Below, in pieces: positions 1 through 43,702 of a stretch of 43,702 bases of DNA (positions within the stretch are counted from its first letter, which is position 1; the number at the start of each line of letters is the position of its first letter). Source of the DNA: Pseudomonas sp. Ga0074129 (lineage in GTDB: Bacteria > Pseudomonadota > Gammaproteobacteria > Pseudomonadales > Pseudomonadaceae); contig LNDO01000080.1 in assembly GCA_001465025.1 (NCBI GenBank), positions 1-43,702 on the forward strand. Reading direction: 5' to 3'. Position numbers and translations under genes: made by a program. Under the pieces are notes generated by a model that saw nothing but the letters and a program-made list of their open reading frames with translations, was not told the DNA's origin and did no database searches.

Positions 1-56
1 GCAGCGCTTGGGTTGAGCGCCCCGTGAGGGCCTTCACCGGTGGCGAGTGGAGATAA
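1..56 (+). CDS. C-terminal end of an upstream (probably phage) gene, partial
   Basis: An open frame enters from the left edge (codons from base 3) and ends with TAA at 54-56, leaving about 17 residues ending FTGGEWR. It lies just before a terminator-like hairpin and a phage lysis cassette, so it may be the end of a tail or structural gene. The stretch is too short for a family call and could be a chance open frame. Confidence 0.3.
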   Translation, partial: SAWVERPVRAFTGGEWR

Positions 57-76
57 CGAAAGTAGTTACAGAGTGC

Positions 77-98
77 GCCCGCCATGTGCGGGCTTTTT
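77..98 (+). terminator. Rho-independent terminator between phage genes
   Basis: GCCCGC (77-82), five-base loop, GCGGGC (88-93), then TTTTT (94-98). It sits between the partial upstream frame and the endolysin-like gene, whose GGAGA ribosome binding site starts about eight bases after the T-run. Confidence 0.6.
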
Positions 99-115
99 CA
101 TGCCTGGAGAAAAGC

Positions 116-649
116 ATGACCCTATCTGAAATCCGCGCCCAGGCCATCGTGCCGGCCATGGCGCTGCTGCCGGCGTCCATGTACGCGCGCCCCAATGCCG
201 TCGACGTGCTGCTATTGGCCACCCACCTGCAGGAAGCTCCCAACCGTGAGCAGTGCCAGTTGCCAGCCCGACCAGGGCAATGCGGGCCTGCGCGCGGGAT
301 CTTCCAGTTTGAACGCGGCGGCGGTGTGGCCGGTGTGCTGCGCCATCACGCCAGTCGGGAGCATGCCGTGGCGGTGTGTGATGCCTTGGGCATTGAACCG
401 ACCATTGACGGCATCTTTAACGCGCTGCCTGAGCAATGCGATGTGCTCGATGCTGCCATGGCCCGCCTGCTGTATTGGACGGACCGCAAGCCCATGCCCG
501 GCGTGGGTGACGTTGAAGGCGCTTGGCAGTATTACCTGGACAACTGGCGGCCCGGTGCCTACTCGCGCGGCACCACCGCGCAGAAGTACGCCCTGCGCCG
601 CAAGTGGGCGCAAAACTACGCCCGCGCCATGGATGAGGTGCTGGGATGA
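116..649 (+). CDS. Phage endolysin-like (lysozyme-fold) protein
   Basis: A 177-residue protein with no signal peptide. ATG 116 is chosen over the upstream in-frame ATG at 47 because GGAGA (106-110) lies five bases before it and because the longer version would read through the terminator hairpin. The segment around residues 60-75 (GPARGIFQFERGGGVAGVL) resembles the substrate-cleft region of phage lysozyme-like or transglycosylase-like lysis proteins; that family assignment is from memory. Its stop overlaps the start of the next gene (ATGA at 646-649), a usual arrangement in lysis cassettes where the endolysin is coupled to spanin genes. Likely role: cleavage of peptidoglycan at the end of phage or tailocin production. 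The catalytic residue was not identified with certainty, and a tail-associated hydrolase remains possible. Confidence 0.6.
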   Translation: MTLSEIRAQAIVPAMALLPASMYARPNAVDVLLLATHLQEAPNREQCQLPARPGQCGPARGIFQFERGGGVAGVLRHHASREHAVAVCDALGIEPTIDGIFNALPEQCDVLDAAMARLLYWTDRKPMPGVGDVEGAWQYYLDNWRPGAYSRGTTAQKYALRRKWAQNYARAMDEVLG

Positions 650-1164
650 TCGGCCTGCTGAGAGGTTTGCCCGGTTGGTCGTGGTGGCTGCTGGCGCTTG
701 TGATCATTGCCGGCGGCCAGCAGGTGAGGGTGAGCATGGCCCAAGCCGATGCCGCCCAAGCCGCCACGGCGCTGGCTGACTACAAAACCGAGGTGGCCGA
801 ACGTGACCGCCTTGCAGCGGCCGACGCTCTGCAGGAAACAAAACGCCGCATCGCGGCCTTTGATGAGGTGCAACAACATGCCGAACAACAACTGCAAGTG
901 GCCCGCGCTGATGCTGCTGGTGCTGCTGCCGCTCGTGAGCGCCTGCAACAGCGCCTCGCCGCTGCCGAGCAGCGCAGCCGAGCTGCCGGCAATACCATCA
1001 CTGCCCAGCTCAGCCAGGCAGCCGACACCACCGCCCGAGTGCGAGCCGACCTGCTCAGCCGGATTGGTGAGGCTGCTGGACTCTATGCAGCCGTTGCCGA
1101 TGAGCGGGGAATAGCTGGCAGCAGTTGTGAGCGCGCTTTTGATTCGTTGGGTGGGGATGGTTAA
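646..1164 (+). CDS. Rz-type i-spanin (DUF2514-like)
   Basis: A 172-residue protein with a single N-terminal membrane segment (about residues 10-24, WSWWLLALVIIAGG) followed by a long Ala/Gln/Glu/Arg-rich stretch predicted as coiled coil up to about residue 135. This is the organisation of an inner-membrane spanin, and the composition resembles the phage DUF2514 family. The start overlaps the endolysin stop by four bases. A second frame inside this gene (878-1114) encodes a lipoprotein with the features of Rz1, which strengthens the spanin assignment independently of homology. Expected role: with its lipoprotein partner it bridges inner and outer membrane and disrupts the outer membrane in the last step of lysis. 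Confidence 0.7.
   Translation: MIGLLRGLPGWSWWLLALVIIAGGQQVRVSMAQADAAQAATALADYKTEVAERDRLAAADALQETKRRIAAFDEVQQHAEQQLQVARADAAGAAAARERLQQRLAAAEQRSRAAGNTITAQLSQAADTTARVRADLLSRIGEAAGLYAAVADERGIAGSSCERAFDSLGGDG
878..1114 (+). CDS. Rz1-like o-spanin lipoprotein, embedded in another frame
   Basis: A 78-residue protein read from ATG 878, wholly inside the Rz-type gene in a different frame. It starts with Asn/Lys, then a hydrophobic segment (ALMLLVLLPL) ending in the lipobox LVSAC (Cys23), giving a mature lipoprotein of about 55 residues rich in Ser and Pro, including PTPPPECEP. Short, proline-containing lipoproteins overlapping Rz in an alternate frame are the hallmark of o-spanins. The frame also runs open upstream to 749, but the signal sequence dictates the start at 878. 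Likely role: outer-membrane partner of the DUF2514-like i-spanin. Confidence 0.72.
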   Translation: MPNNNCKWPALMLLVLLPLVSACNSASPLPSSAAELPAIPSLPSSARQPTPPPECEPTCSAGLVRLLDSMQPLPMSGE

Positions 1165-1198
1165 GCGTGCCCAGGGCGGGCAAGGAAGGGGCAAATAA

Positions 1199-1270
1199 AA
1201 AAGGTTGCTGAAAAGTCGCTGAGTCGGGCCTAAAACAGCCTTAATCCACAACAACTTTCAGCAACCTTTT
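1199..1270 (-). terminator. Perfect 15-bp inverted repeat, probable ssrA terminator
   Basis: AAAAGGTTGCTGAAA (1199-1213) is perfectly complementary to TTTCAGCAACCTTTT (1256-1270), with a 42-base spacer that has its own small GGC/GCC pairing. On the minus strand the stem is followed by a T-rich run (1193-1200), which suits termination of tmRNA transcription; on the plus strand it could also stop transcription from the phage genes. The unusually large loop leaves other roles open. Confidence 0.5.
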
Positions 1271-1301
1271 CTACTGCGGCCCAGTGTTTTCGGGCCTTGT
1301 T

Positions 1302-1692
1302 TGGTGGAGCCGGGGGGATTTGAACCCCCGTCCGCCAGTGTTCCGCTGTCGGTACTACATGCTTAGCCGTGTCTATTGAGTTAATCCGCAGCCGCCCGAC
1401 GGGCAGGGTGCTTTGGACGAGTTGTGTAAGTTTTAGCCACTTTGTCCACAACGTACTACGCGGCGATCCTGTTCTGCATGACAATCACTTCAGGTTTACA
1501 GGCATCCCCTAGTGATCGCTGGAGCCGAAGCTACCAGAAGGACTAGTCGCGCCGCTTACGCAGCGAGAGCGTAGCCCTCGTAGTTTTCGTCATTGGCAAC
1601 TATAAAAGTTGCAACAGTGGATTTACGACTTCTGTTACCAAGTCGGCATGCACCTAGAGTTTCACTACCGGCGTCGAATCCTAATCGGCCCC
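1302..1692 (-). ncRNA. ssrA: Transfer-messenger RNA (tmRNA)
   Basis: Read on the minus strand, the RNA begins GGGGCCGATTAGGATTCGAC at 1692 and ends with a TΨC-like arm, GGCTCCACCA and encoded CCA at 1302-1304. The ends pair as the tRNA-like acceptor stem (GGGGCC with GGCTCC). The resume frame around 1552-1598 reads ANDENYEGYALAA followed by a stop, a typical proteolysis tag ending in ALAA. The length of 391 bases is normal for gammaproteobacteria. Function: with SmpB it rescues ribosomes stalled on broken mRNA and tags the product for ClpXP. The 3' end of ssrA is a common prophage integration site, and a phage lysis cassette lies immediately beyond it here. Confidence 0.97.
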
Positions 1693-1721
1693 GAAACGGT
1701 TGCTACTCAATCTAGGACGCG

Positions 1722-1750
1722 AGTCTACGCCAAAGGTTCCACAGCGTCGA
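1722..1750 (-). promoter_or_regulatory. Predicted sigma-70 promoter of ssrA
   Basis: On the minus strand TCGACG (-35, 1745-1750) and TAGACT (-10, 1722-1727) are separated by exactly 17 bases and lie about 30 bases upstream of the mature tmRNA 5' end at 1692. That leaves a short leader for RNase P processing. Confidence 0.45.
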
Positions 1751-1837
1751 CCCGGCATTTGCGCCTGCCCGCCCGCTTGAGCGTGTTGCAGGCTATGATT
1801 GGCCCCCCGTTTTTATCGTTCTGGGTGAGATTGCCGT

Positions 1838-4753
1838 ATGCCAGGTGCGCCGCGTTACCCACTTCGCCAATGGATCTGGCGCGCGTTTGTACAGAGCGCC
1901 TTGATTCCGCTGATTCTGGTGGAGTCGGTGTTGATCACGGTTTACTTGCTGAGCAATGCGGCCATTCGCGACGCGCAGATTGAGCATTTGCAGCAGAGCG
2001 CGCTGACGGATTTGTCCACGGCGGTGGTGCGTGAAGGCCAGGTGATTGATGGGCGCTTGCGCTCCGTTGAGGCGCAGGTGCAGATTTTCCGTGACGCCAC
2101 GCTGCAGGCGTTGCTTGATCCGCGTTTTCAGCCCGATGCGCTGGAGCGTGAGCGTCATGCCGTGACGGAGACGGGTGTGTTTTACACGCGCAGTGATGAT
2201 GGCCGTGCGGCGTCTTTCTATGCCAACAGCACGCCGCTGGCGCAGCAGGATCATGCCAAGGCGCTGCGTTTGTCGCAGGTCGATCCGCTTATGCGTTCAA
2301 TTCAGGCGGCCAACCCACGGGTGGCGGCGGCCTATTTCAACAGTTGGGACAGTTACAACCGCATTTATCCCTTCTTTATGACGCCCGAGCAGTATCCCCA
2401 TGACATGGTGATACCCGACTACAACTTCTATTACCTGGCCGATGCCAAGCACAACCCCGAGCGCAAGGTGGCTTGGGCGGATGTCTACCTGGACCCGGCC
2501 GGGCTTGGTTGGATGATGTCGGCGGTGGCACCGGTGTATCGCGGTGATTTCCTCGAAGGTGTGGTGGGCCTGGATATCACCGTGGGGCAAATGCTGAGCG
2601 AGATTGGTGAGCTGGATGTGCCATGGAAGGGCTATGCCATGCTGGTCAGCCGCGACCACAACATCATGGCCCTGCCTGCGGCGGGGGAAGACGATTTTGG
2701 CCTGCGCGAGCTGACCGAGTATTCCTACGCCGAAGCGGTGCGCCGCGAGGTGCTCAAACCGGAAGATTTCAACCTGGCCAACCGCGCCGACATGCAACCC
2801 TTACTGGCGGCGATGGCGGCTGGGCAGGGCAATGTGCAGGAGGTCGACCTCGGTGGGCGCAAGCAGCTGATTGCTTGGAGTGAGATTCCGCAAACCGGCT
2901 GGAAGCTGCTGCTGGTGGTGGATGAGACGCATATTTTCAGTGAGACCAATCGCCTGGCGGAGCGCTACCTGCATATCGGCTATTTGCTGATTGCCGGCTT
3001 GGTGGTGTTTTACCTGTTGTTCTTCGCCTTGATGTGGATGCGTTCGCGGCAGTTGAGCGAGCAGCTGGTACGGCCGATTACTGGAATTGTCGAGATGATG
3101 CGCGGGCTGGGTCAGGGCCAGTTCCACCCTGCTGCGCCGACCAGTCAGATCGACGAGTTGAGCAGCATGGCCACGGCGGTTCAGCAAACCGGCGAACAGC
3201 TCCAGGCCAGCGAAACTCAGCGCGTGGAGGCGCAGCGGATTTTGCAGTTGGTGCTGGAAAGCACCACGGAAAGCCTCTGGGAAGTTGAATCGCCGAACAT
3301 GACCATCAGCCTCAGTGAACGCTTTATCAAGCGCTTTGGTTTGCCGCAGGCGCACATGATTTTCAGCGAATTCAACCAGCGCGTGCATCCCGACGACCTG
3401 GAGCGCATTCGGCATTTGCGCCAGTTGTTTGTCAGCAGCGGTGAAGACCGGTTTGAGGCGGAATACCGTTACGCCGATGCCAAGGGTGATTACGTCTGGT
3501 TGCTCAGTCGCGGCAAGGTGCTGGAGCGTGACAGCGAGGGGCGCGCGCTGCGGGTGGCGGGCACCCATGTGGACATCACCCACCTCAAGCAGGTGCAGGA
3601 AGATTTGCGCCGCGTCAGCTTGCAGGCGCAGGCCGCCAGCCAGGCCAAGAGCCGTTTTCTGTCGAGCATGAGTCATGAACTGCGCACGCCGCTTAATGCG
3701 ATATGCGGCTTCGGTCAGTTGATTGAACTGGAAACCCAGGACAAAGCCGATGCCAAGCAAGAAGCCGATTACGCCCGCGAGATCGTCAATGCCAGCCGGC
3801 ATCTGACCTCATTGGTGGACGATATTCTCGACCTCTCCAGCATCGAAAGCCGCCGTCAGCAATTGAAATTGCAGCCCGTGGAAGTGGGCGCGCTGCTGCA
3901 CGGCTGTGCCGAGTTGGTGCAGCCAGATGTGCAACAGCGGCAACTGCAATTACACGTATTGGCCGAAGCCGATGCCGGTTTGTATGTGCAGGCCGACATG
4001 CGCCGGGTGCGTCAGGTGCTGCTCAACCTGCTGTCCAATGCGATCAAGTACAACAGCGCGCAAGGCATGGTACGCATGGGTTACGAAGTGCGTTCCGACT
4101 GCGTGCGGCTGTGGGTGGAAGACAACGGCGCAGGCCTGACGCCGGAGCAGCAGAGCAACCTGTTCCAGCCGTTCCAGCGTTTGGGCCGTGAAAACTCCAA
4201 CATTCCTGGCACTGGCATCGGCCTGGTGTTGTGCCGTGAGTTGGCCCATCTGATGGCCGGCGAAATTGGCTTTAGCAGCAGTGCCGGTATGGGCAGCCGC
4301 TTCTGGATTGATTTACCCGGTGCAGCCGCGCCGGCGGCTCAGGCGGCTGTGCAGGCTGAACCGGCTGCGGCGCAGCCACAGCAATTGGCCGAAGTGCTGT
4401 GCGTGGAAGATCACCCCGCCTGCCTTAAAGTGGTCCAGGAAGCGTTGCGTGAGTTTGCCACTGTGCGCGGTGCCGGCTCGGTGCAGCGCGCCTTGGCGGA
4501 GTTGGAGTTGTGCACCCCGACGCTGCTGTTGCTGGACATCGACCTGCCCGATGGCGATGGCCTGGACGTGCTCGATGCCATGCGCCAGAACCCGCGTTTG
4601 CAGGCGGTGCCGGTGCTGGTGATCAGTGCGGTGGCCGATGAAAACTTGTTTGCGGAGGCCCGCCGTCGTGGGGCGCAGGCGTGCCTTGCCAAGCCAATTG
4701 ACTTGGCGCAGGTGCGGCAGATTGCCCTTCGCTTACTCGGCCAGGCCTTATAA
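1838..4753 (+). CDS. Hybrid sensor histidine kinase (Cache-HAMP-PAS-HisKA-HATPase-REC)
   Basis: A 971-residue inner-membrane sensor. TM1 is at about residues 14-39. A large periplasmic double-Cache-like region follows to about residue 375 (PVYRGDFLEGVVGLDITV is typical), then TM2 (about 378-402), HAMP (to about 455), a PAS domain (about 465-590, with VHPDDLERIR), HisKA with His613 in SHELRTP, HATPase with NLLSNAIKY, EDNGAGL and GTGIGL boxes, and a C-terminal receiver with Asp900 in LLLLDIDLP. It could autophosphorylate and pass phosphate internally, but no HPt domain or separate output regulator lies next to it, so its target is unknown. The Cache domain suggests a small extracellular ligand such as an organic or amino acid. 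It is monocistronic and convergent with the D-lactate dehydrogenase gene; a link to lactate sensing is only a positional guess. Confidence 0.9.
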   Translation: MPGAPRYPLRQWIWRAFVQSALIPLILVESVLITVYLLSNAAIRDAQIEHLQQSALTDLSTAVVREGQVIDGRLRSVEAQVQIFRDATLQALLDPRFQPDALERERHAVTETGVFYTRSDDGRAASFYANSTPLAQQDHAKALRLSQVDPLMRSIQAANPRVAAAYFNSWDSYNRIYPFFMTPEQYPHDMVIPDYNFYYLADAKHNPERKVAWADVYLDPAGLGWMMSAVAPVYRGDFLEGVVGLDITVGQMLSEIGELDVPWKGYAMLVSRDHNIMALPAAGEDDFGLRELTEYSYAEAVRREVLKPEDFNLANRADMQPLLAAMAAGQGNVQEVDLGGRKQLIAWSEIPQTGWKLLLVVDETHIFSETNRLAERYLHIGYLLIAGLVVFYLLFFALMWMRSRQLSEQLVRPITGIVEMMRGLGQGQFHPAAPTSQIDELSSMATAVQQTGEQLQASETQRVEAQRILQLVLESTTESLWEVESPNMTISLSERFIKRFGLPQAHMIFSEFNQRVHPDDLERIRHLRQLFVSSGEDRFEAEYRYADAKGDYVWLLSRGKVLERDSEGRALRVAGTHVDITHLKQVQEDLRRVSLQAQAASQAKSRFLSSMSHELRTPLNAICGFGQLIELETQDKADAKQEADYAREIVNASRHLTSLVDDILDLSSIESRRQQLKLQPVEVGALLHGCAELVQPDVQQRQLQLHVLAEADAGLYVQADMRRVRQVLLNLLSNAIKYNSAQGMVRMGYEVRSDCVRLWVEDNGAGLTPEQQSNLFQPFQRLGRENSNIPGTGIGLVLCRELAHLMAGEIGFSSSAGMGSRFWIDLPGAAAPAAQAAVQAEPAAAQPQQLAEVLCVEDHPACLKVVQEALREFATVRGAGSVQRALAELELCTPTLLLLDIDLPDGDGLDVLDAMRQNPRLQAVPVLVISAVADENLFAEARRRGAQACLAKPIDLAQVRQIALRLLGQAL

Positions 4754-4781
4754 AACGCGCCGGGCTTGTGGGCTCGGCGCG
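4752..4781 (-). terminator. Terminator after dld
   Basis: CGCGCCG (4756-4762) pairs with CGGCGCG (4775-4781) around a 12-base loop. On the minus strand the stem is followed by TTTT (4752-4755), directly downstream of the dld stop at 4792. On the plus strand there is no T-run. Confidence 0.5.
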
Positions 4782-4791
4782 CTGTTGGCTA

Positions 4792-7599
<2,808 letters not shown>

Positions 7600-7632
7600 G
7601 GGGGCTCCGGTGATCAGCGGTAATGCGAGTGG

Positions 7633-7733
7633 TCTCCCTTCTCCCTAATGAGAGAGGGGGCGGGGGAGAGGGACGGCTCGGGTGCGGTTTTGTGCTTGCC
7701 CTCTCCCTAACCCTCTCCCGGAGGGAGAGGGGA
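7633..7733. repeat. CCCTCTCCC-type intergenic inverted repeats
   Basis: The lldD-dld gap holds several copies of a CCCTCTCC / GGAGAGGG motif, including CCCTCTCCC facing GGGAGAGG around 7708-7732 and a second, looser pair at 7640-7672. This resembles the dispersed REP-like elements of Pseudomonas intergenic DNA. It could form mRNA hairpins that tune expression of dld relative to lldD. Confidence 0.6.
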
Positions 7734-7740
7734 TAACGGC

Positions 7741-8886
7741 TTAGCGACCCAGTTCGCGCACCAGCGAGTCGGCATTGATTTCGCTGATCGACTTGGCCCC
7801 GGTCAGCACCATGGCCACGCGCATTTCCTTCTCGATCAGGTCCAGCAGGTTGCTCACCCCCGCGCCACCGGCAGCGGCCAGGGCGTAGATAAAGGCGCGA
7901 CCGAGCATCACCGTGTCCGCACCGAGGGCGATCATGCGCACCACGTCCAGACCGGTGCGAATGCCGGAGTCGGCCAGAATCGCCAGATCGCCTTTCACGG
8001 CATCGGCAATCGCCGGTAGGGCACGGGCGCTGGACATCACGCCATCAAGCTGACGGCCACCGTGGTTGGAGACGACGATGCCGTCGGCGCCGAAGCTCAC
8101 AGCGTCCTTGGCGTCCTGGGGGTCGAGGATGCCCTTGATCACCATTGGGCCGTCCCAGAACTCGCGAATCCATTCCAGGTCTTTCCAGCTGATCGACGGG
8201 TCGAAGTTGTTGCCCAGCCAGCCGATGTAGTCTGCCAGGCCCGTGGGGTTGCCCCGGTAGGCAGAGATATTGCCCAGGTCATGGGGCTTACCCAGCAGGC
8301 CGACATCCCAGGCCCAGCGCGGGTGGGTCATGGCTTGCAGCATGCGGCGCACGGGGGCGTTCGGGCCGCTCATGCCAGAGTGGGCGTCGCGGTAGCGCGC
8401 GCCGGGCACCGGCATGTCGACGGTAAAAACCAGGGTGGTGACGCCAGCAGCCTTGGCGCGCTCCAGGGCGTTTTTCATAAAGCCACGGTCTTTCAGCACA
8501 TAGAGCTGAAACCACATCGGCCGGTCGATGGCCGGCGCGACTTCTTCAATCGGGCACACCGACACGGTCGACAGGGTAAAAGGGATGCCTTTGGCGGCGG
8601 CGGCCTTGGCGGCCTGCACTTCACCGCGACGGGCGTACATGCCGGTTAAACCGACCGGGGCCAGGGCCACCGGCATGCTCAGGGTTTCATTGAATAAGCG
8701 GGTTTCCAGGCTCAGTTCCGACATGTTGCGCAGCACGCGCTGGCGCAGGGCAATGTCCGCTAGATCGGCGACGTTGCGCTTAAGGGTGTGCTCGGCATAG
8801 GCACCGCCGTCGATGTAGTGAAACAGAAACGGCGGCAGCCGGCGTTGCGCGGCGGCGCGGTAGTCGGTGGAGGCAGAAATGATCAT
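7741..8886 (-). CDS. lldD: L-lactate dehydrogenase (FMN-dependent)
   Basis: A 381-residue member of the FMN alpha-hydroxyacid dehydrogenase family. The start at 8886 ([18 protein letters not shown]) is chosen over the longer frame to 8928 because family members begin with exactly this segment. Visible features are FHYIDGGAY at the N-terminus, the FMN phosphate and active-site segments [12 protein letters not shown] (active-site His and Arg) and [20 protein letters not shown]. It oxidises L-lactate to pyruvate at the inner membrane and donates electrons to quinone. It follows lldP by 78 bases and precedes dld by 141 bases, so the three are probably one operon under LldR. Confidence 0.95.
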
Positions 8887-8926
8887 GGAATCACCCAAGC
8901 AGGAAAAAGGGTTGCAGCGAAACGTC

Positions 8927-8954
8927 AATGCGCGCCGCCCAAGCAGCGCGCATT
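8927..8954 (-). other. Intercistronic hairpin between lldP and lldD
   Basis: AATGCGCGC (8927-8935) and GCGCGCATT (8946-8954) form a perfect 9-bp stem with a 10-base loop in the 78-base gap. There is no T-run, so an mRNA-processing or stability element, or partial attenuation, is more likely than full termination. Confidence 0.5.
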
Positions 8955-8964
8955 CAGGCGTTTA

Positions 8965-10659
8965 TCAGCTCGCCATCAGTGGGTCGCTAACGCCCAACAC
9001 ATAAACCGCAAACATCGCGATCAGGCCGGTAAACAGCACGTAGTACAGGGTAGGCCAAACGGTTTTGCGCAGGATGCTGCCTTCGCGACCCAGCAGGCCC
9101 ACGGTGGCCGATGCGGCGACCACGTTGTGGATTGCCACCATGTTGCCCGCAGCCGCACCAACGGCCTGCACCGCGACAATCAGCGCGCTGGAAATGCCCA
9201 GGCTGCTGGCCACGCCGAACTGGAACTGGCTGAACATCATGTTGCTCACCGTGTTGGAACCGGCAATAAACGCGCCCAGTGCACCAATGCTCGGGGCCAG
9301 GAGCGGGTAGATACCGCCCACGCTGTCAGCCACCCAGCGCGCCATCAGGATCGGCATGCTCGACAGTTCGGCGGCGTTAACCCCGGAGTTGATCAGGATG
9401 CGCACCATCGGCACGGTAAACAGCAGCACGAAGCCGGCGCTGAGCAATACACTGGACGACTCTTTCACCGCTGCGCCCAACTCGCGCAGTTTCATGCCAT
9501 GCAGGAAGAAAGTGGCGATGACCACGGTGACCAGAATCCCGCCCGGCAGATAGAGTGGATCGAAGCTGGCACCGATGCCGGTTTCGCCCAGCAGGTCGGG
9601 GAATTTCAATGCCACGCCCTTCAGCGCTGCACCGACTTCTGGGAATACCCGGCTGATCACCAGCAGCACACCCACCAGCACATAAGGCAGCCAGGCGCGC
9701 AGAGCGCTCATCGGTTTGGCTGTCAGGTCGTCGAGTTTCATCTCCACGCTGCCCAACCACTCGGCCGGCCATTGGTCGGCCGGGGCGAAATCCCAGGTGG
9801 TTTTCGGCAGCAGAAAGCCCATGCGCGCAGCGCTGGTGACAATTGCCAGGCCGATCAGGCCACCGCCCAGTGACGGGAACTCGGGGCCGAGGAATACACC
9901 GGTCAGCACGTAAGGCACGGTAAAGGCCAGTCCGGCGAAAATGGCAAACGGCAGCACTTCAAAGCCGGCTTTCCAGCTTTTTTCGGCACCGAAGAAGCGC
10001 GTCAGCATCAGCACCATAATCAGCGGCATCACAGTGCCGACGATGGCGTGAATGATCGCCACTTCACTGGTGATCAGTTGCAGGAACTGCGCCCAGGACG
10101 AGCCCTGTGCAACCAACTGAGCGCCGATGGTGGCGCTGTCCATGCCTGTGTTCAGGCCGACGATGATCGGTGTACCCACCGCGCCGAAGGACACCGGTGT
10201 GCTTTGCACCAACATGCCGAGCAACACAGCCGCCATGGCCGGGAAGCCGATGGCCACCAGCAACGGTGCCGCGATGGCAGCCGGTGTGCCGAAGCCCGAG
10301 GCGCCTTCGATAAAGCAGCCGAACAGCCAGGCGATGATGATTGCCTGAATGCGCCGATCCGGGCTGATGGTGGCAAAGCCGGCGCGAATCGCGGTGATGC
10401 CGCCGGAGTGTTTAAGGGTGTTGAGCAGCAGAATCGCGCCAAAGATGATCCACAACAAACCGAGGGTAATCAGCAACCCTTGCACGGTGGACGCCAGCAC
10501 GCGGTTGAAACTCATGTCCCAGGCAAACAAACCCACCGCAGCGGTGACCAGGTAAACCAGTGGCATGGCGTGTTTGGCCGGCCAGCGCAGACCAACCAGC
10601 AAAATGGCGGCCAGCAGAATCGGTGAGAAGGCCAGTAGAGCAAGAAGACCAGTCGACAT
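8965..10659 (-). CDS. lldP: L-lactate permease
   Basis: A 564-residue polytopic membrane protein of the LctP family with roughly a dozen hydrophobic segments from residue 4 onward. Family stretches include LFGCFIEGASGFGTPAAIAAPLL, PVSFGAVGTPI and FIAGSNTVSNMMF (read in parts). AAGGAGAGAG lies just before ATG at 10659. It imports lactate (and probably glycolate) by proton symport. It is first in the operon with lldD and dld, and its promoter region faces lldR across an LldR-type palindrome. Confidence 0.95.
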   Translation of the reverse strand: MSTGLLALLAFSPILLAAILLVGLRWPAKHAMPLVYLVTAAVGLFAWDMSFNRVLASTVQGLLITLGLLWIIFGAILLLNTLKHSGGITAIRAGFATISPDRRIQAIIIAWLFGCFIEGASGFGTPAAIAAPLLVAIGFPAMAAVLLGMLVQSTPVSFGAVGTPIIVGLNTGMDSATIGAQLVAQGSSWAQFLQLITSEVAIIHAIVGTVMPLIMVLMLTRFFGAEKSWKAGFEVLPFAIFAGLAFTVPYVLTGVFLGPEFPSLGGGLIGLAIVTSAARMGFLLPKTTWDFAPADQWPAEWLGSVEMKLDDLTAKPMSALRAWLPYVLVGVLLVISRVFPEVGAALKGVALKFPDLLGETGIGASFDPLYLPGGILVTVVIATFFLHGMKLRELGAAVKESSSVLLSAGFVLLFTVPMVRILINSGVNAAELSSMPILMARWVADSVGGIYPLLAPSIGALGAFIAGSNTVSNMMFSQFQFGVASSLGISSALIVAVQAVGAAAGNMVAIHNVVAASATVGLLGREGSILRKTVWPTLYYVLFTGLIAMFAVYVLGVSDPLMAS

Positions 10660-10797
10660 GGTGCTCTCTCCTTAGCGCTGCGCAATGCGCATGAGTGGGT
10701 GCAGGGAGGCATCGCGTGGCAATGCAGCGTCAGGTAAGTGCAAGAGAGCCGGCATGGGTAGACCTCGTGGGTTCTTGGAATTGTTTTTAGTGTGGTT

Positions 10798-10814
10798 AAT
10801 TGGTAATACCAATT
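10798..10814. promoter_or_regulatory. Predicted LldR operator
   Basis: AATTGGTAATACCAATT is palindromic except for its central base and has the TGGT-N3-ACCA core used by LldR-type FCD regulators. It lies 139 bases upstream of lldP ATG. LldR is known to repress lldPD and to be released by lactate. Confidence 0.8.
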
Positions 10815-10867
10815 TACAAGACTGCGCGGTCAGGGTAAAAGTGCGGCCTCTGACCTGTCAATTAGCT

Positions 10868-10891
10868 GCCTTACGACTTTGGTCGTAAGGC
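10868..10891. other. 10-bp inverted repeat upstream of lldR
   Basis: GCCTTACGAC (10868-10877), loop TTTG, GTCGTAAGGC (10882-10891): a perfect 10-bp stem with a tetraloop and no following T-run. It lies 92 bases before the lldR start. It may be a leader hairpin or a second protein-binding site. Confidence 0.5.
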
Positions 10892-10983
10892 GATGCCTTG
10901 CGGGGGTAAAGGCACGGCGATAGGCTTGCCGGCAGCGGGCCGCAAAGGCCCATGGCAGGTGGTCAAACCAGTGGGGTGTGGGT

Positions 10984-11760
10984 ATGGAAGTGGGATCGGT
11001 GCGTCAGCGCCGTTTGTCGGACGATATCGTCAGCCAGCTGGAAACCATGATTCTTGAAGGCACGCTCAAGGCTGGTGAACGTCTACCGGCTGAACGCGTT
11101 CTGGCTGAGCAGTTCGGCGTATCCCGGCCCTCACTGCGCGAGGCGATTCAAAAGCTGGCGGCCAAGGGCTTGCTGGTCAGCCGTCACGGCGGTGGCAACT
11201 ATGTGGCCGAAGCCCTTGGCTCGACCTTTAGCGACCCGCTGTTGCACTTGCTGGAAAGTAACCCCGAAGCTCAGCGTGACCTGCTTGAGTTTCGCCACAC
11301 GCTAGAAGGCTCCTGCGCCTTCTACGCCGCCCAGCGCGCCACCGAACTGGATCGCCAGCGCCTGACCGAGGCCTTTGCCGCGCTGCAGGATTGCTACAGC
11401 CGCAGCGGCAAGGTCACCCGCGCTGAAGAGGGAGCGGCCGATGCCAACTTCCATTTGGCGATTGCCGAAGCCAGCCATAACGCCGTGCTGCTGCACACCA
11501 TTCGCGGGCTGTTTGACCTGCTCAAGCGCAACGTGGTGACCAACATTGGCGGCATGTATGCCCAGCGTGATGAAACCCGCGACATGTTGATCGACCAACA
11601 CCGTGCGCTGTATCAGGCGATTATCGAAGGCCGCGCCGAGGACGCCCGCGCGCTGTCCAACCGGCATATCGATTACGTGCAGGAAGTGCTGGCCGACGTG
11701 CAGCAGCAGGCCCGTCGCGAAGAACGGGCACAGCGCCGGGGCCTCAACACACCGCGTTAG
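10984..11760 (+). CDS. lldR: Lactate-responsive GntR/FCD regulator LldR
   Basis: A 258-residue repressor. ATG 10984 (MEVGSVRQRRLSDDIV) is preferred to GTG 10978 because GGGG at 10973-10976 is well spaced and relatives start close to the RQRRLSD segment. The N-terminal winged helix (about 8-75) carries LPAERVLAEQFGVSRPSLREAIQKLAAKGLL. The C-terminal FCD domain (about 95-240) has the Asp/His ligands in DANFHLAIAEASHN and later His residues in DQHRALY and NRHIDYVQ. It is divergent from lldP with an LldR-type palindrome between them; lactate is the expected inducer. Confidence 0.93.
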   Translation: MEVGSVRQRRLSDDIVSQLETMILEGTLKAGERLPAERVLAEQFGVSRPSLREAIQKLAAKGLLVSRHGGGNYVAEALGSTFSDPLLHLLESNPEAQRDLLEFRHTLEGSCAFYAAQRATELDRQRLTEAFAALQDCYSRSGKVTRAEEGAADANFHLAIAEASHNAVLLHTIRGLFDLLKRNVVTNIGGMYAQRDETRDMLIDQHRALYQAIIEGRAEDARALSNRHIDYVQEVLADVQQQARREERAQRRGLNTPR

Positions 11761-11815
11761 TCACCCGCGAGAACTGATCCGTTAGGCCTGCGCCACCGCT
11801 TCGTTTGCTGTGAAC

Positions 11816-13300
11816 CTAACGGACTGGGGGGCGGGTTTTCGGCAGACGCACCGCGACCTCAAGACCGCCCAGAGGTGAGTCATTCAGGCTGATGCTGCCC
11901 CGGTGCAACTCCACTACGCGGCGCACGATGGAGAGCCCAAGCCCGGCCCCTTGACCGGTACCCAAGCGGAAAAACCGCTCGAACAGTTTGGCCCGCTGCG
12001 CCTGTGGCACGCCGGGGCCGCTGTCTTGAATGCGCACGGTGAGGGCGTCAGGTTCGTCCTCCAGCAGCACCTGAATAGATCCGCCTGGCGGGGTGTATTG
12101 CACGGCGTTGCTGATGAGGTTTTGCAGCAAGGTGCCCAGGCTCGGGCCGTCGGCCAGCAAGTGGTAATCAGCGTGTTCGGCGGCGTGCAGGCTCAGCTCT
12201 TGTTCACGGTCGAGCGCCAGTGGAATCAGCTCGGCCAGCTCATTGCGGACAAAATCCAGCAGGTCCAGTTCGCGCATGGCCAGTTGCACCACATTCGGGT
12301 CCAGTCGAGCCAGGGTGAGCAACTGCGCCACCACCCGCGTGGCCCGTTCAACGCCGCCACCGAGTTGGCGCAGCGCTTCATTGCGGTCGTCAGGATCGGG
12401 GGCTTCCAAGGCGTTTTGCGCATGGATACGCAGCACCGCCAAGGGCGTACGCAGTTCATGGGCGGCATCGGCAATAAAGCGCTTTTCCTGATCCAGCAAC
12501 TGGTTGACCTGCATCAGCAAGCGATTGAGCGCGCTGCCCATCGGTTCCAATTCATGTGGCAACGGGCCAAACAGCAGCGGTGACAGGTTGTCGGGCGCAC
12601 GCGCCTTGATCGCTTCGGCCATGCGCTGCAAAGGCTGCAAACCCCAGCCCACCGCCAACCACAGGAGCAAGGCGAGTATCGGTAAGCCAATCAGCAGGGG
12701 TTGCAGGCTGCGCTGGGCAATTTTATCGGACAACTCGCCGCGCACATCCTCGCGCTCACCGACCAAAACCCAGTGGTGATCGAGGCTGTTGTGCAGCACA
12801 AATACGCGCCAGCGGTGCTGGTCAAGGGTCAGGGTGTGATAGCCGACCAGGTATTTGGCCAGGCGAGTGAGGCGTTCGCTCTGTGTCAGCCCGTTGTCGG
12901 GCAGGGTCAGGCCGAGCTGCGCGATCATTTCGCTGAGCAGGCCTTTGGGCGCACTGGCTGACTGGAACACCAGCTCGCCGTTGTCATTGAGCATCTGGAA
13001 CGCCAGCTTGCTTTCGTAATGATGCCCGAGCAGGCCATCGAGATCGCGATTGCTGTTTTTCAGCAACAATGCCTCGTCCAGGGCGGTTTGCAGGTCGCGG
13101 CGCGACTCGGCGGATAACTCATGCCGCGCTAGGCCCATCAGCACCCGTGAGGTTTGTGCCAGCTGGGCGTCGAATAACTCTTCCACTTCATGACTGGCGT
13201 CGCTGTAGATCTTGTGGCTGATCAGGCCCATGGCCAGGCTCAACAAGCTCAGCAGCAATACCAGCAAACGTGCCCGGATCGAGCACCACAACTTGGGCAT
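11816..13300 (-). CDS. Sensor histidine kinase, QseC/PmrB-like
   Basis: A 494-residue membrane kinase. ATG 13300 (MPKLWCSIRARLLVLLL) is chosen because it follows the regulator stop after one base. TM1 is at about residues 10-28, then a periplasmic sensor loop of about 160 residues, TM2 (about 203-222), a HAMP-like linker (GLQPLQRMAEAIKARAP), HisKA with His281 in DAAHELRTPLAVLR, and HATPase with NLISNAVQYTPPGG, DSGPGVP and GAGLGLSIV. It is the cognate partner of the regulator at 13302. The pair lies downstream of, and on the same strand as, the putative biosynthetic operon 14048-18317, so it could sense or control that product; this is inference. It is convergent with lldR. Confidence 0.88.
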   Translation of the reverse strand: MPKLWCSIRARLLVLLLSLLSLAMGLISHKIYSDASHEVEELFDAQLAQTSRVLMGLARHELSAESRRDLQTALDEALLLKNSNRDLDGLLGHHYESKLAFQMLNDNGELVFQSASAPKGLLSEMIAQLGLTLPDNGLTQSERLTRLAKYLVGYHTLTLDQHRWRVFVLHNSLDHHWVLVGEREDVRGELSDKIAQRSLQPLLIGLPILALLLWLAVGWGLQPLQRMAEAIKARAPDNLSPLLFGPLPHELEPMGSALNRLLMQVNQLLDQEKRFIADAAHELRTPLAVLRIHAQNALEAPDPDDRNEALRQLGGGVERATRVVAQLLTLARLDPNVVQLAMRELDLLDFVRNELAELIPLALDREQELSLHAAEHADYHLLADGPSLGTLLQNLISNAVQYTPPGGSIQVLLEDEPDALTVRIQDSGPGVPQAQRAKLFERFFRLGTGQGAGLGLSIVRRVVELHRGSISLNDSPLGGLEVAVRLPKTRPPVR

Positions 13301-13301
13301 G

Positions 13302-13958
13302 TTATTTGTCCACCAGATAGCCAACACCGCGCACGGTGCGTATCAGCTCGCTAAAGAATTTTTTGCGCAGGTGATGCACATGCACCTCCAGCGCGTTGCT
13401 CTCCAGTTCTTCGCCCCAGCCGTAGAGCGCTTGCTGCAGCTTGTCGCGGGTTAGCACCCGGCCAGGCTGGGCGAGCAGTTCGTGCAGCAGGAGAAATTCC
13501 TTGCGCGGCAGGTTCACCGGTTGGCCCTGATAGCTGACGGACTGGCTGACCGGATCAAGGGTGATGCCACGGTATTCCAACATCGGTTGCGGGCGATTGA
13601 AGCTGCGCCGCAGCAACGCCCGCAGGCGCGCCTTGAGTTCGGCCACATCGAAGGGTTTGACAAGGTAATCATCGGCCCCGGCATCCAGCCCGGCGATGCG
13701 GTCGCTGGTGGCATCGCGCGCGGTCAGTACCAGCACCGGCACCGGGTTGGCGGCGGCGCGCAGGTGTTTAAGCACTTGCAGGCCATCCATGCGCGGTAAA
13801 CCCAGGTCGAGAATCGCCAGCTCGAAGCTTTCCGTGCTCAAGGCGTGCAGGGCACTGCTGCCATCTTGCAGCCAATCGACGGTGTAGCCTTCTGGCTTGA
13901 GTGCGGTGCGAATGCCCTCGGCGAGGGCGATGTCATCTTCTACCAGCAAAATGCGCAT
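13302..13958 (-). CDS. OmpR-family response regulator, QseB/PmrA-like
   Basis: A 218-residue regulator with an N-terminal receiver (acidic pocket Asp8/Asp9, phosphoacceptor Asp51 in AILDLGLPRMDG, VKPFD lysine) and a C-terminal winged helix (about 125-215) containing LYGWGEELESNALEVHVHHLRKKF. The last motif is typical of the QseB/PmrA/TctD branch. Its stop is separated by one base from the kinase start, so the two are translationally linked. In P. aeruginosa pmrAB lies near the lactate locus as I recall, so orthology to PmrA is possible, but the sequence does not settle it. It lies 89 bases after the TPR gene, where its own promoter may be. Confidence 0.9.
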   Translation of the reverse strand: MRILLVEDDIALAEGIRTALKPEGYTVDWLQDGSSALHALSTESFELAILDLGLPRMDGLQVLKHLRAAANPVPVLVLTARDATSDRIAGLDAGADDYLVKPFDVAELKARLRALLRRSFNRPQPMLEYRGITLDPVSQSVSYQGQPVNLPRKEFLLLHELLAQPGRVLTRDKLQQALYGWGEELESNALEVHVHHLRKKFFSELIRTVRGVGYLVDK

Positions 13959-14047
13959 TTCGAGTGTTCCGTGATGGCCATAACCGCCCTGCGAGACTAC
14001 CAGACGACTGGGGTCTGCTGTTGCCGGGTCTTGGGTCTGTAAGGTGA

Positions 14048-14698
14048 TTATTGACGTTGTGCGCTTATGCTCTTGAGCAGCGCGTTGATGTCCTGCTTGC
14101 GTCCTTCGTCGGCCAGTTGGCGGCCCGGGCGTGGGGGCGCTTGCAGGGCTTTTTCCAGTGCAGCGTTGGCTTCATCGAAGCGTTTGCTACGGGCCAGGTA
14201 ATCGCCATAGAAGTAGTTGGGGTCGATGCCGTCCGGGTTGATGCTCAGGGCTTTTTGCAGCAGGGCCTCGGCTTTTTCGTCATCGCCAAACCCCACCGGC
14301 CAGCCCGGTACTTGGTAGTACAGGCTGCCCAGGCTGGTATAGGCCGAGCCGGAGAGCGCCTGTGCATCCAGTGTTAATGCGTGCTCAAGGCTGGCCTTGG
14401 CTTCTTTGACCAGCCCCAGTGCCCCCAAGCCCCCTTTAGCCCCGGCGTAGGTGCTGAGGATGATGCCTTGCCAGATCTGCAGTTCGGCGGCGTCCGGTTC
14501 GGCCGCCACGGCTTTTTGTGCGTCCTCGCTGAGGCTGGCGAAGGCCTTTTCGCGTTGCTCCTTGGGCAGCTGGTAATTGATCTCGGCCCAGCGTGCTTGC
14601 AGGGTTTGTAGCTGGGTCTGACCTTGCTCGCTGAGGGCAAAGCTGGGCAGGCTGGTCAGGCAGAGCAGGGTGCAGGCGATGGTACGGATAAGCTTCAT
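14048..14698 (-). CDS. Periplasmic TPR-containing protein of the biosynthetic cluster
   Basis: A 216-residue protein with a Sec signal peptide (MKLIRTIACTLLCLTSLPSFA, cleavage near residue 22) and helical repeats resembling TPRs around residues 85-200 (AKASLEHALTLDAQA, AEALLQKALSINPDG, ANAALEKALQAPPR). The start is 11 bases after the dehydrogenase stop, so it is the last gene of the five-gene run. TPR proteins scaffold protein-protein contacts; a periplasmic scaffold for the cluster product or its export is a guess. I do not recognise a named ortholog. Confidence 0.75.
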   Translation of the reverse strand: MKLIRTIACTLLCLTSLPSFALSEQGQTQLQTLQARWAEINYQLPKEQREKAFASLSEDAQKAVAAEPDAAELQIWQGIILSTYAGAKGGLGALGLVKEAKASLEHALTLDAQALSGSAYTSLGSLYYQVPGWPVGFGDDEKAEALLQKALSINPDGIDPNYFYGDYLARSKRFDEANAALEKALQAPPRPGRQLADEGRKQDINALLKSISAQRQ

Positions 14699-14709
14699 GG
14701 GGTGTCCTC

Positions 14710-15501
14710 TCAGGCTTTGTTGCGCGCAAAGCGCAGGATGATTGGCAGTTGTTTGCGCAGGGCTTGATCAACCACACGTGGCAGCAGGCTGTTGAGCCGC
14801 ACGAAGAGTTGTTCTGGCCAGCCGAGGTAGCGCTCTTCGTCCTCGCGGCGCAGGGTGGCCAGCAGTTGTGCGGCGACGGTGTGCGGGTCGTCCATGCTGA
14901 CCTTGAGCTGGTCGTTCATGTTCACCACGGCGCTGCTGTTCATGCTGGTGCGGGTGGCGCGGGGGGCGAAGTAAATAACCTTCATGGGTGTGTCCGCCAA
15001 CTCGCGGCGCAGGGCTTCGGAGAAACCGCGCAGGGCAAATTTGCTGGCGCAATACGCGGTGAAACCGGGGTAGCCGATGGAGCCGAAGGTCGACCCGAGA
15101 TTGACCACCAGCGCCCGGCCCTGCTGACGCAGCAGCGGCAGCAGGCGATGGGTCAGTTGCAGGGTGGCGGTGACGTTGAGTTCAATCAGTTCGGCGATGG
15201 CGCTTTCTTCATGCTGCTCCAGCAAGCCGAAGTGATTGACCCCGGCGGCGTTGATCAGCGTATTGATGCCGCCAAAGCGCTGCGCCGCCGCCAACACGTC
15301 TTCACGTCCGCTGGTTTGACGAATATCGGCGGCTACGATGGCCACGTTGCCGCTGTGCGTCTGGGCCAGCGCTTGCAAAGCGGCGCTTTGACGGCCGACC
15401 AAGAGCAATTGCGCCCCTTCGGCGAGCAAGGCGCTGACCAGCGCTTGGCCAATCCCGCCACTGGCCCCGGTGATGACGGCGCGGCATTCAGAAATTTTCA
15501 T
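14710..15501 (-). CDS. Short-chain dehydrogenase/reductase
   Basis: A 263-residue classical SDR. The NAD(P)-binding TGASGGIG is at 11-18, NAAG at 85-88, and the catalytic triad is Ser137, Tyr150 and Lys154 (YCASK). The C-terminal part (after about residue 200) carries hydrophobic and basic stretches, LFVRLNSLLPRVVDQAL, reminiscent of SDRs that act on lipid substrates, but this is weak evidence. It lies 17 bases after the diiron oxidase gene and 11 bases before the TPR gene. It probably reduces or oxidises a keto or hydroxy group of the cluster's intermediate. Arg at position 36-37 (LLVGRQ) would fit NADPH preference. Confidence 0.88.
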   Translation of the reverse strand: MKISECRAVITGASGGIGQALVSALLAEGAQLLLVGRQSAALQALAQTHSGNVAIVAADIRQTSGREDVLAAAQRFGGINTLINAAGVNHFGLLEQHEESAIAELIELNVTATLQLTHRLLPLLRQQGRALVVNLGSTFGSIGYPGFTAYCASKFALRGFSEALRRELADTPMKVIYFAPRATRTSMNSSAVVNMNDQLKVSMDDPHTVAAQLLATLRREDEERYLGWPEQLFVRLNSLLPRVVDQALRKQLPIILRFARNKA

Positions 15502-15518
15502 AGGGTGTCCTCAGGTAC

Positions 15519-16172
15519 TCACGTGCTCAGGGGCAGGCTGCGGAACATATCGCCGTACAGGCGGTAGACCACCTTGGCGGTGTGCACCACGGCCGCTTTG
15601 TCATCGTCGTTGTCTAACTGGTTCATCAGTTTCTTGAAGAACTCGATGTGCTCCAGGTCAAGGCTGCCGTGGGAACTGAGGTAGCTGAAGGCCTTGTTCG
15701 GCAGTTGCAGCTTGTCCTGAATCACCCCCGCCACCTGGGTGGCGAGGGCGATGCTGGTGCCTTCCAGTACGTTGACCATGCCGAAGAAACTCACCGGGTT
15801 ATGCCGCGCGATGCGGTCATACACGTAGCTGACCATCAATTCGGTCGACAGGTGCGGCAGGCCGTTGCGCACGGCTTCTTTGTCGGCACCGCAGGCGGCG
15901 ATGTCGTTGAGTACCCATTCCTGGTGGCCCTTTTCTTCGTCGATGTATTCGGCAATTGCCTCGCGCAGCCACTCCAGTCGCTCCGGCAGGCGTGCGCCAC
16001 AAGCCATCAGCAGCGGCACGGTGTGTTTGACGTGGTGATAGGCCTCGGTGAGAAAGGCCACGTAGCTGTTCAGGCTGACGGTGCCGGCCATGGCCTGGGC
16101 AATGATCGGGGCGCCGAGCAGGTAGTTGCGTTCAGCGCTGGTTTGTTCGAGCAGGGATTCATAGAAGCTCAT
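15519..16172 (-). CDS. Haem-oxygenase-like diiron oxidase/oxygenase (HDO) family protein
   Basis: A 217-residue all-helical protein, usually labelled TenA-like or iron-containing redox enzyme. Candidate metal ligands follow the HDO pattern: Glu80-x2-His83 (EEKGH), Glu137 (LEGTS), His168, Asp172 and His175 (HGSLDLEH), plus Glu43/His46/His47 in EAYHHVKH. This matches the ligand order of HDOs such as UndA, which converts medium-chain fatty acids to terminal alkenes, and of HDOs cleaving amino-acid C-C bonds. Thiaminase-type cysteine chemistry is not evident. The start overlaps the ligase stop by one base (TGATG), so the two are coupled. Its substrate is unknown; the ligase upstream suggests an acid or acyl-derived one. 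Confidence 0.85.
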   Translation of the reverse strand: MSFYESLLEQTSAERNYLLGAPIIAQAMAGTVSLNSYVAFLTEAYHHVKHTVPLLMACGARLPERLEWLREAIAEYIDEEKGHQEWVLNDIAACGADKEAVRNGLPHLSTELMVSYVYDRIARHNPVSFFGMVNVLEGTSIALATQVAGVIQDKLQLPNKAFSYLSSHGSLDLEHIEFFKKLMNQLDNDDDKAAVVHTAKVVYRLYGDMFRSLPLST

Positions 16173-17644
16173 CAGGCATCTCCGTAGCAGGGTTCGGTCG
16201 TCATCACTTGTTCGATGGCGTGTTGGTAGTGGTTAAACAGGGCGGTGCGGCGCAGCCGGCCGTTGCTGGTGGCCAGCGTGTTGGCGCTGCTGAAGGGCTG
16301 TTCGGCGCGCAGCCAGTGGTGCACGCGGGCGTAGTCGGGCAGGGCTTGGTTGGCCGTCGCCACGGCTTCGGCCAATTGGCTGTCAGGGGTGTTCGGGAAG
16401 CGCGGCACCAGCACCGCCACGTTGCCCGGCAGGGCTTCGCCGTGCAGCCAGGCCTGGGCGATGGGCAGTTGCTGAACCAGTTCGGCCTCGACCCATTCCG
16501 GGTTGACGTTGCGGCCAAAGGCGGTGATGAACTGGTGCTTCTTGCGCCCGTGCAGCACCAGAAACGGGCCGTCGAAATGGCCCAGATCACCGGTGCCCAG
16601 CCATTCTTCTGCCGGGCTTGGCTCGCCCAGGTAACCGAGCAAACGCGGGCCTTTGACCAGCACTTCGCCGTCTGCCCCCAGGCTTACCTGCAGGTGCGGC
16701 AAAGGTTGGCCAACGCTGCCGATGCGGCGGTTTTCCGGGGTGTTCAGGCACACCACCGAAGCGCATTCAGAGAGGCCGTAACCCTCAAAGACGGGTAAGC
16801 CCAACGCCTCGGCACGTTGCAGCAATTGGCTGGCGACGCGGCCACCGCCGACGGCGATAAAACGCAGGCTGTTCGGCAGGGGCAAGCGACGTTCGGCGGC
16901 GCTGACCAGTGCCAGCAGCAACTGCGGCAGCAGGATCAGGCTGTTGGGCTGAGCCTGAGCCAGCGCGGCCAAAAAGCGCGGCAGGTCAAACTGGCTGGCA
17001 CCGAGCAGGCCGATCTGCGCCATCGGCATTAATTCAACCTGTGCACCGGCCAGCAGCGGGGCATAGACCCCGGCGATGTTCTCCAGCAGCGTGGCCAAGG
17101 GCAGCACGCACAGGTGACGTTCGACCGCGCAGCTGGCGCTGGCTTGCACCAGGCTCTGCGCTACGGCCAGTTGCGTGGCGCTGTCCAGGCACACTCCTTT
17201 GGGTTGCCCGGTGGTGCCCGAGGTGTAGGTGATCTTGCAGGTGCCGGCGGGCAGTTCGCTGACTTGCGCCCGTGGTCGTTGTTGAAGGCCAGCGCTGCTG
17301 GGGCTGAAACCCAGTGCGTCATACAGCGGGCTGGTCGGGCCGATCAGGCAGTCAATGCCAGCGCTGTCCAGCACGTGCGCTTGCTGGCTGCTGGAAAAGA
17401 AGCCGGGCAGCGGCACGCAGACCAGCCCGGCATGCAGCACAGCGAGGTCCCAGAGCACCCAGTCAATGCCGTTATCCAGCGCCAATGCGACGCGCTGTGC
17501 GCCGAGATCGAGCAGCTGCTTGCTGCGCTGGTCGACCTCTTGCAGCAGTTGGCTGTAGCTCAATTGGCGCTCGTTTTCACGCAACGCCGCGGCGTTGCCA
17601 AAGGCGCTCAGGCTGGCGAAAAAGCGATCAGCTGCAGGCCACAT
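16172..17644 (-). CDS. AMP-dependent acyl/aryl synthetase-like ligase
   Basis: A 490-residue ANL-superfamily enzyme. ATG 17644 (MWPAADRFFASL) is chosen; the frame extends upstream to 17791 but that part overlaps the preceding gene in an unlikely composition. The A3 P-loop TYTSGTTGQPKG is at 139-150, A5 is YGLSE, A7 is GTGDLG, and A8 is GRKKHQFITAFGRNVNPEWVE (read in parts). The A10 box reads NGRLRR (461-466), with Arg463 where the catalytic Lys of most adenylate-forming enzymes sits. The family activates a carboxylate as acyl-AMP and then acyl-CoA or another acyl ester. It overlaps the upstream gene by 17 bases and the downstream oxidase by one base. Confidence 0.88.
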   Translation of the reverse strand: MWPAADRFFASLSAFGNAAALRENERQLSYSQLLQEVDQRSKQLLDLGAQRVALALDNGIDWVLWDLAVLHAGLVCVPLPGFFSSSQQAHVLDSAGIDCLIGPTSPLYDALGFSPSSAGLQQRPRAQVSELPAGTCKITYTSGTTGQPKGVCLDSATQLAVAQSLVQASASCAVERHLCVLPLATLLENIAGVYAPLLAGAQVELMPMAQIGLLGASQFDLPRFLAALAQAQPNSLILLPQLLLALVSAAERRLPLPNSLRFIAVGGGRVASQLLQRAEALGLPVFEGYGLSECASVVCLNTPENRRIGSVGQPLPHLQVSLGADGEVLVKGPRLLGYLGEPSPAEEWLGTGDLGHFDGPFLVLHGRKKHQFITAFGRNVNPEWVEAELVQQLPIAQAWLHGEALPGNVAVLVPRFPNTPDSQLAEAVATANQALPDYARVHHWLRAEQPFSSANTLATSNGRLRRTALFNHYQHAIEQVMTTEPCYGDA

Positions 17645-18317
17645 GGGGCATGTCCTCCAGAGCATAAAAAGCCTGATGGGCGAGGCGCGGGTAAGCACCC
17701 AGTTGCAGCAGGCGCTGGTGCCCGGCATAAATGTCGCCGGCCATGACCTGTGGCCGGTTGTCGTAGTAAGTGCCCCAGTCGGCTTGTTCATCGCCCAGGC
17801 ATTCGGGGTTGGCCGCGCCCAGCGCCACAGGCGTCAGGCCCAAGCGCTGAAAGCTGTTGAGCAAAGCCAAGGTGCCGGTAAAGCAGACCCAGCGATAACC
17901 CAGCGCCACCAGCAGATCCGTCAGCGCCACAATCAGCAGGCGCGCGGCACCCGGGCTGGCGGCGGCCAGGTTGCCAACCTCGACCAACTGCGCGCGTTGT
18001 GCGGTTTGCGCGCCCTGTTTGGCGGTGATCACCTGTTCCACCGGCTGTTGTAGGTAGCGCTCCAGAAACAACGGCGCACCGGCCGCGCTGCGCAAACCCA
18101 CGGCCCCCAGCAACTGGCCGCTGCCATCTTCCAGGCTCAATAGGCTGGGCATGAAGTGGCGGATATGCGCCCGGTGATGGACGGCGAAGCGCTCGCTGAT
18201 AAAGGCTTCAATAGCAGCGCGACGCGGGCTTTGCCGATTGGCCAGATACAGGTTGAACGGCTGTTCGCGACCGATCTGTGCAAGCGCAGTGTCTGAATAC
18301 ACCCAAGGCAGCTCCAT
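17628..18317 (-). CDS. Thermostable-hemolysin family (GNAT-like) protein
   Basis: A 229-residue protein resembling the family named after Vibrio thermostable direct-like delta hemolysin (T_hemolysin). ATG 18317 (MELPWVYSD) follows GAGG eight bases upstream and is preferred to 18341. The region VEVGNLAAASPGAARLLIVALTDLL then YRWVCFTGTLALLNSFQRLGL (about 113-160) has the order of a GNAT or autoinducer-synthase acetyltransferase fold: a strand before the acyl-CoA loop, then a helix. There is no signal peptide, so secretion as a toxin is doubtful. As the first gene of the operon it more plausibly transfers an acyl group made by the neighbouring ligase. The fold link is recalled family knowledge, not computed. 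Confidence 0.8.
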   Translation of the reverse strand: MELPWVYSDTALAQIGREQPFNLYLANRQSPRRAAIEAFISERFAVHHRAHIRHFMPSLLSLEDGSGQLLGAVGLRSAAGAPLFLERYLQQPVEQVITAKQGAQTAQRAQLVEVGNLAAASPGAARLLIVALTDLLVALGYRWVCFTGTLALLNSFQRLGLTPVALGAANPECLGDEQADWGTYYDNRPQVMAGDIYAGHQRLLQLGAYPRLAHQAFYALEDMPHVACS

Positions 18318-18528
18318 GGTAGGAACCTCATTTGTGAACATGGGTGTGAGTGTCTGCCTGCAGGCTTAACCGCAAATTAAGTCGCAAAAAAATCCGTATC
18401 GCCGTCGTCGTTGGCATTTCATCGCTTGCGCTGCAACCGCAACAGCCCCTAGCCTGCTGGGGCCTGCCTGCAACCTGACTGCGGGTGGGATTTGTCCTGA
18501 CCTTAAGCGCCTACGCTCGGAGATCGTT
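18318..18528. promoter_or_regulatory. Divergent control region for the biosynthetic operon and the 18529 gene
   Basis: A 211-base gap between divergent starts, which must hold the operon promoter on the minus strand. It contains an AT-rich patch (18375-18400) unlike the flanking genes and the palindrome GCCTGCAGGC near 18356. I found no convincing -35/-10 pair. Confidence 0.4.
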
Positions 18529-18942
18529 ATGCCCACTATGGATACTGAGCAACAACTGGCGGCCCGTCGGGCCATCCTGCAACACCCTGACGCGCAGGAC
18601 TGCACCGTGTACCGCGCCGATGAGCAAGACCCTGAGGCTGAGGAAGTGGATCTGGGTGATGCCAAGGTGCTGTTCTGCGGCCCCTTCGAAGCACCGGCGG
18701 ATTGGGACGCGGCGGAGCGCGAAGATTATTTCGGCGAAAGCGCGCCCGAGTTGTTCGTCAACGCGCGCATTGAGAGCGAAGCCAAGCCGGGCAGCACTGA
18801 TCACTTCACCGTCGATATCGGTGATTACGTGGCGGCTCAGTCTGGCGAGGGTGAAGTTGTGATGTTCTATGTGCACGACTACCTGGAAGACGACACCGGC
18901 TGCACCTACGTGCTACTACGTGACGAGGAAGTGCTGGAGTAA
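18529..18942 (+). CDS. Conserved hypothetical acidic protein
   Basis: A 137-residue soluble, very acidic protein (many Asp/Glu, e.g. DEQDPEAEEVDLGDAK and EREDYFGE). ATG 18529 has GGAGA five bases upstream; ATG 18538 is an alternative. No signal peptide, membrane segment or motif is recognised. It is divergent from the five-gene biosynthetic run and monocistronic. Its last codons (GTGCTGGAGTAA) are repeated downstream as part of an imperfect duplication. Confidence 0.75.
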   Translation: MPTMDTEQQLAARRAILQHPDAQDCTVYRADEQDPEAEEVDLGDAKVLFCGPFEAPADWDAAEREDYFGESAPELFVNARIESEAKPGSTDHFTVDIGDYVAAQSGEGEVVMFYVHDYLEDDTGCTYVLLRDEEVLE

Positions 18943-19160
18943 GCCAGCCCAGCGCGGCTGTAGCCGGCGTTGAACACCGCGAAGCCCAACGGGTCGTGAC
19001 AGGTCTTGTTGGGCTTCGTCGCTTTGCTCCTCAACCCAACCTACGTGCTGGAATAAACCGGTTCATCGCGGCTATGCGCCGGTAGGTTGGCGTTGAGCGC
19101 AGCGAAGCCCAACGGGTTGTGACAGGTCTCGTTGCGCTTCGTCGCTTTGCTCCTCAATCG
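18931..19160. repeat. Two tandem imperfect copies of a roughly 110-bp element
   Basis: Copy 1 (18931-19037) and copy 2 (19045-19160) share GTGCTGGA(G/A)TAA, GCGAAGCCCAACGGGT, GTGACAGGTCT and TTCGTCGCTTTGCTCCTCAA. Each copy can fold on itself because GAAGCCCAAC pairs with GTTGGGCTTC. This is the common Pseudomonas GTTGGGCTTCGTCGC-type intergenic repeat. Copy 1 begins inside the last codons of the 18529 gene. Confidence 0.75.
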
Positions 19161-19274
19161 TATCTACCACTGACCGTCGATCAACCCATCTGCGTTGTAG
19201 TACCGGGCTATTACCCGCGACCGCTGTATCGGCAGCAGACTGTGGCCTTCTCAGTTCATTCAAGGAGCAGGCAC

Positions 19275-19856
19275 ATGGCGGCGAAGAAGATTCTCATGCT
19301 GGTCGGCGACTACGTCGAAGACTACGAAGTGATGGTGCCGTTTCAGGCATTGCTGATGGTAGGGCATCAGGTGCACGCCGTGTGCCCGGAAAAAACCGCC
19401 GGGCAGACGGTGCGCACCGCCATCCATGATTTTGAAGGCGAGCAAACCTACAGCGAAAAGCCGGGGCATAACTTTGCCTTGAATTTCGATTTTGCTCAGG
19501 TAAAGGCCGACGATTACGACGCGCTGCTCATTCCCGGTGGCCGCGCCCCGGAGTACTTGCGCCTGAATGCGCAGGTGCTGGCGCTGGTGCAGGCGTTCGA
19601 TCACGCCGGTAAACCGATTGCCGCGGTCTGTCATGGCGCGCAATTGCTCGCGGCAGCCGGCGTGCTGAAGGGGCGTGAGTGCAGCGCTTATCCTGCCTGC
19701 GGCCCGGAAGTGACGCTGGCGGGCGGGCGCTATATCGACATCGCCGTGGATCAGGCGCATGTTCAAGGTAATTTGGTGACGGCCCCAGCCTGGCCGGCGC
19801 ATCCCAACTGGCTGGCGGCGTTTCTCGGCCTGCTGGGTACGCAGATCACGCTGTAA
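19275..19856 (+). CDS. DJ-1/PfpI family protein
   Basis: A 193-residue protein of the DJ-1/PfpI superfamily. ATG 19275 follows AAGGAG (19262-19267). The nucleophile elbow [10 protein letters not shown] places the reactive Cys at residue 119, next to His120, and [13 protein letters not shown] supplies the conserved Gly-Gly segment and a Glu nearby. Members act as glyoxalase III/deglycase-like enzymes, amidases or stress chaperones; the sequence does not decide which. It starts 114 bases after a tandem repeat and is followed by a REP element, so it is probably transcribed alone. Confidence 0.9.
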
Positions 19857-19872
19857 ACCTTTGGGCAAGACC

Positions 19873-19933
19873 GTAGCCCGGATGAAGTCCGGGAGCGCCT
19901 GCACGTTAGGGTCCCGGATTGCATCCGGGCTAC
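19873..19933. repeat. REP-like inverted repeat
   Basis: GTAGCCCGGATG (19873-19884) is perfectly complementary to CATCCGGGCTAC (19922-19933), with internal TCCGGGA/TCCCGGA pairing. This is a typical Pseudomonas extragenic palindrome and probably ends or protects the upstream transcript. A half-copy (CCCGGATTTCATCCGGG) occurs near 33724-33740. Confidence 0.85.
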
Positions 19934-19980
19934 GTATGTATGAGGGCCTGCTTGCAGGCCCCTGTCATTGAGGAGCCGCC

Positions 19981-20286
19981 ATGTGCGAGCTGTATGTCAA
20001 AGCCGATCCGATTCTGTATGAGTCCCGTGCCCGCTCGCTGCGGATTCGCGGCGTGGTCACCACCCTGCGTCTGGAAAATCAGTTTTGGGACATCCTGCGC
20101 GAGATTGCCGAAGTCGATGGCATGACCACCAATCAGCTGATCACCAAGCTGTATGACGAGGTCATGGACTATCGCGGTGAGGTGGTTAATTTCGCGTCGT
20201 TTTTGCGCGTCAGTTGCACGCGGTATTTGAGTCAGCGGCCATCGGTTGCGCAAAGCCCGGCGCGCTTGAGTGTGTTACGCGGCTGA
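19981..20286 (+). CDS. Ribbon-helix-helix domain protein
   Basis: A 101-residue protein with GAGGAG shortly before ATG 19981. Residues 20-65 (SLRIRGVVTTLRLENQFWDILREIAEVDGMTTNQLITKLYDEV, read in parts) form a beta strand followed by two helices as in the RHH_4 family of small DNA-binding or adaptor proteins. It lies between a REP element and the copper locus, with no obvious partner gene. It could be an autoregulatory repressor; targets are unknown. Confidence 0.8.
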   Translation: MCELYVKADPILYESRARSLRIRGVVTTLRLENQFWDILREIAEVDGMTTNQLITKLYDEVMDYRGEVVNFASFLRVSCTRYLSQRPSVAQSPARLSVLRG

Positions 20287-20421
20287 CCTGGATCAGTGTC
20301 GCGTCCGAGCGACACGGCTCTAATAGCGCGGTCAATCTGTTCGCTGCGTCGGTTTGCCTCAGGCGGCCTGCGCGGTGGCGGTTCCGGCTATTATCGCGCC
20401 CCCTTTGCTCGGGTATTTCCT

Positions 20422-20790
20422 GTGTTGCCTAAACACTCCCACCGCTTCGGTAACTGGCTTGGCCTTGCGGCCATGTGCCTGTTGCTGCTCGGGCCTTTGC
20501 TGGGGCAGGGGTTGGCGTTGGGGCAGTCGTCCACGGACTGGCAGTGGCTCGACGAGCTGGCGTGCGGCGACCATAAAGCGTCCGACATGCCGCAGGCGCA
20601 TGCCGATGAGTGGGCCAAATGCGGCTATTGCACACTCCTGTTGTCATCGCCGGCATTATTCAACACCTCGCCATTTGCGCCGCCGCGCGTGGTGGCAGCC
20701 CCCGCCGTTTCTCCCTTCGCTGATCCCGCGTTACCGCCGGGCGGTGTCTTCCCCGGTGCGCAATCGCGCGCACCGCCTCGTCAGGCCTGA
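20422..20790 (+). CDS. DUF2946-like protein upstream of the copper receptor
   Basis: A 122-residue protein if GTG 20422 is the start (the frame is open from 20296, and TTG 20425 is also possible; no strong ribosome binding site is seen). It has one hydrophobic segment (FGNWLGLAAMCLLLLGPLLGQGL, about residues 8-30), then HADEWAKCGYCTLLL with a CxxC pair, and a Pro/Ala-rich tail. Short membrane proteins of this type (DUF2946) commonly precede TonB-dependent copper receptor genes. The CxxC and the His in DHKASDMPQAHADEW could bind copper. It ends 114 bases before the receptor gene. Confidence 0.65.
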   Translation: MLPKHSHRFGNWLGLAAMCLLLLGPLLGQGLALGQSSTDWQWLDELACGDHKASDMPQAHADEWAKCGYCTLLLSSPALFNTSPFAPPRVVAAPAVSPFADPALPPGGVFPGAQSRAPPRQA

Positions 20791-20904
20791 CACACGTTTT
20801 TCAGCGTGTGTTTCACCTTGCTTTTTGATTCAGCGTCACCGCGCCTATGCCTATGCAAGGTGCGGGCGCTGCTGTGAATGCATTGCCTGACAGGATTTTT
20901 ACCT

Positions 20905-23169
20905 ATGTCTGCACCTCGTTACGCCCGTTCTGTTGCCCTTATCAGTTTGATGAGCCCGCTGGCCCTGGCAGTTGCCGCTGAAGTCAGCCCGAAAGCCCAG
21001 GCCGAATACCTGCAATTGCCCGATACCCTTGTGCAAGGCCAGTCCCCGGTTGAAGCCACCGAGCAGCCCAGCGCCGAGCGCATCAGCAGCCTGATTCCGG
21101 CAACCTCTGATACCGCTTCACTGCTGCGCGATGTGCCGGGCGTGAGCCTTAACGGCGCGGGTGGTTTTTCCAGCCTGCCGGCCATTCGCGGCCTGAGTAA
21201 TGACCGTTTGCGCATCAAGGTCGATGGCATGGACCTGATCGCCTCCTGCCCCAACCATATGAACCCGGCCTTGTCTTACGTGGCCCCCAGCAACCTGGGC
21301 AAGTTGCAGGTGTTGGCCGGGATTACTCCGGTCAGCTTGGGCGGTGACAGCATTGGCGGCACCATCGTGGCGCAGAGTCAGGAGCCGGTTTTCGCTGAGG
21401 CCGGAGCCGAGAGCCTTAATCAAGGTGAGGTGGGTGGTTTCTGGCGCAGTAATAACGACGCACGCGGCGGCAATGCCTCGGTGATGCACGCCAGCGAGGT
21501 GTTCCACATCCGTTACAGCGGCAGTTACAGCAAGGCCAACAACTACATGGCCGGGTCTGACTTTAAAGACAGCACCGCCACGGGGCGGGTGGGAGAGGGC
21601 GCGGCGCTGGATGAAGTGGCGTCCAGTGCCTTCGAGCGCCGTGACCATGAGTTGGGCATGGCCTACAAGCTGGGTGAGGACGTGCTGGCGCTGACCTTGG
21701 GCTATCAGCAGGTGCCGCAAGAACTGTTCCCCAACCAGCGCATGGACATGACTGACAACAGTCAGCAACGCATCAACCTGCGCCATACCGCGCAGTTCGA
21801 GTGGGGCCGTCTTGAAACGCAGCTGTATCACGAACAGGTCGAGCACAAGATGGACTTCGGTCCGGACAAGCGCTTCTGGTATGGCAGTGCTTCCGGGGCG
21901 GGCAGTGCCTGCAGCCCGATCAGCGCCACCTGCGCCGCCGGTATGCCGATGGAGAGTGAAGGCAAAACCCTGGGCCTTAACCTCAAGGCCACGGTCGAGT
22001 TGACCGAACATGATCTGCTGCGCATCGGCAGCGAATACCAGCGCTACCGTTTGAATGACTACTGGCCGGCCTCCGGTGGCGGCATGTGGCCCGGCACCTT
22101 TGAGAACATCAACGACGGTGAGCGTGACCGCATCGGCGTCTTTGGCGAGTGGGAGCGGCAGATCAACCCCGCCTGGCTGACCTTGCTCGGTCTGCGCTAT
22201 GAGCACGTCGCCACCGATGCCGGCGAGGTAAAAGGCTACGCCGATACCAACGGCATGGGCATGATGCTGAACAATCAGCGCCGTGATTCGGCCGCCTTCA
22301 ATGCCCGTGATCGCAGCCAGCGTGACCACAACATCGACCTGACCGCCCTGGCCCGTTACAACCATGACGCCCATCTCGACCTTGAGTTCGGTGTGGCGCG
22401 CAAGGTGCGCTCGCCCAATCTGTATGAGCGTTACACCTGGTCCACCTGGGCCATGGCTGCGACCATGAATAACTTTGTCGGCGACGGTAACGGTTATGTC
22501 GGCGATGTCGACCTCAAGCCGGAAGCCGCGCACATCGCTTCGGTCACACTGGACTGGCACAGCGAAGATCGCCGTCATGAGCTTAAGGTCACGCCGTTCT
22601 ACACCTACATCAACGACTTCATCGATGCGCAGGCCCTGCCAGGCCAAACGGTCGTTGCTGACCAGTTCAACGTGCTGCAGTACAGCAACCAGTCCGCGCG
22701 CATTTATGGCGTCGATGTGGCCGGGCGTATGCCGCTGCTGCGCAATGACTTGGGGCAGTGGGGCGTGCAGGCGGTGGTGAATTACAGCAACGGCAAAAAC
22801 CGTGACACGGGCGATGCGCTCTACAACATCATGCCGCTCAACACCACGCTGTCCCTGACGCAACAACAGGGTGGCTGGAGCAACAGCCTGGAAATGGTCA
22901 GCGTTCAAGCCAAAAACGATGGTTCGACGGTGCGCAATGAAATCCAGACGGCGGGCTACAGCCTGTTCAACCTGCGGTTGAGCCACAGCTGGGACAACCT
23001 GCGGGTGGATGTGGGCGTGGAGAACCTGGCCGACAAGTTCTATTACCTGCCAACCGGCGGCGCTTACACCGCGCAGGGCCGCACCATGTCGATGAATGGC
23101 ATTCCTTGGGGCACGGCGGTGCCGGGCATGGGCCGCTCGTTCTACACCGGCTTTAGCCTGCGCTTTTAA
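20905..23169 (+). CDS. oprC: TonB-dependent copper receptor, OprC/NosA type
   Basis: A 754-residue outer-membrane receptor. ATG 20905 starts a signal peptide (MSAPRYARSVALISLMSPLALAVAA read in parts, cleaved near residue 26). The plug domain spans about 50-170 with LLRDVPGVSLNGAGG and RIKVDGMD, and the C-terminus ends in Phe (GFSLRF) as in beta barrels. OprC binds copper through CxxxM and HxM pairs; here Cys115-x3-Met119 (SCPNHM) and His314-x-Met316 (EHKM) are present, which supports copper rather than iron as substrate. It follows a DUF2946-like gene. Confidence 0.93.
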   Translation: MSAPRYARSVALISLMSPLALAVAAEVSPKAQAEYLQLPDTLVQGQSPVEATEQPSAERISSLIPATSDTASLLRDVPGVSLNGAGGFSSLPAIRGLSNDRLRIKVDGMDLIASCPNHMNPALSYVAPSNLGKLQVLAGITPVSLGGDSIGGTIVAQSQEPVFAEAGAESLNQGEVGGFWRSNNDARGGNASVMHASEVFHIRYSGSYSKANNYMAGSDFKDSTATGRVGEGAALDEVASSAFERRDHELGMAYKLGEDVLALTLGYQQVPQELFPNQRMDMTDNSQQRINLRHTAQFEWGRLETQLYHEQVEHKMDFGPDKRFWYGSASGAGSACSPISATCAAGMPMESEGKTLGLNLKATVELTEHDLLRIGSEYQRYRLNDYWPASGGGMWPGTFENINDGERDRIGVFGEWERQINPAWLTLLGLRYEHVATDAGEVKGYADTNGMGMMLNNQRRDSAAFNARDRSQRDHNIDLTALARYNHDAHLDLEFGVARKVRSPNLYERYTWSTWAMAATMNNFVGDGNGYVGDVDLKPEAAHIASVTLDWHSEDRRHELKVTPFYTYINDFIDAQALPGQTVVADQFNVLQYSNQSARIYGVDVAGRMPLLRNDLGQWGVQAVVNYSNGKNRDTGDALYNIMPLNTTLSLTQQQGGWSNSLEMVSVQAKNDGSTVRNEIQTAGYSLFNLRLSHSWDNLRVDVGVENLADKFYYLPTGGAYTAQGRTMSMNGIPWGTAVPGMGRSFYTGFSLRF

Positions 23170-23176
23170 CGCGCGA

Positions 23177-23204
23177 GGGTGCAGCGCCCGCGGGTGCTGC
23201 GCCC
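23177..23204. terminator. Hairpin between convergent oprC and DMT genes
   Basis: GGGTGCAGC (23177-23185) pairs with GCTGCGCCC (23196-23204), including one G-T pair, in the 42-base gap between convergent genes. There is no T-run, so it is a weak terminator candidate. Confidence 0.4.
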
Positions 23205-23211
23205 TGCCGGT

Positions 23212-24081
23212 TCAGGTATGGGCGCGGGCCGGTGCACGGCTGGCCCATTGCACAGTGAGGATGCTGCCCAGCACCGCCACCAAGCCCAGCAGTGCGATCC
23301 CGGTCAGTCGCTGATCGAGTAACAACCAACCCAGCAACACCGCCACCAACGGGCTGAGTAAGCCCAGCGACGACACCGCCACCGGTGCCAGGCGGGCAAT
23401 GCCGCGAAACCACAGGCCATACGCCAGCAGCGCGCCGAACACGCACAGGTAGGCATAGCCCAACCAGTGCTGTGGGCTGAGCGTGGGCAGAGGTGGGTCT
23501 ATCCAGTAGGCCAGCGGCAGCAGCAACAGGCCGCCCAGCAACAACTGCCAGCCGGTAAACGCCAGCAGAGGCGGCGACAATTGCCAGCGCCGCGTCAGGT
23601 AGGTGCCACTGGCCATGCAGGCGGTGCCGACAAAGGCGGCGACAATGCCGATCAGGTCCCAGCGGGCGCCCGGTGCCAACAGCAGCGCGGCCATCCCGGC
23701 AATGCCCACCACACTGGCCACTACGGCGGCGCTGGCCGGCCGTTGATGATCCAGCGACCACACCAGCCCCATCATCAGCAGCGGTTGAATCGCCCCGACC
23801 ACCGCCGCCAGACCGCCCGGCAAGCGGTAAGCCGCGACAAACAACAACGCCTGAAAGAAGCCAATATTCAATGCCGCCAGAACCAGCAGGCGCGGCCAGT
23901 CTCGGCGTGCCGGCCAGTAACGGCTGTACAGCACCAACAGCAAGCCCGCCGGCAACGCACGCAGCAGCGCCGCCGTAAAGGGACGATCCGGCGGCAGCAG
24001 TTCGGTGGTGACGATGTAGGTCGACCCCCAGATGGCCGGGGCCAACGCGGTCATCAACACATTCAGCCACGTGTTATTCAT
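23212..24081 (-). CDS. EamA/DMT-family exporter
   Basis: A 289-residue membrane protein with ten hydrophobic segments in two repeated EamA halves. ATG 24081 (MNNTWLNVLMTALAPAIWGSTYI) is chosen because the usual family start precedes the IWGSTYI motif closely; the frame runs to 24111 but that part overlaps an operator. Members export amino acids, nucleosides or drugs. The gene is divergent from a MarR regulator, with two near-identical palindromes between them, so it is probably repressed by that regulator and induced by a toxic small molecule, possibly its substrate. Confidence 0.88.
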   Translation of the reverse strand: MNNTWLNVLMTALAPAIWGSTYIVTTELLPPDRPFTAALLRALPAGLLLVLYSRYWPARRDWPRLLVLAALNIGFFQALLFVAAYRLPGGLAAVVGAIQPLLMMGLVWSLDHQRPASAAVVASVVGIAGMAALLLAPGARWDLIGIVAAFVGTACMASGTYLTRRWQLSPPLLAFTGWQLLLGGLLLLPLAYWIDPPLPTLSPQHWLGYAYLCVFGALLAYGLWFRGIARLAPVAVSSLGLLSPLVAVLLGWLLLDQRLTGIALLGLVAVLGSILTVQWASRAPARAHT

Positions 24082-24103
24082 GGCAACGCACTCCATGCAG
24101 TTG

Positions 24104-24117
24104 TCTTGCATTCAAGA
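24104..24117. promoter_or_regulatory. MarR-type operator copy 1
   Basis: TCTTGCATTCAAGA, a near-perfect palindrome inside a 22-base stretch repeated 40 bases downstream. It lies 23 bases upstream of the exporter start. Confidence 0.7.
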
Positions 24118-24143
24118 TAAAATACGAGGCTAATATCGACTTG

Positions 24144-24157
24144 TCTTGAATTCAAGA
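24144..24157. promoter_or_regulatory. MarR-type operator copy 2
   Basis: TCTTGAATTCAAGA, a perfect 14-bp palindrome exactly 40 bases (about four helical turns) from copy 1 and 20 bases before the MarR start codon. It is likely bound by the adjacent regulator. Confidence 0.75.
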
Positions 24158-24176
24158 TAAAAATTGGAGTGTCAGC

Positions 24177-24689
24177 ATGACCGAAGTGCGCCCGCTGGAT
24201 GCCGTCGATGCCATTCTTCAACAATGGCAGCGTGAGCGGCCTGATCTGGATGTCAGCCCAATGGGCGTGATTGGCCGGCTGGGCCGTTGCGCCGCCTTGC
24301 TACGCCGCGAGCTGGATGCGGTATTCAGCACCTTTGGGCTGAGCGCTTGGCAGTTCGATGTGCTGGCCACCTTGCGCCGTGCGGGTGAGCCCCATTGTTT
24401 GGCCCCGACTGCACTGTATTCGGCGTTGATGATCACCTCCGGCACCATGACCCGGCAGCTGCAGCAACTGGAAGCCGCCGGCTGGGTCAGCCGTGTGGCC
24501 AACCCCCATGATGCCCGGAGCATGCTGGTGCAGTTGACGCCGGCCGGCCTGGCGTTGATCGACCGAGCAGTGACCGCACATGTCGATAACCTGGCGCGTC
24601 TGGTGGCCCCGCTGGCCCCGGCACAATACGCGGAATTGGAAGCGCAGTTGGCCGCGTTGCTGGCGCTGCTGGAACCGCCGGTTGCATGA
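24177..24689 (+). CDS. MarR-family transcriptional regulator
   Basis: A 170-residue winged-helix regulator with TTGGAG a few bases before ATG 24177. Residues 45-115 hold the HTH and wing: FGLSAWQFDVLATLRRAGEP, LYSALMITSGTMTRQLQQLEAAGWVSR, NPHDARSMLVQLTPAGLAL (read in parts). MarR dimers bind palindromes; twin TCTTGNATTCAAGA sites lie in the 95-base region shared with the divergent exporter. Expected role: autorepression and repression of the exporter until an aromatic or other small ligand binds. Confidence 0.92.
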   Translation: MTEVRPLDAVDAILQQWQRERPDLDVSPMGVIGRLGRCAALLRRELDAVFSTFGLSAWQFDVLATLRRAGEPHCLAPTALYSALMITSGTMTRQLQQLEAAGWVSRVANPHDARSMLVQLTPAGLALIDRAVTAHVDNLARLVAPLAPAQYAELEAQLAALLALLEPPVA

Positions 24690-24738
24690 ATGTTCAATAC
24701 GTCCACGCCCGAGCAGGCGACGCAAAGTGAGGTGAGTG

Positions 24739-25080
24739 ATGAGTAACGAGTTGGTAATCGAAGACCTGCAGGTGGGTGATGGCAAAGCGGTGGTCAAGGG
24801 GGCGTTGATCACCACCCAGTACCAGGGCTGGTTGGAGGACGGCACGCTGTTCGACTCCTCGCTCGTGCGCGGTAAGCCGTTCCAATGCGTGATCGGCACC
24901 GGCCGGGTCATCAAGGGTTGGGATCAGGGGCTGATGGGCATGAAGGTCGGCGGCAAGCGCAAACTCTTCGTGCCCTCGCATCTGGGCTACGGCGAACGTC
25001 AGTTCGGTGCGCATATCACGCCGCATTCCAACCTGATCTTCGAGATTGAGTTGCTGGAAGTGCTGACGCGCGACGACTGA
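24739..25080 (+). CDS. FKBP-type peptidyl-prolyl isomerase
   Basis: A 113-residue single-domain FKBP. ATG 24739 (MSNELVIEDLQVGDG) is preferred to the adjacent GTG 24736. Signature segments are YQGWLEDGTLFDSS, PFQCVIGTGRVIKGWDQGLMGMKVGGKRKLFVPSHLGYG (read in parts) and NLIFEIELLEV, with the hydrophobic pocket residues of active enzymes (Tyr, Phe, Asp, Trp, Tyr). There is no signal peptide, so it is cytoplasmic; it accelerates prolyl isomerisation during folding. Confidence 0.93.
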   Translation: MSNELVIEDLQVGDGKAVVKGALITTQYQGWLEDGTLFDSSLVRGKPFQCVIGTGRVIKGWDQGLMGMKVGGKRKLFVPSHLGYGERQFGAHITPHSNLIFEIELLEVLTRDD

Positions 25081-25138
25081 GGGCGCGTCGCCAATGCGCC
25101 CACTCGCCACCCGTGCAGCCCTCGGTCGCACGGGTGGC
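25081..25138. terminator. Paired hairpins between convergent genes
   Basis: GGGCGC/GCGCCC at about 25081-25101, then a perfect 11-bp stem GCCACCCGTGC (25106-25116) with GCACGGGTGGC (25128-25138). They fill the gap between the FKBP gene and the PslG-like gene, which converge here. T-runs are poor. Confidence 0.5.
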
Positions 25139-25143
25139 ATCCT

Positions 25144-26472
25144 CTAGAGCAGTAAAATTTGCAGTTCACGGCTGACGTTTACGGTGATGCCGCCACCCGT
25201 GGCGCGCACGCTCTGCTCGGTGCCGTGCAGGGGGTTATGCAAGGTGCCTTGGCCGTTGCGTAAGAGGCGTACCGTGCCCGCTTCTTGCGCCCAGAACAGC
25301 CATAGCCAGCGGCCATCGGAGCGCTGCCAGGCGATGCTGATCATGCCTTGGGGCGCGTTGGCGAATGCCGGTGGGGTAAGAGGCGTTAGCTGTGGTCCGG
25401 TAATCTGCAGCAGGCGCTTGAGCGCACCGTAAGCCGGTTTTTCGCTGCCATCCAAGCGCAATAAACCGTAACTGCGATCACGCACGGTGGCCCGCGCGTC
25501 CAGGTCGCTCAGGGTAAAGAGAAACACCTTGTCGAAGTCCATCGCGCTCATCAGGGCCAGGCGGCGCAGCATGTAGTCGGCTTGGCCCAGTTCGCCGATG
25601 ATCGGCTGCATTTCCACGGGCCCGGCATAGCTCGACCAGCCAAACTCGGTTGCCCAAATCGGCCCACTACCATTGCGGCGTAGGTGCTGATTGAGCGTGC
25701 CTGCATTGCTGAGAAAGTCACCGCTGGCGGGTACATCACCCTCGGGCGTCTGGGTGTAGGGATGGTAGGCCGTGACACGATCTGGTTTGAGGCTGCCTTG
25801 TTGCAGCAACGCCTCCAGCATCAAACCACCACGCAATGGCATTTGGCTGTAGTAAGCATGCCCGCCAATCACCTGTGTTGCTGTGGGTTGCGTGCTGCTG
25901 AGTTGCTGCAAGCTGGTTTCCAGTAGGTTGCGGTAGTGCGCTGGGTCTTCGGCGGGTTGCCAGAACGATGGGATGTTTTGCTCGTTCCACACCTGCCAGG
26001 CGCTCACTTGCGGGTAACGGTTGGCCAGGTAGCTGAAGCTGCTGGCAAACAGTTGCGCATTGATGGGCGGGTATTGATCCGCATTGCTCACGCCGTTGGG
26101 CGCTGAAGAGGCAAAGGGGGCTGAGCCAACCAGATACACCAAAGGTTTGAGTTGTTCATCGCTCATGACTTGCATCAGCCGGTCCAGCTCATGCAGTTGC
26201 CATTGCCCCGGACTTGGCTCCAGTCGATCCCAGTGCAGCCCTAAACGCACCCAGTGCAGGTTCAGTTCCTTGAGTTTGCTGATTTGCTGGCGATAGGTAT
26301 TTTCCGGAAACCACGGCAGTTGCGCATTCATGCCCAGAAAATCGGACCAGATCACCGGGCGCGGCCCTTTCATTGAATGTGACGGTGCTGCATTGGCCAA
26401 GTTGCACGTCAGCAGGGCGAAGAGGCCGATGGCAGTGAGGCGTTGCAGGGCATTACAAAGTAGGTTTGACAT
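25144..26472 (-). CDS. PslG-like glycoside hydrolase (GH39-type)
   Basis: A 442-residue secreted glycosidase. ATG 26472 has GGGAGA six bases upstream and opens a signal peptide (residues about 1-29, ending ANA). A TIM barrel follows with the acid/base Glu164 in WQVWNEQN and the nucleophile Glu276 in IWATEFGWSS, and a C-terminal beta domain from about residue 385. Length and the positions of both Glu match P. aeruginosa PslG (442 aa, catalytic Glu165 and Glu276 as I recall), an endoglycosidase that trims Psl exopolysaccharide. No psl or other polysaccharide genes flank it, so its natural substrate may be a different matrix or foreign glycan. Confidence 0.82.
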   Translation of the reverse strand: MSNLLCNALQRLTAIGLFALLTCNLANAAPSHSMKGPRPVIWSDFLGMNAQLPWFPENTYRQQISKLKELNLHWVRLGLHWDRLEPSPGQWQLHELDRLMQVMSDEQLKPLVYLVGSAPFASSAPNGVSNADQYPPINAQLFASSFSYLANRYPQVSAWQVWNEQNIPSFWQPAEDPAHYRNLLETSLQQLSSTQPTATQVIGGHAYYSQMPLRGGLMLEALLQQGSLKPDRVTAYHPYTQTPEGDVPASGDFLSNAGTLNQHLRRNGSGPIWATEFGWSSYAGPVEMQPIIGELGQADYMLRRLALMSAMDFDKVFLFTLSDLDARATVRDRSYGLLRLDGSEKPAYGALKRLLQITGPQLTPLTPPAFANAPQGMISIAWQRSDGRWLWLFWAQEAGTVRLLRNGQGTLHNPLHGTEQSVRATGGGITVNVSRELQILLL

Positions 26473-26782
26473 GGCTGCTCTCCCAGTTACTGGTGCATGA
26501 AAGGCCCAGCCTAGGCGCTTTGAAACCATGCCCATAGCCGGTAAGTGGCCGGCGCGATAAAGGGCTATATCGGTATGACTGACGGTTTAATGTCGTTTTT
26601 TATGGTCAATAAATTGTCGCTATATATGGCTGTTTGCCCTCTGTGTCAGAAACAACCTGCGCGGATGGCGGCCCTGTTTGGGCTTGTAGTTCAGATGAGG
26701 CGTGTTGCCTGAAATGCCTAAGATGGCACGGCAAACCAAGGATTAACGGGCATTTGTAGTTCTAGGCGCGGGAGATCAGCCA

Positions 26783-26891
26783 AGGCTCATCTAGAGCCTG
26801 CGACATGGCGTATCAGTCCCGTTGGCTCATCGCTTTGTTTGCCAGATACGCCCTTGATGGGATGTCGCATGTACGGCTTGTCGGGCCGTAC
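26783..26891. ncRNA. Candidate structured RNA: three adjacent hairpins
   Basis: H1: AGGCTC (26783-26788) with GAGCCT (26794-26799). H2: TGCGACATGGCGTATC (26799-26814) with GATACGCC (26845-26852) and ATGTCGCA (26862-26869), a 16-bp stem interrupted by a nine-base bulge; its 30-base loop can pair again (TGGC/GCCA). H3: GTACGGC (26871-26877) with GCCGTAC (26885-26891). The strand is unknown because stems read on both strands. No known RNA family is recognised. Confidence 0.45.
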
Positions 26892-27277
26892 ATTTCACCG
26901 TTTTGAGATATCCGTTGCACTGAACAAAGGTGTCAGGCCTCTCGTGAAGGCTTGAACGGCTTCGGCGGCTGGGCCATGGCCGGGTTTAGAGCGCAACAAA
27001 AATTGTTAAAAAATGGCTTCATACGAGTGCAACTTCGGCCTTAATATGTTGCCCCGTACTTTTGAAACCCTGTGTATGACAACCTTTCAGGAACCCCCCA
27101 GTAGTCACTTCAACAGCAAGCATTTGCACTGTCGAAGAATGCCTATGTCCAGCAGTTGCTTCTCTCCTCCGCGTTCCGCTGCATCCCCCCGTTATAGTCC
27201 AGCCCAAGCGTCGAGCCTCATCAGGTTGATTCGCTACGTCACGCCTGCGTCTGTTTTTTGGGCGGGCAATTATTCGC

Positions 27278-27295
27278 CTCAAGCGGCCGCTTGAG
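27278..27295. other. 18-bp perfect palindrome
   Basis: CTCAAGCGGCCGCTTGAG, centred on a NotI-type site, 126 bases upstream of the CorC-like start. It could be a protein-binding site or a tetraloop hairpin in the leader. Confidence 0.5.
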
Positions 27296-27390
27296 CAGGC
27301 AGCTACCGTTTGGTCAAAACCATATCGTGTTTAAGGCATGCCTGATTGATGTTGCACTGTCTTCGAATGGCATTGCGTGGATAGCAGAAT

Positions 27391-27407
27391 GTGCACTTTT
27401 GATGCAC
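27391..27407 (+). promoter_or_regulatory. Hairpin before the CorC-like ribosome binding site
   Basis: GTGCA (27391-27395) pairs with TGCAC (27403-27407), ending three bases before GGAG (27411-27414). It may influence translation of a gene that uses a TTG start. Confidence 0.35.
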
Positions 27408-27420
27408 GCAGGAGATTAAG

Positions 27421-28770
27421 TTGGAATTTTTCGCGCTGGCTCTGTTGATTGTTCTGAATGGCTTATTTGCCATGTCAGAAATCGCTCTGGTCGCAGCCAG
27501 AAAGGCTCGTTTGATGAAGTTTGCAGCGGATGGTGATTCGGCCGCAGCGATCGCATTGAAACTGGCAGAAGACCCTACCAAGTTTCTATCAACGATTCAG
27601 ATTGGTATCACGTCGATTGGTATCTTGAACGGTATCGTCGGTGAGGCTGTGCTTGCCGGTCCTTTGGCCATCTGGTTGCAGGCCCAAGGTGTACCCGCCA
27701 GTACCGCAGGCATTGCCGCGACTGCTGGTGTGGTTATTGTCATCACCTATGTGTCGATCGTGATCGGTGAGTTGGTTCCCAAACGTATCGGTCAGCTCAA
27801 CCCGGAGGCCATTGCGCGCCTGGTTGCACGACCGATGGTGACCTTGTCATTTATGACGCGTCCGTTTGTCATGTTGCTGACCTGGTCTACCCACACCATT
27901 TTGCGAATCATGGGTGTTCGCCAAATCAATAATTCCGGCGTCACAGAAGAAGAAATTCACGCCATGCTCGAGGAAGGCTCCGAGTCTGGTGTGATCGAGC
28001 AGCATCAACACGCGATGGTAAGGAACGTATTCCGCCTTGATGACCGGCAGTTGGGCTCATTGATGATCCCACGTTCTGATCTGGTGTTTGTCGACGTGCG
28101 CAAAGCATCTGAAGACAACATTCAAGCCATGATTGAATCCGAGCATTCGCGGTTCCCCGTGTGCGACGGCGGCTTGGATAATCTGCTGGGCGTTATTCAC
28201 GCCAAGAAGGCCTTCGCCTGTCTGGCCAAAGGTGAAAAACCGGACTTTACCGAGCAACTGCAACCCTGTGTGTTTGTACCGGAAACGCTGACCGGCATGG
28301 AGTTGCTCGAACAATTCCGCGCCAGCGGTATGCAAATGGCATTTGTCATCGATGAGTACGGCGAGCTTGAAGGCATCGTTACGCTGCAAGACGTTCTTGA
28401 AGCCGTTACCGGTGAGTTCACGCCTAATAACGCGGAGGACTCATGGGCTGTGCAACGGCACGACGGCTCCTGGTTGCTCGACGGTGCGATCCCGATTCCG
28501 GAAATGAAAGATCGCCTTGTGTTGAAAACAGTACCTGAGGAAGACAAGGGTCGTTATCACACCGTGTCAGGCATGTTCATGTTGCTGCTTGGGCGCGTGC
28601 CTTCAACCAGTGACCGTGTCCAGTGGGACGGCTGGATGTTTGAAGTTGTTGATATGGATGGCAAGCGCATCGACAAGGTGCTGGCGACTCCGGTGGATAT
28701 CTCCGACGAATCCGAGTCGGATGCCGCAGCAATTGAAGCGGATGATCACGAGGCGGCCAGTCACCGCTGA
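27421..28770 (+). CDS. CNNM/CorC-HlyC family membrane protein
   Basis: A 449-residue inner-membrane protein starting at TTG 27421, with GGAG six bases upstream; no in-frame ATG would retain the first membrane segment. It has an N-terminal CNNM (DUF21) domain of about 190 residues with membrane segments (FFALALLIVLNGLFAMSEIALVAARKARL and others), a CBS pair (about 205-330, with MIPRSDLVFVD and VIDEYGELEGIVTLQDVLEAVTGE, read in parts), and a C-terminal transporter-associated domain. Relatives function in Mg2+/Co2+ efflux or cation homeostasis. Flanked by a long structured leader and a strong terminator, it is transcribed alone. Confidence 0.9.
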   Translation: MEFFALALLIVLNGLFAMSEIALVAARKARLMKFAADGDSAAAIALKLAEDPTKFLSTIQIGITSIGILNGIVGEAVLAGPLAIWLQAQGVPASTAGIAATAGVVIVITYVSIVIGELVPKRIGQLNPEAIARLVARPMVTLSFMTRPFVMLLTWSTHTILRIMGVRQINNSGVTEEEIHAMLEEGSESGVIEQHQHAMVRNVFRLDDRQLGSLMIPRSDLVFVDVRKASEDNIQAMIESEHSRFPVCDGGLDNLLGVIHAKKAFACLAKGEKPDFTEQLQPCVFVPETLTGMELLEQFRASGMQMAFVIDEYGELEGIVTLQDVLEAVTGEFTPNNAEDSWAVQRHDGSWLLDGAIPIPEMKDRLVLKTVPEEDKGRYHTVSGMFMLLLGRVPSTSDRVQWDGWMFEVVDMDGKRIDKVLATPVDISDESESDAAAIEADDHEAASHR

Positions 28771-28820
28771 TTGGCAGTGACCTCTGCGTCGGATATGCAA
28801 TCCGGCGCGCCATAAACAGA

Positions 28821-28850
28821 AAACCCGGCGCAAAGCCGGGTTTTTGTTTT
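28821..28850 (+). terminator. Strong terminator after the CorC-like gene
   Basis: AACCCGGC, loop, GCCGGGTT, then TTTTTGTTTT. Leading AAA makes it potentially bidirectional for the convergent fumarase gene whose stop is at 28861. Confidence 0.85.
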
Positions 28851-28860
28851 TCAACGGTGC

Positions 28861-30384
28861 TTACTTGATCTCGACCGCCAGGCTGTCGTGGATCTTTTGC
28901 TGCCAGATGGCCGGGCCGGTGATGTGCACTGACTCGCCCTTGGTGTCGACCGCCACTGTGACAGGCATGTCTTTCACGTCGAACTCGTAGATGGCTTCCA
29001 TACCCAGTTCGGCGAAGGCCACCACGCGCGATTTCTTGATCGCCTGAGCAACCAGATAAGCAGCGCCGCCCACGGCCATGAGGTACACGGCTTTATTGTC
29101 TTTGATCGCTTCGATGGCAATCGGGCCGCGCTCGGACTTGCCGATCATGCCCAGCAGGCCGGTGCTTTCAAGGATCTGTCGGGTGAACTTGTCCATCCGC
29201 GTAGCGGTGGTCGGGCCGGCTGGGCCGACGACTTCTTCACGCACTGGATCAACCGGGCCGACGTAATAAATGAAGCGGCCTTTCAGATCGACCGGCAGTT
29301 CTTCGCCTTTGTTCAGCATGTCGACCATGCGTTTGTGCGCGGCGTCGCGGCCGGTGAGCATCTTGCCGTTGAGCAGGACGGTTTCACCCGGCTGCCAGCT
29401 TTGCACGTCTTCCGGGGTCAGGGTGTCGAGGTCGACGCGGCGTGCGCTCGGGCCGGCTTCCCAGACGATTTCTGGGTAGGCAGACAGATCCGGCGCTTCC
29501 AGCTCGGCCGGGCCGCTGCCATCGAGCACGAAGTGCGCATGACGGGTGGCGGCGCAGTTGGGGATCATGCACACCGGCAGGCTAGCGGCGTGGGTCGGGT
29601 AGTCCATGATCTTCACGTCGAGCACGGTGGTCAGGCCACCCAGGCCCTGGGCGCCGATGCCCAGTTGGTTAACTTTTTCGAACAGTTCGAGGCGCATTTC
29701 CTCGATCTTGTTCTGCGGGCCGCGTGCTTTCAGCTCATGGATGTCAATGTGCTCCATCAGCACTTCCTTGGCCATGACCGCAGCCTTCTCGGCCGTGCCG
29801 CCGATGCCAATGCCGAGCATGCCCGGTGGGCACCAGCCAGCGCCCATGGTGGGAACGGTTTTTAGCACCCAGTCGACGATGGAGTCGGACGGGTTGAGCA
29901 TGGCCATCTTCGATTTGTTTTCGGAGCCGCCACCTTTGGCTGCGACGTCCACTTCCACCTTGTCGCCGGGGACGATGGAGTAGTGGATTACGGCCGGGGT
30001 GTTGTCCTTGGTGTTCTTCCGCGCGCCAGCTGGGTCGGCGAGGATCGAGGCGCGCAGGACGTTTTCCGGCAGGTTGTAAGCGCGGCGCACGCCTTCGTTG
30101 ATCATGTCGTCAACGCTCATGGTCGCGCCGTCCCAGCGTACGTCCATGCCGACTTTGACGAACACGGTGACGATGCCGGTGTCCTGACAAATCGGGCGGT
30201 GGCCAGTGGCACACATGCGCGAGTTAATCAGAATCTGCGCCATGGAGTCTTTGGCCGCTGGCGATTCTTCGCGCAGGTAGGCCTCGTGCATGGCCTGGAT
30301 AAAATCCACGGGGTGGTAATAGGAGATGAACTGCAGGGCGTCGGCGACGCTCTGGATCAGGTCGTCTTGCTTGATCACGGTCAT
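28861..30384 (-). CDS. fumA: Class I (Fe-S) fumarate hydratase
   Basis: A 507-residue enzyme. ATG 30384 (MTVIKQDDLIQSVADALQ) follows AAGGAG and is preferred to the longer frame. The N-terminal alpha part contains RPICQDTGIV with a cluster Cys, GGGSENKSKMAML and CMIPNCAATRH; the C-terminal beta part contains VGPAGPTTATRMDKF. This is the oxygen-sensitive 4Fe-4S fumarase interconverting fumarate and malate in the TCA cycle. The gene order with sadC, a ferredoxin reductase, enoyl-CoA hydratase and pyruvate kinase matches PA4333-PA4329 of PAO1. It is divergent from the sadC-like gene across 300 bases. Confidence 0.95.
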   Translation of the reverse strand: MTVIKQDDLIQSVADALQFISYYHPVDFIQAMHEAYLREESPAAKDSMAQILINSRMCATGHRPICQDTGIVTVFVKVGMDVRWDGATMSVDDMINEGVRRAYNLPENVLRASILADPAGARKNTKDNTPAVIHYSIVPGDKVEVDVAAKGGGSENKSKMAMLNPSDSIVDWVLKTVPTMGAGWCPPGMLGIGIGGTAEKAAVMAKEVLMEHIDIHELKARGPQNKIEEMRLELFEKVNQLGIGAQGLGGLTTVLDVKIMDYPTHAASLPVCMIPNCAATRHAHFVLDGSGPAELEAPDLSAYPEIVWEAGPSARRVDLDTLTPEDVQSWQPGETVLLNGKMLTGRDAAHKRMVDMLNKGEELPVDLKGRFIYYVGPVDPVREEVVGPAGPTTATRMDKFTRQILESTGLLGMIGKSERGPIAIEAIKDNKAVYLMAVGGAAYLVAQAIKKSRVVAFAELGMEAIYEFDVKDMPVTVAVDTKGESVHITGPAIWQQKIHDSLAVEIK

Positions 30385-30684
30385 GCTGGGCGCTCCTTTT
30401 TCTAGGGCAGGAGTAGGGCAGGAACTTCTCAGAACGCTGGGGCATTCCCGGCGCAGGGCTATCAAGGTCTAAGGGCAAGGCCAAAGCACAAGATAAAAAG
30501 GCGCGACAGTATACCGCGCACACCGGCAGGCGCACACCGCTGCGGGGTTCGACCAAGGTCGCTTATCGATTTAGTAGGTCGATAAACGCGCGCGTCTCAG
30601 GCCACCCGCATGACCCTAGGCAATATGTGATCACAGGCGTAGAGTGGCGGCTTTACGCCAGCATGGGACGGAGCCCATACACCC
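30385..30684. promoter_or_regulatory. Divergent region between fumA and the sadC-like gene
   Basis: A 300-base gene-free region. It contains TTATCGA (30563-30569) facing TCGATAA (30579-30585), a palindromic TGTGATCACA (30626-30635), a GGCGTA/TACGCC hairpin at about 30636-30659, and the GGA-loop hairpin at 30663-30678. No promoter boxes are called with confidence. Confidence 0.5.
30663..30678 (+). promoter_or_regulatory. Predicted RsmA/CsrA-binding hairpin over the sadC ribosome binding site
   Basis: ATGGG (30663-30667), hexaloop ACGGAG, CCCAT (30674-30678). The loop presents the ANGGA core of CsrA/RsmA sites, and its GGAG is also the apparent Shine-Dalgarno sequence, 11 bases before ATG 30685. 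Confidence 0.6.
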
Positions 30685-31812
30685 ATGAGCCTAGACAGCC
30701 GAAGGGGTATTCAGCGGTCACTGCAAAGCCTGCTGCGCAAGCGTTTCGGCATGGCTGCGGCGACGTATGCGCTGACGGGATTACTGTGTTGGTTAGGCTT
30801 CTTTGCTGGGCTGTTGCCCATCAGCCTGCAGACGGCTTTTGTTGTCTCGGCGTTGGTGGTTATCAGTCAGCTGATTTTTCTCGGTTTGTTTCTCAGTGAT
30901 ATCAATCTGCGTTTTGCCGATCCCAGCCTGACCGAGCCTCAGGTCATTGTGGCGCTGGCGTGGCAGACGGTGCTGATGGCCATCCTCAGCGAGGGGCGCG
31001 GCACCATGCTGGTGCTGTATATGCTGATCCTCTTGTTTGGCGTGTTTCAGCTCCCGCCCAGGGTCTTTGCTCGTTGCGCCCTCATGGCCTTTTTTGCCTT
31101 CGCCGGGCTTAATCTCTACGAAGCCCACACCCTGCAACTGAGCGATCCGCGCATCGCGTTTATGCAGGTCAGTGTGTTGGCGGCAGTGTTGTTCTGGCTG
31201 TGCCTGTTTGGCAGTTATGCGCAAACCATGCGTCAGCGTATGCGCCAGCGCCGCTTTGCCCTGCAAGCGCATCAGGACACCCTGCGCGGAATGATGCGCC
31301 AGTTGGAAGACTTGGCGGCCACCGATGAGCTAACCGGTTTGTTCAATCGTCGGCATTTCCTGCGCTTAGCTGGGCGTGAACTGGAGAGTCTTCGTAAGGG
31401 GCGTCAGCACGGTCTGGCACTGCTGGACTTGGACCACTTCAAATCAATCAATGATCTTCACGGCCACGCGGCGGGTGATCGGGTGTTGCAGACGTTTGCG
31501 GCGGTTGCCCGCGCGTGCTTGCGTGATGGGGATGTGGTGGCGCGCTATGGCGGTGAAGAGTTTGTTTTGTTGCTGCCCAACACTGACGCCGACCAGTTCA
31601 CCGCCTGTTGCGAACGTCTGCGTGAGGCGTTCAGCCGTTCCGAACCGCTGGGTTTGCAGGTGTCCAACCTGAGTGTGTCGATCGGCTTGACCCTGCTAAG
31701 CGCCGATGATGACTTGGATGAAGCGTTGCACCGCGCCGATCAGGCGCTTTATCAGGCCAAGCGAAATGGCCGTAACCGCTGCGCTGCCACCTGGGAAGAT
31801 GTGGATGCCTGA
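30685..31812 (+). CDS. sadC: Membrane diguanylate cyclase, SadC-like
   Basis: A 375-residue protein with six hydrophobic segments (about residues 18-180) and a C-terminal GGDEF domain (about 205-370). The active site reads GGEEF at 289-293, and an RxxD inhibitory site (Arg280-Asp283) lies five residues before it, so an active cyclase with product inhibition is expected. TDELTGLFNRR and LDLDHFKSIND are intact. It makes c-di-GMP from GTP. Gene order matches PA4332 (sadC) of P. aeruginosa, a cyclase promoting surface attachment under Gac/Rsm control; that protein is longer (487 aa as I recall). The 3' end overlaps the ferredoxin reductase gene by about eight bases. Confidence 0.85.
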   Translation: MSLDSRRGIQRSLQSLLRKRFGMAAATYALTGLLCWLGFFAGLLPISLQTAFVVSALVVISQLIFLGLFLSDINLRFADPSLTEPQVIVALAWQTVLMAILSEGRGTMLVLYMLILLFGVFQLPPRVFARCALMAFFAFAGLNLYEAHTLQLSDPRIAFMQVSVLAAVLFWLCLFGSYAQTMRQRMRQRRFALQAHQDTLRGMMRQLEDLAATDELTGLFNRRHFLRLAGRELESLRKGRQHGLALLDLDHFKSINDLHGHAAGDRVLQTFAAVARACLRDGDVVARYGGEEFVLLLPNTDADQFTACCERLREAFSRSEPLGLQVSNLSVSIGLTLLSADDDLDEALHRADQALYQAKRNGRNRCAATWEDVDA

Positions 31813-32746
31813 CGTACACGTGGCCGGGCAACAGCTGCCTGTGGCGGCTGCCAGTAACCTGTTGGATAACCTGCTCAATGCGGGCGTTGCCGTGCCGTAC
31901 AGCTGCCGCGCGGGCAGCTGCCATGCCTGCATGGTGCGTTGTGTGGCGGGTGAGTTGCTGGATGCCAAGCCTGAAGCGTTGGGTGCACAACAACGCGAGC
32001 AGGGGTGGCGGCTGGCCTGCCAGTGTCAGGTTGTTGCCGATGTGCAAGTCGAGGTGTTTGACCCACAGCGTGATGGTGTGGCTGCTGTGATTCATAGCCA
32101 TGACTGGTTGAGTCCGCATGTGCTGCGTTTACGCCTGATCCCACAGCGACCTCTGCGTTACAGCGCCGGGCAGTCGATTCAAGTGTGGACGCCGAGTGGT
32201 GTTGCACGCCCCTATTCGTTGGCCAGTATTCCGGGCGAAGCGCCGTGGGTGGAGCTGCACATTGACTGCCGGCACTCAGGCGCATTTGTCAGCGCGGCGC
32301 GTACTTTTCAGGTGGGCGATACCTTGCACCTAGGGGCGTTGCAAGGCCGGGCTTTGCAGTACGACGCCGACTGGCACAGTCGCCCTCTCTGGTTATTGGC
32401 CTCAGGCACCGGGCTTGCGCCGTTGTATGGCGTATTGCGTGAGGCCCTGCGTCAGGGGCATCAGGGCGCGATTCGGCTGTTGCATGTTGCCCGCGAACCG
32501 GCTGAACACTATCTGGCCGATGCGCTCAACGCGCTGGCGAGCGAGCATGCACAACTCCAGGTCGAGTGGGTACTGGCGGCCGAGCTGTCGGCTGCTTTGG
32601 CCGAACTGCGCCTTGTTTCACGGCAGACCATCGCCTTACTCTGCGGCCACCCTGAGAACGTAGAAACCTTCGCGCGCCGCCTGTTCTTGCTGGGTGTGCC
32701 GCGTAATCAGGTTTTTGCCGACGTTTTTTTGCCTCACGCGCGCTGA
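31805..32746 (+). CDS. 2Fe-2S ferredoxin/flavin oxidoreductase
   Basis: A 313-residue reductase. ATG 31805 (MPDVHVAGQQLPVA) is preferred to ATG 31799. The N-terminal plant-type 2Fe-2S domain has Cys34-x4-Cys39-x2-Cys42 and Cys72. An FAD-binding barrel follows with RPYSLAS (about 134-140), then an NAD(P)H domain with LLASGTGLAPLYGVLRE and LCGHPENV. It moves electrons from NAD(P)H through FAD to the cluster, probably for an oxygenase or unknown acceptor. It overlaps the sadC-like gene and precedes an enoyl-CoA hydratase by 41 bases, so the three are probably one transcript (as PA4332-PA4330). Confidence 0.9.
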   Translation: MPDVHVAGQQLPVAAASNLLDNLLNAGVAVPYSCRAGSCHACMVRCVAGELLDAKPEALGAQQREQGWRLACQCQVVADVQVEVFDPQRDGVAAVIHSHDWLSPHVLRLRLIPQRPLRYSAGQSIQVWTPSGVARPYSLASIPGEAPWVELHIDCRHSGAFVSAARTFQVGDTLHLGALQGRALQYDADWHSRPLWLLASGTGLAPLYGVLREALRQGHQGAIRLLHVAREPAEHYLADALNALASEHAQLQVEWVLAAELSAALAELRLVSRQTIALLCGHPENVETFARRLFLLGVPRNQVFADVFLPHAR

Positions 32747-32787
32747 GTCCTTTTTCGCGCGCGGAAGGCCTGCCGCGAGGAATCATG

Positions 32788-33561
32788 ATGAGCGAACACC
32801 TGCAGATCGAGCGCGAGCAGGGGTTACTGACCCTGTGTATGCACCGGCCCGACAAAAAGAATGCCCTGACCCGCGCCATGTACAGCGGCATGGCCGAGGT
32901 GCTGGTGCAGGCCGATCAAGATAAAAGCGTGCGTGCCGTGCTGATTACCGGTGGCGATAGCTGTTTTACCAGCGGCAATGATGTGGCCGACTTTATCCAG
33001 GCGCCGCCAACCGGGCTGAACAGCGAAGTGTTCCAGTTTATGCAGGCGCTGTTTGAGTTCAGCAAACCGGTTGTGGCGGCGGTCAATGGCCCAGCTGTGG
33101 GCATCGGCACAACCATGCTGCTGCATTGCGATCTGGTTTATGTGAGCCGTGATGCGGTGTTGAAAATGCCCTTCGTTAACCTCGGTCTGTGCCCCGAGTA
33201 CGGCAGCAGCCTCATTCTGCCGCGCCTGTTGGGCCATGCCCGCGCTGCTGAGTTGCTGCTGCTCGGGCAACGCTTTACGGGCGAGCAGGCGACTGCCTGG
33301 GGCATTGCCAACGAAGCGCTGAACAGCGGTGCTGAAACCCTGAGCAAGGCCCGTGAGATGGCGCTGCGCTTTCAGCAACTGGCACCAGCCGCAGTGGCAG
33401 ACAGCAAGCGCCTGATGCGCGCGCCGGGCCGCGAAGAGTTGCGTCGGGTGATCGAAGAGGAGGGCGCGCTATTCGGTCAGCGCCTGCGCTCGCCAGAAGC
33501 CATCGAGGCGCTGACTGCCTTTATGCAGCGGCGCACGCCGGATTTCAGTAAGTTCGCTTAA
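32788..33561 (+). CDS. Enoyl-CoA hydratase/isomerase family protein
   Basis: A 257-residue crotonase. ATG 32788 is preferred (GAGG seven bases upstream); ATG 32785 is adjacent. The oxyanion-hole segments are TGGDSCFTSGNDVADF and VAAVNGPAVGIGTTMLLHCDLVYVS (read in parts). The position equivalent to the first catalytic Glu of classical hydratases falls in NLGLCPEYGSSLILP, where Glu is present in PEYGS as in isomerase-type members. Substrate is unknown. It is last in the operon with the cyclase and ferredoxin reductase and converges on pykA. Confidence 0.9.
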   Translation: MSEHLQIEREQGLLTLCMHRPDKKNALTRAMYSGMAEVLVQADQDKSVRAVLITGGDSCFTSGNDVADFIQAPPTGLNSEVFQFMQALFEFSKPVVAAVNGPAVGIGTTMLLHCDLVYVSRDAVLKMPFVNLGLCPEYGSSLILPRLLGHARAAELLLLGQRFTGEQATAWGIANEALNSGAETLSKAREMALRFQQLAPAAVADSKRLMRAPGREELRRVIEEEGALFGQRLRSPEAIEALTAFMQRRTPDFSKFA

Positions 33562-33607
33562 GGGACGAGAATGCCGGTGCGCGTATCGCGCGCCCTATGT
33601 AAATGTG

Positions 33608-33649
33608 GGATGAAAATAAAGTGTCATCCGTATAAATAAAGTTTCATCC
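33608..33649. repeat. Two direct repeats of a 16-base motif
   Basis: AAATAAAGTGTCATCC (33614-33629) and AAATAAAGTTTCATCC (33634-33649), period 20, preceded by GGATGA (33608-33613) that can pair with either TCATCC. The AT-rich composition differs from the surroundings. It might be an insertion-sequence end remnant. Confidence 0.5.
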
Positions 33650-33746
33650 TTTCGCCGATTGAGCAGCCATCTGCATGTAAAAAGCTGGAATCTGCGAGGC
33701 CGGTATAAGCCGTTTGACCTTCTCCCGGATTTCATCCGGGTTACAA

Positions 33747-33783
33747 AAAAGGCCGCTCACTGGCCTTAAATGAGCGGCCTTTT
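33747..33783. terminator. Bidirectional terminator between echA-like gene and pykA
   Basis: AAAAGGCCGCTCA (33747-33759) and TGAGCGGCCTTTT (33771-33783) form a perfect 13-bp stem with A- and T-runs on either side, serving both convergent genes. Confidence 0.9.
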
Positions 33784-33799
33784 GCATTGCAGCGCAGTG

Positions 33800-35251
33800 T
33801 TACACCAGCGCTTCACCGACATGCAGCAACTTCAGGGTGTTGGTGCCGCCGATGGTGTGGTAGCTGTCGCCCTTGGTCAGGATCACCCAATCACCGGCTT
33901 GCACCACGCCACGCTTGAGCAACTCGTCCACAGCCGCTTGGCTGACCTCGGCCGGTTGCAGGGCGGCTGGATCGAACGGCACGGTGTAGACGCCACGGAA
34001 CATGGCTGCACGTGCCTGGGTTTCGCGGTGCGGAGAGAAGGCGAAAATCGGCACGGAAGAGCGGATGCGCGACATGATCAGCGGGGTGTAGCCACTTTCG
34101 GTCAGCGCAATGATCGCCTTCACACCTGGGAAGTGATTGGCGGTGTACATGGCGGCCAGGGCGATGCTTTCGTCGCAGCGCTCGAACTCGGTGCCCATAC
34201 GGTGGCTGGATTTTTTACTGGTGGGGTGCTTTTCCGCGCCGAGGCAAATACGTGCCATGGCTTGCACTGCTTCCAGCGGGTAAGCGCCAGCGGCGCTCTC
34301 GGCGGAGAGCATCACGGCATCGGTGTAGTCGAGCACGGCGTTGGCCACGTCAGAAACTTCGGCGCGGGTCGGCATCGGGTTCTGGATCATCGACTCCATC
34401 ATCTGCGTGGCCGTGATCACCGCCTTGTTATGGCGGCGGGCGTGCAGGATGATTTTCTTCTGAATGCCGCACAGCTCGGCGTCGCCGATTTCCACGCCCA
34501 GATCGCCACGAGCGACCATCACGGCGTCGCTGGCGCGGATCAAACCGTCGAGGGTTTCGTCGTCGGCCACCGCTTCGGCGCGTTCGATCTTGGCCACCAG
34601 CCAGGCGGTGCCGCCGGCTTCATCGCGCAATTTTCGCGCGTAATGCATATCGTCGGCATCACGTGGGAAGGACACCGCCAGGTAATCCAACTGCATCTCG
34701 GCAGCGAGCTTAATATCGACTTTGTCTTTCTCTGTCAGCGCCGGCGCCGTCAGGCCTCCGCCACGACGATTTATGCCTTTGTGGTCGGACAACGGGCCGC
34801 CGATGATCACCTCGCAGTGCAGGGCATCAGCGGTGGCTTCCACCACCCGCATAACCACACGGCCGTCGTCGAGCAGCAGTTCGTCACCGACGCCGCAATC
34901 CTTGACCAGGTCCGGGTAGTCGATGCCGACGATGTCTTGCGTACCGGCAGTCAACGGATGGCTGGTGGAGAAGGTGAAGCGGTCGCCCAGCTTGAGTTCA
35001 ATGCGTTTGTTGGCGAATTTGGCGATGCGGATTTTCGGGCCTTGCAGGTCGCCCAGCAGGGCCACGTGGCGGCCATGTTTGGCGGCTAACTCGCGCACCA
35101 GCGCGGCGCGCGCTTTGTGCTCGTCAGGCGTGCCATGGGAGAAGTTCAAGCGGGCAACATCCAGGCCCGCGATGATCAGTTGTTCAAGCACCTCGGGACT
35201 GTTGCTGGCGGGGCCGAGGGTGGCGACGATTTTGGTGCGGCGAAAGGTCAT
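33800..35251 (-). CDS. pykA: Pyruvate kinase
   Basis: A 483-residue enzyme. ATG 35251 (MTFRRTKIVATLGPAS) follows AGGAG. Visible signatures: the N-terminal RTKIVATLGPASNS, the active-site segment with DYLAVSFPRDADD, WLVAKIERAEA (the catalytic Lys), MVARGDLGVEIG and VMLSAESAAGAYPLEAV, with a C-terminal regulatory domain after about residue 350. It converts phosphoenolpyruvate and ADP to pyruvate and ATP. The position beside enoyl-CoA hydratase matches PA4329 (pykA). Confidence 0.96.
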   Translation of the reverse strand: MTFRRTKIVATLGPASNSPEVLEQLIIAGLDVARLNFSHGTPDEHKARAALVRELAAKHGRHVALLGDLQGPKIRIAKFANKRIELKLGDRFTFSTSHPLTAGTQDIVGIDYPDLVKDCGVGDELLLDDGRVVMRVVEATADALHCEVIIGGPLSDHKGINRRGGGLTAPALTEKDKVDIKLAAEMQLDYLAVSFPRDADDMHYARKLRDEAGGTAWLVAKIERAEAVADDETLDGLIRASDAVMVARGDLGVEIGDAELCGIQKKIILHARRHNKAVITATQMMESMIQNPMPTRAEVSDVANAVLDYTDAVMLSAESAAGAYPLEAVQAMARICLGAEKHPTSKKSSHRMGTEFERCDESIALAAMYTANHFPGVKAIIALTESGYTPLIMSRIRSSVPIFAFSPHRETQARAAMFRGVYTVPFDPAALQPAEVSQAAVDELLKRGVVQAGDWVILTKGDSYHTIGGTNTLKLLHVGEALV

Positions 35252-35343
35252 GCACAGGCTCCTGATTGGCATCTGTGCACGAGGCTACTATGCCGCAACC
35301 CTGTAGTCATTGTTCCTCTGCACTACTTTCTACTTCGTGGTTT

Positions 35344-36141
35344 CTAACGATTGAGCGCCTGGTCCAGATGCCGTGCTGCCTTATTACGTAACTCGCTGTT
35401 GGGGTATTGCACCAGCAAGCGACGCAGGTAAGTGATGGCTTTTTCACGATTGGCCTGCGGATTATCAGCGGCCATGTACATCAGGCCCAGTTGGTACAGC
35501 GCCTTCTCTTTGATATCGGCAGGAATCCCCGGGTCGCTCAGCGCCAAGAGGTAAAGCTCTTCGGCTTCATCGACGCGGTTTTTCAATACGGCACGGCGTG
35601 AGAGCAGGGTCATGTCCTGATCAAGACTGGGTTTGTACAGGTCAAACTGCTGATCGGGTTTCCAGTGAGCCAGGAGTTCTTGTGAGGTTTTATGCACAGG
35701 CTCAAATTCGCGTTCACGAATCAGCACGATACGGGCTTCGGCACGTTCTGCCGCGCGGCTTGCGGGAAACTGGTTGAGCACCTGATAAAAGTAATTGAGC
35801 GCTTTGTTGTCATCGCGCTGCTCGTTGAAGCGGTTCATGTACAGCAGGCCAATTTGGTACAGCGAAATGGCACGGACTTCATCGCTGAGTTTTTCGTCAC
35901 GGTATCCGGTCAGGTACAGTTGTTCAGCCTGTTCGCTTTTGGCATCGCGGATGGCTTGCGCGCTGTAAGTCAGCAAATCGCCTTCATCCTCAATGGCTGC
36001 CAGCATGCGGTTGTTCTTAAGTGTCTTGTACTCAACGATTTCTTGGGTCGTGATCTGCGCAATAAACAGCGGTGTGGTGGGCGAGCAGGCGCTCAGAAGA
36101 AGCGGGCAAAGCAGCAATAGCAGGCGGGACGGTGCGTACAT
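35344..36141 (-). CDS. TPR-type outer-membrane lipoprotein
   Basis: A 265-residue lipoprotein. ATG 36141 (MYAPSRLLLLLCPLLLSAC) follows GGAG and gives a lipobox LLSAC at residue 19. The mature part has tandem TPR-like helices: AISLYQIGLLYMNRFNE with ALNYFYQVLNQFPAS, and ALYQLGLMYMAAD with AITYLRRLLVQYPNSELRNKAARHL. The latter pattern is like BamD/YbgF helper proteins. It is divergent from a second, smaller lipoprotein with a similar C-terminal repeat (36291). No named ortholog is recognised. Confidence 0.82.
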   Translation of the reverse strand: MYAPSRLLLLLCPLLLSACSPTTPLFIAQITTQEIVEYKTLKNNRMLAAIEDEGDLLTYSAQAIRDAKSEQAEQLYLTGYRDEKLSDEVRAISLYQIGLLYMNRFNEQRDDNKALNYFYQVLNQFPASRAAERAEARIVLIREREFEPVHKTSQELLAHWKPDQQFDLYKPSLDQDMTLLSRRAVLKNRVDEAEELYLLALSDPGIPADIKEKALYQLGLMYMAADNPQANREKAITYLRRLLVQYPNSELRNKAARHLDQALNR

Positions 36142-36290
36142 GACAACTCCGGGGCGCATGGGCCGATGCTTGCCAGTCTAGTCATTGCGCTGCAGCGAGA
36201 CCAAGCAAGGTGCAGCAATACCCATCGGAGGATATGTGCCTGCAGAATTTTCATGTCCAGTCGATACATTGGCCATCAAAGGAGGGGTTT

Positions 36291-36665
36291 ATGCGCATCG
36301 TATTAGCTGTGTGTGTTGTGGTCTTACTGGCGGGTTGTAATCGTTATTCATTTGATCGTCAGCTCGATCATGCCTATGAGGCGTATGAGCGCGGCGAGTG
36401 TGAAACAGTGATTTTATTGCTCTCCAAGGCTGAGCGTAATAGCCGTTTGCGCCGTTACATGCAGCCCGAAATCTCGCTATTGCGCGGCCAATGCCTAGAG
36501 CGACAGGCTTTATTCGTCGATGCGTTGCAGACGTACCAGTTTATCGTGACTCATTACCCGGCCAGTGAATATGCCTATCGCGCCCGCGCCCGCATGGAAA
36601 CCCTACGCCAACTGGGGCACGCAGCTGGTGATGCGGCCGTCAAGGTTACGCCAGTCAAGCCGTGA
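36291..36665 (+). CDS. Small TPR-like lipoprotein
   Basis: A 124-residue lipoprotein. ATG 36291 has the strong site AAGGAGGGG and opens a lipobox signal (MRIVLAVCVVVLLAGC, Cys16). The mature part carries repeats (DHAYEAYERGECETVILLLSKAE, ALQTYQFIVTHYPASEYAYRARARMETL) resembling the BamD-type TPR of the divergent lipoprotein. The two may act together in the outer membrane. Confidence 0.8.
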   Translation: MRIVLAVCVVVLLAGCNRYSFDRQLDHAYEAYERGECETVILLLSKAERNSRLRRYMQPEISLLRGQCLERQALFVDALQTYQFIVTHYPASEYAYRARARMETLRQLGHAAGDAAVKVTPVKP

Positions 36666-36731
36666 TGGCTGGCTGCACAAGTATGTGGGCGGCTATGCTT
36701 GCCGGTATTGATTGGTAATGGGAGGGACTCC

Positions 36732-37154
36732 ATGCGCTTTTGGTTGTGTTTGTTAGTGTTGCCGGGTTTGGCTACTGCCGAGATTTATCGCTGGACCGAT
36801 GCCAACGGCCAGGTTCATTTTGGCCAGCGACCCGCTGCCAGTGGTGCTGAGAGGGTTGAAGTCCGCCCGCAGGTTGTTGAGCGTGATCAGCAGACCCGCG
36901 AGCGTGAAGAGCGCACCAGTCGTTTTTATGATGCGCGCCGTGAAGAGCAGGCGCACGCGTCTGCTCAGGCGCAAGAGCGTCAAGCCAAGCGTGCGGCAGA
37001 GTGTCAGGACTTACGTCGCCGTCTTGCGAATATTCCTGAGGGTTACAGTTATTACCGAACCGACGAAACTGGCGAGCGTAGCTATTACAGTGACCAGCAA
37101 GTGGATACCGCCCGTCAGCAACTGCAACGTCAGGTGACGGAGCGCTGTGCCTAA
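36732..37154 (+). CDS. DUF4124-domain envelope protein
   Basis: A 140-residue protein with GGAGGG before ATG 36732 and a signal peptide (MRFWLCLLVLPGLATA). Residues 17-45 (EIYRWTDANGQVHFGQRPA) are the DUF4124 signature, a short beta-rich segment found in many gammaproteobacterial periplasmic proteins. A charged coiled-coil stretch follows (about 55-100, many Glu/Arg/Gln), then a C-terminal tail with two Cys (AECQDL and ERCA) that might form a disulfide. Function unknown. Confidence 0.82.
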   Translation: MRFWLCLLVLPGLATAEIYRWTDANGQVHFGQRPAASGAERVEVRPQVVERDQQTREREERTSRFYDARREEQAHASAQAQERQAKRAAECQDLRRRLANIPEGYSYYRTDETGERSYYSDQQVDTARQQLQRQVTERCA

Positions 37155-37214
37155 ATCTGGTTAAAGCGCAGTAGTGAGGCCATACTCAATGGACATCTAT
37201 AGCGATTTGCCACT

Positions 37215-37577
37215 ATGCACAACTATGTTCAGCGCAGCATTGAGCGCCATCAACTGCCTTACTACCTGAAGGTGTTCAATCGCATCACTGACAAGCCCAT
37301 GGGCTACATCGGTAATGTCTCGCTGGATGGGTTGCTGCTGATCAGCCAGTTGCCGCTGCTGGTCGACGCTCGCTTTGATATGCGCCTGAAAATTCCGGGC
37401 CATGAAACGCTGCATTACATTGACTTCTCCGCCACCTGTCACTGGTGCCGTGAAGACGTTACGCCTGGCTACTTTGATTCGGGTTTCTCTCTGGTGTCGC
37501 CGCCTGCCGACTATGCGCAGATGGTCGATGCATTGCGCCATTACTTCAGTTTTAGGCCGATGGCCGCTTCTGCTTAG
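37215..37577 (+). CDS. PilZ-domain protein
   Basis: A 120-residue single-domain protein. The c-di-GMP binding signature is present: Arg7-x3-Arg11 (RSIER) and Asn34-x-Ser36-x2-Gly39 (NVSLDG), in the right order for a PilZ domain. It therefore probably binds c-di-GMP and acts as a cytoplasmic effector. It lies 60 bases after the DUF4124 gene and ends before a strong terminator. A diguanylate cyclase gene (sadC-like) lies 6 kb upstream, but pairing is not implied. Confidence 0.85.
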   Translation: MHNYVQRSIERHQLPYYLKVFNRITDKPMGYIGNVSLDGLLLISQLPLLVDARFDMRLKIPGHETLHYIDFSATCHWCREDVTPGYFDSGFSLVSPPADYAQMVDALRHYFSFRPMAASA

Positions 37578-37600
37578 TGCGTTGTGTGAAATCAATCCAC

Positions 37601-37629
37601 AAAAAAACCGCCAAGTAGGCGGTTTTTTT
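37601..37629. terminator. Bidirectional terminator between PilZ gene and mqo
   Basis: AAAAAAACCGCC, loop AAGTA, GGCGGTTTTTTT. Convergent genes on both sides (stop at 37577 and mqo end at 37644). Confidence 0.92.
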
Positions 37630-37643
37630 GCATTTCAGTGTGC

Positions 37644-39146
37644 TTACGCGTTGGCGCTTTGCTGCAGTTGTAGCAGCGCATCACAGCGCGCTTGTACCTC
37701 ACGATATCGCTCGGCATCGTTGGCCAATACAGCGCCCAGTGCCGGGAAAATCTCGTTAAGCTTGCTGCTCCACTGCTCGCTTTTGGCCTGCTCGGCAAAG
37801 CAACGGTTGATCAGATCAAGCATGATCGAAACGGTCACCGAAGCGCCCGGCGATGCGCCCAGCAGGGCGGCAATCGAACCGTCCTCAGCTGCCACCAATT
37901 CAGTACCAAACTGCAAAATACCGCCTTTTTTGGCGTCTTTTTTGATGATCTGCACGCGTTGGCCAGCAATCTCCAGGCGCCAGTCTTCTGCTTTGACCTC
38001 TGGGTAGAAGCCGCGCAGGGTTTCCAGGCGCTGATCTTCTGATTGCAGCACTTCCTTGACTAGATAGCGGGTCAGGTCAAAGTTGTCGCGTGCAACGGCC
38101 AGCATAGGGCCGATGTTGTTGAAACGGATCGACAGCGGCAGATCAAGGAATGAGCCGCGCTTGAGGAACTTGGTGGTGAACCCGGCATAAGGGCCGAACA
38201 GCAGCGAGGTCTTGCCATCCACTACGCGCGTGTCCAGGTGCGGTACAGACATGGGCGGTGAACCTACCGCTGCTTGGCTGTAAACCTTGGAATGGTGCTG
38301 TTTGACCACGTCCTGGTTATCGCAACGCAACCACTGACCACTTACCGGGAAGCCGCCAAACCCTTTGCCTTCCGGGATGCCCGACATCTGCAGCAAGGGC
38401 AGTGCAGCACCGCCCGCGCCGAGGAAGACGAACTTGGCTTGAATCTCACGCAGATGACCGGTTTGCAGGTCTTTTACGCTCACCAGCCAGCCTTTGCCGC
38501 TGCGCTTGAGGCCGATTACTTTTTGCTTGCAGGTGACCTTGGCGTCGTTTTGTTGACCAAGGTGGGCCAGCAGGCTTTGTGTCAGATTGCCGAAGTTGAC
38601 GTCGGTGCCAGCCATCACGCGGGTGGCGGCGATAGGCTCGTTCGGGTCACGACCCGGCATCATCAGTGGCATCCACTGCGCCAGCGTGGCACGGTCTTCG
38701 GTGTATTCCATGTCTGCAAAGGCATGGTGCACCGTCAGGGCGTCGAAGCGTTTTTTCAGAAAGTCGATGCCTTTCTGGCCACGCACAAAGCTCAGGTGTG
38801 GGATCGGGTTAATAAACGATTTCGGTGTACCAAAACGGCCTTTCTCGACCAAGTAGGCCCAGAATTGCTTGGACTCTTCGAACTGGGTGTTAATGGTTAC
38901 CGACTTCTTGATGTCGATGGAACCGTCAGCACTTTCGGGGGTGTAGTTCAGCTCGCACAAGCCAGCATGGCCAGTACCTGCGTTGTTCCATGGATTGGAG
39001 CTTTCAACCGCCCCAGACTCCATCATTTCAAGCACTTCCAGCTTGATCGCCGGATCAAGCTCCTTCAGCAACACGGCCAAAGTCGCGCTCATGATGCCGG
39101 CACCCACCAGTACCACATCCAGTGTTTCGTTATCGTTCTGCGCCAT
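37644..39146 (-). CDS. mqo: Malate:quinone oxidoreductase
   Basis: A 500-residue FAD-dependent membrane-associated enzyme. ATG 39146 ([24 protein letters not shown]) follows GGAGAAG. The dinucleotide-binding GAGIMSA is at the N-terminus, with [18 protein letters not shown] and [17 protein letters not shown] as family blocks. It oxidises malate to oxaloacetate and reduces quinone, an alternative to NAD-dependent malate dehydrogenase that is common in pseudomonads. It is transcribed alone, with a long upstream region. Confidence 0.95.
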
Positions 39147-39988
39147 TACCACTTCTCCGCAAACCAGCACTCAAAAGACGTTAGTCAGCTTGTGTTTACA
39201 CAGCCAATCAGCAGTCGGCGAGACGCTCAGGGTTGCAGGAAGCAGGCTTCTGCGGGCAGATGCCAACCGAGAGATCGTTCATGTTCGCCACACTCTTGTG
39301 AAGTTTTCCAAACCGTTTTTCACGCTCTTTTGGAGTCGTGAACCTCAAACCGCGTCTGCCGGCCCGTATTCCATGACGTATGAAACTCAGGCTGTAATAG
39401 CCAGCTTTTCTTACAGGAAAACGGCGACCGATTGGCAGCGCGAAGTGGGCGACTCTCTGGGGCGCAGCCGATGAAGTGATGCATCAGCGTGACGGCGGGG
39501 CCCGATCAGGAGGCGACCTTATAATCGGGGCGCGATTATAAGGGTAAAGCACGAAAATTGATCGCCTGGTGTGACTTTTCTTCTCCCGCCGGTCAGGCTT
39601 TCAACAATTGTTGCGGCGCTACACAGGTTGTTGATGGTGCGATTTTGGCGCATGCATCGTTGGAACAATGCAGCTTTCTTCGGCGGCCCAACTGCACCAC
39701 TGCATAGTCAACGCCTTGTGGAACAAGGGCTGAGCGGTGTCATACACGGCAATTACCCTGAAAATCGCTGAAGGCCTATGTATACATCGGCACGTATGGC
39801 GAAAGCAGGCTGCGCAGTGAGAGAGTCATCAGGGATGGAGACTAAAGTCTTATGTCGAGCGCGCCTAACAACGCGGTTGCGGGAACCTGTAACCGGGTTT
39901 TCCATCTTATGTGTCGGTGCTGTCAGGCGTCTCGGCCCATGGTTATACTGCGCGCCATCTGTACCCACCTACTTATGGAGAGTTGAGC
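39147..39988. other. 842-bp gene-free region upstream of mqo and yajG-like gene
   Basis: Divergent genes are separated by 842 bases with no convincing protein gene; the short frames at 39571-39771 and 39778-40056 lack ribosome binding sites and family features. It contains a perfect 10-bp inverted repeat with TATAAT on both strands (39517-39543), the palindrome ATGTATACAT (39778-39787), and a TATACT -10-like box near 39946, probably of the downstream lipoprotein gene. Confidence 0.5.
39517..39543. promoter_or_regulatory. Perfect 10-bp inverted repeat with TATAAT in both arms
   Basis: CCTTATAATC (39517-39526), spacer GGGGCGC, GATTATAAGG (39534-39543). Each strand reads TATAAT, so it may be a bidirectional promoter core, an operator, or both, 371 bases upstream of mqo. 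Confidence 0.45.
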
Positions 39989-40573
39989 ATGCTGCATCGT
40001 CTGCTGTTAGGTCTTGTGGCTGTTGCCAGCCTTACTCTGGTGGGTTGTGCCCATAGCCCACAACAACTGCGTCCAGAACCCAAACTGATCAGCCCGTTGA
40101 CCGCAGTGGGTCAGGGTCAGCCAGTGGTGGTGCGTGTTGCTGATGGTCGTCCGTCCCCTGTATTGGGTACGCGTGGTGGCCTCTATCCTGATACCAGCAA
40201 TATCAGTGTCTCAGGGCCGGATATTCTGCCCAAGCTGCAAGCACAGGCTGAAGCGGCCGTGCGGCTGTTGGGTTTCACGCCAACCGCTAACGCGTTTAAT
40301 GCTCCGCAACTGACTCTTACCTTGGCCGAACTCAAGTATCAGTCGCCGAAAGAAGGTCTGTATGTGACTGAAGCGGACATGACCGCCAGTATCCGCCTGG
40401 ACGTGCAGAACAGTAGCCGCCGTTACAGTGGTCGTTATGGCGCTTCCCTTAATCAACGTTTTGGCATGGCACCCAATCAGGCGACCAACACCAAGTTGGT
40501 GAGCGACGTATTGAGCGATGCGCTGACCCGCGCCTTCAAAGATCCAACCGTGAGCCAGATACTCGCGCAGTAA
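39989..40573 (+). CDS. YajG-family lipoprotein
   Basis: A 194-residue lipoprotein. ATG 39989 follows TGGAGAG and opens a lipobox (LVGC, Cys20). The mature part (VVVRVADGRPSPVLGTRGG, LTLTLAELKYQ, SGRYGASLNQRFGMAP, read in parts) has the beta-rich pattern of YajG-like uncharacterised lipoproteins. Function is unknown; it is monocistronic and ended by a strong terminator. Confidence 0.85.
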   Translation: MLHRLLLGLVAVASLTLVGCAHSPQQLRPEPKLISPLTAVGQGQPVVVRVADGRPSPVLGTRGGLYPDTSNISVSGPDILPKLQAQAEAAVRLLGFTPTANAFNAPQLTLTLAELKYQSPKEGLYVTEADMTASIRLDVQNSSRRYSGRYGASLNQRFGMAPNQATNTKLVSDVLSDALTRAFKDPTVSQILAQ

Positions 40574-40591
40574 GCAGTTGAGTTAGGCAAG

Positions 40592-40617
40592 AGCCCGGAT
40601 AATCTCCGGGCTTTTTT
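40592..40617 (+). terminator. Terminator after the YajG-like gene
   Basis: AGCCCGGA, loop TAATC, TCCGGGCT, then TTTTT. Confidence 0.9.
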
Positions 40618-40812
40618 CTGCCTGACATTTGTCGCGGTGTTTAAGGCCGCTCTGCTGTCTTAGTGTATCAAGCGCGTTTCGTCGGATCGGATGCCAGTCG
40701 GGAGTAACCTTCGGTAGACTCCGCCGCCGTATTTAGGCTGCTCGATTTTGTGTCGTGCGTGGTGTGAATCAGGCGAGGCGTTATGCCTGCCCTTGAAAAA
40801 CCGAGGTTGAGC

Positions 40813-41100
40813 ATGTCTTTGCACGCGCTCTGGTGGTTAGTTGAGGCCCAGCCTGGGCTTTGGCTCAATGGATTGGCGTTGTTTGTCGCGTTGGCAGGAA
40901 GCTGGTTGCTGCTGGCCACTCGCCTGCGCGAGCAGCGGGCATTGGGTCGCTTAGTGGTTGGCAGTGAGTTGCAATCGGTGGAAGCGTCGGGTTATGCGAT
41001 GGACACGCCGACACAACGCATCAATCAATTCTTTTATCGCTTTGGTGGCGTGTGCTTGCTGAGTGCCTTGCTGCTGTCATGGCTCAGTAGCAGTTTGTGA
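40813..41100 (+). CDS. Small two-helix membrane protein, hypothetical
   Basis: A 95-residue protein. ATG 40813 (MSLHALWWLVEAQPG) follows GAGG; the frame is open from 40783. Two hydrophobic segments (about residues 16-35 and 76-93) flank a cytoplasmic or periplasmic loop with LREQRALGRLVVG. I do not recognise a family. Terminator 41118-41149 follows. Confidence 0.7.
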   Translation: MSLHALWWLVEAQPGLWLNGLALFVALAGSWLLLATRLREQRALGRLVVGSELQSVEASGYAMDTPTQRINQFFYRFGGVCLLSALLLSWLSSSL

Positions 41101-41117
41101 GTATTTGCGGCAATGAA

Positions 41118-41149
41118 GAAACGGCAGCCTTGGGCTGCCGTTTCTTTTT
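41118..41149. terminator. Terminator between convergent genes
   Basis: GAAACGGCAGC (41118-41128) and GCTGCCGTTTC (41134-41144) followed by TTTTT; the convergent acyltransferase gene ends at 41153. Confidence 0.9.
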
Positions 41150-41152
41150 GCG

Positions 41153-42319
41153 TTAGAGCGCGAGCCCTGCCTTGACGCGGTACTGATTACGCACCGGGTT
41201 GGCATATTGCAGAATGAGGTAGGGCTGCTGCTCGGGTGGGCAATTGTCCAGGCGGCGCTGCCACTCGGTTTGCGCCTTTTGTAATTCTTCAGCGGGGAAC
41301 AGGTCGGCCGCGGCGGGTACCTGCAACTGCGGGTCGCGGCCCGCCCATTGGGCATAAGCTAGATAGTGAGCAGGGAATAGTCGGTAGCCGCTCAGAATTT
41401 GCCTGTCCATTTCTGCGGCCAGCAGTTTGCTGTCGTCCAGACCTTGGCTGACCGGGGCACTGAAATGCACATGCACGCGCCCCTTGTAGCCGGTAATACC
41501 CAAGCCAATGCTTTGATCATCTTCGCCAGCTGCTTTGGTATAGCCGCCGCTGCTTTCGCGGATAAACAACTCGCGGGCTTTGGCTTGATCGCAAGGGTCG
41601 TACTCGTAGCTGATGGACACCGGAGTCAGGCGCAGCGCGCTGATCACATCGGCAAAAGGCTCAGCTTTGCGGCTCATGTGGAACATCTTGAGGATGGCCG
41701 AGTCGGTGCGGTCATCACCATCTTTGGCGCGACCTTCGGCTTGCGCAATCCAGATCGACTCACCATCGTTGCGAATCGAGTGGTTGATATACGCCGAAAG
41801 CAACTGGTAAGCCGCTAGTTTCTCGCGGCGCCCGCTGATCGAGCGGTGCACGATGAAGCTTTTATTCAGGCGCATTAGGTCGCTGACAAAAGGCTTCTGC
41901 AGCAGGTTATCGCCAATGGCAATCCGCGGGGTCGGCATGCCGGCATGGTAGACCGCATAGTTGACAAAGGCCGGATCCATGACGATATCGCGGTGGTTGG
42001 CCACAAACAGGTGGGCCTTGTCTGCCTGCAGGTTGTCGATGCCCGAGTAGGTAACGCCGTCGGTGGCGCGCTCAATGGTGCGGTCGACATAACGCTCAAT
42101 GCGCGTCTGCAAGTGTGCGACAGACTGGACGTCGCAAAACTCATGGCGCAGCCGATAGGCTATAAGTGGTTTAAGCAGCCAGCCAAGTGATGCCGCCAGG
42201 CGCGGAAAACGAAACTGGGTGAGGATGTCGAGAAACGCATTGTCCGCCAGCAGACGCGTCAGTACGGCTGGTACTTCGGCGTCAGCATAAGGCCGGATCG
42301 CATCAAATTCGCCCATCAT
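41153..42319 (-). CDS. PlsC/PlsB-like acyltransferase with altered motif I
   Basis: A 388-residue acyltransferase-superfamily protein; the start is either ATG 42319 or 42316. Motif I reads [11 protein letters not shown] (His109, Asp111, Asp115), i.e. H-x5-D rather than the usual H-x4-D. Later blocks include [21 protein letters not shown] (an Arg-rich second motif) and [14 protein letters not shown] (the EGR-type motif III). The family transfers acyl chains to glycerol-3-phosphate, lysophosphatidate or other acceptors. Membrane segments are not evident beyond residues 40-55. The gene is divergent from the CPXCG gene. Confidence 0.8.
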
Positions 42320-42442
42320 GATCTCTTGTTGTGGTGGCTGTGGAGACGCTCACGGCGCTGGGTCTACTCAATCAGAAGGGTTGCCCACTGCAGAGCCAGC
42401 TATAGACCAGCAATTATACGCCCAAGTCACAAGGAGTCTGCG

Positions 42443-42625
42443 ATGCTCGAAAATCAAGACTATCAATGCCCCTACTGCGGTGAAGAAGTTGAGGCTGTGC
42501 TGGATTTGTCTGGGGGCGATCAGGAATACATCGAGGACTGCCCGGTGTGTTGTCGTCCCATCGTATTTTCCTTGCAGACAGATGGTGAAGATTGGCGTCT
42601 GGATGTGCGCGGGGAGAACGACTGA
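42443..42625 (+). CDS. CPXCG-motif zinc-ribbon protein
   Basis: A 60-residue protein with AAGGAG before ATG 42443. Two Cys pairs (Cys9/Cys12 in CPYCG and Cys33/Cys36 in CPVC) would bind one zinc. Function is unknown. It is coupled to the next gene (TGATG overlap at 42623-42627). Confidence 0.88.
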
Positions 42626-42885
42626 TGCAGCGTATTTATGAGCCACAGGATGTAATGGAGGGTGAGTTATTAATGAGCATGCTGGCTAGTGAGGGTGTTG
42701 ACGCGCACCTCACTGGGCGGCACTTGGCCGGTGCGCTGGGTGAGCTGCCCGCTTGTGGCCTGCTTGGATTGATGGTTGATAACGTCGATGTCGAGCGCGC
42801 GCAAGCCTTGATCGCCGCGTACAATGCCGCGCTGCCAATAACTGGCGATGAGCCCGAAAGCATTCAAGGCACACTGCTTTGTTAG
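42625..42885 (+). CDS. DUF2007-like small protein
   Basis: An 86-residue protein whose ATG overlaps the previous stop by one base. The core (IYEPQDVMEGELLMSMLASEGVDAHLTGRHLAGALGELPACGLLGLMVDNVDVERAQALI, read in parts) has the alpha/beta pattern of DUF2007, a putative signal-transducing domain related to PII-like ferredoxin folds. It is probably co-expressed with the zinc-ribbon protein. Confidence 0.85.
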   Translation: MQRIYEPQDVMEGELLMSMLASEGVDAHLTGRHLAGALGELPACGLLGLMVDNVDVERAQALIAAYNAALPITGDEPESIQGTLLC

Positions 42886-42933
42886 CAAGTTTTTGCGGCG
42901 GCGAGTTCTATTTCACGCGCTATCGAGTTGCCC

Positions 42934-43554
42934 ATGTGTGGACGTTTTGCCTTGTTTCGTTGGACGCCTGCTTTTGCGGCCACCGCGGGATTCCCTGTTG
43001 ATCAACAGCCGCACTGGAGCATTTCGCCCAATAGCCAAGTGTTGCTGCTGCGCACTGTCGCGGGTGAGCGGCAATTGGCGCGCGCACGCTGGGGGCTGAC
43101 GCCGCCCTGGCTAACGGATATGAGTAAAACCCCTGCTCAGGCTCGTGCAGAGACCTTGGCAGAGCAGCCGATGTTCCGTGATGCCTTTCGCCAGCGGCGC
43201 GGGTTACTGCCCGCCAACGGGTTTTATGAGTGGCGCGGTTCGGTCCGCAAGCGACCTTTTTGGCTCACGGGTGACGGTATGCCCATGCTGCATTTTGCCG
43301 CATTGTGGGAGGCGTATCCGGTTGAAGGGCACGTGTACCTCAGCGTTGCGGTGGTAACACTCGCCGCTGCTAATCAGCGTCGCCCTTTGATTTTGAGTGA
43401 GGCGGCCCAGCAAGCGTGGTTGGCAGACGATACGCCAGTGGCTGAATTGCACAGTTTACTGGTTAGCCCGCAACCGCAGCTGCGTGAGCGCGTGCTGGCC
43501 AATTTGGTCAATGACCCGAAACTGGATGCGCCGGAGTGCCTAACGCCAGCCTGA
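42934..43554 (+). CDS. SRAP-family (YedK/HMCES-like) protein with missing active-site residues
   Basis: A 206-residue protein. ATG 42934 is required because SRAP proteins expose Cys2 (MCGRFALF) after Met removal; the upstream TTG would bury it. Cys2 forms the thiazolidine crosslink with abasic sites in single-stranded DNA. The YEW motif Glu (Glu99, NGFYEWRG) is conserved. The Asn of the usual NARAET motif is Gln69 here (AQARAET), and the His of the IHxRMP motif is replaced (AANQRRPLIL, Asn147/Gln148). It may therefore crosslink but release differently. It follows DUF2007 by 48 bases and precedes a terminator. Confidence 0.88.
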   Translation: MCGRFALFRWTPAFAATAGFPVDQQPHWSISPNSQVLLLRTVAGERQLARARWGLTPPWLTDMSKTPAQARAETLAEQPMFRDAFRQRRGLLPANGFYEWRGSVRKRPFWLTGDGMPMLHFAALWEAYPVEGHVYLSVAVVTLAAANQRRPLILSEAAQQAWLADDTPVAELHSLLVSPQPQLRERVLANLVNDPKLDAPECLTPA

Positions 43555-43571
43555 TGTGTTCCTGCAAAGCG

Positions 43572-43604
43572 AAGGGCGCACGGCATGACCGTACGCCCTT
43601 TTTT
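43572..43604 (+). terminator. Terminator after the SRAP gene
   Basis: AAGGGCG, ACGG, loop CATGA, CCGT, CGCCCTT with one C/A mismatch, then TTTT. Confidence 0.85.
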
Positions 43605-43677
43605 ATGGCTCTGTCTGAGTTAACTGTTGCAGTGGTCTAAACTGAATCGTGACATCTCCGAATACGAGGGATTGATC

Positions 43678-43702
43678 ATGAAGACGATTCAATTTTCACG
43701 GT
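43678..43702 (+). CDS. Start of a gene cut by the window edge
   Basis: ATG 43678 begins MKTIQFSR with a GAGGG a few bases upstream (43666-43670). Only eight codons are visible, so no product can be named. Confidence 0.4.

Follow-up and report, generated by a model that had tools for sequence, protein, structure and literature searches.

What does a gene named for a toxin do at the head of a row of metabolic enzyme genes? The question is raised by a 43,702-nucleotide stretch of DNA from Pseudomonas sp. Ga0074129 (contig LNDO01000080.1, referred to here as the window), in which a "thermostable hemolysin" gene, T_hemolysin, leads a set of closely packed genes. Earlier readings saw in this gene set a toxin or the breakdown of fat; it looks like a pathway for a small acylated molecule.

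Five genes run on the minus strand from 18317 to 14048. T_hemolysin itself (17628..18317; PF12261, E = 1.3e-63) is a predicted LuxI/FeeM-like GNAT-fold acyltransferase, as judged from an AlphaFold2 model and its structure matches. It is followed by an AMP-forming acyl ligase (16172..17644; PF00501, 7.1e-47), a heme-oxygenase-like diiron oxidase or HDO (15519..16172; PF14518, 1.4e-28, with six metal-ligand residues), a short-chain dehydrogenase/reductase or SDR (14710..15501; PF00106, 1.4e-43; NF006565, 388.5 bits against a cut-off of 238) and a TPR protein, probably periplasmic (14048..14698; TPR models, e.g., PF13181 at 9.1e-10). In the Pfam scan of eight proteins, PF12261, PF00501, PF14518 and PF00106 all exceeded their cut-offs, as did three of the seven models matching the TPR protein, which is probably exported, given an N terminus that by eye resembles a signal peptide. 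The SDR residues S137, Y150 and K154 are kept in 138 of 138 alignment rows. The gene order and spacing reported in the first-pass annotation are exact to the base: two junctions overlap, by 17 and 1 bases, and the other two leave gaps of 17 and 11. A mechanical list of open reading frames puts the T_hemolysin start at 18341 and that of the ligase at 17791; the starts 18317 and 17644 are preferred because both agree with these overlaps. An OmpR-family response regulator, PmrA/QseB-like (13302..13958; PF00072 and PF00486), begins 89 bases past the TPR gene on the same strand, and next comes a QseC-like membrane histidine kinase (11816..13327; HisKA, HATPase_c and HAMP; its start is uncertain, an ATG near 13300 being possible). 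The unit is one of seven genes, bigger than the five first described, with the regulator and the kinase included.

The arrangement recurs in many genomes. All seven genes stand in the same order on one strand in 71 of 80 named loci, and the gene order is therefore far from chance; these loci, many of them closely related, were retrieved via the HDO, which is present in every one by construction because it was the fetching query. When loci were retrieved via T_hemolysin instead, the full five-gene set was seen in 17 of 20, 27 of 35 and 15 of 20. The two-component genes are part of the cassette in 28 of 35 class-sample loci; the first-pass annotation had this system merely following the operon, so that its suggestion of regulation stands while its drawing of the boundary does not. 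T_hemolysin occurs in 38 of 369 class-sample and 78 of 398 phylum-sample genomes, and with so wide a spread the product may be a common yet unseen metabolite. The survey of gene neighbourhoods proposed at the outset thus finds the set conserved together across many lineages: it is common to many proteobacteria and frequently has a sensor and a switch of its own alongside. That the genes form a single operon, as was first suggested, is supported by this conservation, by their co-occurrence in genomes, by the promoter box described below and by the joint induction (38- to 389-fold) of apparent orthologues in PMC8304167.

A PmrA-like box, CTTAAT-N5-GTTAAG (TTAA-N7-TTAA), is read on the minus strand at 18365..18381, 63 bases 5' of the first start. 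Of 132 loci, 98 have TTAA-N7-TTAA 5' of their first gene, versus 30 of 6600 shuffles; in 74 of these 98 it lies 60–66 bases ahead of the corresponding start, a spacing whose agreement also favours 18317 as the start of T_hemolysin. The 92 distinct sites align to a CTTAAG-N5-CTTAAG-like consensus, a direct repeat of TTAAG type with an 11-base period. The PmrA and BqsR boxes in the target promoters of PmrAB/BqsRS-type regulators are repeats of this kind; the box here is a likely binding site for the operon's own response regulator. Control by the two-component system, proposed before, is supported by this conserved box and with the co-conservation of the genes, the binding itself being presumed. 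The best NCBIfam matches are PmrA for the regulator and QseC for the kinase, with cut-offs that are not reached (PmrA 236.9/330 and QseB 222/345 for the regulator; QseC 250.7/475 for the kinase). A search of the operon's own genome for a wider regulon gave 13 matches to the box at 10 places versus 7 for the control, and no lead. The box could serve as a reporter for finding the inducing condition.

The ligase has PF00501 and the P-loop of ANL adenylate-forming ligases (T141, S142, G143, T145, P148 and G150 in 141 of 141 rows, K149 in 137). At the position of the A10 lysine, which serves adenylation in these ligases, arginine stands in 132 and lysine in 5 of 141 rows. The HDO scores 100.4 bits against a PF14518 cut-off of 28.9 and carries the three-His/three-carboxylate set of its family (E80, H83, E137, H168, D172 and H175, each in 133 or 134 of 134 rows, with gaps accounting for the exceptions). 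By sequence comparison only, its nearest solved structure is 3DDE, followed by CADD and MboA, the nearest characterised HDOs with solved structures (profile E 4.8e-6 and 1.5e-3, respectively); the window protein has the six-ligand set, the sequences of the two are distant from it, and their gene contexts differ from this operon. The HDO profile matched no UndA chain among 22 solved sequences at E ≤ 1, an absence that is no exclusion. In six loci the ligase and the HDO are fused, and in others a TauD oxygenase takes the place of the HDO; these fusions and exchanges offer a way into what may be a new diiron reaction.

The "thermostable hemolysin" has, with high confidence, a predicted GNAT fold (AlphaFold2 pLDDT 90.2, pTM 0.88), in keeping with the GNAT-like character first assigned to it. 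Structure search places acyl-homoserine-lactone (AHL) synthases and FeeM nearest to the model by a modest margin, the LuxI-type matches being TofI, LasI, BjaI and RpaI, with MesI and EsaI lower down. At the sequence level, PF12261 is the sole Pfam family at E ≤ 0.001, neither PF00765 (LuxI) nor PF21926 (FeeM) is matched in the Pfam scan, and phmmer and hmmsearch against solved structures gave no credible match. Profile comparison with LuxI and FeeM is not significant; it is weak because the LuxI alignment has 2 rows and even the control, LuxI against FeeM, came to no more than 21% probability. The SAM/acyl-site residues of LasI are D44, D47, R70, E101 and R104. In an alignment that is itself not significant, R76 (127 of 142 rows) and E113 (139 of 142) of T_hemolysin could match R70 and E101, and N116 (132 of 142) falls at the R104 position. 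FeeM, an N-acyl amino acid synthase, is near in fold with its family unmatched, and the fee eDNA cluster has a gene set different from that of this operon.

We hold with moderate confidence that this is a self-regulated biosynthetic operon, making an acyl amide or a similar acylated molecule in an O2-dependent manner under its own two-component control; candidate roles for this product are signal, membrane lipid and antibiotic. The ligase would convert a carboxylic acid to an acyl-AMP, and T_hemolysin, with its predicted AHL-synthase/FeeM kind of fold, may transfer the acyl group to an amine to give the acyl amide. The HDO would carry out a putative O2-dependent change on a substrate shared with the ligase, as the metal ligands and natural fusions suggest; the SDR would reduce or oxidize the resulting product; the TPR protein might, at a guess, assist in the envelope with the product or with sensing it. 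The kinase and regulator would turn the operon on by presumed binding at the conserved box. On this view an amphiphilic product, and no pore-forming protein, would cause the hemolysis behind the family name. The first-pass annotation had read the enzymes as an unrecognised biosynthetic pathway for a small lipid or acyl-derived molecule. Neighbourhood conservation and genome co-occurrence support the biosynthetic set, the lipid part is a step we infer, and no characterised pathway with the same genes was found in the literature searched, a collection with few subscription papers. If the reading is true, a family so far known only as a hemolysin consists of acyltransferases, and the Vibrio and Pseudoalteromonas genes need a fresh look as to their supposed part in virulence.

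A possible, though doubtful, alternative is that the operon makes a membrane amino lipid under iron, redox or envelope stress, which stays in the envelope and is not a signal. PmrAB/BqsRS-type systems respond to such stresses, and the PmrA-like box, the PmrA/QseB-like regulator and the probable export of the TPR protein would all suit it, as would one family of small genomes, in which 9 of 11 stretches hold the five genes without two-component genes. Cytochrome b561-like genes are present in 29 of 167 fetched stretches, query loci included (25 of the 29 being Pseudomonas, Stutzerimonas or same-genus), cupredoxin in 10, iron-transporter-like genes in 9 and a VIT-type iron transporter in 3. These, however, are a minority of loci, and RExxE, the iron motif of the kinase BqsS, occurs in only 3 of 115 kinase rows (ExxE, in 109 of 115, is too common to be informative). 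A transporter gene within the Serratia TauD-type operon (PMC4046660) also speaks against a product confined to the envelope.

It is unlikely, in our estimate, that the operon is an autoinduction (quorum-sensing-like) circuit, in which the autoinducer-synthase-fold enzyme, the ligase and O2-dependent tailoring would make a new class of acyl signal, sensed by the QseC-like kinase and fed back by the regulator on the synthase promoter; "thermostable hemolysin" would then be a signal-synthase family. LuxI systems share the fold of the model but differ from this cassette, where a kinase/regulator pair is present and no LuxR-type receptor gene was found among the eight scanned proteins, the regulator being OmpR-type. 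Membership in LuxI proper was rejected: PF00765 and a LuxR-type gene are missing, and the position that would correspond to the catalytic arginine holds asparagine.

Clusters that appear orthologous, as judged by product names, numbering and order in three papers, have been interpreted as beta-oxidation genes in P. alcaligenes AVO110 (A9179_RS08440-08460; PMC8304167), as predicted interaction partners of a kinase in V. parahaemolyticus (VP1729-VP1735; PMC10469919) and as a potential virulence cluster in Pseudoalteromonas (PCAR9_p0005-p0014; PMC6262041). A beta-oxidation operon consuming environmental fatty acids would account for the ligase and the SDR, and for the fadD of the P. alcaligenes cluster, which that paper says had been found indispensable for growing and surviving in fungal exudate; we regard it as very unlikely. 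It was set aside as the main reading: the eight scanned proteins include no member of the acyl-CoA dehydrogenase, hydratase or thiolase families. We know of no recognised role in beta-oxidation for a diiron oxidase or an AHL-synthase-like acyltransferase, and the T_hemolysin-ligase pair also sits beside ketosynthase genes in Streptomyces clusters.

Also very unlikely is that T_hemolysin itself forms pores or lyses cells and that the other genes modify or export it, a main reading set aside on the predicted, high-confidence GNAT fold and the tight linkage to genes for a ligase, an SDR and either HDO or TauD in many lineages. The Pfam name of PF12261 favours it, as do reports that lysate and supernatant containing the V. 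cholerae protein are hemolytic (PMC4046660) and that a thermostable hemolysin of V. alginolyticus is toxic (PMC6262041). E. coli clones became hemolytic through a GNAT-type protein of a different family, which the authors considered to be itself the hemolysin, and heat-labile; hemolysis was lost when two conserved arginines of the N-acyltransferase were substituted, which fits an enzyme (PMC4657338). The COG3176/OlsB-type N-acyltransferase BPSL1375 is a GNAT-type acyltransferase named hemolysin, from a different Pfam family. Its VEVG motif, seen in primer text of PMC4657338, is shared with T_hemolysin, and its R135, required for hemolysis, corresponds to an asparagine in T_hemolysin if the VEVG motifs align.

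The five-gene layout described in the first-pass annotation was borne out: the genes lie on the minus strand, the first two junctions overlapping by 17 bases and 1 base and the next two leaving gaps of 17 and 11 bases. The gene for the "thermostable hemolysin" protein (T_hemolysin), a predicted GNAT-fold acyltransferase, starts at 18317 and is followed by those for an AMP ligase, a heme-oxygenase-like diiron oxidase (HDO), an SDR and a TPR protein. An OmpR-type response regulator and then a QseC-like kinase stand 89 bases 3' of the TPR gene on the same strand; gene families were assigned with Pfam and NCBIfam. The genome containing the window measures 4.0 Mb.

When public genomes were scanned with HDO as the bait and the best 80 of 369 relatives were retained, all seven genes were found on one strand in unchanged order in 71 of the 80 loci. 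Six of the nine exceptions are cut by a contig end (L046, L073, L085, L091, L107, L114), and the rest have no TPR match (L098, L113) or no regulator pair (L115). These best 80 include Thauera, Aromatoleum, Rhodoferax, Hydrogenophaga, Quisquiliibacterium, Pseudomonas and Stutzerimonas, the closest named relatives of the window HDO coming from Pseudomonas genomes such as those of P. guineae (97% identity) and P. peli (95%). The window's genome thus very likely belongs to a Pseudomonas of this group.

Since the HDO bait fixed the presence of HDO, T_hemolysin was also used as a bait. Counting the window's own genome each time, it is carried by 21 of 57 relatives (15 of 36 within the same genus), 38 of the 369 class-sample genomes and 78 of the 398 phylum-sample genomes. 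Surroundings were taken for 20 of the 21 other relatives' matches, for 36 of the 37 other class-sample matches (35 stretches counted, one without a usable T_hemolysin match being left out) and, in the phylum sample, for 20 stretches belonging to 18 of its 78 T_hemolysin genomes, picked by hand for variety. This neighbourhood survey, which the first-pass annotation had proposed, found all five genes in 17/20 relatives', 27/35 class and 15/20 phylum stretches. The ligase is present in 20/20, 34/35 and 18/20, and the regulator pair in 18/20, 28/35 and 1/20, respectively. One family of small genomes outside the class (f226) supplies 11 of the 20 phylum stretches; nine of the 11 have the five genes with no regulator pair nearby, and the other two (L239 in G452, L241 in G476) are second copies of T_hemolysin standing alone, with neither ligase nor HDO beside them, in genomes that hold the full set elsewhere. 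A genome of 1.1 Mb, 98% complete (G095, stretch L182), has kept the whole five-gene set, while its regulator and kinase match less strongly; retention in so small a genome suggests a function not easily dispensed with.

In the class sample, T_hemolysin is found in 38 genomes, HDO of the cassette kind (E <= 1e-20) in 37, and both in 34. The four genomes with T_hemolysin and no HDO comprise one with a TauD gene where HDO would be (G246, stretch L185), one with other cassette genes but HDO missing (G321, L168), one in which ligase, SDR, TPR and HDO were sought near T_hemolysin and none matched (G189, L180), and one whose T_hemolysin match is weak and partial (G269). The three HDO matches without T_hemolysin (G075, G149, G177) are all weaker than the cassette HDOs. 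Over 68 loci the pairwise distances of the five proteins correlate, with Spearman coefficients of 0.28 to 0.70 and 0 of 500 permutations as high; the genes have thus largely moved as a set, and genome relatedness adds to the correlation.

After gene conservation, the best-supported point is that the operon would be turned on by its own two-component system. Of the 132 loci with 300 bases available upstream of T_hemolysin, 98 have a TTAA-N7-TTAA direct repeat there (70/77 named loci, 28/55 others), vs 30 of 6600 shuffled sequences; in 74 of the 98 it is 60-66 bases before the start. In the window it occupies 18381-18365 on the minus strand (CTTAATTTGCGGTTAAG). The aligned sites give the consensus C-TTAA-G/T ... 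TTAA-G, with a -10-like stretch, seen by eye, about 11 bases past the box. The repeat resembles the boxes of PmrA and of the ferrous-iron regulator BqsR.

When 28 loci without the exact box were scored against CTTAAG-N5-CTTAAG, eleven same-genus loci (within L022-L034) showed a TTCAG variant in one or both half-sites at -63 to -66, ten matching 10 of the 12 consensus bases and one matching 9; shuffled controls reached 10 in 6/1000 and 9 in 45/1000. The best scores of the remaining 17 are mostly 6 to 9 (L040 reaches 11), and thus the box is missing from some cassette loci. Among 79 diverse loci, it is present in 26/39 with a close regulator (at least 190 bits) vs 7/40 without, and in 30/51 with any nearby regulator of at least 85 bits vs 3/28 without; the p values, 1e-5 and 3e-5, are optimistic because the loci are related. 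In the phylum group, mostly without the regulator, the box was found in 0 of 20.

Most likely, the operon makes an acyl amide or a similar acylated small molecule, which may be a signal, a membrane lipid or an antibiotic. T_hemolysin, resembling autoinducer synthases, would form the molecule, HDO would oxidise it, and the SDR would adjust the oxidised product. We infer this chemistry from folds, fusions and the exchange of parts, and two natural experiments narrow it. In the first, ligase and HDO form a single ORF in six loci, three on the minus strand (L038 5507-7753, L040 5487-7553, L158 8684-10816) and three on the plus strand (L247 8822-10837, L249 8778-10865, and L315 9561-11720 of Pseudoalteromonas donghaensis, with 719 residues and both PF00501 and PF14518); the two enzymes therefore probably act consecutively. 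The window ligase lies at 16172-17644, and the position of the A10 adenylation lysine is an arginine in 132 of 141 rows. In the second, a TauD-type oxygenase stands instead of HDO alongside T_hemolysin and ligase in eight loci: relatives' stretches L039, also with an SDR, and L041, class stretch L185, phylum stretch L253, an Acinetobacter haemolyticus plasmid (L195) and three Streptomyces plasmids (L187, L192, L193). The Streptomyces copies sit in a ketosynthase-rich cluster that also holds dehydratase genes, a setting suggestive of natural-product synthesis. The TauD-type operon of Serratia includes a transporter gene (PMC4046660), which fits export of a small molecule in that case.

A minority of loci carry iron and cytochrome genes close to the cassette, which speaks for an envelope or redox setting: cytochrome b561 in 29 of 167 (e.g., L099 13425-13931, directly after the kinase), along with iron-transporter-like and VIT genes. 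A cupredoxin is nearby in 10 of 167 (e.g., L036 13639-13893). The name "hemolysin" may be due to lysis by the product: in another GNAT-type family, E. coli clones turned hemolytic and lost the activity when two acyltransferase arginines were changed, although the authors attributed the lysis directly to the protein (PMC4657338).

Similar clusters appear in several papers. After transfer of P. alcaligenes AVO110 to Rosellinia necatrix exudate, genes that we equate with the cassette by names and order rose 389-fold (ligase), 373-fold (HDO), 318-fold (SDR), 107-fold (TPR) and 38-fold (regulator) (PMC8304167). The authors interpreted the cluster as beta-oxidation and cited an earlier finding that its fadD is essential if the strain is to grow and survive in exudate; the earlier screen (PMC6344628) names fadD. 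In V. parahaemolyticus, VP1729 (hemolysin), VP1731 (iron-containing redox enzyme) and VP1735 (QseC-type kinase) are predicted to interact (PMC10469919), with numbering consistent with the cassette. A Pseudoalteromonas cluster conserved in 24 genomes was labelled a potential virulence cluster, and a V. alginolyticus thermostable hemolysin was cited there as toxic to zebrafish (PMC6262041).

Several flanking ORFs of the window were named by eye. An intracellular-protease-like ORF (19119-19856) is followed downstream by a short ORF and a 763-residue TonB-receptor-like ORF (20296-23169, plus strand). Adjoining the kinase, at 8965-11760, are a 564-residue permease-like ORF (minus) and a divergent GntR-like regulator (plus), each with tblastn matches in 10 of the loci searched.
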